Shown here: piece by piece, positions 1 through 53,351 of the stretch
Numbering within the stretch: the first letter of the stretch is position 1
Layout of the letters: each line of letters begins with the position of its first letter
NCBI GenBank assembly: GCA_018824305.1
Contig: JAHJGM010000006.1
Coordinates: 1-53,351, forward strand
Length of the DNA stretch: 53,351 bases
Reading direction: 5' to 3'
DNA from: a bacterium
GTDB taxonomy: Bacteria; Campylobacterota; Campylobacteria; Campylobacterales; Sulfurimonadaceae
Made by a program: the position numbers and the translations under genes
Notes under the pieces: generated by a model
Database searches by the model: none
What the model was told of the DNA's origin: nothing
What the model saw: the letters and a program-made list of their open reading frames with translations, nothing else

Positions 1-5
1 CCGAT

Positions 6-125
6 TGTCTAGGTGGCTATAGAGAGAGGGAAACGCCTGGCTCCATTCCGAACCCAGAAGCTAAGCCTCTCATCGCTGATAATACTGCATCTTTCAGGTG
101 TGGAAACGTAGGTCGCCGCCTAGTT
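6..125 (+). rRNA. rrf: 5S ribosomal RNA
   Basis: The stretch CCATTCCGAACCCAGAAG, followed by TAAGCCTCTCATCGC and GGTGTGGAAACGTAGGTCGCCGCC, is the conserved 5S core. The closing helix is visible: CTAGGTGGC at 9-17 pairs with GCCGCCTAG at 115-123 with one wobble. The outer bases CCGA (1-4) and TCGG (127-130) can also pair and may form the processing stem. The 16S and 23S genes presumably lie upstream, outside the window. Exact ends are uncertain by a few bases. Confidence 0.95.
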
Positions 126-271
126 CTCGGATTTACTCACTTTTATAAACCAATCACTCATTAATTATTAAACCTATTCAATCTATAATATTTAGAACCT
201 TCTGCTCATTTATTACTTATTTATTTGTTTTTTCATAGTTATTCCTTATTATTATCATTGAATTAACTAGG

Positions 272-284
272 GATTTGATACAAT
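272..284 (+). promoter_or_regulatory. Probable promoter -10 region of gmhA operon
   Basis: ATTTGATACAAT matches the extended -10 pattern of Campylobacterota (TTTGNTAnAAT). It lies 28 bases before the gmhA start codon. The gap 131-311 between the 5S gene and gmhA holds nothing else I recognise; it is AT-rich, as expected for a promoter region in this phylum, where the -35 box is poorly conserved. Confidence 0.5.
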
Positions 285-311
285 ACAGTTATATAAACAT
301 ATGGAAAAACA

Positions 312-899
312 ATGAAAGAATATATAAAAAATCAGATCAAATCTTCGTATGAGACAAAACAAAAAATATATGAGAATGAAGCTCTTTTGAATATTATAGA
401 AGAGGTTGCTAAAAAATGTGTAGCGATATACAGAAGCGGCAAAAAAACAATAATAGCGGGTAATGGTGGTAGTGCAGCAGATGCACAGCATATTGCAGCT
501 GAACTAGTTGGACGTTACGGTTTTGATAGACCATCTTTACCTTCATTAGCCCTTACAACGGATACTTCTAATCTTACTGCAATCGGTAATGACTATGGGT
601 ACGATAAAGTTTTTTCTCGTCAATTAGAGGGAATGGGGCTAGAGGGAGATATCTTTATCGGTATCTCTACGTCAGGAAATTCTGTAAATATTATCAATGC
701 ATTTGAGAGTGCAAAAGAAAAAGGGATCATGACTGTAGCCCTTACAGGTCGTGATGGTGGTAAAATGGCGCAGATGGCAGATATTGCTATTGTAGTGCCC
801 TCAAACGATACTCCGCGCATTCAAGAATCACACATTTTAATAGGTCATATATTATGTGATATTATTGAAAAAGAGATCTTTGCGGATGGTGTAAACTGA
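312..899 (+). CDS. gmhA: D-sedoheptulose-7-phosphate isomerase GmhA
   Basis: Converts sedoheptulose 7-phosphate to D-glycero-D-manno-heptose 7-phosphate, the first step of ADP-heptose synthesis for the LPS inner core; cytoplasmic. The 195-aa SIS-domain protein matches the usual GmhA length. Visible features are the GNGGSAADAQH loop at residues 50-60, the STSGNS phosphate-binding loop near 119, and the zinc ligands expected in the family at H60, E64, Q171 and H179. It is first in a tight operon with gmhB, which starts three bases after its stop. Start ATG follows a weak GGAAAA. Identification is secure. Confidence 0.96.
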   Translation: MKEYIKNQIKSSYETKQKIYENEALLNIIEEVAKKCVAIYRSGKKTIIAGNGGSAADAQHIAAELVGRYGFDRPSLPSLALTTDTSNLTAIGNDYGYDKVFSRQLEGMGLEGDIFIGISTSGNSVNIINAFESAKEKGIMTVALTGRDGGKMAQMADIAIVVPSNDTPRIQESHILIGHILCDIIEKEIFADGVN

Positions 900-902
900 T
901 TT

Positions 903-1418
903 ATGGCTAAAAAAGCACTTTTTCTTGACCGTGATGGCGTTATAAATAAAGAGGTTAACTATCTACATAAGATAGAGGATTTTGAGTTTATTGAGGGAAT
1001 ATTTGAACTATGTCGTTTTTATCAAGAAAAAGAGTATCTGATTATCGTTGTTACAAATCAGTCAGGCATCGCACGCGGATATTATACAGAGAAAGAATTT
1101 GATAGACTTACTTCATGGATGATTGAAGAGTTTTCCAAGCATCAGATCAAGTTGAACAAAGTCTATTATTGTCCACATCATCCAGATATTAATGGTACAT
1201 GTGAGTGTCGGAAGCCGGATATTGGAATGTTTATAGAAGCTAAAAATGATTTTGACATTGATTTAGAAAACTCTATAATGGTCGGTGACAATGAAAGAGA
1301 TATTGAGGCGGCAATCAAAGCCGGTGTAGAAAAGACATATTTTTTTGACGAACATAAGAATATTACAGATTCTAAAGCAACAAAAATAGTGCATAGATTG
1401 GATGCGATATACAGATGA
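903..1418 (+). CDS. gmhB: D-glycero-D-manno-heptose 1,7-bisphosphate 7-phosphatase GmhB
   Basis: HAD-superfamily phosphatase that removes the 7-phosphate from heptose 1,7-bisphosphate between the two HldE reactions. The catalytic DxD is in LFLDRDGVIN (D9, D11). The zinc site characteristic of GmhB is present as C90, H92, C100 and C102, with a loop about five residues shorter than in E. coli. The HAD lysine lies in CRKPD and the acidic motif in VGDNERDIEAA. Length 171 aa is close to the 180-190 aa norm. It starts 3 bases after gmhA and overlaps the next gene by 4 bases, so the genes are translationally coupled. Confidence 0.95.
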   Translation: MAKKALFLDRDGVINKEVNYLHKIEDFEFIEGIFELCRFYQEKEYLIIVVTNQSGIARGYYTEKEFDRLTSWMIEEFSKHQIKLNKVYYCPHHPDINGTCECRKPDIGMFIEAKNDFDIDLENSIMVGDNERDIEAAIKAGVEKTYFFDEHKNITDSKATKIVHRLDAIYR

Positions 1419-1897
1419 AAATATTAAACACCGGTGGAACTTTTAACAAACGCTATAATCCATTAAATGGTGAGATGCAGGTACCCTTTGATAATAATGC
1501 ACTGGATGAAATGATGAGCTCTTTTATAAATCGCATCGACATGGCTGGTGTGCTTTATAAAGATAGTTTGGAATTTACTCCAGATGATAGAAAGATGCTG
1601 GCAAATATTATCAATGCTGATGAGGAGAAAGTTTTTATAATCATCCACGGGACTGATACTATGGATCTTACGGCTGGGTTCTTGGATGCTGTTTTTGATG
1701 ATAGAATTATCATCTTGACAGGTGCTATGAGCCCTTTTAAAATAGATAGCGTTGAGTCTAGTGTGAATTTTGGGATGGCTGTTGGATATGCAAAATGCTG
1801 TAAGCAAAACGGAGTCTATATCTGCATGAACGGTGAAGTACAGCCTTTTAATAAGCTTATAAAAAACAGATCTCTTGGAAAGTTTGAAATTGTCTGA
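1415..1897 (+). CDS. Asparaginase N-terminal-domain protein (half-length)
   Basis: A 160-aa protein that corresponds only to the N-terminal catalytic domain of type I/II L-asparaginases, which are normally about 330 aa. It carries both threonine motifs: TGGT at residues 6-9 and HGTDTMD at 78-84, followed by LTGAM near residue 101. The C-terminal domain, which helps form the substrate pocket and dimer, is absent. The reading frame is intact and has coupled overlaps at both ends (ATGA with gmhB, 23 bases with ccoI), so it does not look like decay. Amidohydrolase activity on asparagine is uncertain; another amide or a non-catalytic role is possible. Confidence 0.8.
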   Translation: MKILNTGGTFNKRYNPLNGEMQVPFDNNALDEMMSSFINRIDMAGVLYKDSLEFTPDDRKMLANIINADEEKVFIIIHGTDTMDLTAGFLDAVFDDRIIILTGAMSPFKIDSVESSVNFGMAVGYAKCCKQNGVYICMNGEVQPFNKLIKNRSLGKFEIV

Positions 1898-4307
1898 TAA
1901 AGTAAGCTGTACACACTGTCATCTGGAGTTTAATCAAGATGTCATGATAGTCGATGGTGAGCACTATTTTTGCTGCAAAGGATGTCAAGGTGTGTATCAC
2001 CTATTAAAAGACCAAGGACTTGGTAACTTTTATGAAAAAGTCGGGAATACGGCTTTAACTCCTCCTACACAACAATATGAAGATTCTGCAAATTTTAACT
2101 CTCCCGCATTTTATGATAAATTTGTATCGGTAAATAAAGACGGTTTTAGTGAAGTCTCTTTAATAATTGAAGGTATCCACTGTGCCGCTTGTGTTTGGCT
2201 TAATGAGAAAGCTTTGCATAAGATGGAGGGAGTGATAAGTGCTGACATAAACTATACAAATAACAAAGCTAAAATCGTCTGGGTTGATGATGTTTTAAAG
2301 CTCTCTTCTATCATCGATATGATACGGGCCATCGGGTATAATGCTTTTCCTTACGATGCTTCACTGCAAGAATTGCGTGCCAATAAAGAGAGAAAAGATT
2401 ATTATTTACGTATGGCTGTTGCGATATTTTCCACTATGAATGTTATGTGGATAGCAGTGGCTCAGTATGCAGGATACTTTACCGGGATCACTCAAGATAT
2501 AAAAACGATATTAAATATCGCCGAAGGTGTTCTTGCTACTCCTGTCTTGTTTTACAGCGGATGGATATTTTTTAGAGGTGCTTATTTTAGTGTAAAAACA
2601 AAAGCGGTCAATATGGATATTTTAGTAGCGACAGGGGCCTCTTTAACTTATATATACTCTATTTACATAACTTTATTTGAACGAGGTGAAGCTTATTTCG
2701 ACTCTGTGACTATGATCATCACTTTCGTATTGATCGGGAAGTTTTTAGAGATACTAAGCAAAAAAAGTGTCGCTGATACTTTAGATATCATGAGTAATCA
2801 TATACCAAGCAGTATCAAAGTGATCGAAGATGGCAAAATAGTCTCTAAAAATATCAATGACGTGAAAGTGTCGGATATCATTGCTGTGGGTTCAGGAGAA
2901 AGGGTTGCTCTTGATGGAGAGGTCGTTAGCGGAGAGGGGAATTTTGATGAGTCAAACTTAACAGGCGAGAGTGAGCCGATCTATAAACAAAACGGCGACA
3001 AGATCATAAGCGGGACGATCAGCATAGACGCCGATATAAAATATAGAGCTACGAAGGATTTCGCACACTCCACTTTATCTAATCTTGTTTCACTGCTTGA
3101 GGGTGCTATGAGCAATAAACCTCGCATTCAGCAATTGGCGAATACCCTTTCTGAATATTTTTCAGCAATAATTTTAGTTTTTGCTTTTATTACATTTGTT
3201 GTCTGGTGGATGTGGCCGCATAGTTTTGAAACATCTTTTATGGTAGGTATCTCTGTTATAGTGATAGCTTGTCCGTGCGCATTGGCTCTTGCAACGCCTG
3301 TCGCGACTTTGGTAGGGCTTGGTATTGCATCAAAACGTGGGATACTCTTTAAGCAAGCTGCACAGTTAGAGACAATGGCAAAGGCGACAACACTTGTTTT
3401 AGATAAGACAGGGACAATCACCCAAGGAAAGCCGAAAGTCGTTAAGGAACATATATACGATGAATTTGATACCTCTCTTTTGTACTCTTTGGTTCAAAAC
3501 TCTAAACACCCGATAGCTAAAGGTATCGCAGAGTTTATCTACGAAGAGAATCTGCATAATTTGGAACTAGAGGCTGTAAAACAGCTTCCGGCTCTTGGTA
3601 TCAGTGCTACATGTAACGATAAAAAACTCCTAGGCGGAAATGTGAAATTGATGCAAACCGAGGGATTGTGTCAGGATACTACTCTACATGTAGATGCGAG
3701 CGGCGGCGAACACAGTGAGTTCTATTTTGCATATGATGGGAAGATAGTCGCAAAATACGAGCTCTTTGATACGCCAAAAGAGGATGCCGCAGAAAGTATA
3801 AAAGCTATTAAATCACAAGGTATCGAAGTGATTATGTTAACAGGTGACCATAAAAAAAGTGCACTAAAGATCGCTGAGCAAGTCGGTATAGATAGAGTAG
3901 AAGCAGAGTTGACTCCCGATGGAAAATCATCTTATGTTAATGAGTTGCATAAAAGTGGGAAAGTCGTTGTCATGGCGGGTGACGGTGTAAATGATATATT
4001 GGCTCTTGCAACGGCTGATATCGGGATCGCAATGGGTAGTGGGAGTGATATAGCCATAGATGTTAGTGATGTAGTGCTGTTGAACAATTCACTTAAGAGT
4101 TTAAATGATGCTTTTAAAATATCGAGAAAAACATATTATTTGATAAAACAGAATTTAGCTATCTCTCTTTTGTATAATGCTATAACGATCCCGCTGGCGA
4201 TGGCCGGATATATCATACCGTTAATCGCAGCTATATCGATGTCTTTTAGTTCATTACTGGTCGTTGGAAACTCTATGAGAATCCGACTCGGTTTTAAAGA
4301 TAAATAA
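1875..4307 (+). CDS. ccoI: Copper-transporting P1B-type ATPase CcoI/FixI for cbb3 oxidase
   Basis: Inner-membrane copper ATPase that supplies copper for maturation of cbb3-type cytochrome c oxidase. Order of domains: an N-terminal cysteine-rich metal-binding region (CTHC at 12-15, CCKGC at 33-37), an HMA domain with GIHCAAC (100-106), eight predicted membrane segments, the CPC ion site at 466-468, DKTGT phosphorylation site at D510, the HP motif in SKHPIAKG, and GDGVND at 702-707. The family length is about 800 aa; this is 810. The annotated start is TTG, inside the end of the preceding gene; in-frame TTGs at 1884 and 1890 are alternatives. Followed 12 bases later by ccoS, which supports the CcoI assignment over CopA. 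Confidence 0.93.
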   Translation: MESLKLSDKVSCTHCHLEFNQDVMIVDGEHYFCCKGCQGVYHLLKDQGLGNFYEKVGNTALTPPTQQYEDSANFNSPAFYDKFVSVNKDGFSEVSLIIEGIHCAACVWLNEKALHKMEGVISADINYTNNKAKIVWVDDVLKLSSIIDMIRAIGYNAFPYDASLQELRANKERKDYYLRMAVAIFSTMNVMWIAVAQYAGYFTGITQDIKTILNIAEGVLATPVLFYSGWIFFRGAYFSVKTKAVNMDILVATGASLTYIYSIYITLFERGEAYFDSVTMIITFVLIGKFLEILSKKSVADTLDIMSNHIPSSIKVIEDGKIVSKNINDVKVSDIIAVGSGERVALDGEVVSGEGNFDESNLTGESEPIYKQNGDKIISGTISIDADIKYRATKDFAHSTLSNLVSLLEGAMSNKPRIQQLANTLSEYFSAIILVFAFITFVVWWMWPHSFETSFMVGISVIVIACPCALALATPVATLVGLGIASKRGILFKQAAQLETMAKATTLVLDKTGTITQGKPKVVKEHIYDEFDTSLLYSLVQNSKHPIAKGIAEFIYEENLHNLELEAVKQLPALGISATCNDKKLLGGNVKLMQTEGLCQDTTLHVDASGGEHSEFYFAYDGKIVAKYELFDTPKEDAAESIKAIKSQGIEVIMLTGDHKKSALKIAEQVGIDRVEAELTPDGKSSYVNELHKSGKVVVMAGDGVNDILALATADIGIAMGSGSDIAIDVSDVVLLNNSLKSLNDAFKISRKTYYLIKQNLAISLLYNAITIPLAMAGYIIPLIAAISMSFSSLLVVGNSMRIRLGFKDK

Positions 4308-4319
4308 AAAGGAGAATGT

Positions 4320-4538
4320 ATGGATTCTTGGGTGATTGCAATGATGCTTGGTGTTTCTATATTTTTAGGTTCTATTGCATTGATCGCGTTTTTATGGGGA
4401 ATTAAAAGCGGACAGTTTGACGATGAAGAGAAGTTTTTAAATGCTGTAAAGTTTGATGGACAAGAAGAACTGAATGATGCCGTGACACAACAAAAAAAAC
4501 GGGATGAGCTAAAAAAGAAGCAGTATAAACCGGAGTAG
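4320..4538 (+). CDS. ccoS: cbb3-type cytochrome oxidase assembly protein CcoS
   Basis: Small 72-aa membrane protein with one N-terminal transmembrane helix (about residues 5-27) followed by the family pattern WGIKSGQFDD and a charged cytoplasmic tail. CcoS is needed for insertion of cofactors into cbb3 oxidase. It has a good ribosome-binding site (AAAAGGAG) seven bases before ATG and sits directly after ccoI, the usual partner. Last gene of the gmhA-ccoS run. Confidence 0.93.
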   Translation: MDSWVIAMMLGVSIFLGSIALIAFLWGIKSGQFDDEEKFLNAVKFDGQEELNDAVTQQKKRDELKKKQYKPE

Positions 4539-4540
4539 TG

Positions 4541-4560
4541 TATCTACTTTAAAGTAGATA
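4541..4560. terminator. Perfect 20-bp palindrome between convergent ccoS and cytochrome c gene
   Basis: TATCTACTTTAAAGTAGATA is a perfect palindrome that begins three bases after the ccoS stop and includes the last codons and stop of the minus-strand cytochrome gene. It can form a hairpin in both transcripts, although only with a tight loop and without a clear U-tract. A role as a bidirectional transcription end is plausible but unproven. Confidence 0.4.
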
Positions 4561-4843
4561 TATACTCTGCAACTGCACCGATCTGTTCATCTGTAAGAGG
4601 TTGGGCTTTTGGCGTCATTATTTTGCCAAGACCCGTAGTATTTCTTGAACCGTTTTTATAGCCGTTCATTGCTTCTATAGTTTTTGCTTTATCCCATCCG
4701 GCAATCGGCAGAGCCTTGTTAAGCGCTGCTGCTTCCCCATTTTTTCCGTGACAGCTTTGACATTTTTGTGTATATATCGATGCTCCATCTTCTGCGAGTA
4801 GTGAGATAGAAACAGCTAAAAGTAATAAAACAGTTTTCTTCAA
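4544..4843 (-). CDS. Periplasmic monohaem cytochrome c (class I, c553-like)
   Basis: A 99-aa protein with a Sec signal peptide (residues 1-17) and one haem-binding CQSCH (C28, C31, H32). The likely axial methionine is M76 in GKIMTP. Small soluble cytochromes of this type carry electrons in the periplasm, for example from the bc1 complex to cbb3 oxidase. Start is TTG, chosen because AGGAG lies six bases upstream and the signal peptide begins MKKTVLLLL. A minus-strand TATAAT at 4869-4874 probably serves as its own -10 box. Close in size to the next cytochrome but only distantly similar, so not a recent duplicate. Confidence 0.9.
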   Translation of the reverse strand: MKKTVLLLLAVSISLLAEDGASIYTQKCQSCHGKNGEAAALNKALPIAGWDKAKTIEAMNGYKNGSRNTTGLGKIMTPKAQPLTDEQIGAVAEYISTLK

Positions 4844-4920
4844 AGTAGACTCCTAATCTTTTTTAACGATTATAATCAGTTTGGGAGTAAAAGTAAAGTA
4901 GTGGAGTTTAAAAGGAAGTC

Positions 4921-4945
4921 TCTATCTAAGAAGATCTTAGATAGA
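4921..4945 (-). terminator. Hairpin terminator after the second cytochrome c gene
   Basis: The 10-bp stem TCTATCTAAG/CTTAGATAGA with loop AAGAT lies 13 bases past the stop of the minus-strand cytochrome gene at 4959. On that strand it is followed by GACTTCCTTTT, a modest U-rich tail. This separates the two cytochrome genes into distinct transcripts. Confidence 0.6.
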
Positions 4946-4958
4946 AGGTAGTAAAAAA

Positions 4959-5255
4959 TTATTTACCGATAGTGTTTGAGAATGCTTCTAGTTCAGCATC
5001 TGTGTATGCTTTAGCTTGACCAGCCATTGCGCCTTTTGCAGGAGAGTGTCCGAAACCTGGAACATCTCTATAGCCTTTAAGTGAAGTGGCGATCTCAGCG
5101 TGAGTCATATCTTTAACAATTTTAGATTGTCCGAGAGCTTTTTTCTCAAAGTCTTTACCATGACAACCAGCACATTTAGCCGGATCAACTGCAGCGCCCA
5201 TTAAAGTTGAAGCAACAGCAAGAGCCGCTACAGAAGCGATAACGATTTTTTTCAT
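4959..5255 (-). CDS. Periplasmic monohaem cytochrome c (c553-like)
   Basis: A 98-aa protein with a signal peptide (about 1-21) and haem motif CAGCH (C28, C31, H32); the likely axial ligand is M78 in GAMAGQ. The GYRDVPGFGH stretch is typical of the small c553-like cytochromes of sulfur-oxidising and related Campylobacterota. Probable role: periplasmic electron transfer to the terminal oxidase. It has a strong GGAG ribosome-binding site and a TATAAT box at 5289-5294 on the minus strand. Its proximity to ccoI/ccoS fits a respiratory role. Confidence 0.9.
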   Translation of the reverse strand: MKKIVIASVAALAVASTLMGAAVDPAKCAGCHGKDFEKKALGQSKIVKDMTHAEIATSLKGYRDVPGFGHSPAKGAMAGQAKAYTDAELEAFSNTIGK

Positions 5256-5288
5256 ATTCTTTTCTCCAAAGATAAAATTTTCGTCCCA

Positions 5289-5294
5289 ATTATA
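5289..5294 (-). promoter_or_regulatory. -10 box of the cytochrome c gene at 4959-5255
   Basis: On the minus strand the hexamer reads TATAAT and lies 33 bases before the cytochrome start codon, leaving room for a leader with the GGAG ribosome-binding site. Confidence 0.5.
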
Positions 5295-5327
5295 ATATCT
5301 TAACTCTTAAATGAGTGTTAATGAGAG

Positions 5328-5339
5328 ATTTGCTATCAT
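5328..5339 (+). promoter_or_regulatory. Extended -10 promoter element of hldD
   Basis: GATTTGCTATCAT at this site is nearly the consensus Campylobacterota -10 (TTTGCTATAAT). Transcription would start near 5346, downstream of the ATG at 5311. This is the main argument for starting hldD at 5371 and not at 5311. Confidence 0.6.
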
Positions 5340-5370
5340 TTGCATTAAATTAATTATAAAGAGTGTGAAG

Positions 5371-6381
5371 ATGCGATACATTGATGATGAATTAACAGAT
5401 AAAACGATTCTAATTACAGGAGGAGCGGGGTTTATCGGCTCGAATCTTGCATTTTATTTCCAAAATAATCATCCTGACGCAAAAGTCGTAGTTTTAGACA
5501 GTTTTAGAAGCGGAGAGACGCTTTCTAACGGAAATTTAAAAAGCTTCGGACATTTTAAAAACCTTATAGGTTTTAGCGGTGAGATCATCAGTGGTGACAT
5601 CAATGACCAAGAACTTTTAAAAGATCTGCAAAAGAATTATAAATTTGATTATATTTTTCATGAAGCGGCAATATCGGATACGACAGCATTGGAACAAGAT
5701 TTGATGATAAAGACAAACGTAAACGCATATAAAGATCTATTGGAACTTGCGATCGCTCACAATGCAAATATGATCTACGCTTCTTCAGCAGCTACTTACG
5801 GAGATGCTGCTTCTCCTCAGCGTGTCGGACGCGAAGCTCCGCAAAACGTATATGGTTTTTCAAAACTGAGTATGGATCATTTGAGTCGCGAATATATGAA
5901 AAAGAGTGATATCTCAATCGTCGGTCTCAGATATTTTAATGTTTACGGTCCAAGAGAGTATTTTAAAAATACGACTGCTTCGATGGTATTACAATTTGGT
6001 CATCAGATATTGGCGGGTAAAAATCCTCGTCTTTTTGAGGGAAGCGACAAGATACTCCGCGATTTTATTTTCATCGAAGATATTATACAGGCAAATATAA
6101 AAGCGATGAAACCTAAAAAAAGCGGTATCTATAATGTGGGAACCGGCAAAGCGAGAAGTTTTCAGGATATCGTCGATATTTTACAGCGTGAGCTAGGAAC
6201 TTCGTTGGAGTGTGAGTATATTCCAAACCCTTTTGTCGGAAGATATCAGTTTCATACGGAAGCCGATATAACTGAGAGCATAGAGGGTTTAGGCTATAAA
6301 CCTGCTTATGAGATGGAAGACGGGATCAAAGCCTACATCTCCGAGATCGAACGTTTATATCAGGCAGAAGTGAACAAATAG
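5371..6381 (+). CDS. hldD: ADP-L-glycero-D-manno-heptose 6-epimerase
   Basis: Epimerises ADP-D-glycero-D-manno-heptose to the L,D form, the donor for inner-core LPS. Extended SDR with the NAD(P)-binding GGAGFIG at residues 17-23, SSAATYG near 130, the catalytic Y-x3-K in YGFSK, and the substrate-site stretch LRYFNVYGPRE. The protein of 336 aa is close to the family norm. An ATG at 5311 in frame would add 20 residues, but a -10 element lies downstream of it and family members begin at MRYIDDEL; I therefore chose 5371. Stop TAG is immediately followed by the ATG of hldE. Confidence 0.93.
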   Translation: MRYIDDELTDKTILITGGAGFIGSNLAFYFQNNHPDAKVVVLDSFRSGETLSNGNLKSFGHFKNLIGFSGEIISGDINDQELLKDLQKNYKFDYIFHEAAISDTTALEQDLMIKTNVNAYKDLLELAIAHNANMIYASSAATYGDAASPQRVGREAPQNVYGFSKLSMDHLSREYMKKSDISIVGLRYFNVYGPREYFKNTTASMVLQFGHQILAGKNPRLFEGSDKILRDFIFIEDIIQANIKAMKPKKSGIYNVGTGKARSFQDIVDILQRELGTSLECEYIPNPFVGRYQFHTEADITESIEGLGYKPAYEMEDGIKAYISEIERLYQAEVNK

Positions 6382-7812
6382 ATGGAAATTTTAAAAAATG
6401 CAAAACCGAATATTTTGGTTATCGGTGATCTGATGCTAGACCACTATTTGTGGGGAAGCTGTGAAAGGATCTCGCCTGAAGCACCGGTTCAGGTTGTTGA
6501 TATCGCTAAGGAGACGACAGTTTTAGGCGGTGCAGGAAATGTTATCAATAATCTTGTGACACTTGGTGCAAATGTAAGTGTCAGCAGTGTTATAGGTGAT
6601 GATGAAAACGGCAAAGAGCTCTCCGTCATGCTTAAGAACATTGGTGTAAAAACCGATGGATTAGTTGTCCAAGCAGGACGTAAAACAAGTAAAAAAAGTC
6701 GTGTTATCGCAGTCTCGCAACAAGTTCTTCGTTATGATAAAGAGAGTAAAGATGCAATTGATGAGATCTCTGTAGAAAAAATACTTGCCTCGTTAGAAAA
6801 TACTCTTGTTCTTTATGATGCCATAATTCTTTCGGATTACGGTAAAGGAGTTTTGACATCTTCCCTTTGTCAGGGTATAATTAAAATGGCAAAAGGGATG
6901 GATAAAAAAGTTTTGGTCGATCCAAAGGGGAGTGACTACTCAAAGTACAAAGGTGCCTATCTTTTAACTCCAAATAAAAAAGAGGCATCTCTTGCTACTA
7001 AGATAGAGATCAACAGTGACGAAGCTTTAAAAAATGCGCTTTTAAAGCTTAAAAACGAGTGTGAACTGAGTATTTCAATGATCACGCTCAGTGAAGACGG
7101 GATCGCTATATTTGACGATAATGTCAAAAAGTTTCCGACTGTGGCAAAAGAGGTCTACGACGTCACGGGTGCTGGTGATACTGTTATAGCGTCTATCGCA
7201 TTTTCTTTAAGTGCGACAAAAAGCATAGATGAAAGCTGTAAGTTCGCAAACTTAGCAGCAGGTGTCGTTGTCGGCAAGATCGGTTCTGCGACAGTGACTC
7301 TCGGAGAGATCGAAGATTATGAAGCATCTTTGCATAAAAGCAGTTCGGATGCTCACATTAAAAGTTTTGAAGAAATTGAAAAAATAGTATCGCGCTATAA
7401 GCAAAACGGTAAAAAAATCGTTTTTACAAACGGTTGTTTTGATATCTTACATGTGGGACATGTAAAATATCTTCAAGTCGCGAAAAGTTTTGGGGACATC
7501 TTGATAGTAGGACTGAACTCAGACGAGTCGGTTCGCCGCTTAAAAGGTGAGTCCCGTCCTGTTAATGTTGCAGAAGATAGGGCGTATATCTTAGCCGCAT
7601 TGGAGGCTGTTGATTATGTTGTTCCATTTGGGGAAGATACTCCTTATGAGCTTATCAAGATGATAAGACCTGATGTGCTAGTCAAAGGCGGAGATTATGA
7701 GGGAAAAGCAGTAGTTGGAACTGAATTTGCTCATGAACTTAAATTAGTGGATTTTGTTGATGGCAAGAGCACGACGAAAACAATTCAAAAAATACAAGGT
7801 GGATTATGTTAA
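6382..7812 (+). CDS. hldE: Bifunctional heptose 7-phosphate kinase / heptose 1-phosphate adenylyltransferase
   Basis: Two domains. The N-terminal PfkB/ribokinase-type kinase (about 1-320) starts with GDLMLDHYLWG and has the anion-hole GAGDT with its catalytic aspartate; it makes heptose 1,7-bisphosphate. The C-terminal nucleotidyltransferase (about 340-476) has FTNGCFDILHVGHVKYL with the HxGH signature and makes ADP-heptose. Length 476 matches E. coli HldE (477). It starts directly after hldD with no gap and overlaps the yfaZ-like gene by 7 bases. With gmhA, gmhB and hldD this completes the ADP-heptose pathway within 8 kb. Confidence 0.96.
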   Translation: MEILKNAKPNILVIGDLMLDHYLWGSCERISPEAPVQVVDIAKETTVLGGAGNVINNLVTLGANVSVSSVIGDDENGKELSVMLKNIGVKTDGLVVQAGRKTSKKSRVIAVSQQVLRYDKESKDAIDEISVEKILASLENTLVLYDAIILSDYGKGVLTSSLCQGIIKMAKGMDKKVLVDPKGSDYSKYKGAYLLTPNKKEASLATKIEINSDEALKNALLKLKNECELSISMITLSEDGIAIFDDNVKKFPTVAKEVYDVTGAGDTVIASIAFSLSATKSIDESCKFANLAAGVVVGKIGSATVTLGEIEDYEASLHKSSSDAHIKSFEEIEKIVSRYKQNGKKIVFTNGCFDILHVGHVKYLQVAKSFGDILIVGLNSDESVRRLKGESRPVNVAEDRAYILAALEAVDYVVPFGEDTPYELIKMIRPDVLVKGGDYEGKAVVGTEFAHELKLVDFVDGKSTTKTIQKIQGGLC

Positions 7813-8429
7813 AAAAACTTGGATTACTCTGTGCGAGTGTGGCTGTAGCATTTGCTATGAATGGTGCTGAAATTAACATCAATGATAAAGATTTAGAAGT
7901 TGGTGGTTATGTAGACATGGGTCAAATAGTGACTTCTATTGAACCAGATACGGTATTGTTAGGCGTGAAATACTTAAAAGGCGATGAGTCTCATAGTGAT
8001 TTTAATGTAAATGACAATGCTTATTATGAAGCGAACTTTTTAATGCAAAAACATGATGTTTATACAACAGGTTTAACTGTGGGCATGGGTTTGAAAGTAA
8101 ACTATACACGTGCTACGGACGCTAGTCTTGGCGGTACACGTTACTTTGCATCGATCCCTGTTGGAGTCGTAGCAGATTATCAACTCCCTGCTGATGCTGC
8201 AATGCCTATCTATTTAGGCGGTAGTATTTATTATGCTCCGGAAGTTTTATGTCTCAATGATGCAAAAAACTTTTTTGAATATCGTATTAATCTTGATTTT
8301 GAGATCATAGAAAACGGTAGAATAACACTTGGATATAGAAGTCTTAATACAACGTATGACGTAAATACAAGAAGTGTAGACAAAAACTATAATCACTCTG
8401 GATATATAGGCGTTAAATTTCAATTTTAA
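7806..8429 (+). CDS. YfaZ-family outer-membrane protein
   Basis: A 207-aa protein with a signal peptide (about 1-20, ending AMNGAE) and alternating polar/hydrophobic strands of the beta-barrel type, ending in the C-terminal phenylalanine (KFQF) that outer-membrane barrels use for BAM recognition. The stretches VGGYVDMGQI and ITLGYRSLNTTY resemble the YfaZ family. Function unknown in the family. It overlaps hldE by 7 bases and AAGGTGG precedes the ATG, so it is the last gene of the hldD-hldE operon. Confidence 0.75.
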   Translation: MLKKLGLLCASVAVAFAMNGAEININDKDLEVGGYVDMGQIVTSIEPDTVLLGVKYLKGDESHSDFNVNDNAYYEANFLMQKHDVYTTGLTVGMGLKVNYTRATDASLGGTRYFASIPVGVVADYQLPADAAMPIYLGGSIYYAPEVLCLNDAKNFFEYRINLDFEIIENGRITLGYRSLNTTYDVNTRSVDKNYNHSGYIGVKFQF

Positions 8430-8440
8430 TCTCGCTTTAT

Positions 8441-8468
8441 CATCTCTTTCTCTTATGGGGGAGAGATG
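8441..8468 (+). terminator. Hairpin after the hldD-hldE-yfaZ operon
   Basis: CATCTCTTTCTC pairs with GGGGGAGAGATG over 12 pairs (four G-U) closed by a TTAT loop. It lies 12 bases past the YfaZ stop. The downstream tract CTTCCTCTCAATTCTC is pyrimidine-rich but not a clean U-run, so termination may be partial. Confidence 0.55.
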
Positions 8469-8568
8469 CTTCCTCTCAATTCTCTTATCTATCCTCTCTA
8501 ATATATTTCAAATAGAATAAACAAATTTAATAGTATAATGATTTACAGTTCATAATCGGGAGTTTGTT

Positions 8569-9501
8569 TTGAAAGATAAAAAAAATCGTGTCGGCGAGAC
8601 TATGCCTTGGCAGCATCCTAAATCACCTAAAGAGGATCCTGAAGCTGATAAACTGATTGAAAATTTAATGGCCGGCGATACCTATAAGATAGCTTTGGAA
8701 GATATGAAGTTTATGAATTCGTACGAAGCAAGGGGTGTACGTCTTGAGCTTGATTATCTTAAAGCCGAGTTGGTCATGCACAGACTGGGTATAGAACATA
8801 CGATAGCCGTTTTTGGCAGTGCAAGGACAGTAGAGTACAAAACCGCAAAGAAACATCTGAGTAAGATAGAAAAAGAGCTTGATAAAGATCCCTCTAATCA
8901 AGTAGCCAGATCAAAGCTTAACACTGCACAAAGAATGCTGGAAAAAAGTGTGTACTATGACGATGCGAGAAAGTTTGGTTCTTTAGTCGGTGCCAGCGGA
9001 AAGGGTGCGGATGATTGCAGAGTGACTATTGTGACAGGCGGTGGGCCTGGGATCATGGAAGCGGCAAATCGCGGTGCATTTGATGTCGGTGCAAAATCCA
9101 TAGGTCTTAATATCAATCTTCCCTTAGAACAGTTTCCAAACCCCTATATTACTCCGGAACTCTGTTTCCAGTTTCATTACTTTGCAATCAGAAAACTGCA
9201 CTTTTTAAATCGTGCAAAGGCTCTTGTCGTTTATCCTGGAGGATTTGGGACATTTGACGAGCTTTTTGAGATATTAACACTTGTTCAGACTCGTAAAACT
9301 CTACCTATTCCGGTTGTGTTGATATCTAAGTATTACTGGAACAGAGCAATCAATTTTGAGTTTTTGCGTGAAGAGGGAGTCATCGGCTATAGTGATCTTG
9401 ATATATTTACGATAGTGGATAATGCCGATGAAGCTTGGAAGTTTATTATCCAATGGTATGAGAAAAAAGGGGAACCGTTATTTAATCATCAAAGGGAGTA
9501 G
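8569..9501 (+). CDS. LOG-family / TIGR00730-type Rossmann-fold protein
   Basis: A 310-aa protein with the lysine-decarboxylase-like core: VTGGGPGIMEAANRGA and PGGFGTFDELFEI, the PGGxGTxxE motif that in LOG proteins hydrolyses nucleoside 5-prime-monophosphates to release the base. It is longer than the common LOG type (about 190 aa) because of an N-terminal extension of about 80 residues, as in the longer bacterial subgroup. Many such proteins are misnamed lysine decarboxylases. Start TTG is supported by GGGAG six bases upstream. ppsA starts three bases after the stop, so the two are probably co-transcribed. Confidence 0.85.
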   Translation: MKDKKNRVGETMPWQHPKSPKEDPEADKLIENLMAGDTYKIALEDMKFMNSYEARGVRLELDYLKAELVMHRLGIEHTIAVFGSARTVEYKTAKKHLSKIEKELDKDPSNQVARSKLNTAQRMLEKSVYYDDARKFGSLVGASGKGADDCRVTIVTGGGPGIMEAANRGAFDVGAKSIGLNINLPLEQFPNPYITPELCFQFHYFAIRKLHFLNRAKALVVYPGGFGTFDELFEILTLVQTRKTLPIPVVLISKYYWNRAINFEFLREEGVIGYSDLDIFTIVDNADEAWKFIIQWYEKKGEPLFNHQRE

Positions 9502-9504
9502 AGT

Positions 9505-11922
9505 ATGTCTTTTAAATATGTTAAATTCTTTAATGAAATAGGAATAGATGATGTAGCAAAAGTTGGCGGAAAAAATGCTTCTTTGGGAGAGATGTATCAG
9601 GTTCTGAGCCATGAGGGCGTGAAAGTTCCAAACGGCTTTGCCATAACAGCCGATGCATATAACTACATATTTACATTTAATGATATTTGGAAGAGCTTAC
9701 ATGTAGAGCTTGACAATATCGATCCCGATGATGTGGATGAACTGCAAAAACGCGGCAAAAGATGCAGAGAATTAGTTTATAACTGCGTGTTGCCGGATGA
9801 TCTTAAATCTGAAATTTTAAAGGGATTTGAAGTTTTACGAGATGAATATGGCGAGCAGATATCTTTAGCCGTGCGTTCATCTGCAACTGCCGAAGATTCA
9901 CCAGAAGCTTCTTTTGCAGGACAAAACGATACCTATCTTAACATCTCAAGCGATGATGAACTTCTAGACGCATACAAGCGCTGTCTCTCCTCTAATTTTA
10001 CCGACCGTTCCATTCACTATAAATTTGATAACGGATTTGATTATCTGAAAGTCTATTTGAGTGTCTGTGTTATGAAAATGGTACGAAGCGATAAATCATC
10101 AAGCGGAGTGATGTTCAGTATAGACACAGAGAGCGGATTTAACGATGTCGTTTTTATAAACGGTGCTTACGGACTTGGAGAAAATATCGTACAGGGTACG
10201 ATCGACCCCGACAGCTTTTATGTGCATAAGCCGACTTTTGTGAGCGGACATCGGGCAGTCTTAAAAAGAAGACTGGGTAAAAAACATCTCAAAATGGTTT
10301 TTAACGACGAGATAAACAAAGATAATATTGCTGTTGAGTTTACAAAAAATATACCGGTCGATGAAAATGAGCAAAAGAAGTTTTGTATTACTGATGCCGA
10401 TGTTATGGTTTTAGCCGATTATGCAATAAAGATAGAAAACCATTATTCAAAACAGGCGAAGCATCATAAACCTATGGATATGGAGTGGGCAAAAGATGGT
10501 GATGATCAAGAGATATACATAGTTCAAGCCCGTCCTGAGACCGTAGAATCAAAAAACAGGGGTCTTTTTTATGAGACCTATATCTTAAAAGACAGATCGA
10601 AAGTATTGCTCGAGGGGCGTGCAGTAGGAAGAAAAGTAGCTTCTGGTCGGGTGCGAAAGATCGTCGATGCGAGCAAACTGAACGAGTTTAAAGCGGGTGA
10701 GGTATTGGTTGCAGATACGACTACTCCCGACTGGGAACCTATTATGAAAATAGCTGCTGCTATTATCACGAACAAGGGCGGGAGAACATGCCACGCTGCT
10801 ATAATCTCAAGAGAACTCGGGATACCTGCCATTGTCGGGGCTGAGAATGCGACGGAGATTTTAAGTGACGGTGATGAGGTGACCATTAGCTGTGCAGAGG
10901 GTGAAAACGGGTATGTCTATGAGGGTGCTTTGGAGTTTGCCGTTGAAAAAACAGATCTTCAAACTCTTGAAAAAACACAAACAAAGATCATGATGAATCT
11001 CGGCAATCCCGATCTTGCATTTTCTCTCTCATCTCTTCCGGTGGACGGCATCGGTCTTGCACGCATGGAGTTTATTATCAACGAGTATATCAAGATCCAT
11101 CCTATGGCACTGATCCATCCTGAAAAACTGGATACTAAGACGCAACATGAGATCAATAATATCATCGGCAGGGATATTGATCCTCAAGAGTATTTTATAC
11201 AACGCTTGAGTGAGGGTGTCGCTACGATCGCATCATCCGTATATCCGAAGCCTTGTGTAGTTCGGATGAGCGATTTTAAGACAAACGAGTATGCCGTTTT
11301 ACTAGGCGGATCGGCCTTTGAACTCTCGGAATCAAATCCTATGATAGGTTTTCGCGGAGCTTCGAGATATGCCCATCCGGCGTATGAAGAGGGTTTTGGG
11401 CTTGAATGTAAAGCGATGAAAAGAGTGCGTGATGAGATGGGTTTTACCAATATCATTTTGATGATCCCCTTTTGCAGACGTGTCCAAGAGGGCAAAGATG
11501 TCATAAAAACGATGGCAAAATATGGTCTGGTGCAGGGAGAAAACGGACTTGAAGTCTATGTGATGTGCGAAATTCCAAATAATGTGATCCTAATTGATGA
11601 GTTTAGTGAGGTGTTTGACGGCTTTAGTATAGGAAGTAATGATCTGACTCAGCTTACATTGGGTGTGGATAGAGACTCTGAAATAGTGGCATTTGATTAT
11701 GATGAAAGAGATACGGGTGTTTTAAAGATGATAGAGATGGCCGTGAGCGGAGCAAAAAGAAATGGGCGACATAGCGGTATCTGCGGGCAGGCTCCTTCTG
11801 ATTATCCGGAGATGGCAGAGTTCTTGGTCAATCTGGGGATCGATTCTATCAGTCTGAATCCCGACAGTATCATAAAAACGGCACAGACTATTATAGCTAT
11901 GGAAAAAAGTAAAAAATTTTAA
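9505..11922 (+). CDS. ppsA: Phosphoenolpyruvate synthase
   Basis: Makes PEP from pyruvate, ATP and water, the entry to gluconeogenesis; expected in an autotroph or organic-acid user. Three domains are visible: an N-terminal ATP-grasp (LAVRSSATAEDSPEASFAGQ), a central phosphohistidine domain with GGRTCHAAI and the phosphorylated H430, and a C-terminal PEP/pyruvate TIM barrel with GSNDLTQL and the catalytic cysteine C760 in SGICGQAP. The 805-aa length matches PpsA (about 790) and not PPDK (about 875). Strong overlap of context with the LOG gene upstream. Confidence 0.95.
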   Translation: MSFKYVKFFNEIGIDDVAKVGGKNASLGEMYQVLSHEGVKVPNGFAITADAYNYIFTFNDIWKSLHVELDNIDPDDVDELQKRGKRCRELVYNCVLPDDLKSEILKGFEVLRDEYGEQISLAVRSSATAEDSPEASFAGQNDTYLNISSDDELLDAYKRCLSSNFTDRSIHYKFDNGFDYLKVYLSVCVMKMVRSDKSSSGVMFSIDTESGFNDVVFINGAYGLGENIVQGTIDPDSFYVHKPTFVSGHRAVLKRRLGKKHLKMVFNDEINKDNIAVEFTKNIPVDENEQKKFCITDADVMVLADYAIKIENHYSKQAKHHKPMDMEWAKDGDDQEIYIVQARPETVESKNRGLFYETYILKDRSKVLLEGRAVGRKVASGRVRKIVDASKLNEFKAGEVLVADTTTPDWEPIMKIAAAIITNKGGRTCHAAIISRELGIPAIVGAENATEILSDGDEVTISCAEGENGYVYEGALEFAVEKTDLQTLEKTQTKIMMNLGNPDLAFSLSSLPVDGIGLARMEFIINEYIKIHPMALIHPEKLDTKTQHEINNIIGRDIDPQEYFIQRLSEGVATIASSVYPKPCVVRMSDFKTNEYAVLLGGSAFELSESNPMIGFRGASRYAHPAYEEGFGLECKAMKRVRDEMGFTNIILMIPFCRRVQEGKDVIKTMAKYGLVQGENGLEVYVMCEIPNNVILIDEFSEVFDGFSIGSNDLTQLTLGVDRDSEIVAFDYDERDTGVLKMIEMAVSGAKRNGRHSGICGQAPSDYPEMAEFLVNLGIDSISLNPDSIIKTAQTIIAMEKSKKF

Positions 11923-11936
11923 TAAAAAGGGTTTAA

Positions 11937-13334
11937 ATGGCGACAGTTACATCTTATGGAGCGGCGGGAGTAGTTACCGGTTCTTGTCATCTTCTTAGTA
12001 TCGAGGGAGGACCGAATATTCTTATCGATTGCGGTATGTATCAGGGGCGTGAAGAGGATAAAAACAGAGAGCCTTTTGGGTTTGAACCAAAAAGCATTGA
12101 CTATTTGCTTGTCACACATGCGCATCTTGATCATGTCGGGCGTATACCCAAGCTTGTTAAAGAGGGATTTGACCGAAATATTGTCGCAACGATGCCGACA
12201 CGTGATCTGGCGGAAGTTATTTTGCTCGATAGTGCGAAGATCATGTTTCAGGATTATCAGACTCAGCTAAAAAAAGCGCTTCGCCGCGGAAAAGAGGACA
12301 GTGTTACAGAACCTCTTTATCTGGAAGAGGATGTTAAAAATGCATTTGGACTTCCATGGAGATATGTGGAGTTTGATAATGAGATAACGCTTTGTGAAGG
12401 CGTGAAGGTGATATATAGGGATGCAGGGCATATCTTGGGTTCATCTTTTATAGAGATAAAATATATGGAACACGGTGTTGAGTATTCCATAGTATTTTCC
12501 GGAGATATAGGTAATGATAACGATATGGTGATGCCGAATCTTGAAAAATGTACACATGCGGACTTTTTATATGTAGAATCTACTTACGGAGACAGAGATC
12601 ATAAAAACATAGATGACAGTATCGTCGAGTTTAAAAAGGTCATTATTAGTACCCTGCAGGACTGGGGGAATGTTATAATCCCATCGTTTGCAGTAGAGCG
12701 TACACAGGAGATACTTTGTCTGCTAAGAGAGATGTATGACAAAAAAGAGCTTCCGGAGTGTAAAGTCTTTGTGGATTCGCCAATGGCGACACGTGCGACT
12801 GATGTTTATAGAAAATATGTGGAGCAGTTAAGTCCTAAATGTCAAAAAAATAAAGAGGAAAACGGGAGCGTCTTTAATTTTGAACTGTTGCAATATACTT
12901 CCGAAGCTGAAGAATCAAGAGCGATCAACGACATTGAACGCCGTGCGATCATCATAGCAGGAAGCGGGATGTGTACGGGCGGAAGAATTATGCACCACTT
13001 TAAACATAGATTGTGGAATCCGAAAAATTCAGTTATATTCGTAGGATATCAGGGAGTCGGAACGCTTGGGCGTCATATAGTCGATGGTGCTAGATGGGTG
13101 AAGATATATGGCGAGGACATCCTTATCCGTGCAAATATCTATACGATCAACGGCTTTTCCGCTCATGCCGATCAGAGCGGGATACTCGATTGGATATCGA
13201 AGATGGATGATCTGAAACTTGTGTTTTTGATCCACGGGGAAGAGGACAAGCAGATCATTTTACGAAGTGTACTGGAAAATGCTTTAGAGAAAAAGGTACA
13301 TATCGTAAAACCTGAAGAGGTCGTCTACCTATAA
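11937..13334 (+). CDS. Beta-CASP metallo-beta-lactamase-fold nuclease
   Basis: Predicted RNA-processing nuclease of the MBL/beta-CASP family (CPSF73-like bacterial group). The zinc motif HAHLDH is at residues 61-66. Later motifs are DAGHILGSS, FSGDIGNDN, the beta-CASP FVDSPMA and GSGMCTGGR, and the C-terminal RMMBL domain with GFSAHADQSG. Length 465 aa is typical. ATG follows AAAAGGG and the gene is 14 bases after ppsA. It converges on waaF with a 6-base overlap of the coding ends. Substrate unknown. Confidence 0.9.
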   Translation: MATVTSYGAAGVVTGSCHLLSIEGGPNILIDCGMYQGREEDKNREPFGFEPKSIDYLLVTHAHLDHVGRIPKLVKEGFDRNIVATMPTRDLAEVILLDSAKIMFQDYQTQLKKALRRGKEDSVTEPLYLEEDVKNAFGLPWRYVEFDNEITLCEGVKVIYRDAGHILGSSFIEIKYMEHGVEYSIVFSGDIGNDNDMVMPNLEKCTHADFLYVESTYGDRDHKNIDDSIVEFKKVIISTLQDWGNVIIPSFAVERTQEILCLLREMYDKKELPECKVFVDSPMATRATDVYRKYVEQLSPKCQKNKEENGSVFNFELLQYTSEAEESRAINDIERRAIIIAGSGMCTGGRIMHHFKHRLWNPKNSVIFVGYQGVGTLGRHIVDGARWVKIYGEDILIRANIYTINGFSAHADQSGILDWISKMDDLKLVFLIHGEEDKQIILRSVLENALEKKVHIVKPEEVVYL

Positions 13335-14300
13335 AATCGACTTTACGGCATCGATGACTTCAAATGCCGTGATCTCTTTCATGCAGTTGTGGTGTTTTAA
13401 TGGACACTCTCTTTTCATACAAGGCGAGCAATCCATATCGTGTCTTACGATCACGCTTTTTTTATTTTTCCATTGGGAGGTCTCTTTGTATTTTGTCGGT
13501 CCAAAGATGGCGACTGTCGGGACTTGATACGCTGCAGCTACGTGCATAGGACCGCTGTCGTTAGTGATGAACAGCGAACAACCTCCGATATAGGAACAGA
13601 GTTCTTGAATGGATGTTTTGCCAGCGAGGTTTGTGTAGTTCTTTACATGTAGGCGTTTTAGCTCATTTTCTATATCGTTAGCCATTTCGACCTCATTGGG
13701 GCCTCCGAAAATGACAATGTCGTACTTGTCGCTAAATCCGGTCGCTACCTTTGCAAAACGCTCAGGATACCATCTCTTAGCACTTCCGTAAGTCGCTCCG
13801 GCATTAATACCAAGAGTCGGTTTGTCAAATTGGTGCTTTTGGATATAGAGTTTAAGAGGGGGAGCATCTGAGGGTTTCTCATTTACATTACATGTGGCGA
13901 TTTTCAGGTACTGTAAAACCAGATGCTGTTCAGTGGATATACTTGGTGTGTGGCTCAGCAAAAGTCGTGAATGCCAAGAGGCTCTTGCACAACAGACAAC
14001 AGTCTCTGTCCATCTTAAAAGCAAGCTTGCGTGTAGCTGATTTCTGAAGCTTATCGCCAGATCAAACTCTCCCAACTCTTTTGCAAACTTATAGGTATTG
14101 ATAAATCTGTTACCGCCCTCTTTTGTTTTATCGACATAATATTTTTCACATTTTGGATGGTGTTTTAAGGCTTCCATCGAGACAAAGCTACCCACGAATG
14201 TAAATTTGGCATCCGGATAGTATGAGCTTAGAAATTCGATGGCCGATGTCGCCATAAGAGCATCACCAAGCCAGTTTGGGAGGAGTATAAGGATTTTCAT
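13329..14300 (-). CDS. waaF: ADP-heptose:LPS heptosyltransferase II (WaaF-like, GT9)
   Basis: Transfers the second L,D-heptose to the LPS inner core on the cytoplasmic face of the inner membrane. GT9 signatures: N-terminal LLPNWLGDALMA, then GATYGSAKRWYPERFA, and TNDSGPMHVAAAYQVPTVAIFG near the C terminus. I start it at the ATG overlapping the upstream stop (ATGA), giving 323 aa beginning MKILILLPNW as in other WaaF proteins; an in-frame ATG three codons upstream (14309) is the alternative. Last gene of a minus-strand operon with a phosphotransferase, phosphatase and glycosidase-like gene. Confidence 0.9.
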   Translation of the reverse strand: MKILILLPNWLGDALMATSAIEFLSSYYPDAKFTFVGSFVSMEALKHHPKCEKYYVDKTKEGGNRFINTYKFAKELGEFDLAISFRNQLHASLLLRWTETVVCCARASWHSRLLLSHTPSISTEQHLVLQYLKIATCNVNEKPSDAPPLKLYIQKHQFDKPTLGINAGATYGSAKRWYPERFAKVATGFSDKYDIVIFGGPNEVEMANDIENELKRLHVKNYTNLAGKTSIQELCSYIGGCSLFITNDSGPMHVAAAYQVPTVAIFGPTKYKETSQWKNKKSVIVRHDMDCSPCMKRECPLKHHNCMKEITAFEVIDAVKSIL

Positions 14301-16150
14301 TTTGCCCATCTATTCTTTGTAAGGAGATTTGCTTCGGCCGTATCTATGGCAAAAAGAAGCTTCTTCATCTCTTGTGTTTTGTTCTCATCAGCCGAAGTCT
14401 CGACAACATGTTTGAAGTTATACTTTATGTAGCCCTCATCTGTTTTAAGCCCTATAAGGTCTCCTGCAAAGAAATATGCAAACCGGTGTTTGATATCATG
14501 ATCAAAAAGTGAACTTCCCATTGTCGTGATATTTGCATCCCATCCGAGCATATCGACTATTGTCGGAAAGATATCGTTATGAGAGCCCAGTGTTTTGATC
14601 ACTTCAGGTTTAAATATTTTTGGCGCGTAGATGATAAGCGGGATCCTGAAATGCTCGATGCTGGGAAGCGGCTTATCATCAGGGCGGTACTCTCTTGCGA
14701 TCGGATTGAGTGCATCCCCGCTTCCATGGTCAGAGGTAAAGATAAAGATAGTGCGGTCAAACCAAGGCTCTTTTTTAACACCTTCTATAAAACGTCGAAT
14801 CGAGTCATCGGTATAGATATGAGCATTGAGTGAGCCGTTGTAGTTTTTGAGATCATGAGGATATCTCTCAAACTTTTTACTTGGAAGATAGTAGTCCGAG
14901 TGAGTCGTATCTGTAAAAGCAAAACTCAAAAACGGTTCTTTCATCTCGTTTAGCTTTTTGTGGTAAAAAGCGAACATATTGTAGTCATACGTACCGGTTA
15001 ATGGAGCACGGCCCGGATCTACATCTTCGACATTTGGCATATCCTGAGCGCCGTAGTAGTTGTCAAAGCCTGCAAGTTTACTTACCGCATCGACTCTATA
15101 TGAACGATTGTTCGCAGCTTGCATCGCTAGTGTCGAGTAGCCGTTTTCTTTTGCGACTTTGCCTAAATAGCTGAGGTTTGAAAGTTCCAGCCCGTGTCCA
15201 AGATACTCAAATCCAAGGGGGATCGTGATGCCGGTAAAGATTGATGTTATACCAAAGATCGAGCGGTAGCCGTTTGAGTAGAAGTTGGTGAATTTCAGTC
15301 CCTCTTGGCTCAGCTTTTTAAAATATGGAGTGATATTTAACTCTTTGTAGCGGGTAAACCCGTCAAGATGTTCAGCTCCAAAAGATTCGAGCAGGACAAT
15401 GACGACATTGTATTGAGGCTTCTCTTTTTTAGCGTAATGTCTCTCAAGAGGGTAGTTCTTATTGATAAACGGAGTGTTTGGGGAACTTAGTTCCTCTTTT
15501 GTTATCTTTATAGCTTCATCAAGCTTCATCAGGTTGTGTTTAGCATGAGAGTTTGCCGTCCTGTACATGGTAAAAAAACCGTTAAGAGCAAGATTGCCGC
15601 TGCTGACTTTATTGACGGCGTATGCATCGCTGCTGCCGAAACTTTTTCCGGCAAAATTGTTTCTTATACCGATAAAGAACACTAGAATGACTATGAAAGT
15701 AGTGATGAGAAGTTTTTTTCCTGAGATAAAGTTTTCAATCTTGGCTGTAAATATTTTAGTGACGCTGTAGAGAAAAAGTATAGATAAAACGATAGCACCA
15801 AGGGTATAGGGCAGCATCGATCCAAACGCCATATCGTAGATGATGTCCATGTCGTTACCGAGGTTGAATATCTCGTTTGACATATGTCTGTGGATGTAGT
15901 AGTAATAGAGGACATCGCTAAAACTAAGCACAAAGATAGTGTTTAAGACAACTGCCCAGATAAACCCGATAGCAACTCTTGCTTTCGTCGATCTGACAAA
16001 AAGAAGCGCTAAGACAAAAAGGGATGAAAATGTAAATATACTTATCATATCTACACGAAATCCCATCAAAAGCGATGCATAAAACTCGGATGTGCTCAAA
16101 TCGCTGAAATCTGTTTTATAAAAATTATAAAGTGAGAGTCTTATAGCCAT
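14297..16150 (-). CDS. LTA-synthase-family phosphotransferase (sulfatase fold)
   Basis: Inner-membrane enzyme with five or so N-terminal transmembrane segments and a periplasmic alkaline-phosphatase-fold domain from about residue 240. Metal and catalytic sites: E255 in NVVIVLLESFG, S297 in NGYRS at the usual threonine nucleophile site, and TSDHGSG. In Gram-negatives such proteins add phosphoethanolamine or phosphoglycerol to LPS or glucans. The only ATG/GTG/TTG start gives an N terminus that cuts into the first membrane helix; an ATC codon at 16211-16213, in frame and seven bases after AAAGGA, would add 21 residues and complete it. waaF overlaps its stop. Substrate is not predictable. Confidence 0.85.
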   Translation of the reverse strand: MAIRLSLYNFYKTDFSDLSTSEFYASLLMGFRVDMISIFTFSSLFVLALLFVRSTKARVAIGFIWAVVLNTIFVLSFSDVLYYYYIHRHMSNEIFNLGNDMDIIYDMAFGSMLPYTLGAIVLSILFLYSVTKIFTAKIENFISGKKLLITTFIVILVFFIGIRNNFAGKSFGSSDAYAVNKVSSGNLALNGFFTMYRTANSHAKHNLMKLDEAIKITKEELSSPNTPFINKNYPLERHYAKKEKPQYNVVIVLLESFGAEHLDGFTRYKELNITPYFKKLSQEGLKFTNFYSNGYRSIFGITSIFTGITIPLGFEYLGHGLELSNLSYLGKVAKENGYSTLAMQAANNRSYRVDAVSKLAGFDNYYGAQDMPNVEDVDPGRAPLTGTYDYNMFAFYHKKLNEMKEPFLSFAFTDTTHSDYYLPSKKFERYPHDLKNYNGSLNAHIYTDDSIRRFIEGVKKEPWFDRTIFIFTSDHGSGDALNPIAREYRPDDKPLPSIEHFRIPLIIYAPKIFKPEVIKTLGSHNDIFPTIVDMLGWDANITTMGSSLFDHDIKHRFAYFFAGDLIGLKTDEGYIKYNFKHVVETSADENKTQEMKKLLFAIDTAEANLLTKNRWAK

Positions 16151-16199
16151 TAAAACAATAAAACTAAAGATAATAAGAGATACGGGTTGGGTTAGTTGA

Positions 16200-16874
16200 T
16201 TACGGAACTTGATGGCTTTTTCCTTTAAAGATGATACCGTAAAGCATCAAGGAGATGATATACACTATAAAAAACGATACGACCGTGTCGCTAAAAAAAT
16301 GTCCGCCCGCAGCGATACGGATATAGCTGATAACGATGCCATAAGCAAATGCGAGACCCATCCAAAACATTCTGTTTTTTCTAACAAGCAGTGCCAAAGA
16401 GATAAGAAAGAATGCCCCCGCAGCATGTCCGCAGCTAAATGAGTATCCCTCCTGATCGCTTAAAACGAATGCGGGAGTGAACTCTTTGTCTCCGCCGAAC
16501 ATGATGGTCTGTGCAGGGCGTGCACGTCCCCAATGCTCTTTAAAGATATCGTTTACAATCAGTCCCGGTCCGATCGCCAAGACCAAAAGAAGATAGCCGA
16601 TCACTTTTCCGTTTACATGCAGGATGTTCTTTTTTGAAAAGATGTTATATATCCATATCAGTCCGGGCAGTGCTACCGCTGCAAAGACAACAGGTTTCAC
16701 GGAGTTGTAAAGCATGATCTCGTACCATGTCCCGTTTGTAAAAAAACCGCCTTTTTGTTTATAAAAAAGATCGCTTACAAATATGTCTATTTGAGGAAAA
16801 AATATAAATATAAGTGACGATAGTATAAATGCGGCCCATATAAAAACAGGTACGTTAAATATTTTTTTGTTCAT
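16200..16874 (-). CDS. PAP2-family membrane phosphatase (lipid A / undecaprenyl-PP type)
   Basis: A 224-aa integral membrane protein with about six helices and the three PAP2 motifs: K112-x6-R119-P120, SCGH at 147-150, and R186-x5-H192-x3-D196. The second motif has Cys where most relatives have PSGH serine. Such enzymes dephosphorylate lipid A (LpxE/LpxF type), phosphatidylglycerophosphate or undecaprenyl diphosphate. Its position between a glycosidase-like gene and an LPS-type phosphotransferase favours an envelope lipid substrate, perhaps lipid A. There is no evident ribosome-binding site; a TATAAT lies seven bases before ATG. Confidence 0.85.
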   Translation of the reverse strand: MNKKIFNVPVFIWAAFILSSLIFIFFPQIDIFVSDLFYKQKGGFFTNGTWYEIMLYNSVKPVVFAAVALPGLIWIYNIFSKKNILHVNGKVIGYLLLVLAIGPGLIVNDIFKEHWGRARPAQTIMFGGDKEFTPAFVLSDQEGYSFSCGHAAGAFFLISLALLVRKNRMFWMGLAFAYGIVISYIRIAAGGHFFSDTVVSFFIVYIISLMLYGIIFKGKSHQVP

Positions 16875-16881
16875 AGAAGAA

Positions 16882-16887
16882 ATTATA
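16882..16887 (-). promoter_or_regulatory. -10 box directly before the PAP2 gene
   Basis: Minus-strand AGCTATAAT ends seven bases before the ATG of the PAP2 gene, in the 14-base gap after the glycosidase-like gene. If used, it would yield a leaderless or nearly leaderless mRNA, consistent with the lack of a Shine-Dalgarno sequence. Confidence 0.4.
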
Positions 16888-16888
16888 G

Positions 16889-18163
16889 CTAATCCTTTAT
16901 TTGCAAATATACCGGATTGGCAAATATGCTTATCTCGTCATCTGTGATCTTTATGCCATCACGGGAATAGGCATCAAAATAATCCTCATTTGTCAGTACT
17001 CTTTTTTCCATCGACCAGTGTACTTGTATGAGTTTATCATCTTTGAGGCATTGAAGGATATGGTAGCCTCTTTTGATATCAAGACGCAGAAATTGTGAGC
17101 CCTTTAAAAAAGAGAGCAGGGTCTTAAAGGCATAGTAGGCACTCCGTTTTCTCAACCCCTCACGATTGTCGATCAGTCCGTATCCGGCAGCGATGAGCTG
17201 ATGCCAGCACACGGCATCTACCTGTTGGGATGCAAAGGCTAAAAGATAATATCTCACTAAATAGTTCGCGTAACTCTCTTCATCCACACACTCATGTTCG
17301 CTTGTGGGTGCATAGGGGGCGGTGCCTGTGATAGGCCAGTTAGTCTCTGTTATGTAAAGGCGGTTTTTACTCTTTGGAGAGAGCCAGATCATGGTGCTAA
17401 GCAGGGCGATCTTATCCAGCAGGTTAAACCCCATCTGCACATTTTCAGGTGCACCACGTCTGTCTACGTATAAAAGAGAAGCTACGCCGTCATATTTGTA
17501 TGGCGTAAAGTTGAAAAGTGTGTGGGCGGTGAAGTGGTATTCAAAATCGATGACACCGCTTCCTATGAGTTCGATGTGACTGAACTCTTTTTGCTGTAGG
17601 TCATATGCGACTTTGTAAAAACAGTTATACTCATCAACGCTGAAAAATCCCCATTTTGCGCGGTTGATAGTCGAACCTATCTGAAATCTCTTTACATGCG
17701 GGTGTAGAAGAGAAAAGATACGGCGCAGGTCATCTTCCAGAAGTTTTACATCCTCTATATGCTCTCTGTCTTGGAGGATATTTACACTTACCTCTTTGGC
17801 TTTATACCCACCGGGCACTCCGCATGCAAGGATGAAACTGTTAAGCTCTTCTAGTTTGTCCATTTCCCAGAGTTTACAGCGGACAAGGATATGTTCGACT
17901 CCAAGCTCCTCTAAGAGTTCGGGAGTAAGAGAAGGTTCTTGATCAAGGTTGACACTCATAGCAAAAAAGTTGTTTGTTTCGACAGTCTTTCGTCTTATAA
18001 AAGGCATCATCAAAATCGAAAAAGGTAGAATCGCAAGGGAAGTGAAAAAAGTTTTTATGATGGAAAAAAGCTCACGTTTTCTCATCATCTTTTTAAAGTT
18101 TTTATCTTTTAGCTGGTGGGGCTGGTCTGAGTAATCATCCCAAATAAATGGTTCTTTCATCAA
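16889..18163 (-). CDS. Glycosidase-like (GH clan A-type TIM barrel) membrane-anchored protein
   Basis: A 424-aa protein with a cytoplasmic basic N terminus, one membrane segment (about 36-56) and a C-terminal domain whose pattern suggests a TIM-barrel glycoside hydrolase: FQIGSTINRAKWG at about 160-172, FTPYKYDGVASLLY, and LYITETNWPITG with a candidate nucleophile E273. The usual acid/base NE at the end of strand 4 appears as NR (N167-R168), so activity is doubtful. I cannot name a family. It is first in an operon with PAP2, phosphotransferase and waaF, which points to LPS or O-chain trimming or binding in the periplasm. Confidence 0.6.
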   Translation of the reverse strand: MMKEPFIWDDYSDQPHQLKDKNFKKMMRKRELFSIIKTFFTSLAILPFSILMMPFIRRKTVETNNFFAMSVNLDQEPSLTPELLEELGVEHILVRCKLWEMDKLEELNSFILACGVPGGYKAKEVSVNILQDREHIEDVKLLEDDLRRIFSLLHPHVKRFQIGSTINRAKWGFFSVDEYNCFYKVAYDLQQKEFSHIELIGSGVIDFEYHFTAHTLFNFTPYKYDGVASLLYVDRRGAPENVQMGFNLLDKIALLSTMIWLSPKSKNRLYITETNWPITGTAPYAPTSEHECVDEESYANYLVRYYLLAFASQQVDAVCWHQLIAAGYGLIDNREGLRKRSAYYAFKTLLSFLKGSQFLRLDIKRGYHILQCLKDDKLIQVHWSMEKRVLTNEDYFDAYSRDGIKITDDEISIFANPVYLQIKD

Positions 18164-18231
18164 TTAATCCATTTTTAGAGTGCAGGTATATTGTTTCTTG
18201 GAGTCACATGTAAGTGAAATTATATCAATTG

Positions 18232-18242
18232 TTTGTTAAAAT
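18232..18242 (+). promoter_or_regulatory. Extended -10 promoter of ugd
   Basis: TTTGTTAAAAT matches the Campylobacterota extended -10. It lies 28 bases before the ugd ATG; AGGGAAG precedes the start. The 106-base gap also must hold the divergent promoter of the glycosidase-like operon, which I could not pinpoint. Confidence 0.5.
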
Positions 18243-18269
18243 ATCTCAATTGCAAATATAGGGAAGTAT

Positions 18270-19595
18270 ATGAAGATATCAGTTATCGGTACAGGCTATG
18301 TCGGGCTAGTGAGCGGTGTGTGTTTTGCACAGATGGGAAACAAAGTCACATGTGTCGACATAGATGAAAAAAAGATAGAAAAACTAAAGCAGGGGATCAT
18401 TCCTATTTATGAGCCCGGTTTAGAAGATATGACTTTAGAAAACTATAAAAAAGGCACTTTAAAGTTTACGACAGATGCCGGTGATGCGATAGCTAATTCA
18501 CTTATCTCTTTTATTGCCGTAGGGACGCCTATGGGTGAAGACGGCAGTGCCGATCTGCAGTATGTTCTGGCAGTTGCGAAAAAGATAGGTCAAAGTATCA
18601 AAGACTATATCGTCGTTGTAGATAAATCTACCGTCCCTGTAGGAACGGCAGAAAAAGTAAGAGCTGCGATTCAAGCCGAACTTGACATTCGCGGTGTCGA
18701 TATAAAGTTTGATGTAGTGTCTAATCCTGAATTTTTAAAAGAGGGTGCCGCGATCAACGATTTTTTACATCCTGACCGCGTGGTTATCGGAGCAGATAAT
18801 GACAAAGCATTAGATATCATGCGCGAACTCTATGCTCCGTTTATGAAACATCATGACAGATTTATTGCGATGGATATCAAGTCTGCGGAGATGACAAAAT
18901 ACGCGGCAAATGCGATGCTTGCGACTAAAATATCCTTTATGAACGAGATGAGCCAGATATGCGAGCGCGTCGGGGCGGACATAAACAAAGTTCGTAACGG
19001 TATAGGAAGCGACAGCCGTATCGGTTACAGTTTTATCTATCCGGGTTGCGGATACGGCGGAAGCTGTTTTCCAAAAGATGTCCAGGCATTGGCAAAAACG
19101 GCAAAAGATTTTGGTTACACGCCTCGTATCTTAGATGCGGTCGAGGCTGTAAACTATGCACAAAAATATGTGATCTCCGATAAAGTCATAAAAAGATTCG
19201 GTGAAAATCTTGAGGGCAAAGTTTTTGCTGTCTGGGGGCTTAGTTTTAAACCGGAGACGGACGATATGCGTGAAGCTAGTTCGATCACGATCATTAACGA
19301 ACTCACAAGCAAAGGTGCTTCTATTGTGGCTTATGATCCAAAAGCACGTCATGAAGCGGAGACTCATTACCTCAAAGGCAATGAAAAGGTCTCTTATGCA
19401 GATAGTAAGTATGAGGCTTTAAAAGATGCTGATGGCGTTATACTCGTGACAGAGTGGCAAGAGTTTAGAAGTCCTGATTTTGATGAGATAAAACAGCAAC
19501 TTAAGAGTCCGGTCTTCTTTGACGGAAGAAACCAGTTCAGTAAAGAAAAAATGCACCAGATGGGATTTGAGTATTTTCAAATCGGAGTGAAATAA
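18270..19595 (+). CDS. ugd: UDP-glucose 6-dehydrogenase
   Basis: Oxidises UDP-glucose to UDP-glucuronate with two NAD+, supplying glucuronate or derived sugars for LPS. N-terminal Rossmann GTGYVGLVSGVCFA (residues 7-20), the central dimerisation helix with NEMSQICERVGAD, the catalytic cysteine C266 in YGGSCFPKD, and the C-terminal UDP-binding domain with WGLSFKPETDDMREA. Length 441 aa is typical. No epimerase or decarboxylase specific for UDP-glucuronate is obvious next to it. A GT9 gene follows three bases later. Confidence 0.96.
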   Translation: MKISVIGTGYVGLVSGVCFAQMGNKVTCVDIDEKKIEKLKQGIIPIYEPGLEDMTLENYKKGTLKFTTDAGDAIANSLISFIAVGTPMGEDGSADLQYVLAVAKKIGQSIKDYIVVVDKSTVPVGTAEKVRAAIQAELDIRGVDIKFDVVSNPEFLKEGAAINDFLHPDRVVIGADNDKALDIMRELYAPFMKHHDRFIAMDIKSAEMTKYAANAMLATKISFMNEMSQICERVGADINKVRNGIGSDSRIGYSFIYPGCGYGGSCFPKDVQALAKTAKDFGYTPRILDAVEAVNYAQKYVISDKVIKRFGENLEGKVFAVWGLSFKPETDDMREASSITIINELTSKGASIVAYDPKARHEAETHYLKGNEKVSYADSKYEALKDADGVILVTEWQEFRSPDFDEIKQQLKSPVFFDGRNQFSKEKMHQMGFEYFQIGVK

Positions 19596-19598
19596 TCT

Positions 19599-20567
19599 TT
19601 GAACATTCTAGTCGTTCGCACCGACAAACTCGGTGATTTTATCACTGCCCTTCCTACATGTAAGGTCCTAAAAAATTATGATCCAAAAAACAGGATCGTA
19701 GTCTGTGTGACACCTTTAAATGAGAGTTTGGCTCGTGCGTGCGATTTTATCGATGAGGTCATCGTCGATGATAAAAACAGTTCCGTTTATGAACTCTCAC
19801 ATAAACTCCGAGCGGCTAAAATAGATGTTTCGATAACCCTTTTTTCAAATACCCGTGTAGCCCTTGCACAGTTTCTAGCCCGCATTCCTAAGCGTATAGC
19901 TCCTGCGACAAAGATAGCTCAGATCTTTTACACGCATCGTGTCAAACAAAGACGAAGCGAAGTGAAAATGGCGGAGTTCGAGTATAACCTGCAGCTCGCC
20001 AAGATATTATTTCCCGATATCGACTTGGCATTTTCAAGACCGCTTTTAAAATTTGACGACACCAAAAAGATCTACGAAGAGTTTTGTACGACTAACGCTA
20101 TAACAAACAGTGTTATAGCCTTTCATCCAGGATTTGGCGGCTCTTCCGATGCAAACTGGAGCGTTGACGAATATATAGAGTTGGTACAAACCGCTTTAGC
20201 AGCGAAGAAGTGTCAGGTCGTTATGACCTTTGGTCCCGATGAGCAAAAACTGTATGATTACTGTCATGAGAGATTTGATGGGCAAGGTGTGGTCTTTTAT
20301 ATCTCAAAAGAGGGAGTGGTAAATTTTGCAAAACTGATAAGCAATTTTAAACTCTTTATCTCCACATCCACAGGCACGTATCATCTCGCAGCTCTGGTAG
20401 GGACTCCTACAATGACCTTTTTTGCAGACTCCTTGTTTGCAAGTGCTGCGCGCTGGAAAAGCGTTAGTGATGTAAAAATTCAAAAACACTATATGATCCC
20501 TCATGATGAGATAAAAAGAGCTCAGATGTTCGAGGATGTGAAGAGGGAAATAGCAGGTGTTATTTAA
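19599..20567 (+). CDS. Glycosyltransferase family 9 (heptosyltransferase-like)
   Basis: A 322-aa GT9 protein, similar in layout to WaaC/WaaF/WaaQ: N-terminal VVRTDKLGDFITALPT, a middle FHPGFGGSSDANWSVDEY nucleotide-sugar site, and STSTGTYHLAALVGTPTMTFFAD near the C terminus. It probably adds a heptose to the LPS core; whether it is heptosyltransferase I or III cannot be told from sequence alone. Start is TTG with GGAG about 12 bases upstream. Its end overlaps the MBOAT gene by 11 bases. Confidence 0.88.
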   Translation: MNILVVRTDKLGDFITALPTCKVLKNYDPKNRIVVCVTPLNESLARACDFIDEVIVDDKNSSVYELSHKLRAAKIDVSITLFSNTRVALAQFLARIPKRIAPATKIAQIFYTHRVKQRRSEVKMAEFEYNLQLAKILFPDIDLAFSRPLLKFDDTKKIYEEFCTTNAITNSVIAFHPGFGGSSDANWSVDEYIELVQTALAAKKCQVVMTFGPDEQKLYDYCHERFDGQGVVFYISKEGVVNFAKLISNFKLFISTSTGTYHLAALVGTPTMTFFADSLFASAARWKSVSDVKIQKHYMIPHDEIKRAQMFEDVKREIAGVI

Positions 20568-21945
20568 CTCTTACGAATTTATATTCCTTTTTCTGCCGTT
20601 AACGTTTTTTATCTATTTTTATCTTTTGCAAAAGCGTTTGAGCGTAGCTGCAAGAGGTTTTTTAGTCTTTTCGTCACTGTTTTTTTACTCTTGGTGGAAC
20701 ATAGTGTATCTGCCGCTTATTCTTTCATCGATGCTTTTTAACTATATCATCGGTAATAGTTTAAATGAGAACTTTCAAAAAGCAAAAGTGAGCAAGAGAT
20801 CGCTGCTCTTTTTTGGGATCATCTCCAATATCGCGTTACTCGGATATTTTAAATACAGCGATTTTTTTATCGAAAATATCAATCTGGCTTTTCATAGTTC
20901 CATATCGCTTTTGCACCTGGCTTTACCGCTTGCTATTAGTTTTTTTACTTTCCAGCAGATCGCATATCTTGTGGACAGCTACAGAGGCGAGACAAAGGAG
21001 TATGATTTTTTAAACTATGCACTGTTTGTCACTTTTTTTCCGCAATTGATCGCAGGGCCTATCGTGCATCATTCGGAGATGATGCCCCAGTTTACGAACC
21101 GCTGGAACTTGGCGAAAAATTATAAAAATATTGCCACGGGACTTTTTATATTCTCACTGGGCGTTTTTAAAAAAGTCGTTATCGCCGATAGTTTTGCGCA
21201 GATAGCCGACAAGGGGTTTGATATCTTACCTGTGCTCAGTTTTAACGAAGCCTGGGCGACAAGTCTTAGCTTTACATTCCAGCTTTATTTTGATTTTAGC
21301 GGTTATACGGATATGGCCATAGGTGCCGCACTCTTATTTAACATTAAACTGCCTATTAATTTTAATTCACCTTATAAGGCTACAAGTATCCAAGATTTTT
21401 GGAGACGATGGCATATAACTCTCAGCCGCTTTTTAAAAGATTATATCTATGTTCCTCTTGGGGGCAATAGGAAAGGAAATTTTAGAACGTACGGTAATCT
21501 AATGACGACTTTTATCATCGGCGGTATCTGGCATGGTGCTGGGTGGACATTTGTATTCTGGGGATTTTTACATGGTATCGCTCTTGTTATTAATCACATT
21601 TGGAAATCTGTCGGTTTCAAACTTCCTGTCATCTTGGCATGGTTTATCACCTTTAACTTTGTAAATATCGCTTGGGTGTTTTTTCGGGCAAAAGAGTGGG
21701 ATGATGCTATCAAGGTCCTAAAAGGGATGGTCTCCATCAATGTCATCGCACTAAACTCTCGTATGGATCTGCATCCGGATTGGTTCATCTTGGGATTTGT
21801 TATCATCTTGGCTATGAAAACGACTGTAGAGTATTCCAAGCAGGCGGTGCAGAAGAAGAAAATGGCTTATTTTGCGGGGATATTGTTCGTCATATCTATG
21901 TTGTTGGCAAATCATGTCTCAAAATTCCTTTATTTTGATTTTTAA
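20557..21945 (+). CDS. MBOAT-family O-acyltransferase (AlgI/DltB-like)
   Basis: A 462-aa polytopic membrane protein of the AlgI group. The MBOAT signature histidines are H286 in DFWRRWHITLS and H326 in GGIWHGAGW; LPLAISFFTFQQIAYLVD is another family hallmark. These enzymes pass acyl groups, usually acetyl, across the membrane to a periplasmic acceptor protein. Start is GTG within the end of the GT9 gene, after AGAGG. The next gene encodes an SGNH-like periplasmic protein, the expected partner. The acceptor is probably an LPS or other surface glycan, not alginate, since no alginate genes are present. Confidence 0.9.
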   Translation: MLFNSYEFIFLFLPLTFFIYFYLLQKRLSVAARGFLVFSSLFFYSWWNIVYLPLILSSMLFNYIIGNSLNENFQKAKVSKRSLLFFGIISNIALLGYFKYSDFFIENINLAFHSSISLLHLALPLAISFFTFQQIAYLVDSYRGETKEYDFLNYALFVTFFPQLIAGPIVHHSEMMPQFTNRWNLAKNYKNIATGLFIFSLGVFKKVVIADSFAQIADKGFDILPVLSFNEAWATSLSFTFQLYFDFSGYTDMAIGAALLFNIKLPINFNSPYKATSIQDFWRRWHITLSRFLKDYIYVPLGGNRKGNFRTYGNLMTTFIIGGIWHGAGWTFVFWGFLHGIALVINHIWKSVGFKLPVILAWFITFNFVNIAWVFFRAKEWDDAIKVLKGMVSINVIALNSRMDLHPDWFILGFVIILAMKTTVEYSKQAVQKKKMAYFAGILFVISMLLANHVSKFLYFDF

Positions 21946-21954
21946 GGGCTTGTT

Positions 21955-23022
21955 GTGAAGAGTATGAAAATGTGGATTATGATCTGGTTCTTAGTGATAT
22001 CATCTTTAGTGTTTATAGGGGTGTTTAACTATATAGTCGATCCGTATCAACAGTATAGAAAAGCAACGTTTTATAAACTGCCCTATGAAAATGAAAAAGA
22101 ACTGGATGCGGGACTGGCTAAAAATTTCGATTATGATTCGGTCGTTTTGGGTACTTCGATGATGCAAAATTTTAATATCGACGATCTTAAAGAGATTCTG
22201 GGCTATGAAAAGCCTATAAAGCTGACGGTCGCAGGAAGCAGTGTGTATGAGCAAAATATTGTTTTATCGACCGCTTTACGACATCGGCATATCGATAATG
22301 TGTTAGTAGGCATTGATTTTTTGTCCTATTATGGTGGAATCCATAGATTTAAACATGGCGGGAACTCTTTTCCTACCTATCTTTACGATGAAAATATTTT
22401 CAATGACTATAAATATCTAGTCTCAAGTGATACCTTAGGCAGAGCATTTGAAATCTTCACAAAGAGAGAAAAAGACAATTGGCTATATGATTATACAAAG
22501 ATGTATGAGTGGAGATCACGCACCAATGATAAAGATGTTTTAAAGGCGATACAAAGCAGATGGGAAAATCGCCAAGATTTCGATAATGAAGCCAGTGAAG
22601 ATGAAAAGAGACTCTATTTTTTAAAAAATAATTTCGATGCCAATCTAAAACCGCTTATCGATAAAAATCCTGATATAAAATTTACGTTGTTTTTTCCGCC
22701 GTATTCTATTTTGGCATATAAGACTTATGAAGAACGGGGTCAGCTAGAGGGCTTTATAGAGTTTAAAAAATATATAGTACAGAGTCTTTCTAATTATAAA
22801 AATGTCAGTATATATGATTTTCAGCTGGCAGATGATGTCACATATAATTTAAATAATTATTATGACCTTTACCACTACAACAAGCATATCAGCAGATGGA
22901 TTTTAGAGCAGATACGAGATGATAAATATAGAGTGGACCAACAGGACCAAGAGAATAAAAACCGAGAATTTTTAAAGAAAATAACCGATTATAATGTGAC
23001 GCAGAGAAGTTTTAGCAATTAG
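21955..23022 (+). CDS. SGNH-like, membrane-anchored partner of the MBOAT acyltransferase
   Basis: A 355-aa protein with one N-terminal membrane anchor (about 7-26) and a periplasmic domain. VVLGTSMM (G66-T67-S68) resembles block I of SGNH esterases/acetyltransferases with Thr in place of Asp, and DLYHYN (D304, H307) matches the DxxH block V. This pattern is found in AlgJ/AlgX- and DltD-like proteins that hand acetyl groups to a polymer. GTG start nine bases after the MBOAT stop; an ATG three codons later is an alternative. Not recognisable as a named family member. Its 3-prime end overlaps the convergent SDR gene by 11 bases. Confidence 0.7.
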   Translation: MKSMKMWIMIWFLVISSLVFIGVFNYIVDPYQQYRKATFYKLPYENEKELDAGLAKNFDYDSVVLGTSMMQNFNIDDLKEILGYEKPIKLTVAGSSVYEQNIVLSTALRHRHIDNVLVGIDFLSYYGGIHRFKHGGNSFPTYLYDENIFNDYKYLVSSDTLGRAFEIFTKREKDNWLYDYTKMYEWRSRTNDKDVLKAIQSRWENRQDFDNEASEDEKRLYFLKNNFDANLKPLIDKNPDIKFTLFFPPYSILAYKTYEERGQLEGFIEFKKYIVQSLSNYKNVSIYDFQLADDVTYNLNNYYDLYHYNKHISRWILEQIRDDKYRVDQQDQENKNREFLKKITDYNVTQRSFSN

Positions 23023-23716
23023 TATTTTTTGTAACGGACGCGTATTTCAGGACTAAACGCTTAAAATAATCATTGTCAAACTCTAGATCAAACTCTTTGA
23101 GGACAGACTCCATACATGTAGGGTTGTAATAATAACCGGTGTTAAGGTCTTTGGTCGTATAGACGGCTTTTTTCTTTAATGTCTGTTCAATAATCGCTAC
23201 GAGTTCAAGGATCGAGATATATCTGGTATTTATGATGTTGCACACAGAGTTTAAAGAGGTCTTATTATTTAAGATGTGGCTGATTATGATATAGACGTCA
23301 TCTATATCTATAATATTTTTTTCTGTGCCCTGCCATACTTCGAAGGAGATCCCGTTTTTGATCCTGTCGATCAAAAAGTTCATCAATGTATTTTTATTTC
23401 CGCCGTGACCTACGACTTGAGGCAGTCTGAAAATATAATAATCTCCTTTGTAGGAAGATACAAGCCTCTCCATATTTGCTTTGTGTCGGTAATACGGTTT
23501 TGAACTGAGTTGGGGATTTTCAATATCACAACTGCTGAAATAGACGAATGTTTTTGTTACGTCTTTTTGCAGATTTGTTTGTAAAAGAGTCTCCTCTTTC
23601 ATAAAAGCTTTGAGATCCGTCTCATTGGAGTTTGATACGCCGGATGCAAAAAACAGAGTATTCTCATCTTCATAGTTTGCAAACTTGTTGGCGACCATTC
23701 CATTTCCGACAACCAT
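23012..23716 (-). CDS. Short NAD(P)-dependent sugar epimerase/dehydratase-like SDR
   Basis: A 234-aa extended-SDR-like protein. VVGNGMVANKF at the very N terminus stands for the dinucleotide-binding GxGxxA; FVYFSSCDI occupies the catalytic serine strand; the Y-x3-K position reads YYRHK. At 234 aa it is shorter than standard epimerases (about 300), lacking part of the cofactor domain. Possibly a ketoreductase for the dideoxy-sugar or another nucleotide sugar. It lies one base after the GT8 gene and is last in the minus-strand dideoxyhexose operon. Confidence 0.65.
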   Translation of the reverse strand: MVVGNGMVANKFANYEDENTLFFASGVSNSNETDLKAFMKEETLLQTNLQKDVTKTFVYFSSCDIENPQLSSKPYYRHKANMERLVSSYKGDYYIFRLPQVVGHGGNKNTLMNFLIDRIKNGISFEVWQGTEKNIIDIDDVYIIISHILNNKTSLNSVCNIINTRYISILELVAIIEQTLKKKAVYTTKDLNTGYYYNPTCMESVLKEFDLEFDNDYFKRLVLKYASVTKNTNC

Positions 23717-23717
23717 T

Positions 23718-24632
23718 TCAACTCTTACTTAATAGTGATTTGAAGTATCGTTTGGGATTACGTATAACAAGAGGTGTGTTTTTTGAGATAATATTTCTTA
23801 AGCTCTTATCGGTCGGTTTGTAATCTTTAAACGGTGTCATCTTGAGATATTTCCAATACAGCGCTTTTTGAACATGCTCATTTCTGTAGTGCCAAGGTTT
23901 TCTTCCGCCGATATAGTGGACGATAACAGGGTGTTCTTGTGCCTCTGTGATCTCCTCTTGCGTGAAGATCTTCAGCAGATTGTGTTTATCCAGATCCGGA
24001 TTTTTCTCATATTGATTGTATTTTAGAGGCAGGCGTTTCCAGTTGCCGTTAAAGATGGCGTTGAAGATATCCTGATCGTGCGACTCTAGTTCGATTTTAG
24101 AGTTTTTTTCATATTCGATAAAAACGTCGAACAGGTTCTCTTCTCTCCATCTTTTTAGATTGACGACTAAAACACCCGCATTGAAATATTTCGCATCTTC
24201 GCTCATACCGAGTCTGTTGCGATATGCTTTGTCCCTCCAAGCATCTTCTACTGCGGCGACATAATAGTTTTCTATATCCGTTTCATAAAGTTCTTTTATA
24301 GAGTCGTTGATGACCATATCCACATCTAAATAAAGCAGCTTGTCGACGTTGAGATATTTTGGCATTAAAAGTCTATAGTAAGTAGCGATGCTGTATCTTC
24401 CGGCATCTATATGCTCGAAGATCTTTCTGTCAAATACAATATATTCGACTTCACAGTTATAAGGCTTGATGATCTGAGCGATTTTTTCTTTATTGGCATC
24501 GGTGATATCACTGCTGAAAATAAAGAGTTTAAATTTCTCGTCTTTATTATTTTCCAGCAAAGATACCAAGGTAACCGCTAAGTGCTGTATATAATTGTTG
24601 TCTGCCGTAAATACTATATTCTTAGTATCCAT
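23718..24632 (-). CDS. Glycosyltransferase family 8
   Basis: A 304-aa GT8 enzyme similar to LPS galactosyl/glucosyltransferases (WaaI/WaaJ/LgtC type). It starts IVFTADNNYIQHLAV, has the metal-binding DVD at 103-105 (YLDVDMVIND), the substrate stretch YFNAGVLVVNLKRW, and the second metal site HYIGGRKPWHYR. It uses a UDP-hexose with retention of configuration. AGGAG precedes its ATG. It acts on the cytoplasmic side to build the LPS core or a short O-chain. Confidence 0.9.
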   Translation of the reverse strand: MDTKNIVFTADNNYIQHLAVTLVSLLENNKDEKFKLFIFSSDITDANKEKIAQIIKPYNCEVEYIVFDRKIFEHIDAGRYSIATYYRLLMPKYLNVDKLLYLDVDMVINDSIKELYETDIENYYVAAVEDAWRDKAYRNRLGMSEDAKYFNAGVLVVNLKRWREENLFDVFIEYEKNSKIELESHDQDIFNAIFNGNWKRLPLKYNQYEKNPDLDKHNLLKIFTQEEITEAQEHPVIVHYIGGRKPWHYRNEHVQKALYWKYLKMTPFKDYKPTDKSLRNIISKNTPLVIRNPKRYFKSLLSKS

Positions 24633-24655
24633 CTATGCTCCTATAAAAGTAGTAT

Positions 24656-25573
24656 TTAATTTCTTTTGAATAGTGTTTTAATAAAATATCTCAAATAAAG
24701 AAGAGGTTTTACCGATGAAAAATAATCTCTTACTCTTTTGTTATTATTGGTATCGGTAAACAAAAGCCTATGAGCCGCTTTATCCGATTTTTTAAATATT
24801 TTTTTGAGTGTTTTTGAATCTTCTTGGTAGAAATTATAGCCGAATCTATTCATCAGGATCGAATTACGGACATATTCAGGCCATTGAAATGCAATAAAGA
24901 CTGATTTGTCCGAATGGCCTTTAAGTTCTTGCGTTCCCTGCATACTGTGTTTTCTGACATAAGACAAGACCTCGTCGACGATGTATAAGTCTCCTACACC
25001 AAGATGTCTCAGCCACATATCAAGATCTGCAAAGAAGAGCAAGGATGTGTCAAAAAGACCGATATTGAGGTTTTCTTTTCTAAACATAACGGTTGTCGGT
25101 TCACCGATAAAATTTAGTTTTGAAAGGGCTAAAAGGATCATCTCTTTTGCGTTTTGCAGACCATGAAAATCCGTTGAGATTATTTTTGCACCGTCATGAA
25201 ACTCTTGTCGAAACGATGTGACTAAGGAGACAGAGGGATTTTCATCCAAGACTTTTACAAACTTCTCTAATATCTCGGGATGCAATTTGTCATCCGCATT
25301 GAGAAATTTGATGTATTCTCCCTTCGCATGTAAAAGAGCCTCATTGTAGTTTCTAAACATCCCCACGTTTGTTTTATTCACGACAAGTCTGACTCTGTTG
25401 TCTTTTTTTATGAACTCATTGACGATCTCGACTGAGTTGTCGGTTGATTGGTTATCAAAAACGATAAGTTCAAAATCGCCAAATGTCTGATCTAGAGCAC
25501 TTTGAATCGCTTCGCCGAGATAACGTCCATAGTTATAGGCAGGTATTAAAACAGAGACTTTTGGATTATGCAT
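24656..25573 (-). CDS. Glycosyltransferase family 2
   Basis: A 305-aa GT-A fold transferase: N-terminal VSVLIPAYNYGRYLGEAIQS, acceptor-site GDFELIVFDNQSTDNS, and NADDKLHPEIL with the DxD-like metal site. Probably adds a sugar to LPS, perhaps the dideoxyhexose made by the neighbouring genes (inference from position directly after rfbH). I start it at ATG 25573, which overlaps the rfbH stop region and has AAAGAG ten bases upstream; a TTG at 25582 has that same element too close. Confidence 0.88.
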   Translation of the reverse strand: MHNPKVSVLIPAYNYGRYLGEAIQSALDQTFGDFELIVFDNQSTDNSVEIVNEFIKKDNRVRLVVNKTNVGMFRNYNEALLHAKGEYIKFLNADDKLHPEILEKFVKVLDENPSVSLVTSFRQEFHDGAKIISTDFHGLQNAKEMILLALSKLNFIGEPTTVMFRKENLNIGLFDTSLLFFADLDMWLRHLGVGDLYIVDEVLSYVRKHSMQGTQELKGHSDKSVFIAFQWPEYVRNSILMNRFGYNFYQEDSKTLKKIFKKSDKAAHRLLFTDTNNNKRVRDYFSSVKPLLYLRYFIKTLFKRN

Positions 25574-26897
25574 TTTGGACAAACTCTTTAATTTTAGAGA
25601 TCATATAATTAAGAGCATCATCACCCATACCCGGATACAGACCTATCCAAAAACTGTCGTTCATGATCTTATCGGTATTTGTCAGTGTTCCGACGATCCT
25701 GTAGTCGCTGCCCTCTATCATACTGTCAAACATCGGATGTCTTGTCATATTCCCTGCAAAGAGATTTCTTGTCTGAATATTATTATTTTCAAGATGTTCT
25801 ACCAGTTCGTTTCTTGTGAATTTTACGCCATCTTTGAGTGTCATCATAAATCCAAACCAGCTTGGATCAGAGTTTGGCTGTGCTGTTACAAGCTGCAACT
25901 CTTTTAGATCTTTGAGTCCGTCATAAAGTTTTTTATAGTTCTCTTTTCTTATCTGCACAAAGCTAGGAAACTTCTCAAGTTGAGCTACACCTACGGCTGC
26001 CTGCATATCGGATACTTTGAGATTGAATCCAAAGTGTGAGTAGACATATTTATGGTCATACCCTTTTGGAAGCGTCCCGAAGCTTTGAGTAAATCTGCAT
26101 CCGCATGTGTTATCAACTCCGCTTTCACACCAGCAGTCTCTTCCCCAGTCTCTCATAGAGAGCATGATCTTTTTAAGAAGAGGATTGTCGGTATAAGTCG
26201 CTCCGCCTTCACCCATCGTCATATGGTGAGGAGGGTAGAAGCTTGATGTCCCTATATCGCCCCATGTCCCTGTCGGTCTTCCATTATAGATACTTCCAAG
26301 AGCGTCACAGTTGTCCTCTATAAGCCAAAGGTTGTGTTTGTCACAGAACTCTTTTACGGCCTTGATATTAAACGGGTTGCCTAAGGTATGTGCTATCATA
26401 ACTGCTTTTGTTTTTGGGCTTAGTGCCTTTTCAAGCTGTGTCACGTCGATGTTTGCATGAGTGAGTTCCATATCTACAAATACAGGAACTGCACCGTATT
26501 GAACGATAGGGGCTACCGTAGTAGGAAAACCGGCAGCGACACTGATAACTTCATCTCCGCGTTTTACTTGTCTCTCTTTGAGTAATGGAGAGGTTAGTGT
26601 ATAAAATGCAAGCAGGTTCGCAGAACTTCCCGAGTTCACTAAAAATGTCCATCTGACATCTAAAAATTCAGCCAGTTTCTTTTCAAATGTTTTAGAGTAG
26701 TCTCCGTAAGTCAGCCAAAAATCAAGTGAACTGTCAACGAGATTTATCATCTCTTTCTCATCAAATACACGTCCCGCATAGTTTACGCGAGATTTGCCGC
26801 TTACAAACGGTTTGGTTTGATTTGGTTTATGTACCAGTTCATAATACTCTTTTGTCTTCTCTAGTATCTCTTGTTTTAGTTGTTCTGCTTGTGTCAT
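25566..26897 (-). CDS. rfbH: CDP-4-keto-6-deoxy-D-glucose 3-dehydrase (E1)
   Basis: PMP-dependent [2Fe-2S] dehydrase of 3,6-dideoxyhexose synthesis (RfbH/DdhC). The aminotransferase-fold lysine is replaced by His: SFYPPHHMTMGEGG, H224 aligning with His220 of Yersinia E1. The iron-sulfur cysteines are C197, C255, C257 and C265, exactly the C-x57-C-x1-C-x7-C spacing reported for E1. This separates it from ordinary DegT aminotransferases and from ColD. Length 443 aa is typical. It needs an E3-type reductase, which is not encoded here. GAGG-type ribosome-binding site; two bases after the upstream epimerase gene. Confidence 0.93.
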   Translation of the reverse strand: MTQAEQLKQEILEKTKEYYELVHKPNQTKPFVSGKSRVNYAGRVFDEKEMINLVDSSLDFWLTYGDYSKTFEKKLAEFLDVRWTFLVNSGSSANLLAFYTLTSPLLKERQVKRGDEVISVAAGFPTTVAPIVQYGAVPVFVDMELTHANIDVTQLEKALSPKTKAVMIAHTLGNPFNIKAVKEFCDKHNLWLIEDNCDALGSIYNGRPTGTWGDIGTSSFYPPHHMTMGEGGATYTDNPLLKKIMLSMRDWGRDCWCESGVDNTCGCRFTQSFGTLPKGYDHKYVYSHFGFNLKVSDMQAAVGVAQLEKFPSFVQIRKENYKKLYDGLKDLKELQLVTAQPNSDPSWFGFMMTLKDGVKFTRNELVEHLENNNIQTRNLFAGNMTRHPMFDSMIEGSDYRIVGTLTNTDKIMNDSFWIGLYPGMGDDALNYMISKIKEFVQNA

Positions 26898-26898
26898 C

Positions 26899-27786
26899 TT
26901 ACTTATCCTCGATTGTTTTTATTATTGCTTCTTTTAGTGTATATCTCGGTTTCCAGTTCGGAACTATTTGCCCGTTTTCCCAAGGAACCATGACCTCTCG
27001 TTCTCTGTAGGGTCTTGCTCCCCATTTGATAACTAGTTCTACATTGACCGCATCTTCAAAAAGTTTTGAGAGCTCTTTTAGAGACATCCTTTCATCCGAG
27101 CTGAGTGCAAAACTCTTGTTTTTAAAATCTGCTGCGTTTTGTGAGCTTAAATGTTCTATCAAGAGCGTGTATGCACTTATTACATCTTCAATATAACAGA
27201 TGTCTATTAACTGCTCACCCGCAGACATCTCCAATGTCTCACCGCTTTTTGCGATCTTGCTCCAAAGGTTAAATATCTTGTTGCGAGTGTCGTTTGGTCC
27301 AAAAGTATCATTTAATTTAATTGTAGTAAAAATCAGATTCGAAGTCTCTGTATAGTATTTTGCTATAGTCTCAAATGCTTCTTTTGTAGCGGCATATAGA
27401 TTTACAGGATTGTAGTCGGAGTTTTCAAAGTTCTGCCAGAAAGTACCGGTGTTTATGAACCATCGGACATTTGACTGCTTGCAGACCTCTAGGAGCTGTG
27501 TTCCGAATTTTATGTTAGAGTCGATGAGGTTGGCTATATCATCTTTGGTGTGAGCGGCTAAGAAAAGTGATGCCAGGTGAACTACTCCGTCAAATTTTTC
27601 ATTTTGAAAATACTCTAGAAAAGAGTTGATATTATCATCATAAATAAAAAGGTTTGCTCTAGTGTCTATTCTTGAAATATCGCTCTCTTTTCTTAGGATC
27701 GTATGGATCTCATATCCGCTGTCCAATAACAGTTTCACAAGGTTTTGACCTATAAAGCCGGATGCTCCGCTCACTAGGATCTTCAT
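26899..27786 (-). CDS. NAD(P)-dependent sugar reductase/epimerase (AscF/RfbJ-like)
   Basis: A 295-aa extended SDR: GASGFIGQNL at 7-16, FINTGTFWQ with the catalytic Thr region, and YAATK with Y-x3-K. It resembles the last-step reductases of CDP-dideoxyhexose pathways, which reduce the 4-keto group to give abequose, paratose or ascarylose. Its place between an RmlC-like epimerase and rfbH supports a 4-ketoreductase role in the same pathway. Start ATG overlaps the upstream stop (ATGA). The exact product configuration cannot be read from the sequence. Confidence 0.8.
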   Translation of the reverse strand: MKILVSGASGFIGQNLVKLLLDSGYEIHTILRKESDISRIDTRANLFIYDDNINSFLEYFQNEKFDGVVHLASLFLAAHTKDDIANLIDSNIKFGTQLLEVCKQSNVRWFINTGTFWQNFENSDYNPVNLYAATKEAFETIAKYYTETSNLIFTTIKLNDTFGPNDTRNKIFNLWSKIAKSGETLEMSAGEQLIDICYIEDVISAYTLLIEHLSSQNAADFKNKSFALSSDERMSLKELSKLFEDAVNVELVIKWGARPYREREVMVPWENGQIVPNWKPRYTLKEAIIKTIEDK

Positions 27787-28337
27787 GAGTTGACTCCAAA
27801 AACAAATGGAGTTTGAAACTCAGAAAAAGTTTCAAAAGAGATGTCTCTCTCAGAAATCTTAGGGTCTTCACATTGCCAGTTAAATCCGAAACTGTCAAAT
27901 CTAAGACCGCCGTCGTTGTTGGGTGCGTAGCCGGTTGTTTGCATGTAAGTCACGTTTGTGTTATCTTGTAAAGATTTAAAACCGTGTGCCAATCCTTTAG
28001 GAATGATCAATACTTTTGCATTTTCACCGGAAAGTTCAATAGAAAAATGCTTGCCGTATGTCGGCGAGTCTTTTCTGATGTCCAGTACAACATCTATGAT
28101 TTTGCCAAAAGGCACATAAACTAGTTTTATATGATCAAAGGGAGGTGTTTGAAAGTGCATACCTCTGATAACGTCTTTGTGTGATAAGGAGTAATAGCTT
28201 TCTTGTATATTGATATCCAAACCATTTGTTTGAAAGAGATCATTGTTGAAGGTTTTGATAAATCTGCCTCTAGAGTCTTCAAAGTTTCTTGGTTCCAAAA
28301 TCTTTAATCCGATGATGTCTGTATCGATGATCTTCAT
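27783..28337 (-). CDS. RmlC-like nucleotide-sugar epimerase (possible AscE)
   Basis: A 184-aa cupin of the dTDP-4-dehydrorhamnose 3,5-epimerase family: FNNDLFQTNGL, catalytic His in IRGMHFQ, IDVVLDIRKDSPTYGKH, and the tyrosine in TTGYAPNNDGGLRFD. There is no rmlA/rmlB/rmlD here; the neighbours are CDP-glucose pathway genes, so the substrate is more likely a CDP-4-keto-(di)deoxy sugar. In Yersinia, AscE of this family does the 5-epimerisation that leads to CDP-ascarylose. Zero-gap junction with rfbG and ATGA overlap with the next gene. Confidence 0.85.
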   Translation of the reverse strand: MKIIDTDIIGLKILEPRNFEDSRGRFIKTFNNDLFQTNGLDINIQESYYSLSHKDVIRGMHFQTPPFDHIKLVYVPFGKIIDVVLDIRKDSPTYGKHFSIELSGENAKVLIIPKGLAHGFKSLQDNTNVTYMQTTGYAPNNDGGLRFDSFGFNWQCEDPKISERDISFETFSEFQTPFVFGVNS

Positions 28338-29435
28338 TTAGACAGCCCATTCGATTTGTTTGGTTTTTGCATCAGCTACATAACTTTTTAGATCATCTTC
28401 AGTAAGGATTTTTGTATCCTCTTCATAAAAAGATTTATACCATTTGACCGTTTTTTCAAATGTCGTATCACTGTCCCACACATCTTTCCATTTCAGCAGT
28501 ATATGGGCTTTAGAACAGTCAAGTTTGAGAAGATTTGCTTCATGTGGCTGACTTGGGTCTTGATTGATCTCATAATCGATCTTTTCCCAATGTTTTTTGA
28601 CATTGTGTATGACTTCTTCGACAGTGATGCTTCCCTCGTCGCTTGGTCCGAAGTTCCATGCTTCACCGAACTCTTTTTTCTCTTCAAGCAGTTTTTGCCC
28701 TACATGTAGGTATCCGCTGAGGGGTTCGAGGACATGCTGCCAAGGTCTTGTTGCATGAGGATTTCTTATACTGACTTTTTTGCCTTGTGAGACCGAAAGC
28801 ATGATATCGGTGATGAGTCTGTCTTTTGCCCAGTCTCCTCCGCCGATGACATTTCCGGCTCTACAGCTTGCCAGTAGTGTGTCATGAGTTTTTTTGTATT
28901 CTTGCACATTGAAGTAAGAGTTTCGATAAGAGTTTGCAAGCAGGTCGGCACATCCTTTTGATGAGCTGTACGGGTCATAACCGCCCATTGGGTCGTTTTC
29001 ACGATATCCCCATATCCACTCTTTATTTTCATAGGCTTTATCGCTTGTGATATTGACTATCGCTTTTACATCATATTTTCTGCAGGCTTCAAATACTTTG
29101 AGCGTCCCCATGACGTTTGTCTCATAAGTCTCTATAGGGTTTTCATAAGAGAGTCTTACAAGAGGCTGCGCGGCAAGATGAAACACGATATCGGGTTTGT
29201 AGGTCTCAAAAGCCCTATTTAATTGGTCAAGATCTCGTATATCGCCGACTATGGAGACAATATCAAGGTTTAAAAGCGAGATATGATTTGGTTGTGTCGG
29301 GGCTTCAAGAGAATAACCGACGACTTTTGCACCCATCTCTCTCAGCCAGTATACAAGCCATGAGCCTTTAAAACCTGTATGCCCCGTTACAAGTACGCTT
29401 TTGTCTTTATAGATCCCGCCAAAGAGCTTTTGCAT
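28338..29435 (-). CDS. rfbG: CDP-glucose 4,6-dehydratase
   Basis: Converts CDP-glucose to CDP-4-keto-6-deoxyglucose with bound NAD. The signature VLVTGHTGFKGSWL is present near the N terminus, followed by VFHLAAQPLVRLSYENP, NITSDKAYEN with the catalytic Thr, and YDPYSSSKG with Y-x3-K. The 365-aa length equals the family norm. Three in-frame ATGs occur (29450, 29441, 29435); I chose 29435 because it overlaps the rfbF stop as TAATG and gives MQKLFGGIYKDKSVLVTGHTG-like spacing to the cofactor motif. Confidence 0.94.
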   Translation of the reverse strand: MQKLFGGIYKDKSVLVTGHTGFKGSWLVYWLREMGAKVVGYSLEAPTQPNHISLLNLDIVSIVGDIRDLDQLNRAFETYKPDIVFHLAAQPLVRLSYENPIETYETNVMGTLKVFEACRKYDVKAIVNITSDKAYENKEWIWGYRENDPMGGYDPYSSSKGCADLLANSYRNSYFNVQEYKKTHDTLLASCRAGNVIGGGDWAKDRLITDIMLSVSQGKKVSIRNPHATRPWQHVLEPLSGYLHVGQKLLEEKKEFGEAWNFGPSDEGSITVEEVIHNVKKHWEKIDYEINQDPSQPHEANLLKLDCSKAHILLKWKDVWDSDTTFEKTVKWYKSFYEEDTKILTEDDLKSYVADAKTKQIEWAV

Positions 29436-30208
29436 TACCATACTTTCCATGGAGCTTTTTTACTTTCCCAAAGTTTTTGCAGTTCTTGTTTGTCTCTAAG
29501 CGTGTCCATAGGTTTCCAGAATCCACTGTGTTTAAAGGTAAATATCTCTCCGTCTTTAGCCAGATTTTGTAAAGGTGACTGTTCGAAAATCGTACCGTCA
29601 CCCTCGGTAATATAATCAAAAACTTTAGGCTCACATACAAAAAAGCCGGCATTTATCCAGCCGCCGTCACCTTTTGGTTTTTCAAGAAAGTGAGTGACTT
29701 GATTGTTCTCTTCGATATTAAGCGCTCCGAATCTTCCATCGGGTTGAGCAGATGTCATCGTCATCGCTTTTCCGTGAGATTTGTGAAATTTTACGAGTTC
29801 TTCGATGTTGACATTGCTGACACCGTCGCCATAGGTAAGCATAAACGGTTCGTCTCCTACAAATGACTGGGCCCTCTTTATTCTTCCGCCTGTCATACTG
29901 TCAAGACCGGTGTCAAGGAGTGTCACTTTCCAAGGTTCGCTGGAGTTGTTGAGTACCTCCATCTTCCCTGTCTGGATATCCAATGTCACATCGCTTTGGT
30001 GAAGAAAGTAGTTTGCAAAGTACTCTTTGATGTAGTAGCCTTTATATCCAAGCAATACGACGAATTCGTTGAATCCGTAAGTTGAGTATAGTTTCATAAT
30101 ATGCCAAAGAATAGGTTTTCCGCCGATGTCTACCATCGGTTTGGGTCTGATGTCCGTCTCTTCACTTAATCTTGTTCCAAATCCGCCGGCTAATAACAAT
30201 ACTTTCAC
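29435..30208 (-). CDS. rfbF: Glucose-1-phosphate cytidylyltransferase
   Basis: First enzyme of the CDP-dideoxysugar route, making CDP-glucose from CTP and glucose 1-phosphate. LLLAGGFGTRLSEETDIRPK is the nucleotidyl-transfer motif; MVDIGGKPILWHIMK and LTYGDGVSNV (metal-binding Asp) follow. Length 257 aa matches RfbF/DdhA exactly. GTG start overlaps the kinase stop as GTGA and has a strong AAAGGAG upstream. Confidence 0.96.
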   Translation of the reverse strand: MKVLLLAGGFGTRLSEETDIRPKPMVDIGGKPILWHIMKLYSTYGFNEFVVLLGYKGYYIKEYFANYFLHQSDVTLDIQTGKMEVLNNSSEPWKVTLLDTGLDSMTGGRIKRAQSFVGDEPFMLTYGDGVSNVNIEELVKFHKSHGKAMTMTSAQPDGRFGALNIEENNQVTHFLEKPKGDGGWINAGFFVCEPKVFDYITEGDGTIFEQSPLQNLAKDGEIFTFKHSGFWKPMDTLRDKQELQKLWESKKAPWKVW

Positions 30209-30954
30209 TTTTTTGCTCCTTTTAACTTACGTTTGAGATTTACCATATCTTCGAGTTTTTTCGCTTCGTCCAAGACTGTCTTTACCGCTTCCTCTTCATT
30301 TATGGATGCAAGACGGGCGTACTCTTTTGCGATGATCACGAGGTCGTTTTTATCTTTTGCCCAGAACTTGTTGAAGTTTTTTAGTCCCTCTTGCGGAGGT
30401 ATCATCTTGAATTCCATTCTGTTTATATCGACAAGGGAGAATCTATAGCCGTCATTTTGCTTCGTGATAAGGATGTTTCCAAGTGAGTAGTCCACATGCC
30501 AGACACCTTTTTGATGTATTTCGTATGTGAATTTTGCGAAAGCTTTTAGTATGCGCTCTACATCGTCGACTTTGTGATGAAACACCTCTCTGATCGTAAA
30601 GTCGTAGGGCTCATAGACGGAGATAAAATAGCTTTCGCTCAGCAAGCCGGCTTCAAAAAACTCGATGACTCCGATGGGTTCGGGTGTATTGACACGGATT
30701 TCATTGAGTTCGATGGCGTTTAGATAAGATTTTTTGGCTTTTCCCTCTCTTAAAAAAGTGTAGGCGAATCTGTTGATGAGATGGGGGACTTTAAAAGATT
30801 TTATGACACATTTTATGCCGTTTAGTTCTACGATCTTCAGTTCATTTCTTGCTTTATGTATACTGCTTGTAGAAGTTTTAAAAATATCTTTGATATTGAG
30901 TAAGTCATGATAAAAATTTTTATATTTCGGATTTAGTATACGTTTATATGACAA
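30205..30954 (-). CDS. LPS kinase, InaA/WaaP-like
   Basis: A 249-aa protein-kinase-like-fold enzyme. Visible kinase features are CVIKSFKVPH with the ATP-binding lysine, HVDYSLGNILI as the catalytic loop (Asp in HVD), and LVDINRMEF in the DFG position. Similar proteins in Bacteroidetes and Campylobacterota are called InaA or Kdo kinase and phosphorylate inner-core heptose or Kdo on the cytoplasmic side. TTG start with AGG five bases upstream. First gene of the CDP-sugar operon, which runs divergently from the GT4 gene at 31012; TATAAT on the minus strand in the 57-base gap may be its -10. Confidence 0.78.
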   Translation of the reverse strand: MSYKRILNPKYKNFYHDLLNIKDIFKTSTSSIHKARNELKIVELNGIKCVIKSFKVPHLINRFAYTFLREGKAKKSYLNAIELNEIRVNTPEPIGVIEFFEAGLLSESYFISVYEPYDFTIREVFHHKVDDVERILKAFAKFTYEIHQKGVWHVDYSLGNILITKQNDGYRFSLVDINRMEFKMIPPQEGLKNFNKFWAKDKNDLVIIAKEYARLASINEEEAVKTVLDEAKKLEDMVNLKRKLKGAKK

Positions 30955-31011
30955 ATTAACCTACTTTGTTTAGTTGATTTGATATTATAACATTTTAATT
31001 AGGAGAGATTA

Positions 31012-32160
31012 ATGCGCGTTGCGGTAATTGTCAGAAGTTTGAAGATCGGCGGTATGGAAAGAGTGGCTGTAAATCTTTCGGAGGCTTTTGCAGATGCCGG
31101 CGATGAGTCTCATCTTATCTATTTCAAAGACAAAAAAAGAGCGTTTACTCCAAAACAAAGCGTGCATTTCCATCATTTTAACCTCGATAAAGCTCTCAAT
31201 TTGACTATTATCGGTGCGATTCTCGGAGTGTTTGCCAAACTGCTTAACGGGGTGTTTAGAAACACTTATTTTATCTACAGCGGTCTGCTTTTTGCCCCGA
31301 TATTTCGCTACAAACTAAAAAAATTGGAAAAAAAGTTCGGCAGGTTCGATCTTATCATCATGCGCGGACACGGGACGTTTGAGCTGGTATGGCCTCTTAA
31401 AGACGATAGGATCGTGCAGATGGTGGAGAGCGTTTTTATAAAGCACGGTACAAGAGTGGAAAATTTTTATATCAGATGTGTCTATGCGGGTAAAAATCTG
31501 GCAGGCGTATCAAGCGGAGTCAAAGAGAAGATAGAGGAGGTCCTAAGACTCACTTCTGTTGAAGCAAGCTCGGTGAAAGTAGTCAACAATCCTTTAGATA
31601 TAGAGGAGATAAGAAAAAAAGCCGATGCCTATAAGCCTGACATAGATGAGGAGTATATCCTCAGTGTCGGCAGAGTCACGCCAAATAAAAACATCTCTTT
31701 TTTGCTAGAGTCGTACAAATATGCCCGAGATAATCTAGGTCTCGCTTTCCCGCTGGTCATAGTCGGAGACGGACATGATATGCACAACATAAAAGCAAAA
31801 GTAGAGGAGTTGGAACTCGGCTCACATGTAAGGCTGTTGGGGCTGCTTGGCAATCCATACCCTTGGATGAAAAATGCCTCCCTTCTTACATCGACATCCT
31901 TCGCCGAAGGATTTGGCATGGTGCTGGTCGAAGCACTCTCATGTGGCACAAAGGTCATAACCACAAGATCAAAAGGGGGAGTCAAAGACATCATGGTCGG
32001 TGAGTTAGCGGAGTATATGATCGACTTTGATGTAGAGATGTTTGCAAAAAAGATGGTCGAGACAATCGGCGAAGACAGAAAATGGGATTTTGATAGATTT
32101 ATCCAACCCTTTCATTCCTTTTCAATCGTGGACAGATACAAAGAGTTGTATCTACGCTAA
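31012..32160 (+). CDS. Glycosyltransferase family 4
   Basis: A 382-aa GT-B enzyme. N-terminal acceptor domain begins VIVRSLKIGGMERVAVNLSEA; the donor domain has SVGRVTPNKNI, LVIVGDG and FAEGFGMVLVEALSCG, the E-x7-E motif of retaining GT4 enzymes. Strong AGGAGA ribosome-binding site. Stands alone on the plus strand between the CDP-sugar operon and a convergent PIG-L gene, with which its stop overlaps by 9 bases. Donor sugar unknown; role in LPS synthesis inferred from location. Confidence 0.9.
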   Translation: MRVAVIVRSLKIGGMERVAVNLSEAFADAGDESHLIYFKDKKRAFTPKQSVHFHHFNLDKALNLTIIGAILGVFAKLLNGVFRNTYFIYSGLLFAPIFRYKLKKLEKKFGRFDLIIMRGHGTFELVWPLKDDRIVQMVESVFIKHGTRVENFYIRCVYAGKNLAGVSSGVKEKIEEVLRLTSVEASSVKVVNNPLDIEEIRKKADAYKPDIDEEYILSVGRVTPNKNISFLLESYKYARDNLGLAFPLVIVGDGHDMHNIKAKVEELELGSHVRLLGLLGNPYPWMKNASLLTSTSFAEGFGMVLVEALSCGTKVITTRSKGGVKDIMVGELAEYMIDFDVEMFAKKMVETIGEDRKWDFDRFIQPFHSFSIVDRYKELYLR

Positions 32161-33453
32161 TCTGTCTATATTTTCACTTTCGATGACGAAAAAGAGTTCG
32201 TTTGCTCTTACGGCTCTTTTAAAATAGCTTTTATCTTTTCCGCTGAGTTTTCTTTTTACCATCTTATTGAGCTGCCTGTATGCTTTTTGTATGGAGATGG
32301 CAGTGCGTGAGTCTCGCAGGTCGTGGATCGCTTCTAAGGCAAAGAATTTGTCTGTCTGCAGCTCGTCCTCAAGAGGGAACGAATAGATGCCATCATAGGC
32401 GAACTCATTGAAGTTTGGAGGCAGAGTTACGGATGAATGCATCGCTCCTACGGGATAGGTCTCGCTTAGACTCAGATGATTCGTATAGGTCAGCAGCCTA
32501 CATGTAAGACCTGTTTTTTTCATGGCATCGATAAGCGCATAGGTCGTATATTTATGGTCTTCGTGGCTGTCTATGACAGGATGCGGCGTGATGATGAAAT
32601 CCGGTCTTTTCTGCAAGAGTATCTGCTCTAAGTCATCCATAAACGAGCCGTGTTTTGCCTCTACACGTAAGGAGAGTTTTATGTCGGCGTGTGAGACTTT
32701 TCTAAAAGGGTTCATATCGCCGAAGTTTTTTACATGTGAAGCCGCTGTTTCAGCGGGATGTTCACGCATCCATTTTAAGCTCCCGCCGTAGTATCCAAGG
32801 GCGAGAGAATTTTTTATATCTACACCGCCGAGCATCGGCACGCAAAGAGCATCAAATGTTCTAAGCTCGGCTTTTTTCTTTGACGCTTTTGTTTTGTCTT
32901 CATAAAGAGTGCGATAGCTGCATACGCCGTGTTCGCCTATAGTCGTCGTGACGATAGTTACGTCTTTTGCGCTTTTGTAGAGCCCAAAAGCCGCTATCTC
33001 AGCATCATCTGCATGTGGGGCTAAAATAACTATTTTTTTTGACAGGTCTATCTCGTTGTTATAACCGTATAGAGTCAGATCATCTGTCTTTATACTTATA
33101 TGCTTACATGTAAGAGTGATATGTTCATCTTTGAGATGAGAGAGGTTGATATACCTCGTGCCTTTTGCTCCATACTCAAAGTAGTGTTTTAATCCGAGCG
33201 TTTGGATAAAGGGTTTGAAAAAATATGAGAGAGGATGAAAAGAGAGTCGTACTTTTAAAAAAAGCGTATCGAGATCTTTATATTCAGCAGGGATAAAAAG
33301 AACACCCTCCGTGAGAGTGACTTTTTTTTGCAAGGCATTTTTCATTGCATAGCTATAATCTTTTGAGGTGTCGTATCTGTATTTTTTTGTACGTTTGAAG
33401 AGAATAAACAGATAAATAGCCAAAACAATCGAAAATAAAGAGTAAAAAATCAT
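32152..33453 (-). CDS. PIG-L-family deacetylase with N-terminal membrane anchor
   Basis: A 433-aa protein. Residues 1-19 form one membrane helix, 20-138 an uncharacterised domain, and from 139 a LmbE/PIG-L fold: zinc motif APHADDAE (H147, D149, D150) and the second site TPHPVIDSHEDHKY. These enzymes remove acetyl groups from N-acetyl amino sugars such as GlcNAc. In this locus it may deacetylate a lipid-linked or LPS amino sugar, giving a positive charge. AGGAG precedes the ATG. The N-terminal domain is unusual for the family, which is usually 220-250 aa. Confidence 0.82.
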   Translation of the reverse strand: MIFYSLFSIVLAIYLFILFKRTKKYRYDTSKDYSYAMKNALQKKVTLTEGVLFIPAEYKDLDTLFLKVRLSFHPLSYFFKPFIQTLGLKHYFEYGAKGTRYINLSHLKDEHITLTCKHISIKTDDLTLYGYNNEIDLSKKIVILAPHADDAEIAAFGLYKSAKDVTIVTTTIGEHGVCSYRTLYEDKTKASKKKAELRTFDALCVPMLGGVDIKNSLALGYYGGSLKWMREHPAETAASHVKNFGDMNPFRKVSHADIKLSLRVEAKHGSFMDDLEQILLQKRPDFIITPHPVIDSHEDHKYTTYALIDAMKKTGLTCRLLTYTNHLSLSETYPVGAMHSSVTLPPNFNEFAYDGIYSFPLEDELQTDKFFALEAIHDLRDSRTAISIQKAYRQLNKMVKRKLSGKDKSYFKRAVRANELFFVIESENIDRLA

Positions 33454-33500
33454 AAAATCTCCTAGAGAAGGATTATATCAAATAGTTACTATGATAAAAT

Positions 33501-34247
33501 ATGTTTATGAAAATAACAGCAAATATAATAACTTTAAATGAAGAAAAAAATATAGCCGACGCCATCAGGTCTGTGCAGGAAGTTTGTGATGAGGTTTTGG
33601 TTGTTGACTCTCTGAGCAGTGACAGAACATGCGAGATAGCAGAATCCCTCGGTGCAAAAGTCATCAAGCAGGCATATCTGGGCGATGGACCTCAAAAAGC
33701 ATTCGGGGCGCCTTTGGCGGCAAATGAGTGGATACTTAGTATCGATGCGGATGAAAGACTCGATAAAAATGCTATAGAAGCTATAAAAAATATAGATCTC
33801 GATGCTACGACTTATGATGCTTTTTCATTTGCGAGAAAGACGTTTATTGGAAAACATTTCATCAAACTTTGGTACCCCGACCGTGTCACAAGACTCTACA
33901 ACCGCCAAAAATGCGGTTTTTCCACGGCAGGCGGACATGCAAGAGTCCAGACTGCAAACGTAAAAGATCTGGATGCGGATATGCTACATTATTCGTATGA
34001 AGATTACTCCCAGATGATAAAGACGACGCATAAGTTCATCACTCGCGGAGCTAGAATCTCTCACGAAGAGGGTAAACGAGCGGGTTCGTTCGATCCTTTC
34101 TTACATGGAGCAGGGGCACTTTTTAAAGCGCTCGTCTTAAAAGGCGGTGCATTTCACGGCATACACGGGTGGAATGTAGCTGTCATATCGGCTTTTAGTT
34201 CCTATATGAAATACGCTTTGATGTTGGAGATGCAGGAAAATGAGTAA
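33501..34247 (+). CDS. Glycosyltransferase family 2 (WaaE/KdtX-like beta-glucosyltransferase)
   Basis: A 248-aa GT2 enzyme of the WaaE/LgtF type that adds beta-1,4-glucose to heptose I of the LPS core. It starts ITANIITLNEEKNIADAI, has LVVDSLSSDRTCEIAES and the DxD site SIDADERLDKNA, then KLWYPDRVTRLYNR and the late HYSYEDYSQM typical of this subgroup. No clear ribosome-binding site; ATG at 33501 or 33507 are both possible. First of five overlapping genes ending with the O-antigen ligase. Confidence 0.88.
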   Translation: MFMKITANIITLNEEKNIADAIRSVQEVCDEVLVVDSLSSDRTCEIAESLGAKVIKQAYLGDGPQKAFGAPLAANEWILSIDADERLDKNAIEAIKNIDLDATTYDAFSFARKTFIGKHFIKLWYPDRVTRLYNRQKCGFSTAGGHARVQTANVKDLDADMLHYSYEDYSQMIKTTHKFITRGARISHEEGKRAGSFDPFLHGAGALFKALVLKGGAFHGIHGWNVAVISAFSSYMKYALMLEMQENE

Positions 34248-35349
34248 AAAAAACCTACTTGAACTTTGTCTCTCTCCGGATCTCGGCGGACTTGAACTCT
34301 ACATGGTAAGAAGTGCCAAGGCACTGGATAACGATATGAACGTCATCAGCGTCATAAACTCCCACGGTAAACTCGAACAGTACTATAAAGACACGCAGTT
34401 TCAATACAAAGCCATCAAAAGAAAAACAGGATTGTTGGCATACTCCACGGCAAAAAAGATCGCAAAGATCATCGATGAACATAAGATAGATATTATCCAT
34501 GCGCACTGGACAAAAGACCTTTTTGTCGCAGTCTTGGCAAAAGATATCTCTACATGTAAGCCGCGCATCGTACAAACCAGAAACATGACGATGACACGCT
34601 TCAAAGATGATCTGTACCACAGATGGCTGTATAGAAACATCACGTTGATGCTTCCCGTGACCTATCAGGTAAAAGAGCAGCTTGAGCGCTTTATCCCCCA
34701 AAAGATAAGACCAAAAATTGAGGTCTTGTACATGGGCTCTGATAAGCCGGAACTTTTGAGTGATGCGGCGGCCGATGAGCTGAAAAATAAACTTGGATTC
34801 GATCCGAAGAGTTTCAACGTTGGGATGGTCGGGCGTATCAATGAAGCAAAAGGACAGCATCTGCTGATAAAAGCGGTCGAACTGCTTGTCAAAAAAGGTC
34901 TTCATGTGAACGCTTACTTTGTCGGGCATCCGATGAAAGAGAGCTACATGCAAGAGCTGAAGCATGACGTAAAAGCCAGAGGTATAGAAGAAAATATCCA
35001 CTTTTTAGGTTTTATGAAAAATCCGCACCATTTTTACCAGATATGTGACGGTATAGTCTTAGCATCTAAAAGAGAGACATTCGGTCTTGTACTCATTGAA
35101 GCGATGCAGGCAGGTACGGCAGTCATAGGCTCAAACAGCGGAGGAGTCGTAGAGATCATCGATGATGAAAAGACGGGACTGCTCTTTGAAAATCAAAGCT
35201 ATGAGAGTCTGGCACAGAAGATAGAAAAACTTATCAACGATGAAGAACTGAAAAAAAGCGTGGCAAAAGCCGGACAAGAGAAGTGCCAAGAAAAGTTCTC
35301 CGATGAGAAGCAGTTTGTGCAATTAAAGAATATTTTGGAGAGTCTATGA
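34240..35349 (+). CDS. Glycosyltransferase family 4
   Basis: A 369-aa GT-B transferase. SPDLGGLELYMVRSAKAL is the N-terminal GG loop; IDIIHAHWTKDLFVAV follows; the donor domain has VGMVGRINEAKGQHLLIKA and KRETFGLVLIEAMQAG (E-x7-E). It overlaps the preceding GT2 by 8 bases and the next gene by ATGA. An A8 run directly after the start codon could allow slippage, but there is no sign of decay. Donor and acceptor unknown; probably core or O-chain synthesis. Confidence 0.9.
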   Translation: MSKKNLLELCLSPDLGGLELYMVRSAKALDNDMNVISVINSHGKLEQYYKDTQFQYKAIKRKTGLLAYSTAKKIAKIIDEHKIDIIHAHWTKDLFVAVLAKDISTCKPRIVQTRNMTMTRFKDDLYHRWLYRNITLMLPVTYQVKEQLERFIPQKIRPKIEVLYMGSDKPELLSDAAADELKNKLGFDPKSFNVGMVGRINEAKGQHLLIKAVELLVKKGLHVNAYFVGHPMKESYMQELKHDVKARGIEENIHFLGFMKNPHHFYQICDGIVLASKRETFGLVLIEAMQAGTAVIGSNSGGVVEIIDDEKTGLLFENQSYESLAQKIEKLINDEELKKSVAKAGQEKCQEKFSDEKQFVQLKNILESL

Positions 35350-36332
35350 AAATACTGTATATCAATACACCATCTGCCGATTATGTTCAGGATTTGACAT
35401 ATAGCGGACTGGTAAAAAAATTTGGGGCAAGCAATATCATAGATTATAAATGGAATATGAAATATCATATCCCCTATAAAAAATATCCTAAAAACCTTGG
35501 GTACACAAGCGGTTCATTTTTGAGTTTTTTGAGAGTCATAGATTTTAAAGAGATTGATTATGTTTTTTTGGGATCTTCAAAATTAGAGACTTTCCATACA
35601 TATTTGGAGATAGCCCCAAAAATACCTTCTCATGTTCCGGTCATTTTTTTAGATGGCGGAGATAGGGAAGAGATCGGAATGGATCTCAAAGTGTACGGGG
35701 ATACCGATAATCTCTATGAGAGAGCTTTTGCAATAAGACCGTTTGACTTTATCTTTAAGCGAGAATATTTTGCGGATAAAAGCTATGATAAGAACGTAGC
35801 TCCCTTACCGATGAGCTTTAATTTTGACAGACTGCCTGCATTGCCTCAAGATTTTAAATACGATGTCTCGTTTTGGGCAGTCGAATCACATTCTCTTAGA
35901 ACAGAAGTACTGAAGAGACTTGAGAATAGGTATGATTGTGAGCAAAACGGTACGACAAGAAATCAAAAATTTAGCCAATATAAAAGAAAAGGCAGTTTTT
36001 ATCTCCAAGAGCTCTCAAGCTGTAAAATAACTATCAACGTAAGAGGCGGCGGCTGGGACACCATGAGATACTGGGAAGTTCCTGCTGTAGGCGGATTTAT
36101 GTTAAGCCAAAAGCCGGGTATCGTAATACCCAATAATTTTGAACACGAAAAAGATGCGGTATTCTTTCAAGACGATCTATCCGACCTGACCGATCTGTGC
36201 GATTACTATCTGAAAAATGAGGATAAACGTGAAAAGATAGCTAAAGCCGGACTGGAAAAGATGAAACAGTTCCATACCGATGAAAAAAGAGTAGAGTATA
36301 TATTCGAGAAAATAGGTAATCTGATTAAATGA
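35346..36332 (+). CDS. CgeB-like glycosyltransferase (GT-B, Glyco_trans_1_2 type)
   Basis: A 328-aa protein with little similarity to classic GTs in its N-terminal half. Its C-terminal part, ITINVRGGGWDTMRYWEVPAVGGFMLS followed by a DLSDLTDLCDYYLKNEDKREKIA helix stretch, has the pattern of CgeB/YkvP-like spore and LPS glycosyltransferases. The RGGGWDTMRYWE segment takes the place of the E-x7-E loop. Overlaps neighbours on both sides by 4 bases, so co-translated with the other transferases. Substrate unknown. Confidence 0.75.
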   Translation: MKILYINTPSADYVQDLTYSGLVKKFGASNIIDYKWNMKYHIPYKKYPKNLGYTSGSFLSFLRVIDFKEIDYVFLGSSKLETFHTYLEIAPKIPSHVPVIFLDGGDREEIGMDLKVYGDTDNLYERAFAIRPFDFIFKREYFADKSYDKNVAPLPMSFNFDRLPALPQDFKYDVSFWAVESHSLRTEVLKRLENRYDCEQNGTTRNQKFSQYKRKGSFYLQELSSCKITINVRGGGWDTMRYWEVPAVGGFMLSQKPGIVIPNNFEHEKDAVFFQDDLSDLTDLCDYYLKNEDKREKIAKAGLEKMKQFHTDEKRVEYIFEKIGNLIK

Positions 36333-37153
36333 AAGTAAGCATCATAATAGCGGTATATAAAGATATAGAAGCGCTCAACCTCATTATAGGAGCACTAAAG
36401 ACTCAAACATATAAAAATTTTGAAGTGATAGTCGCAGAAGATAATGACAGCAAAGAGATGAAAAATTATGTGAATTCGATCAAAGATCTGGATGTAAAAC
36501 ACACTTTTCAAGAGGATATCGGTGTCAGAAAATCAAGATCGCAGAACAACGGAATACTAAGGAGTTCCGGCGAATATCTTATTTTTTTAGACGGAGATAT
36601 TATCCCGTACTCTACATTTGTCGAGGGGCATGTAGCTCTTGCACAAAGAGGAAGAGTCTTGGCAGGAAGACGGGTCAACTTAAATGCAGAGTTGACAAAA
36701 AAATTTAGAGAAGGCAGTCTAAAACCCTATAGTCTGGAAAAATACTATTTTATTTTAGGGTTTGGATTGATGTTTGACAGAAATGCAAGGTTTGAACAGG
36801 GTGTACATGTAGACCCAGACTCATTTTTATACAAGAATTTTATGGCGAACAGAAAAAGAAATACAAGTCTCATCGGATGCAACTTCTCATGTTTTAGGGA
36901 CGATATGTTTGCGATCAACGGGTTTGATGAGAGCTACGGAGCGTCTTCATTGCCTGATGACATGGATCTGGATTGGCGGTTTCGTGCTTATGGACTGACA
37001 TTACACTCTTGTAAAAATGTGGCAAACACATTTCATCTGTATCACAAAAAGCAGAACAACCCTACAAGCCAAGAACAATGGGCAAGATTCAATAAAAATA
37101 AAACAGAACAAAAATATATTTGTGATCATGGATTGAAACAACATAATGAATAG
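36329..37153 (+). CDS. Glycosyltransferase family 2 with C-terminal galactosyltransferase domain
   Basis: A 274-aa enzyme: VSIIIAVYKDIEALNLIIGA at the N terminus, IVAEDNDSKEM, the DxD metal site FLDGDIIPYS, and SLPDDMDLDWRFRAYGL, the DD/ED motif of the Glyco_transf_7C domain seen in chondroitin-polymerase-like enzymes. Starts as ATGA with the previous stop and overlaps waaL by 8 bases. Likely adds a hexose or hexosamine to the LPS outer core. Confidence 0.88.
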   Translation: MKVSIIIAVYKDIEALNLIIGALKTQTYKNFEVIVAEDNDSKEMKNYVNSIKDLDVKHTFQEDIGVRKSRSQNNGILRSSGEYLIFLDGDIIPYSTFVEGHVALAQRGRVLAGRRVNLNAELTKKFREGSLKPYSLEKYYFILGFGLMFDRNARFEQGVHVDPDSFLYKNFMANRKRNTSLIGCNFSCFRDDMFAINGFDESYGASSLPDDMDLDWRFRAYGLTLHSCKNVANTFHLYHKKQNNPTSQEQWARFNKNKTEQKYICDHGLKQHNE

Positions 37154-38483
37154 AATCTTTTTACAGGTTAAAAATCATTTGCAAGACAAAGACCAGTTGA
37201 CACTTTGGCTAAATAATCTGCTTGTCGTCTACGCATTTTTATTACCGATCTCTCAAACTATCAAGGCTACAGTCTTTAGTTTTATGATCATACTTTTTGT
37301 CATTAGAGGGGATGTTTTAAAAAATATAAAAATCGCATTGCAAAACAGTGTGGTAAGAGCTTTTTTATATTTCTTTATTATGTACCTCATAGGTCTGTTG
37401 TGGACGGATAACATTTCAGAGGGGTTGTACTGGACAGACACCGTTAAATATGGATTATATCTTATGCTGTTTTATGTCATAGCAGACGGCAGATACATTG
37501 AAAAAGTGATCTCGGCATTTATACTGGGTATGTTACTTAGTGAATTGATCTCTTACGGTATGCATTTTGGGATTTTGCCATGGAGGTTAGAGTTAGGAGG
37601 GATCCTTTTTTATAAATCATATGAAGTCGGTGATCCGTCACCGTTTTTGCATCATATCCATTACGGAGTCGCTCTTGCTTTTACGGTGATTTTGCTTCTT
37701 TATAAAACTTTTTTTACAAAGAATAGTATGGTCTTAAAAGTTTTTATGAGTATATTTATCGTGACTGCAACCTCAAATATCTTTATAACAGGCGGAAGAA
37801 CAGGATATATCACATTTTTTCTTTTGATAGTAGTATTAGCCGGGATATATTTAAGAAAAATCGCCTTAGGCATATTTTTAGTTATAGTTTTTATATTTGT
37901 AACAGCATATAACGTAAGTCCGATTTTTTATAAAAAGATTCACCAAACCGAAAAGAGTATAGAGAAACTTTTTTCAAATAAGCCCAATTTTAATTCATCT
38001 TTGGGCAATAGGGCGGGGATATATTATTATTCAAATGATGTGATAAAAGAGCATCCTCTATTTGGAGTGGGTACCGGTGACTCAATGGATGAGATCCTTA
38101 AAAATGTACCGAAAAAGTGGCATAGTCTTTTAGCTATGCCGCATGAGCATAACCAATTTTTGAGTGTTCTTGTAAAATTGGGGATCATCGGATTGCTTGT
38201 ATATCTAAACATCTTTTACCAGATTTATAAGTATAAGCAGGATGAACCGGATTTAAGATATATTATGGTCTTTGTGACTCTTGCCATAGCGTTTGGAACC
38301 TTGATGACACAGTTTAATCTAAGGTTTTTTCTACCGTTATGGACAGTATTTTTGGCGATTACTTTGATAAACCACAAAAGACGCACGATCAATATGGAGA
38401 TAGACGATAAAAAGCAGATTTTGCGAATTGTCTTGTTGGTAGCAGTTTTTGGAGGTGCCAGTTTGCTGCATCAGTTGATGTAG
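37146..38483 (+). CDS. waaL: O-antigen ligase (WaaL-type)
   Basis: A 445-aa polytopic membrane protein with about 11-12 helices and a large periplasmic loop. The Wzy_C/WaaL signature is visible: NRAGIYYYSNDVIKEHPLFGVGTGD, then MPHEHNQFLSVLVKLGIIGLL with the conserved H in HNQFL. It joins the undecaprenyl-linked O-chain to the lipid A core on the periplasmic face. A Wzy polymerase is the alternative, but position at the end of a core GT operon favours ligase. Its stop abuts the stop of the convergent GT4 gene with no spacer. Confidence 0.82.
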   Translation: MNRIFLQVKNHLQDKDQLTLWLNNLLVVYAFLLPISQTIKATVFSFMIILFVIRGDVLKNIKIALQNSVVRAFLYFFIMYLIGLLWTDNISEGLYWTDTVKYGLYLMLFYVIADGRYIEKVISAFILGMLLSELISYGMHFGILPWRLELGGILFYKSYEVGDPSPFLHHIHYGVALAFTVILLLYKTFFTKNSMVLKVFMSIFIVTATSNIFITGGRTGYITFFLLIVVLAGIYLRKIALGIFLVIVFIFVTAYNVSPIFYKKIHQTEKSIEKLFSNKPNFNSSLGNRAGIYYYSNDVIKEHPLFGVGTGDSMDEILKNVPKKWHSLLAMPHEHNQFLSVLVKLGIIGLLVYLNIFYQIYKYKQDEPDLRYIMVFVTLAIAFGTLMTQFNLRFFLPLWTVFLAITLINHKRRTINMEIDDKKQILRIVLLVAVFGGASLLHQLM

Positions 38484-39563
38484 TTAAACCAGTAATTCCA
38501 AATATTCACCCGCTTCACGTGAGGGGGCAAATTTTATTTTTGCTTTTTCGATATTTTCAAATGCGAGTTTTTTCTCTTCTTCTAAATTATTTGCTATATA
38601 TAAAAGTCTTTCTTTTAAAGCTTCCAGCGAACCGTCTTTTACAAGGTGGATATGAAATCCCATCTCCCCGAAGTTCGAGATCGCAGTATTGTCAAATGCC
38701 AAAACGATGATGCCGTGAGATATCGCTTCCATCATCACGTTTCCGTATCCCTCATCAGGCGTAGGGAAGATAAAGATATCATGCTTTGGATATTCATCGT
38801 ATATTTTGTCCGTAAAGCCGTTTATATGGATTTTTTCTGCATATTTTATTGAGGCAAGAAGTGCTTCGAGCTGTTTTGCATATTTGCCATCTGCAGGTCC
38901 GAAGTTATCAAAACTGAAATTTATACTGTTTTGATACAGGACCTCACATGCAAGGATCGCCTTATCGATGCCTTTGCCTGATGTCACGCGTCCGGCATGT
39001 AAGAGTCTTAAGCTATCAGATTTAGTCTGTTCTAACGTTGAGATGGTTTTTGCCAAGGATGGAACGATGACAGTCAGTTTTGTGTTTTCTCCAAAAGGGA
39101 TGATCTCTTTTACATTAGATGACATATATTTGGAAATGGCAACATGAGTATTTACTTTGGAGTAGACCAATGTATGAAACCAGTCTTTTTTTGGATGTTT
39201 TTTTATGGTTCCATGACGCACTATCAGATTGATGTTTAATCCTAAAAAAGCGAAATAGAGTGATTTCATCTCCGAAGCACCGACAAAGATGACATTTTTA
39301 ATGTTGTTTTGTAAAACTATTTTTCGGACGGAAAATATGATCGAAGGGCTTAGCAGAGTCGTACTGAAATCTATCGTTGCATATCTTAGATCTTTGTAGT
39401 CAGGATTTGACTTGCACTGGTTATGGATAAAGGTGTTTTGCTTGATAATATACGTCACATCCGTGAATTTACTAAGATTGTTCGCCAGTTTTGTCGCAGC
39501 GAGTTCCATACCGCCGGTGTGATGGGATAAACAGATGACTGCAGTGGGAGATTTTAGTTCCAA
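38484..39563 (-). CDS. Glycosyltransferase family 4
   Basis: A 359-aa GT-B enzyme: CLSHHTGGMELAATKLANNL at the N terminus, HAGRVTSGKGIDKAILA at the donor domain, and PTPDEGYGNVMMEAISHG (E-x7-E). TTG start, overlapping the end of the upstream epimerase gene by 10 bases. Together they form a two-gene operon on the minus strand. Likely transfers the sugar made with the help of that epimerase (inference). Confidence 0.88.
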   Translation of the reverse strand: MELKSPTAVICLSHHTGGMELAATKLANNLSKFTDVTYIIKQNTFIHNQCKSNPDYKDLRYATIDFSTTLLSPSIIFSVRKIVLQNNIKNVIFVGASEMKSLYFAFLGLNINLIVRHGTIKKHPKKDWFHTLVYSKVNTHVAISKYMSSNVKEIIPFGENTKLTVIVPSLAKTISTLEQTKSDSLRLLHAGRVTSGKGIDKAILACEVLYQNSINFSFDNFGPADGKYAKQLEALLASIKYAEKIHINGFTDKIYDEYPKHDIFIFPTPDEGYGNVMMEAISHGIIVLAFDNTAISNFGEMGFHIHLVKDGSLEALKERLLYIANNLEEEKKLAFENIEKAKIKFAPSREAGEYLELLV

Positions 39564-40420
39564 TTATTTGCTCTCATCTCTTCTATGTACTCTTTGATCG
39601 TACGGGTAGGTTTCCATCCAAGTGCTTCAGTCTTTGCCGTGACTACGTCAGCGGTCATTCTATTGCCTTTTCTCTCCGGAAGCATCTCTATCTTGCCGCC
39701 GAACATCTCCGCTATCTCTTTGATCGTATAAGCTTCAGGGCTTCCTATGCCAAACTCGTCTCCGTAGCCGTTTTCACCTACAAGGACTAACCCGTTGATG
39801 ATGTCATCTACATGTGTAAAGTTTCTTTTTTGAGTACCGGGACTCACAATTGTCAATGATTCGCCTTTTCTCATCTTCTCTTTAAACAGAGCGATCAAAG
39901 TGGCATATTTTCCTGTTTGTATCTCTCTCTTACCGTAAACATTGTAGAAATAAACGATCGCATAAGGGACGTTATACCAGTTGCCATAGTTCTCTACAAG
40001 TTCCGTATTTGTAGCTTTACTCCAAGCATACGGAGATTGGCTGCGTCCAAGACCTCCATCACCAAACTTTGTACTGCTGCCTGCATAAACTATTTTTGCA
40101 CCTGTTTTTCGTGCAAATTGCAATACGGCAAAAATCCCGTCTTTGTTAAATCTCCAAACTTTTTCTATATCATCAAAACTTTGCTCGACCCTTGAATATT
40201 CGCCAAGGTGGTAGATCGTGTGAGGTTCAAAGTCTATAAGTCTGTCAATGTCTGCGGTGAGACCCTCAATATATGTTACATTAGGTACGTGATTTTCTTT
40301 ACTGCCTGTAAAGTAGTTGTCAAGGGAGTAGACTTCGTTATTTTCGTCTTGTGCCAATCTTTCACAAAGGTTACTTCCTACAAAGCCTGCTCCACCAGTT
40401 ACGAGTACTCTTTTTTTCAA
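39554..40420 (-). CDS. NAD-dependent sugar epimerase/dehydratase (GalE-like)
   Basis: A 288-aa extended SDR with VLVTGGAGFVGSNLCERL at the N terminus, IVYAGSSTKFGD with the catalytic Ser/Thr, and SPYAWSKATN with Y-x3-K. The closest general type is UDP-glucose 4-epimerase or a related UDP-sugar epimerase; the 288-aa length is shorter than GalE (about 330). TTG start preceded by AGGA. Exact substrate uncertain. Transcribed divergently from the phosphotransferase at 40528 across a symmetric palindrome. Confidence 0.85.
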   Translation of the reverse strand: MKKRVLVTGGAGFVGSNLCERLAQDENNEVYSLDNYFTGSKENHVPNVTYIEGLTADIDRLIDFEPHTIYHLGEYSRVEQSFDDIEKVWRFNKDGIFAVLQFARKTGAKIVYAGSSTKFGDGGLGRSQSPYAWSKATNTELVENYGNWYNVPYAIVYFYNVYGKREIQTGKYATLIALFKEKMRKGESLTIVSPGTQKRNFTHVDDIINGLVLVGENGYGDEFGIGSPEAYTIKEIAEMFGGKIEMLPERKGNRMTADVVTAKTEALGWKPTRTIKEYIEEMRANNWN

Positions 40421-40452
40421 AATAAAATCCTATATGAGTGTCTAAGTTCGGT

Positions 40453-40477
40453 AATTTTACCTAATTAAGGTAAAATT
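40453..40477. promoter_or_regulatory. Palindromic divergent promoter/operator
   Basis: AATTTTACC, loop TAATTAA, GGTAAAATT: a perfect 9-bp inverted repeat in the 107-base gap between two divergent genes. Each arm reads GGTAAAAT outward, so each could be the -10 box of the promoter leading away from it. The palindrome could also be bound by a dimeric repressor. Confidence 0.45.
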
Positions 40478-40527
40478 CTTAATTAATCTGTACATTTAGG
40501 CAAATTACCCTTAGGATATGATTTTAT

Positions 40528-42516
40528 ATGAATAAAACACAACATTTCTCATTTTTACATCAGCAGTTGAAGCTGTTTTTTAAAGTGGAACTTTTTTTCT
40601 TATTCTTGCTCAGTATGGTTCGTATATATATTTTTGTACGTTATGGCAAAGACTCTCATTATGCTGTTTCAGAGCTTATTGACGCTTTTTGGATAGGTTT
40701 TAGACTAGATGTAAGTGCTTTGGCTTATACTTTTATTTTGCCGGTATTGATGCTCTTTCTTATGTGGATATTTAGAGCAAAATTTTTGAACGCTATTATC
40801 AACCAATTTTTTAAAGTCTACTTTTTTATTATTTTTTTAATTCTTTCTGCTTTGATACTTACAGACATAGGGTATTTTTCATTCTTCGGTGATCATATGA
40901 CACTTATGGTCTTTGGGATTTTTGATGATGATACAAAAGCTCTTTTTGAGATCGCCCGCAAAAATTATAATCTTTGGCTTTACGGCTTGATAGGCGCGAT
41001 ATATGCTATTGCCGGCTATCTGATCGTCGCAAAACTTATTAAAAATAAACCGGATATAAAGCAAAAAGAGTGGAACTTTTTTCAACAAAGCGGTTTTTTC
41101 TTAGCGCTTTTTGTGATAGTGTTTTTAGCTGTTCGCGGTTCAGTAGGCCTTTTTCCACTTGCCGTGTATATCCCTGATGTCTCATCCGATCCCATTATCA
41201 ACAAACTGCCCCAAAACCCCGTACATGCAATGATAAAAGCGGAAGATCAGTATATGAAAAGCAAAACAGGCAATTATGACCTTATAAAAATGAGCGGATA
41301 TAAGGGCAAAATCGTAGAAGCTTTTAAATTGCATACGGGTAAAAAAGATATAAATGAGACAGACCTTTTATCAAATATCGTATACGAAACAAAAAAAGAT
41401 CCTTTTTTAGAAAAAAATCCTCCTAATGTGGTTTTAGATGTTGTTGAGAGCTTCGGGATGCCCATACTTGCATATCAAAGTGAAGAGTTTGATATTATGC
41501 GCTCACTTAAAAAACATTTTGAAAAAGACATCTTGTTTACAAATTTCATATCTGCTTCAAACGGTACGATAGAAGACTTAGAGCCATTGATGCTTAACAT
41601 CACTGCACGCCCAAGATCAACACCGTTTGGACAAAGCAGTTATCTCAATACTTCGTTTTCTCAAGCAAGTGCAAGAGTCTATCAAAAAGCGGGATATGAG
41701 ACGACTTTTGTCTACGGCGGGGACCTTTCATGGAGAAATGTCGGAGCATTCTTTTCTCGCCAAGGCTTTGACCATGTTTACGGTAAGGCTGCGATCATTG
41801 AAAAATTGCATCTCGATGAGAAAACAGTTTCGCATGATTGGGGTGTGTATGATAAATATCTTCATGCCTTTGTTTTAGAAAAACTCAAGGAAGCGAAAAA
41901 ACCTCAGTTGATAGTCGTAATGACGACTAACAATCATCCGCCCTATAAGCTGGATATCAATTATGACAGTAAGAATTTAGTCTTTTCGGATGAACTAAAA
42001 AAGCATATTGTCGGCGATCTTGGTCTAGCACATAAAAGATTTCAGGATTACCAGTACGCACTGGATATGGTGGGGCATTTTATGGATGATATTAAAGCAT
42101 CAGCGCTAAAAGACAATACGGTAGTGGCTATTACCGGGGATAATAACACCGTAGAGGGGATTATGAGATATGATGATTACTATACTCAGACGAAACGTAT
42201 TCCTTATTATCTTTATCTACCGCCGTCACTGCACTATAAGGTCAAAGGGATCGGTACAAAATTGGCGGGTTCAGACAAAGATATATTCCCTACTCTTTAC
42301 AATTTAACCTTATCGAGCGTAAAATATATGTCAATAGGGACAAATCTACTAGATAAAGACACGCTTCACTGTGGATTTAACGATGACGGAGTGATAATTG
42401 CTAATGATGGTGGTTTTAAAGCTTCCAAGCCAAAAACAGAGTTACAAAAACAGTGTAACAAATACTACAATGCAACTTTAGCAGTAACAGAGTATTTGAT
42501 AAAATCACAAAAGTAA
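40528..42516 (+). CDS. LTA-synthase-family phosphotransferase (sulfatase fold), second copy
   Basis: A 662-aa inner-membrane protein with five N-terminal transmembrane segments (about 1-210) and a periplasmic alkaline-phosphatase-fold domain. The metal-binding glutamate is in VVLDVVESFG, and the predicted nucleophile is T347 in SNGTIEDLE. The second metal motif reads TGDNN (D538, N539), with Asn where most relatives, including the paralogue at 14297, have His. Likely adds phosphoethanolamine or phosphoglycerol to an envelope glycan. AGGA eleven bases before ATG. msbA follows 12 bases downstream. Confidence 0.85.
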   Translation: MNKTQHFSFLHQQLKLFFKVELFFLFLLSMVRIYIFVRYGKDSHYAVSELIDAFWIGFRLDVSALAYTFILPVLMLFLMWIFRAKFLNAIINQFFKVYFFIIFLILSALILTDIGYFSFFGDHMTLMVFGIFDDDTKALFEIARKNYNLWLYGLIGAIYAIAGYLIVAKLIKNKPDIKQKEWNFFQQSGFFLALFVIVFLAVRGSVGLFPLAVYIPDVSSDPIINKLPQNPVHAMIKAEDQYMKSKTGNYDLIKMSGYKGKIVEAFKLHTGKKDINETDLLSNIVYETKKDPFLEKNPPNVVLDVVESFGMPILAYQSEEFDIMRSLKKHFEKDILFTNFISASNGTIEDLEPLMLNITARPRSTPFGQSSYLNTSFSQASARVYQKAGYETTFVYGGDLSWRNVGAFFSRQGFDHVYGKAAIIEKLHLDEKTVSHDWGVYDKYLHAFVLEKLKEAKKPQLIVVMTTNNHPPYKLDINYDSKNLVFSDELKKHIVGDLGLAHKRFQDYQYALDMVGHFMDDIKASALKDNTVVAITGDNNTVEGIMRYDDYYTQTKRIPYYLYLPPSLHYKVKGIGTKLAGSDKDIFPTLYNLTLSSVKYMSIGTNLLDKDTLHCGFNDDGVIIANDGGFKASKPKTELQKQCNKYYNATLAVTEYLIKSQK

Positions 42517-42528
42517 AAGGTCATATAT

Positions 42529-44238
42529 TTGAAAAAGATTTTTAAACGATATTTACCATATGTAAAAGAGTATAAACTACAGTATCTTTTAGTACTAGTT
42601 GGCATTATTATGACCGTGGCGGCAACTACTGCAACAGCCCAAATCATGCAGCCGCTGATGGATAAAATGTTTATTCAGCGTGATGAGAAAATGCTTTTTC
42701 TTATTCCAGTAGGATTGGTTGGTATATATTTTATCAAATCACTCGGTAGTTACATGCAATCAGTTTTTATGAGTTACATTGGTCAGCATATAGTTTCGCG
42801 TTTTAGGGAACTTCTTTTAGATAAAATTATAAAACTTGATATGAGTTTTCTATATTTAAATCGAAGCGGAGAATTGATCTCCCGTGTTACTAATGATATA
42901 GGTAGAATAGAGTATTTTGTATCAAATATGCTCCCTGAACTTTTTCGTGAGACTATGACTGTTATTGCACTGATAGGATATGTTGTATACCTAAATCCCA
43001 CACTTGCTTTTTATTCTCTTATTCTGGTGCCCTTAATTATCTATCCATTAATGGCAATAGCAAGAAAATTAAAAAAATATTCTCATCGTTCACAAGAAAA
43101 AAATGCAGATGTCGTGACAAGACTTACGGAGGTTTTCAATAATAGCGAGATTATAAAAGCTAATGCTACCGAAATGTATGAGATCAACCGTTTTAGTCAA
43201 GAGAATTGGAAATTTTTTAAGATTAATATGAAATCTGTTTATGTAGGAGAACTTGTTTCACCGATCATGGAGATAATCGGCGCTGTCGGATTGGCTGCGG
43301 TTATTTTTGTCGGTGGACACGAGGTTTACAATAATCATATGAGCGTAGGGGAGTTTACTGCATTTTTAACGGCTGTAGGATTGGTATTTCAGCCTATTCG
43401 CCGTATTAGTTCAATCTATCGTAAGATACAAGATGCCGTAGCTGCGAGTGAAAGGGTATTTGAGATACTTGATACAAACAATGACATCATTGACGGGAAA
43501 GTTGTTTTAGAGGAAGATATCAAGTCGATAGAGTTTTCGGATGTAGAGCTTCAATACCATAATAAAAAAGCTCTTAGAAATGTAAGTTTCAGTGTACAAG
43601 AGGGACAAAATATTGCACTTGTCGGAGACAGCGGCGGCGGGAAAAGTTCACTTATTAATCTTATCCTTCGTTTTTATGATACATCAAATGGCCAGATACT
43701 CATAAATGGCAAAGATATAAAAGAGTACACGCAAAAATCTCTTCGTCATCATATCTCGCTTGTATCTCAGCGTGTCTATATATTTCAAGATTCTCTTGCG
43801 GCAAACGTTGCTTATGGTCAGGAGATAGATAAAGAACATGTAAACTATGCGCTAGAACTTGCAGATGCTTCAGAGTTTGCAAATAGTCTTGATAATGGTA
43901 TTGATACGATGATGGAGGAGTTTGGTTCAAATCTTTCAGGCGGACAGCGTCAGCGTATCGCTATTGCACGTGCTATCTATAAACATGCTTCTCTTTTACT
44001 TTTTGATGAGGCAACGAGTGCATTGGATAATGAGAGTGAAAAACGCATTCAAAATGCTCTTAAAAACTATGCTAAAGATAAGATAACGATAACGATTGCG
44101 CACAGACTTAGTACAATTGAAGATGCCGATACGATCTTAGTTTTTCAAGCAGGTAAAATAGTGGCAAGTGGAACGCATGAAGAGCTTTTAGAAAGTTCTG
44201 ATATCTATAAAAAATTAGCAGGAAGATTAGAGAGTTAA
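42529..44238 (+). CDS. msbA: Lipid A-core ABC flippase MsbA
   Basis: A 569-aa half-transporter: six membrane helices (1-310) and a nucleotide-binding domain with Walker A GDSGGGKSS, signature LSGGQRQR, Walker B LLLFDEATSALD and the switch histidine in TIAHRLS. It flips core-lipid A across the inner membrane in an ATP-driven cycle as a homodimer. TTG start with AAAAGG upstream. Other lipid exporters of this family cannot be ruled out, but the LPS context supports MsbA. Confidence 0.9.
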   Translation: MKKIFKRYLPYVKEYKLQYLLVLVGIIMTVAATTATAQIMQPLMDKMFIQRDEKMLFLIPVGLVGIYFIKSLGSYMQSVFMSYIGQHIVSRFRELLLDKIIKLDMSFLYLNRSGELISRVTNDIGRIEYFVSNMLPELFRETMTVIALIGYVVYLNPTLAFYSLILVPLIIYPLMAIARKLKKYSHRSQEKNADVVTRLTEVFNNSEIIKANATEMYEINRFSQENWKFFKINMKSVYVGELVSPIMEIIGAVGLAAVIFVGGHEVYNNHMSVGEFTAFLTAVGLVFQPIRRISSIYRKIQDAVAASERVFEILDTNNDIIDGKVVLEEDIKSIEFSDVELQYHNKKALRNVSFSVQEGQNIALVGDSGGGKSSLINLILRFYDTSNGQILINGKDIKEYTQKSLRHHISLVSQRVYIFQDSLAANVAYGQEIDKEHVNYALELADASEFANSLDNGIDTMMEEFGSNLSGGQRQRIAIARAIYKHASLLLFDEATSALDNESEKRIQNALKNYAKDKITITIAHRLSTIEDADTILVFQAGKIVASGTHEELLESSDIYKKLAGRLES

Positions 44239-44244
44239 AAAGTT

Positions 44245-44275
44245 CTTACATGTAAGGAATCTCCTTACATGTAAG
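44245..44275. repeat. Two tandem copies of palindrome CTTACATGTAAG
   Basis: CTTACATGTAAG occurs at 44245-44256 and 44264-44275, 19 bp apart, in the 52-base spacer between msbA and ccoG. Each copy is a perfect 12-bp palindrome and contains the octamer TACATGTA, which is over-represented throughout this window. Confidence 0.85.
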
Positions 44276-44281
44276 TATAGT

Positions 44282-44307
44282 AAAGAGAGGCTACTCAGTC
44301 TCTCTTT
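44282..44307 (+). terminator. Terminator after msbA, overlapping ccoG end
   Basis: AAAGAGAG pairs with CTCTCTTT over 8 bp with a 10-base loop, followed by TT; the U-rich 3-prime arm gives a CTCTCTTTTT tail for plus-strand transcripts. The hairpin includes the ccoG stop codon, so it may also act weakly on the convergent ccoG transcript. Confidence 0.65.
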
Positions 44308-45745
44308 TTAAAACATCTTCGCGAGGAAAAGTAAATGTTGCTTTTCTAAATACGACTATTTTATCTATTATCTTTCCATCTTTGTCTAAAGCATACGCTT
44401 TAATAGTGATAGGGATAACAGTATCTTTGCTCGGATCATCAACTAGCATATCCGTTGTGTAGAGTGTAACGATCTTTTTCTTTTTGACATCCGGTTTTAC
44501 ATCAAACGGTTTTGTAGGCTGCTCGATCTTGATTTTACCCTCCATGCCTTTTGGCGGGATGATATCAAAGTAAAAATCATAATCTTTATCTTGCGTATTT
44601 TGAAGCAAGAATATATAAGAGTTTTTAACGTCATATTTTCCATTGTCTAGCTTTTCAATAGCATAAAGACGAGTCTCTTTGTTAATGTTTAAAAGCATGT
44701 GCTCTTTTTTGCTTCCCATAAGCCCTATAATAACAGCTAAAATAACCAATATAATCGTATAACCTATGATTTTAGGTCTGAAATATCTTGTTTTTCCGGC
44801 TTGTTCTAAGATCTCACGTTCACTTGACCATACGACAAGACTCTCTTTTCCAAGATCCCCCATGACTTTAGTACAGGCATCAACACACTCTAAACAGTTG
44901 ATACACTCTAATTGCAAGCCTTGGCGAATGTCGATATGCGTCGGACAAACTGTCACACAGCTTAGACAAGTAGTACACTCTGCATTTGGATTTACTTCTA
45001 AGAGATCTTTTTGCTTCGTAAATACAAGCTCTTTATTTTCATTATATACTTCTCCACCACGGTGAGGGTTATAGATCGCCATAACTGTATCTTCATCATA
45101 TAAAACAGACTGGATTCTAGAATATGGACAAACATAAACACAGAAGTTCTCTTTTAAGAAAATGATGTCATAGATCAAAAAGCCTACAACACCGATCATA
45201 AAGCCCATCATGACCATATGGTCTGCCGGATTTTTTATGTACTGGAAAAAATCTTCCGGCGGAATAAAGAACCATAAAAAGTCAGCTGCCGCAATAGTCG
45301 CAAGTACGATCCAAAGTGTCAAAGCGATAACTTTTTTCACTTTGTTTTCAGCTTTGCTCATATCCGGTTCTTGCTGCTTGTTTTTGATACGTTTGCGAAG
45401 TCTTAAAATTGTAGTCTCGATCAGGTCGCGGTAAATAACGCGAAAAACAGTTTGAGGACATATCCATCCACAAAATACGCGTCCGCCAAGAACTGTCATA
45501 CCAAATACGCCTAAAAACAGCATCATCAATAAAAATGGCATAAGATACATCTCTTGCATATCAAATTGCACAAATCCTAAGTGAAGTTTCAGTTTATCAA
45601 AACTAAGTAAAAATAGATGATTGCCATCTATTGTGATCCATGGAATTGAAAGAGCTAAGATAGTCGCGATTGCAAATACGACATATCTCATCTTTCTCCA
45701 TGCTATTCCTGTATTTTTTGGCATAGGCTTTGAATCTGTAGCCAT
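44291..45745 (-). CDS. ccoG: cbb3 oxidase accessory iron-sulfur protein CcoG (RdxA/FixG)
   Basis: A 484-aa polytopic membrane protein with two ferredoxin-like 4Fe-4S sites (CTTCLSCVTVCP and CINCLECVDAC), plus CGWICP and NFCVYVCP. CcoG-type proteins reduce copper for cbb3 oxidase maturation, working with CcoI and CcoS encoded 40 kb away in this window. The C-terminal immunoglobulin-like periplasmic domain is present. A strong AAGGAG precedes the ATG. It starts 10 bases after the stop of the recombinase-like gene, so the two are probably one transcript and the upstream promoter/operator controls ccoG. Confidence 0.95.
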   Translation of the reverse strand: MATDSKPMPKNTGIAWRKMRYVVFAIATILALSIPWITIDGNHLFLLSFDKLKLHLGFVQFDMQEMYLMPFLLMMLFLGVFGMTVLGGRVFCGWICPQTVFRVIYRDLIETTILRLRKRIKNKQQEPDMSKAENKVKKVIALTLWIVLATIAAADFLWFFIPPEDFFQYIKNPADHMVMMGFMIGVVGFLIYDIIFLKENFCVYVCPYSRIQSVLYDEDTVMAIYNPHRGGEVYNENKELVFTKQKDLLEVNPNAECTTCLSCVTVCPTHIDIRQGLQLECINCLECVDACTKVMGDLGKESLVVWSSEREILEQAGKTRYFRPKIIGYTIILVILAVIIGLMGSKKEHMLLNINKETRLYAIEKLDNGKYDVKNSYIFLLQNTQDKDYDFYFDIIPPKGMEGKIKIEQPTKPFDVKPDVKKKKIVTLYTTDMLVDDPSKDTVIPITIKAYALDKDGKIIDKIVVFRKATFTFPREDVLKRETE

Positions 45746-45755
45746 GTGTTTCTCC

Positions 45756-46400
45756 TTAATTTGTTGTTATCGGACAAGTGATTTTGCTTATCACCGTCTC
45801 TTCTGCATTTTCTGGTTCATTGTGAACTAACGAGCCTGAAGCGACCTCTTTTAATTCACGGGACTCTATATAATCTTTTAACGAACTGCGGCTTACGCCT
45901 ATTAATCTTGCGATTTCGCTTACACTTTGATTTGATTTGATATAAGATAATATCTCATTATGGTATTTGTCAAATTTTGATGATGAACGACTCCCTTTTG
46001 GTCTACCTATAGACTTCTTTGAACCTTCTTGAAGAGTCTGTCGAAGCTGATCGATAAGACCTAAAACCAGCATTACATCGCTCTTGCAACTAATTATAAC
46101 AGATTGTTTGACAAAGTGGACTTCATATCCATTTTTTAGTAAACAGCTGAACATTTGAACAGCATCTTCCATATTTGTACTAAGAACCCAAGTGTCATAA
46201 ACCAAAAGAGTTCCGCCTGCTGCATTTTTAAAGTATGAAGCGACTTCATCCCTTTCCTGCAAGCGTTTATTCTGAGATTTGTGGTCTATAAATTCATCAT
46301 CTATCTCTATCCCTTTTTGTTGTGCATACAAATTTATCGCTTTTAATTGTTCATATGCAGCTTCAAAATTTTTATCAGAACGAATATAAGCATGAATCAT
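45756..46400 (-). CDS. Catalytically degenerate serine-recombinase-like DNA-binding protein
   Basis: A 214-aa protein with the resolvase N-terminal fold (1-125), then GRPKGSRSS (132-140), a minor-groove arm as in Hin, and a helix-turn-helix SEIARLIGVSRSSLKDYIE (161-179). Compared with gamma-delta resolvase, Y5/R7 align with Y6/R8, but the catalytic Ser10 position is D9 (S8 is next to it), and the DRLGR motif is DTWVL, losing R68 and R71. R50 may match R45. It therefore probably cannot recombine DNA but can still dimerise and bind it. Directly upstream of ccoG. The ATG has GGAG 13 bases away. A functional invertase is the less likely alternative. Confidence 0.8.
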   Translation of the reverse strand: MIHAYIRSDKNFEAAYEQLKAINLYAQQKGIEIDDEFIDHKSQNKRLQERDEVASYFKNAAGGTLLVYDTWVLSTNMEDAVQMFSCLLKNGYEVHFVKQSVIISCKSDVMLVLGLIDQLRQTLQEGSKKSIGRPKGSRSSSKFDKYHNEILSYIKSNQSVSEIARLIGVSRSSLKDYIESRELKEVASGSLVHNEPENAEETVISKITCPITTN

Positions 46401-46430
46401 AATAACGGTAAAACTCCTTCAACTTTTTAG

Positions 46431-46465
46431 TTTCATCGTCATTATACATTATTGTGACGATGAAA
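46431..46465 (-). promoter_or_regulatory. 11-bp inverted repeat operator bracketing the -10 box
   Basis: TTTCATCGTCA (46431-46441) and TGACGATGAAA (46455-46465) form a perfect 11-bp inverted repeat with a 13-base spacer. The minus-strand TATAAT lies between and touches one arm. Further half-site-like CGTCA copies lie at 46490-46494 and 46504-46508. This is a likely binding site for the recombinase-like protein or another dimeric regulator. Confidence 0.7.
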
Positions 46466-46470
46466 GTCAA
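46441..46470 (-). promoter_or_regulatory. Sigma-70-type promoter of the recombinase-like/ccoG operon
   Basis: On the minus strand TTGACT (46470-46465) and TATAAT (46446-46441) are separated by 18 bases. Predicted transcription start is near 46434, giving a leader of about 33 bases with the GGAG ribosome-binding site. The inverted repeat covers the spacer and the start site. Confidence 0.6.
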
Positions 46471-46598
46471 TAAAAAAAATACTTTTTTACGTCAATATTG
46501 GTTCGTCATAATTTTTGTATTACAATCAAAAATCATCTGCCTCACAAGAGGTCGGCTTCAGCGCCTTTGCAGTTTGCATTTTTCTTTAATATCTTTGA

Positions 46599-46604
46599 TA
46601 TAAT
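46599..46604 (+). promoter_or_regulatory. -10 box directly before the LapB-like gene
   Basis: TTTGATATAAT ends seven bases before the ATG at 46612. With the usual spacing, transcription would begin at or one base before the start codon, so the mRNA could be leaderless. Confidence 0.4.
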
Positions 46605-46611
46605 CACAGGT

Positions 46612-47655
46612 ATGAATACACTGTTTATTGAATACAGAGACCCGCTTTTTGGGATCATCGTTTTTTTTGTCATAATTTTCGTTATAGCGTTATTTAGCTA
46701 TTGGTGGGGGCGTTTTAAGGCGAAGGATGACCATCGGCATCTTGACAAGTTTCTAAACCAGTTTAAAACTCCGCCGACGCAGACAGAGATCAAAGAGCTT
46801 ATATCTTCGTCAAAAATATCTTCAAAATCCTGGCTTCTTCTTGCAGACTCTTACTCTCAAAACGGAGAGTTTGAAAAAAGTATAGAGATCTATCATGAGC
46901 TTTTAGCCAATAAACAAAATGATTCCAATAAAAAAGAGATCATGTTCCTGCTTGGAAAAACTTACTTTAAAGCAGGTTTTTTGGAAAGAAGCAAAAATGT
47001 ATTTTTAGAGATATTAAAAGCAAGCCCTAGAACACCACAGGCTTTGCGTTATCTTCTTCTTATATATGAACATCTGCGGGATTATAAATCTGCACTAAAT
47101 GTTTTGGAACCCTTGGATGAGCTAGGTGAAGATGTGAAAAATGACAAAATATACCTAGAGTGCATCCTGCTTTTAAATGATTTTTCCATAGATGAAGATG
47201 AAAAGATACAAAAACTTATAGAGATATATAAAACTCACCGAAGACTTACGTATCTTATATTTGAGTATCTTTTCAGAAAAAATATCAAATATGCATGGCA
47301 GCATCTAGATCAATCCCAATGTCAAAAAGTGAGTGATCTGTTATGGAATCTAGACAAGGATTCTATCGATTTAGATATAATTTCACAGAATGTATATTTA
47401 CGAGAGCTTTTTAGCGCAAAAGGTTTTGTAAATATGGAAAAAGGCAGTAGCGTCTTTGAGTTTGATCTGTTGATAAATCTCAGAAAAAGCGATTATAAAG
47501 GGGCTACGCTTACATTTGAGTATATCTGTAAAAACTGTAAACAGATATATCCGTTTGCGTTTCATAGATGTCCGAACTGTCATTCGATAGACTCTGTGGT
47601 ATGCGAGCCGATTATTTCTAGGGAATATAGTGAAAACAATAACTCTTTTCAGTGA
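46612..47655 (+). CDS. LapB/YciM-like TPR protein with rubredoxin-type zinc finger
   Basis: A 347-aa protein with one N-terminal membrane helix (about 11-31, then WWGRFKAK), about five TPR repeats (SWLLLADSYSQNGEFEKSIEIY and following), and a C-terminal metal site CKNC...CPNC. This layout matches E. coli LapB, which binds FtsH and controls LpxC turnover and hence LPS amounts. Assignment rests on architecture. An in-frame ATG at 46498 would add 38 residues lacking any expected motif, so I start at 46612. Its end overlaps rnhA by 26 bases. Confidence 0.75.
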   Translation: MNTLFIEYRDPLFGIIVFFVIIFVIALFSYWWGRFKAKDDHRHLDKFLNQFKTPPTQTEIKELISSSKISSKSWLLLADSYSQNGEFEKSIEIYHELLANKQNDSNKKEIMFLLGKTYFKAGFLERSKNVFLEILKASPRTPQALRYLLLIYEHLRDYKSALNVLEPLDELGEDVKNDKIYLECILLLNDFSIDEDEKIQKLIEIYKTHRRLTYLIFEYLFRKNIKYAWQHLDQSQCQKVSDLLWNLDKDSIDLDIISQNVYLRELFSAKGFVNMEKGSSVFEFDLLINLRKSDYKGATLTFEYICKNCKQIYPFAFHRCPNCHSIDSVVCEPIISREYSENNNSFQ

Positions 47656-48061
47656 CGGAAGTGCTCTTGGCAATCCTGGACCCGGCGGTTTTGGAACGAT
47701 CCTTCGATATAATGATGTTGAAAAGATCATAAGCGGCGGAGAAGCATTTACAACGAATAACCGTATGGAACTCAAGGGTGTTATCGAAGGATTAAAAGCT
47801 CTAAAAGAACCTTGCAAAGTCGAGGTCATCTCAGATTCCTCTTACGTGATAAAAGGGATCAATGAGTGGCTTGATGGCTGGATAGCAAGAGATTTCAAAA
47901 AAGTTAAAAATCCCGATCTTTGGCAGGAGTACATAACAGTCTCAAAGCCGCATAAAATAAAAGGAACGTGGGTGCGAGGACATAACGGTCACGATGAAAA
48001 TGAGAAGTGCGATATTATTGCAAAAGAGGAAGCCGAAAAACAAAAAAGGCTGGCAAATTAA
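47630..48061 (+). CDS. rnhA: Ribonuclease HI
   Basis: Removes RNA from RNA-DNA hybrids. 143 aa, the usual size. Catalytic carboxylates are in FSDGSALGNPGPGG (D9), MELKGVIEGL (Glu), ISDSSYVIKG (Asp) and the late HDENEKCDIIAKEEA (Asp); VRGHNGHDENE carries the conserved His loop. GTG start lies inside the end of the LapB-like gene, suggesting coupling; GGGAATATA precedes it. Confidence 0.95.
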   Translation: MKTITLFSDGSALGNPGPGGFGTILRYNDVEKIISGGEAFTTNNRMELKGVIEGLKALKEPCKVEVISDSSYVIKGINEWLDGWIARDFKKVKNPDLWQEYITVSKPHKIKGTWVRGHNGHDENEKCDIIAKEEAEKQKRLAN

Positions 48062-48076
48062 AAATTTAGGAGTATC

Positions 48077-48748
48077 ATGGAGTCGTTAGAAAAAACGCTG
48101 GGTTACAAGTTCAAAGACCAACAGCTCCTTATTGAAGCGCTGACACACAAAAGTCATAAGCAGCCCTACGATAATGAGCGTCTTGAATTCCTTGGAGACG
48201 CAGTACTGGATTTGGTCGTAGGTGAATATCTTTATAAAAAGTTTCCAAAATCAGATGAGGGAAAACTTTCAAAGATCAGAGCATCCTTAGTCAATGAAGA
48301 GGGGTTTAATAAGCTTGCAAATGTCTTGAAGCTGGGTGATTATATATTCCTGTCAAATGCAGAGGAGAACAATGACGGAAGAACAAAACCCTCACTTCTT
48401 TCAAACGCGTTTGAGGCGCTTATGGGTGCAATATATCTTGAATCAGGGCTTGCAAAGGTTCAAAAAATCACTATCAAACTAATAGAAGAAAATTACGAAG
48501 AGATATCTTTGGATTCACTTTTTCGTGATTATAAGACAACGCTTCAAGAATTGACTCAGGCACATTTTGGTGTTACTCCTGAGTATCGTCTTGTTGGAAG
48601 CAAAGGACCTGATCACAAAAAAGAGTTTGAAGTAGCAGTGATGATAGAGAATAAAGAGTATGCCAAAGCGGTCGGTAAAAGTAAAAAAGTAGCGCAACAA
48701 GAAGCTGCATTTATCGCCATAGAGATTTTACAAAAGGAACTTTCATGA
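48077..48748 (+). CDS. rnc: Ribonuclease III
   Basis: Double-stranded-RNA endonuclease for rRNA and mRNA processing. 223 aa with the RNase III signature [20 protein letters not shown] and a C-terminal dsRNA-binding domain ([23 protein letters not shown] and [15 protein letters not shown]). Strong AGGAG ribosome-binding site 7 bases before ATG. Follows rnhA by 15 bases and overlaps aroC by ATGA, an arrangement common in Campylobacterota. Confidence 0.97.
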
Positions 48749-49818
48749 ACCGTTTCGGACAAAGATTTAGCTTCAGCACTTTTGGAGAATCTCACGGAAA
48801 AGCGCTTGGATGTATCGTGGATGGAGTTCCGGCAGGACTGTTTATAGATGAGGCATTTATTCAAAGCGAACTTGACCGTAGAAAACCGGGCAAAAGCAAG
48901 TTTGAAACAGCACGTCAAGAGGATGATAAAGTCGAGATACTAAGCGGTGTTTTTGAAGGGATTTCTACAGGAACTCCTATCGCGATGGTTATTTACAATA
49001 CTAACCAAAAATCAAAAGACTACTCAAACATCAAAGACGTATTTCGTCCGGGACATGCCGACTTTACCTACTTTCATAAATACGGTATCCGCGATTACAG
49101 AGGCGGTGGACGTTCATCTGCAAGAGAAACTGCCGCTCGTGTGGCAGCAGGGGCAATCGCAAAACTGATGTTAAAACAGCTTGATATCGAAGTAGTCAGC
49201 GGGATCTGTGAAATAGATGGCATAAAAGCTGAGAATTTTGATTATGAGTATGCAAAAGAGAGCATCATCTATGCTCTTGATGCAAAGGTCGAAGAGGCTC
49301 AAAAAGATGCCGTTATGAAAGCCAAAGAGGCGCATGACTCGGTAGGCGGTGTTTCTCGCGTTGTGATAAAAGGCTCGCCTGTAGGGCTTGGCGAACCATT
49401 GTATTATAAGATGGACGCAATTTTGGCAGACGCGATGATGGGTATCAACGCCGTAAAAGCAGTAGAGATAGGTGATGGCATAAGCAGTGCTAGTCTTCGC
49501 GGTTCGCAGAACAATGATCCTATCCGTGTAAACGGTTTTGAATCAAACCACGCAGGCGGCATACTCGGCGGTATCACTAACGGTGAAGATATCATATTAA
49601 ATGTATATTTTAAACCTACGCCTTCAATTTTTCAAGAGCAGCATACCATTACATGTAACAATGAAGAGGTCGATTTTTCACTTAAAGGGCGTCATGACCC
49701 ATGTGTGGCGATTCGTGGCACTATTGTGTGTGAAGCGATGGCTGCAATCGTCGTAGCTGATATGGTTTTACTAAATATGGGAAGAACTATGACAGGCGTG
49801 AAAAATTACTACAAATAA
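48745..49818 (+). CDS. aroC: Chorismate synthase
   Basis: Last step of the shikimate pathway, EPSP to chorismate, with reduced FMN. 357 aa. Signatures: [19 protein letters not shown] near the N terminus, [14 protein letters not shown], the [18 protein letters not shown] flavin/substrate loop, and the late [10 protein letters not shown]. Starts as ATGA with the rnc stop. Followed by hairpins and a 150-base gap before thrS. Confidence 0.97.
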
Positions 49819-49820
49819 AC

Positions 49821-49867
49821 CTGCATTTACTCTTACATGCAGGGTGCCAAAGCTAAGCCTGGGCACC
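49821..49867 (+). terminator. Two adjacent hairpins after aroC
   Basis: CTGCAT (49821-49826) pairs with ATGCAG (49837-49842), and immediately after it GGTGCC (49843-49848) pairs with GGCACC (49862-49867). Both lie within 50 bases of the aroC stop. The sequence TTGTTAC that follows is only weakly U-rich, so this is a probable but not certain terminator for the lapB-like/rnhA/rnc/aroC operon. Confidence 0.5.
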
Positions 49868-49932
49868 TTGTTACAAAAATTCATTCAATATAAAGCAATT
49901 TTTAGGCATAATGCAAAAATTTTAAAAATAGA

Positions 49933-49950
49933 CGTACCCCACAGGGTATG
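49933..49950 (+). promoter_or_regulatory. Short hairpin in the thrS leader
   Basis: CGTACCC pairs with GGGTATG (one G-U) around a CACA loop, ending 18 bases before the thrS GTG. The ribosome-binding site AGGA follows at 49957-49960. In other bacteria thrS leaders carry translational operators; this short hairpin could be part of one. A likely -10 is GGCATAAT just upstream (49904-49911). Confidence 0.35.
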
Positions 49951-49968
49951 TAGTATAGGACAATAGTA

Positions 49969-51792
49969 GTGAATACAATCGCACTGAAATACAATGATGA
50001 AATTGTCGACTTACAAACTGCAAAAGCATTTGGTATACAAGGTCAGGCTATAGAGCTTGATAACTCCAAAGATGCATTGGAAGTTTTACGTCACTCAACT
50101 GCACACTTGATGGCTCAAGCTATCAAATCATTATACCCTGATGCCGAGTTCTATGTTGGACCGGTTGTAAAAGAGGGATTTTATTACGATTTTAAAACAT
50201 CTACGACCATCGGTGAAGCAGATCTAAAGAGTATAGAAAAAGAGATGCTGAACCTTGCTAAAAAGAAAACAGAGATAGAGAAGTACGATATCTCGATGGA
50301 TGAAGCAAAGACAAAATTTGCAAACGATCATCTAAAACTTGAAGTGATGAAAAGAATTCCAAGCAATACGGTTTCTATTTACAAGCAAGGCGACTTTGAA
50401 GATCTTTGCCGTGGACCCCATCTTCCGAATGTGGGTTTTATAAGATACTTTAAATTGATGAAGATCGCAGGTGCATATCTTGGCGGAGATTCGAAAAATG
50501 AGGTACTTACCCGTATCTACGGTATCGCATTTGCAGATAAAGAAGCACTCAAAAACTATCTTGATATGATGGCAGAAGCTGAGAAACGCGATCATAGAAA
50601 GATCGGTGCGGAGATGAAACTATTTGCATTCCGTGAAGAGGTCGGTTCTGGTTTTGCTCTCTGGCTGCCTGCAGGTGCTCGTTTGAGAAGCCGTTTGGAA
50701 CAACTTCTTTTTAAAGCACACAGAAAACGCGGATATGAGCCTGTTCGTGGACCGGAGATGCTTAAAAGCGATCTTTGGAAAGTCTCAGGACACTACCAAA
50801 ATTACGGCGAAAATATGTACTTTACACATATCGAAGAGTCTGAAGATAAAAAGATCGAGTTTGGTATCAAACCGATGAACTGTGTCGGTCACATCAAAGT
50901 GTATGAAGATGATTTGCGTTCATACCGTGACCTTCCGCTGAAATTTTTTGAATATGGAGTCGTTCATCGCCATGAGATGACAGGTGCACTTCACGGGCTT
51001 TTTAGAGTACGTGAATTTACTCAAGATGACGCACATATCTTCTGTACTTCCGCACAAATAGAGGAGCAGATTATAGAAGTTGTCGATTTTGTCGATAAGA
51101 TAATGACGACATTTAATTTTGACTATAAGATGATGATCTCGACAAAGCCTGAAAAAGCGGTCGGTGATGATGATGTTTGGGAGATCTCTACACAGGCACT
51201 TAAAAATGCTATGGACAAACATAAACTCGCTTACGAGATCGATGAGGGCGGCGGAGCATTTTACGGACCTAAGATCGATATCAAGATCACTGATGCCATC
51301 GGTCGTGAATGGCAGTGCGGTACGATCCAATTAGACTTTAACTTGCCAAGCAGATTTGAACTGGAATATAACGGCGAAGGAAATGAAAAAATCCAACCCG
51401 TAATGATTCATAGAGCAATTTTAGGTTCTTTTGAGCGTTTTGTTGGTATATTGACAGAACATTATGCTGGAGAGTTTCCAATGTTTGTCGCTCCGACACA
51501 GGTTGCGATAGTTCCGATCGCTGAAACTCACAATGCATATGCAAAAGAGTTGGCGGATAAATTGCTTGATATTGGCGCGGATAGCGAGATTTATTCTAAA
51601 AATGATAGTCTAAATAAGCGTATTCGTACAGCGGAGAAGGCTCGTGTTCCAATGATTATAGTTTTAGGTGACGAAGAGGTCGCTAATAAAACTATAGCAA
51701 TAAGAGACCGTAGAACACGTGAACAATATAATCTAAGTGAAAGCGAGTTCGTTTCACTTATACAAACTAAAATCAATGAGGTAAATTTTTGA
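49969..51792 (+). CDS. thrS: Threonyl-tRNA synthetase
   Basis: Class II synthetase that charges tRNA-Thr. 607 aa, compared with 642 in E. coli; the N-terminal TGS domain is reduced, as in other Campylobacterota. Editing domain: [11 protein letters not shown] with the H-x3-H zinc/editing motif and [10 protein letters not shown]. Catalytic core: [52 protein letters not shown], and motif 3 [11 protein letters not shown]; anticodon domain at the C terminus. GTG start with AGGA about eight bases upstream. Overlaps infC by 4 bases. Confidence 0.97.
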
Positions 51793-52307
51793 TAAAAAAA
51801 CAAGACCGTGTCATAATGAATGACGACATAAGAGTTCCAGAAGTACGTTGTAACTTAGATGGTGGAGAAACATTAGGTATCATATCAACAGATGAAGCAA
51901 TGGCAAAAGCAAATGAGCTGGGACTCGATTTAGTTCTAATCGCTCCGACAGCAAAGCCGCCTGTTGCTAAGATTATGGATTACGGTAAGTATAAATATCA
52001 AGAAGAGAAAAAACTTAAAGAGCAACGTAAAAATCAGACAAAGATAGATATTAAAGAGATTAAATTATCTGTCAAAATAGCTGATAACGATATATCATAC
52101 AAAGTAAAACATGCAAGAGAATTCTTAGCAGAAGGTAAGCATGTGAAATTTCGCGTTTTCCTACGTGGTCGTGAAATGGCACACCCAGAAGCCGCAAAAG
52201 AGGTCTTGCTCCGTGTTTGGCCGATGCTTGAAGATGTCGCGACAATGGAAAAACCTCCTATGTTTGAGGGTCGTTACTACAACATGTATTTAATACCGAA
52301 TAAATAA
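51789..52307 (+). CDS. infC: Translation initiation factor IF-3
   Basis: Binds the 30S subunit and proofreads start codons. 172 aa with N-terminal [11 protein letters not shown]-type motif (here [11 protein letters not shown]), [24 protein letters not shown], the linker [13 protein letters not shown], and C-terminal [26 protein letters not shown] use the TTG at 51789, seven bases after GAGG and overlapping the thrS stop as TTGA. A non-AUG start for infC fits the well-known autoregulation by start-codon discrimination, although the classic codon is AUU. Confidence 0.95.
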
Positions 52308-52323
52308 ATACTATTTTAATCTA

Positions 52324-52353
52324 ATGGACTCTATGGCTATATCATGAGTCCAT
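52324..52353 (+). terminator. Hairpin after infC
   Basis: ATGGACTC, one unpaired T and ATG pair with CAT and GAGTCCAT around a seven-base loop. It begins 17 bases after the infC stop. The U-rich stretch ATTTTATTATT comes about 15 bases later, so it may act as a terminator or as a processing stem. Confidence 0.5.
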
Positions 52354-52433
52354 GAATCTCCTGAAAAAAATTTTATTATTGCAGGATTGAAAGATTTTGA
52401 AGCAGCTTATAAAAATTTAGAAGGAGTATAGAT

Positions 52434-53297
52434 ATGAGAAGATTATTAGGTCTTTTAGCAACAGTTGCTATTGTTTTTTTTACAGGGTTAGAGGTAAATG
52501 CATCTGAAACTGCCGTAGCAGTCAAATTTGATGCGGCAAACTTGGCTACTCCCGAAGGTAAAGATGCGTCGGCTTATTTACGGGGTGTATATATTGATGT
52601 TACAACTGCAAAGTCAAAACTGCAAGCAGCAGGCTACACGATAGTCGGTGAGTATGAAGTTTTAAAAAGCGGAACGACTATTCTTTTTACGGATGATGCC
52701 TTAAAAGCAGAGGGTGCAAAAAAAGAACGCGGCTTTGCAGCATTGGAACGTTTATATGTAGATAACGTAAATAAACAGATCACTATGACAAATCCGGTGT
52801 ATTTTGGCAAAGCATATATGCAAGATGATTATAATCATGCAGTATTTTATAAAGAGCTTCAAACATTAGCATCTACGTTTGGTGAACTACAAGCTTCTGT
52901 AGATAAGTTAGAATTTGATGATCTTGCAGGATACCATTTCATGATGGGGATGCCTTATTATGAGGACATGCTTGAAGTCGGTAAAGGCTCGCACGCTGAT
53001 CTTATCGCAAAAGCAAAAGCAAGTGAACAGTTTTTATTTGAATTAAAACTCTCTGACAACGTGACTATAGTTGCAATGGGTCTTAATGATGAGACAACGA
53101 AGTTTCCTGAAAAAACAGGTCTTCAAAATGCCTTAGTTCTTCCATATATAGTCTTGATCGAAGGCGATAAAGCAAAAGCTTTAAATGCAAAATTCTATAT
53201 AGCGCTTAGTTACCCGCTTTTAACAATGGGAGAATTTACTCATATAGTAAGTATACCGGGTGCTATCGATACTGATCTACATAAAGCTTTTAAATAA
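52434..53297 (+). CDS. Exported protein of unknown function, DUF302-like pattern
   Basis: A 287-aa protein with a Sec signal peptide (about 1-23, ending VNASE). I do not recognise a named gene. Residues about 55-125 follow the DUF302 pattern: a helix KSKLQAAGYTIVGEYEV, a strand TTILFTDD, and a final ITMTNPVYFGKAYM that resembles the vDP-Y motif. A second similar half is suggested by ALVLPYIVLIEGD and ARFYIALSYPL-like strands near 230-265. Periplasmic, since no membrane or lipobox signals follow the signal peptide. Strong GAAGGAG six bases before ATG. Confidence 0.6.
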   Translation: MRRLLGLLATVAIVFFTGLEVNASETAVAVKFDAANLATPEGKDASAYLRGVYIDVTTAKSKLQAAGYTIVGEYEVLKSGTTILFTDDALKAEGAKKERGFAALERLYVDNVNKQITMTNPVYFGKAYMQDDYNHAVFYKELQTLASTFGELQASVDKLEFDDLAGYHFMMGMPYYEDMLEVGKGSHADLIAKAKASEQFLFELKLSDNVTIVAMGLNDETTKFPEKTGLQNALVLPYIVLIEGDKAKALNAKFYIALSYPLLTMGEFTHIVSIPGAIDTDLHKAFK

Positions 53298-53304
53298 CTA
53301 CTAT

Positions 53305-53332
53305 AGTTAATCGCTAACATTGGCGATTAACT
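53305..53332 (+). terminator. Hairpin after the exported-protein gene
   Basis: AGTTAATCGC and GCGATTAACT form a perfect 10-bp stem with an 8-base loop, eight bases past the stop codon. It is followed by TCTTATG, a weak U-tail. Most likely the transcription end of this gene. Confidence 0.6.
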
Positions 53333-53351
53333 TCTTATGACTTACTGATAG

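Follow-up and report, generated by a model that had tools for sequence, protein, structure and literature searches.

The stretch of DNA analysed here (the window, 53,351 nucleotides from a member of Sulfurimonadaceae) was found to contain a gene, named R below, that resembles a serine recombinase and lies directly before ccoG, the gene of an assembly factor of cbb3-type oxidase. The question raised by this locus is whether R still encodes a recombinase or has become a transcription regulator, and, if the latter, which genes it controls and to which signal it responds.

Gene R and its fold

45756..46400, minus strand: gene R, degenerate serine recombinase and proposed transcription regulator, 214 aa (Pfam, profile and orthologues)
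44291..45745, minus strand: ccoG, cbb3-oxidase assembly factor, same orientation, 10 bp 3' of gene R (TIGR02745 and linkage)
45969..46007, minus strand: GRPKGSxSxSKFD arm, residues 132-144, resolvase-type minor-groove arm (orthologue alignment)
45852..45962, minus strand: helix-turn-helix, residues 147-183 (Pfam and orthologue alignment)

Gene R was found to start with an ATG codon and to encode 214 aa, followed by ccoG, the product of which matched TIGR02745 with an E value of 2.4e-134. The product of R matched the Pfam Resolvase domain (PF00239) with 32.3 bits at a cut-off of 23.3, and this N-terminal domain was found in 17 of 20 R family members and HTH_7 in seven of the 20. A family profile built from 20 orthologues and compared with solved structures was found to align with gamma-delta resolvase over the catalytic domain and the helix-turn-helix (E 0.0016), with TP901-1 integrase and the gamma-delta/Tn3 resolvases among the matches. 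The GRPKG arm was invariant in the R family except for Lys135, which was occupied by K or R and rarely by V, L or I, and was followed by a strongly conserved helix-turn-helix. The score of R against the Mpi master invertase model NF009949 (40 bits) was far under the curated cut-off of 272. A structure predicted from four sequences only was of low confidence (pLDDT 52), and its best Foldseek match, the Sin recombinase (2r0q), was weak (E 5e-3, TM 0.25).

The membership of R in the serine recombinase (resolvase/invertase) superfamily by fold was confirmed by the domain and profile comparisons. A preliminary description of this DNA had placed the end of the gene 10 bases before ccoG and had recognised a resolvase-like N-terminal domain with a DNA-binding tail; the reading frame and the gap were found as described, and both parts of the protein were recovered, with PF00239 above its cut-off and the profile covering catalytic domain and helix-turn-helix.

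Loss of the catalytic residues

46374..46376, minus strand: Asp9 codon, replacing the catalytic Ser10 (orthologue alignments)
46185..46187, minus strand: Val72 codon, replacing Arg68 of gamma-delta resolvase (alignments and 1gdt profile)
46176..46178, minus strand: Thr75 codon, replacing Arg71 of gamma-delta resolvase (alignments and 1gdt profile)

The D67-R68-L69-G70-R71 residues of gamma-delta resolvase were found to correspond to W71-V72-L73-S74-T75 of R, both by 1gdt profile alignment and by comparison with intact paralogues, and Arg8 was found to align with Arg7 of R. In 58 orthologues of the window's family, position 9 was occupied by D (55) or E (3) and position 72 by V (52) or T (6), and position 75 was never occupied by R. 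An equivalent of Ser10, R68 or R71 was found in none of the 55 aligned clade members from ten families, in which the catalytic positions contained D, V, T, L, K or Q, and the Arg8 equivalent was retained in most of the clade families. The conserved loss of catalytic residues was confirmed, on these alignments, to be far beyond chance.

The identification of the catalytic serine with Asp9 in the preliminary description agrees with the pairing of Ser10 and Asp9 found here. It had further given Arg68 and Arg71 as Thr and Leu; the loss of both arginines stood, but the register was two residues early, as the profile and intact-paralogue alignments gave Val72 and Thr75 and not Thr70 and Leu73. The survey of homologues that it had proposed as a check returned the loss of the serine and both arginines, and all of the ccoG-type members in the sample were linked to ccoG.

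Distribution and linkage to ccoG

Strong matches to R were found in 106 of the 151 genomes of the window's family (Sulfurimonadaceae), and equally strong ones were numerous in further families of Campylobacterales. The orthologues formed one clade on a 100/100 branch, distributed over at least ten Campylobacterales families, and the tree placed 55 clade members on one side of this branch and, on the other, a further degenerate group (f9) together with the intact paralogues. Linkage was sampled in 58 orthologues of the window's family and in 27 from f2, f4, f5, f6, f7, f18, f20 and f22. In all 85 of these orthologues, none of which is from f17, R immediately preceded ccoG in the same orientation, the two genes being separated by -19 to 61 bp, and the structure of the locus was stable across the order. 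The two f17 members were not adjacent to ccoG, and one of them (L120) was also without the cysteine-containing tail. The R-less genomes of the window's family that were tested all contained ccoG.

The convergent neighbours of the f17 member L120 (5010-7052), read by eye, resemble Sco and PCuAC copper chaperones.

Operator at the promoter of gene R

The following features were obtained by promoter comparison:
46455..46494, no strand: res-like operator, inverted TGACGT...TCGTCA pair, 40 bp here and 39 bp typically
46465..46470, minus strand: -35 box TTGACT, within the operator
46441..46446, minus strand: -10 box TATAAT, with an 18-bp spacer
46431..46441, minus strand: third half-site TGACGATGAAA, abutting or overlapping the end of the -10 box
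46503..46508, minus strand: extra upstream half-site TGACGA

The R promoters were found to contain a conserved res-like inverted repeat of about 39 bp, TGACGA-N27-TCGTCA, which encloses the -35 box. The usual layout 5' of R consisted of TGACGAAAAAA, about 15 bp, TTGACTTTTTTCGTCA, about 7 bp and TATAAT, and the third half-site TGACGATGAAA at the -10 box was seen in the window's family. The operator was nearly always 38-40 bp long and its position near R was near-fixed. An exact operator was established within 200 bp upstream of R at 70 of 98 loci, against a shuffled rate of 0.0008 per locus. Several of the misses were one-base changes or mirrored forms, such as AGACG...CGTCT in L126; the operator of f6 was truly diverged, that of part of f7 was diverged or partly absent, and f18 and f22 contained the variant TGACG/TGGCG...CGCCA. 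Of the two f17 members, in which ccoG does not lie next to R, L119 was found to keep the exact operator and L120 a copy with one change. With its specificity bases on the outside and an A/T-rich interior, the site has the anatomy of resolvase sites.

Such a site, with its specificity bases directed outward, would also be expected of a protein which is still a recombinase, whether through a nucleophile that has moved or through some cryptic activity, and for which the conserved site is a recombination site; the retention of Arg7 in most families is in line with this. It is nevertheless scarcely credible, as Ser10, R68 and R71 are missing in every aligned clade member with varied replacements, as the site is single and fixed in place over a promoter whereas recombination needs pairs or accessory arrays, and as the locus does not change in structure across the order. 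The reading of R as a regulator is preferred below.

Co-occurrence of the operator and gene R

A first operator pattern, with loose W positions only, gave many chance matches in GC-richer genomes, and an A/T-rich flank was consequently required. The strict operator was found in 74 of the 106 genomes of the window's family with R and in two of the 45 without (Fisher p 7.5e-15), and sites away from the R promoter were found in at least 38 of the 106 and in one of the 45, respectively (p 3e-6). These tests take no account of the relatedness of species. Of the two R-less exceptions, one genome is 80% complete and has its sites at the usual targets, and the other contains a fragment of R. Five pattern matches were found in 15 R-less genomes of the window's family, none of them A/T-rich; the TGACG pair was absent from the ccoG promoters of R-less genomes, and TGACG was absent from the three readable promoters of a small membrane-protein gene (described below) in R-less genomes. 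The presence of the operator in genomes with R, and its essential absence from those without, supports transcription control at the level of sequence, independently of the survey of homologues.

Co-occurrence alone cannot name the binding protein, and another regulator, merely co-inherited with R, could bind the TGACG operator, with R in some other DNA-linked role. This is very unlikely: the sites vanish with R although ccoG and the small gene remain, they remain with R in f17 though ccoG is not adjacent, and their anatomy fits resolvase half-sites and the arm and helix-turn-helix of R itself. Binding of the operator by R is the inference that is retained.

In many of the R-less ccoG promoters (L158-L171) the TGACG pair was missing and TTATAATAATTATAA, an A/T-rich sequence resembling a palindrome, was found in its stead, which suggests a replacement by another regulator.

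Other predicted targets

A second site in the window's own genome was found on contig C23 (87912-87950), 75 bp before the gene of a 63-aa membrane protein, which is followed by an M48 peptidase gene. This small membrane-protein gene (M-E-P-x-L...DY-x-x-LKG-x-K-+) was found to have the site in most genera. Sites were also found before sulfide:quinone oxidoreductase (sqr) genes (PDB SQR, E 3e-29), before msrA, which flanks sqr on the other side, and before genes of a rhodanese, a cytochrome c, an outer-membrane efflux protein and a Nitro_FeMo-Co domain protein. Ten of the 11 sqr sites contained TTGACT in the operator, followed by a -10-like hexamer 17 bp on. The sites of the small membrane-protein gene were located some 75 bp 5' of its start codon, with no clear -10 box at the spacing seen for R and sqr.

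Since the site covers the -35 box and the spacer at R and sqr, repression is predicted there. An activator or dual regulator, instead of mainly a repressor, is not excluded by the small membrane-protein gene, because no promoter like those of R and sqr is visible at its site; such a role for R is unlikely, given that the R and sqr sites lie over a strong -35 box and spacer with a near-consensus -10 box, a layout that predicts repression.

Three further observations were made. The small membrane protein (62-71 aa, MSEPTLEDI.DYNTLKGEKKR.VWAVI; L151 1235-1426 and orthologues) is without a Pfam family, and apart from ccoG no predicted target is as widespread as its gene. An additional A/T-rich site was found in one genome, 75 bp before a DUF6858 gene (L193 5125-5517). 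No operator was found next to a heavy-metal P-type ATPase gene at 1875-4307 of the window, which resembles CcoI and is some 40 kb away from ccoG.

Cysteine pair and the putative signal

46143..46145, minus strand: Cys86 codon, invariant in 53 aligned ccoG-linked members (alignments)
45774..45776, minus strand: Cys209 codon in the C-terminal tail, invariant in ccoG-linked members (alignments)

Positions 86 and 209 were both occupied by Cys in 53 of 53 aligned ccoG-linked rows, and both cysteines were absent in f9 (nine rows) and f17 (two rows). This distribution ties a dithiol to those forms of R that are linked to ccoG and suggests a thiol switch, which is inferred from sequence alone.

CcoG is described as a cupric reductase acting in cbb3-oxidase assembly (Marckmann 2019, cited in PMC8267372). 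Our preferred guess for the signal, held only tentatively, is sulfide/persulfide or redox, on account of this role, of the sqr and rhodanese sites and of the cysteine pair. That R senses copper or the general redox state and not persulfide or sulfide is doubtful but possible: the same reductase activity of CcoG, the Sco- and PCuAC-like genes beside R in f17 and the capacity that Cys86 and Cys209 could have for binding a metal are in its favour, whereas the named sites outside the R-ccoG operon are at sqr, rhodanese, msrA and cytochrome c genes and no copper-export ATPase gene is among them.

Proposed mechanism

The Tn3 resolvase TnpR is a repressor of promoters within res, including its own (PMC7157771), and by analogy R looks like a resolvase that has lost catalysis and kept its regulatory function. 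R is in all probability a dedicated transcription regulator derived from a serine recombinase that no longer cuts DNA, although its DNA binding and repression are inferred and not observed, and the evidence as a whole rests on comparison of sequences and loci. A dimer of R would bind the res-like site, with the helix-turn-helix reading the two outward TGACG half-sites and the GRPKG arms taking the A/T-rich inner flanks. Bound to its own operator, R would cover the -35 box and switch off the R-ccoG operon, and this autorepression would adjust CcoG to the demand for it. In the window's family R would also control the small membrane-protein gene and, depending on the genus, the genes of sulfide:quinone oxidoreductase, rhodanese, MsrA and cytochrome c. 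The signal input is inferred to be a redox or persulfide switch formed by the Cys86 and Cys209 thiols.

The preliminary description had proposed a recombinase turned into a transcription factor for cbb3-oxidase assembly. The regulator part of this proposal gained support from the res-like operator over the R promoter, and the predicted targets were found to extend beyond ccoG to sulfide- and redox-related genes that have the operator in the window's family. What emerges is a putative order-wide transcription-factor family from a dead serine recombinase, in which resolvase-type recognition would have been kept and strand exchange lost. The fuller proposal, that such a factor with a cysteine-pair sulfide/redox sensor couples cbb3-oxidase assembly to sulfide oxidation, can be put forward only as a possibility short of likely.

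Comparison with known systems

No paper joining ccoG, a recombinase and Sulfurimonas was found in the open-access literature, which does not prove novelty, and nothing relevant was found there on dead-recombinase regulators. A 2019 review of respiratory regulation in Campylobacterota does not mention a recombinase or resolvase, and the consulted passages of a review on the exaptation of mobile elements contain no serine-recombinase transcription factor. R would be a candidate regulator of cbb3-oxidase assembly and sulfide oxidation in Campylobacterota, and a clean case of the conversion of a mobile-element enzyme into a cellular transcription factor.

The Arcobacteraceae-like relatives of f9 (L112-L118, L138 and L140) are also degenerate, with Ser10 replaced by Asn in eight of nine and R68 lost; in contrast to R, they form a separate clade in which R71 is kept, without the cysteine pair and the TGACG operator and at a different locus. 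An independent domestication of these recombinases is possible. Their genes were found to occupy a conserved position in the chromosome, close to ubiX-, coaD- and tmk-like genes, and several of them had a common upstream TAACATnnTGTATAA element.

Mpi-type invertases (NF009949/PRK13413) were the best curated family match of R (E 3.3e-10), and they and the intact paralogues of the same order (L130, L131) contain a GKPKG/GRPKG-KSK arm similar to that of R; the intact paralogues keep YxRVS and RLGR, both of which are missing in R. The Hin and Gin invertases contain the catalytic domain, arm and helix-turn-helix in the same order as R, whereas R is without the catalytic residues, contains an extra C-terminal tail with an invariant Cys and has no invertible segment that could be seen. 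The persulfide-responsive repressors SqrR, BigR and CstR control sqr and rhodanese genes, and the cysteine pair of R is by analogy a possible sensor; their fold is unrelated to that of R, for which sensing data are lacking.

The Tn3/gamma-delta TnpR resolvases have in common with R the fold, the C-terminal helix-turn-helix and A/T-rich inverted-repeat sites, and just as TnpR represses promoters embedded in res (PMC7157771), the operator of R lies over its own promoter. TnpR is catalytically active and transposon-borne, whereas R is without Ser10, R68 and R71, single-copy and vertically inherited, and, unlike TnpR, appears to control genes of respiration and sulfide oxidation. The self-repression that is a side job of TnpR-type resolvases has seemingly been made the only job of R, fixed across much of the order, and has seemingly spread from there to a regulon.
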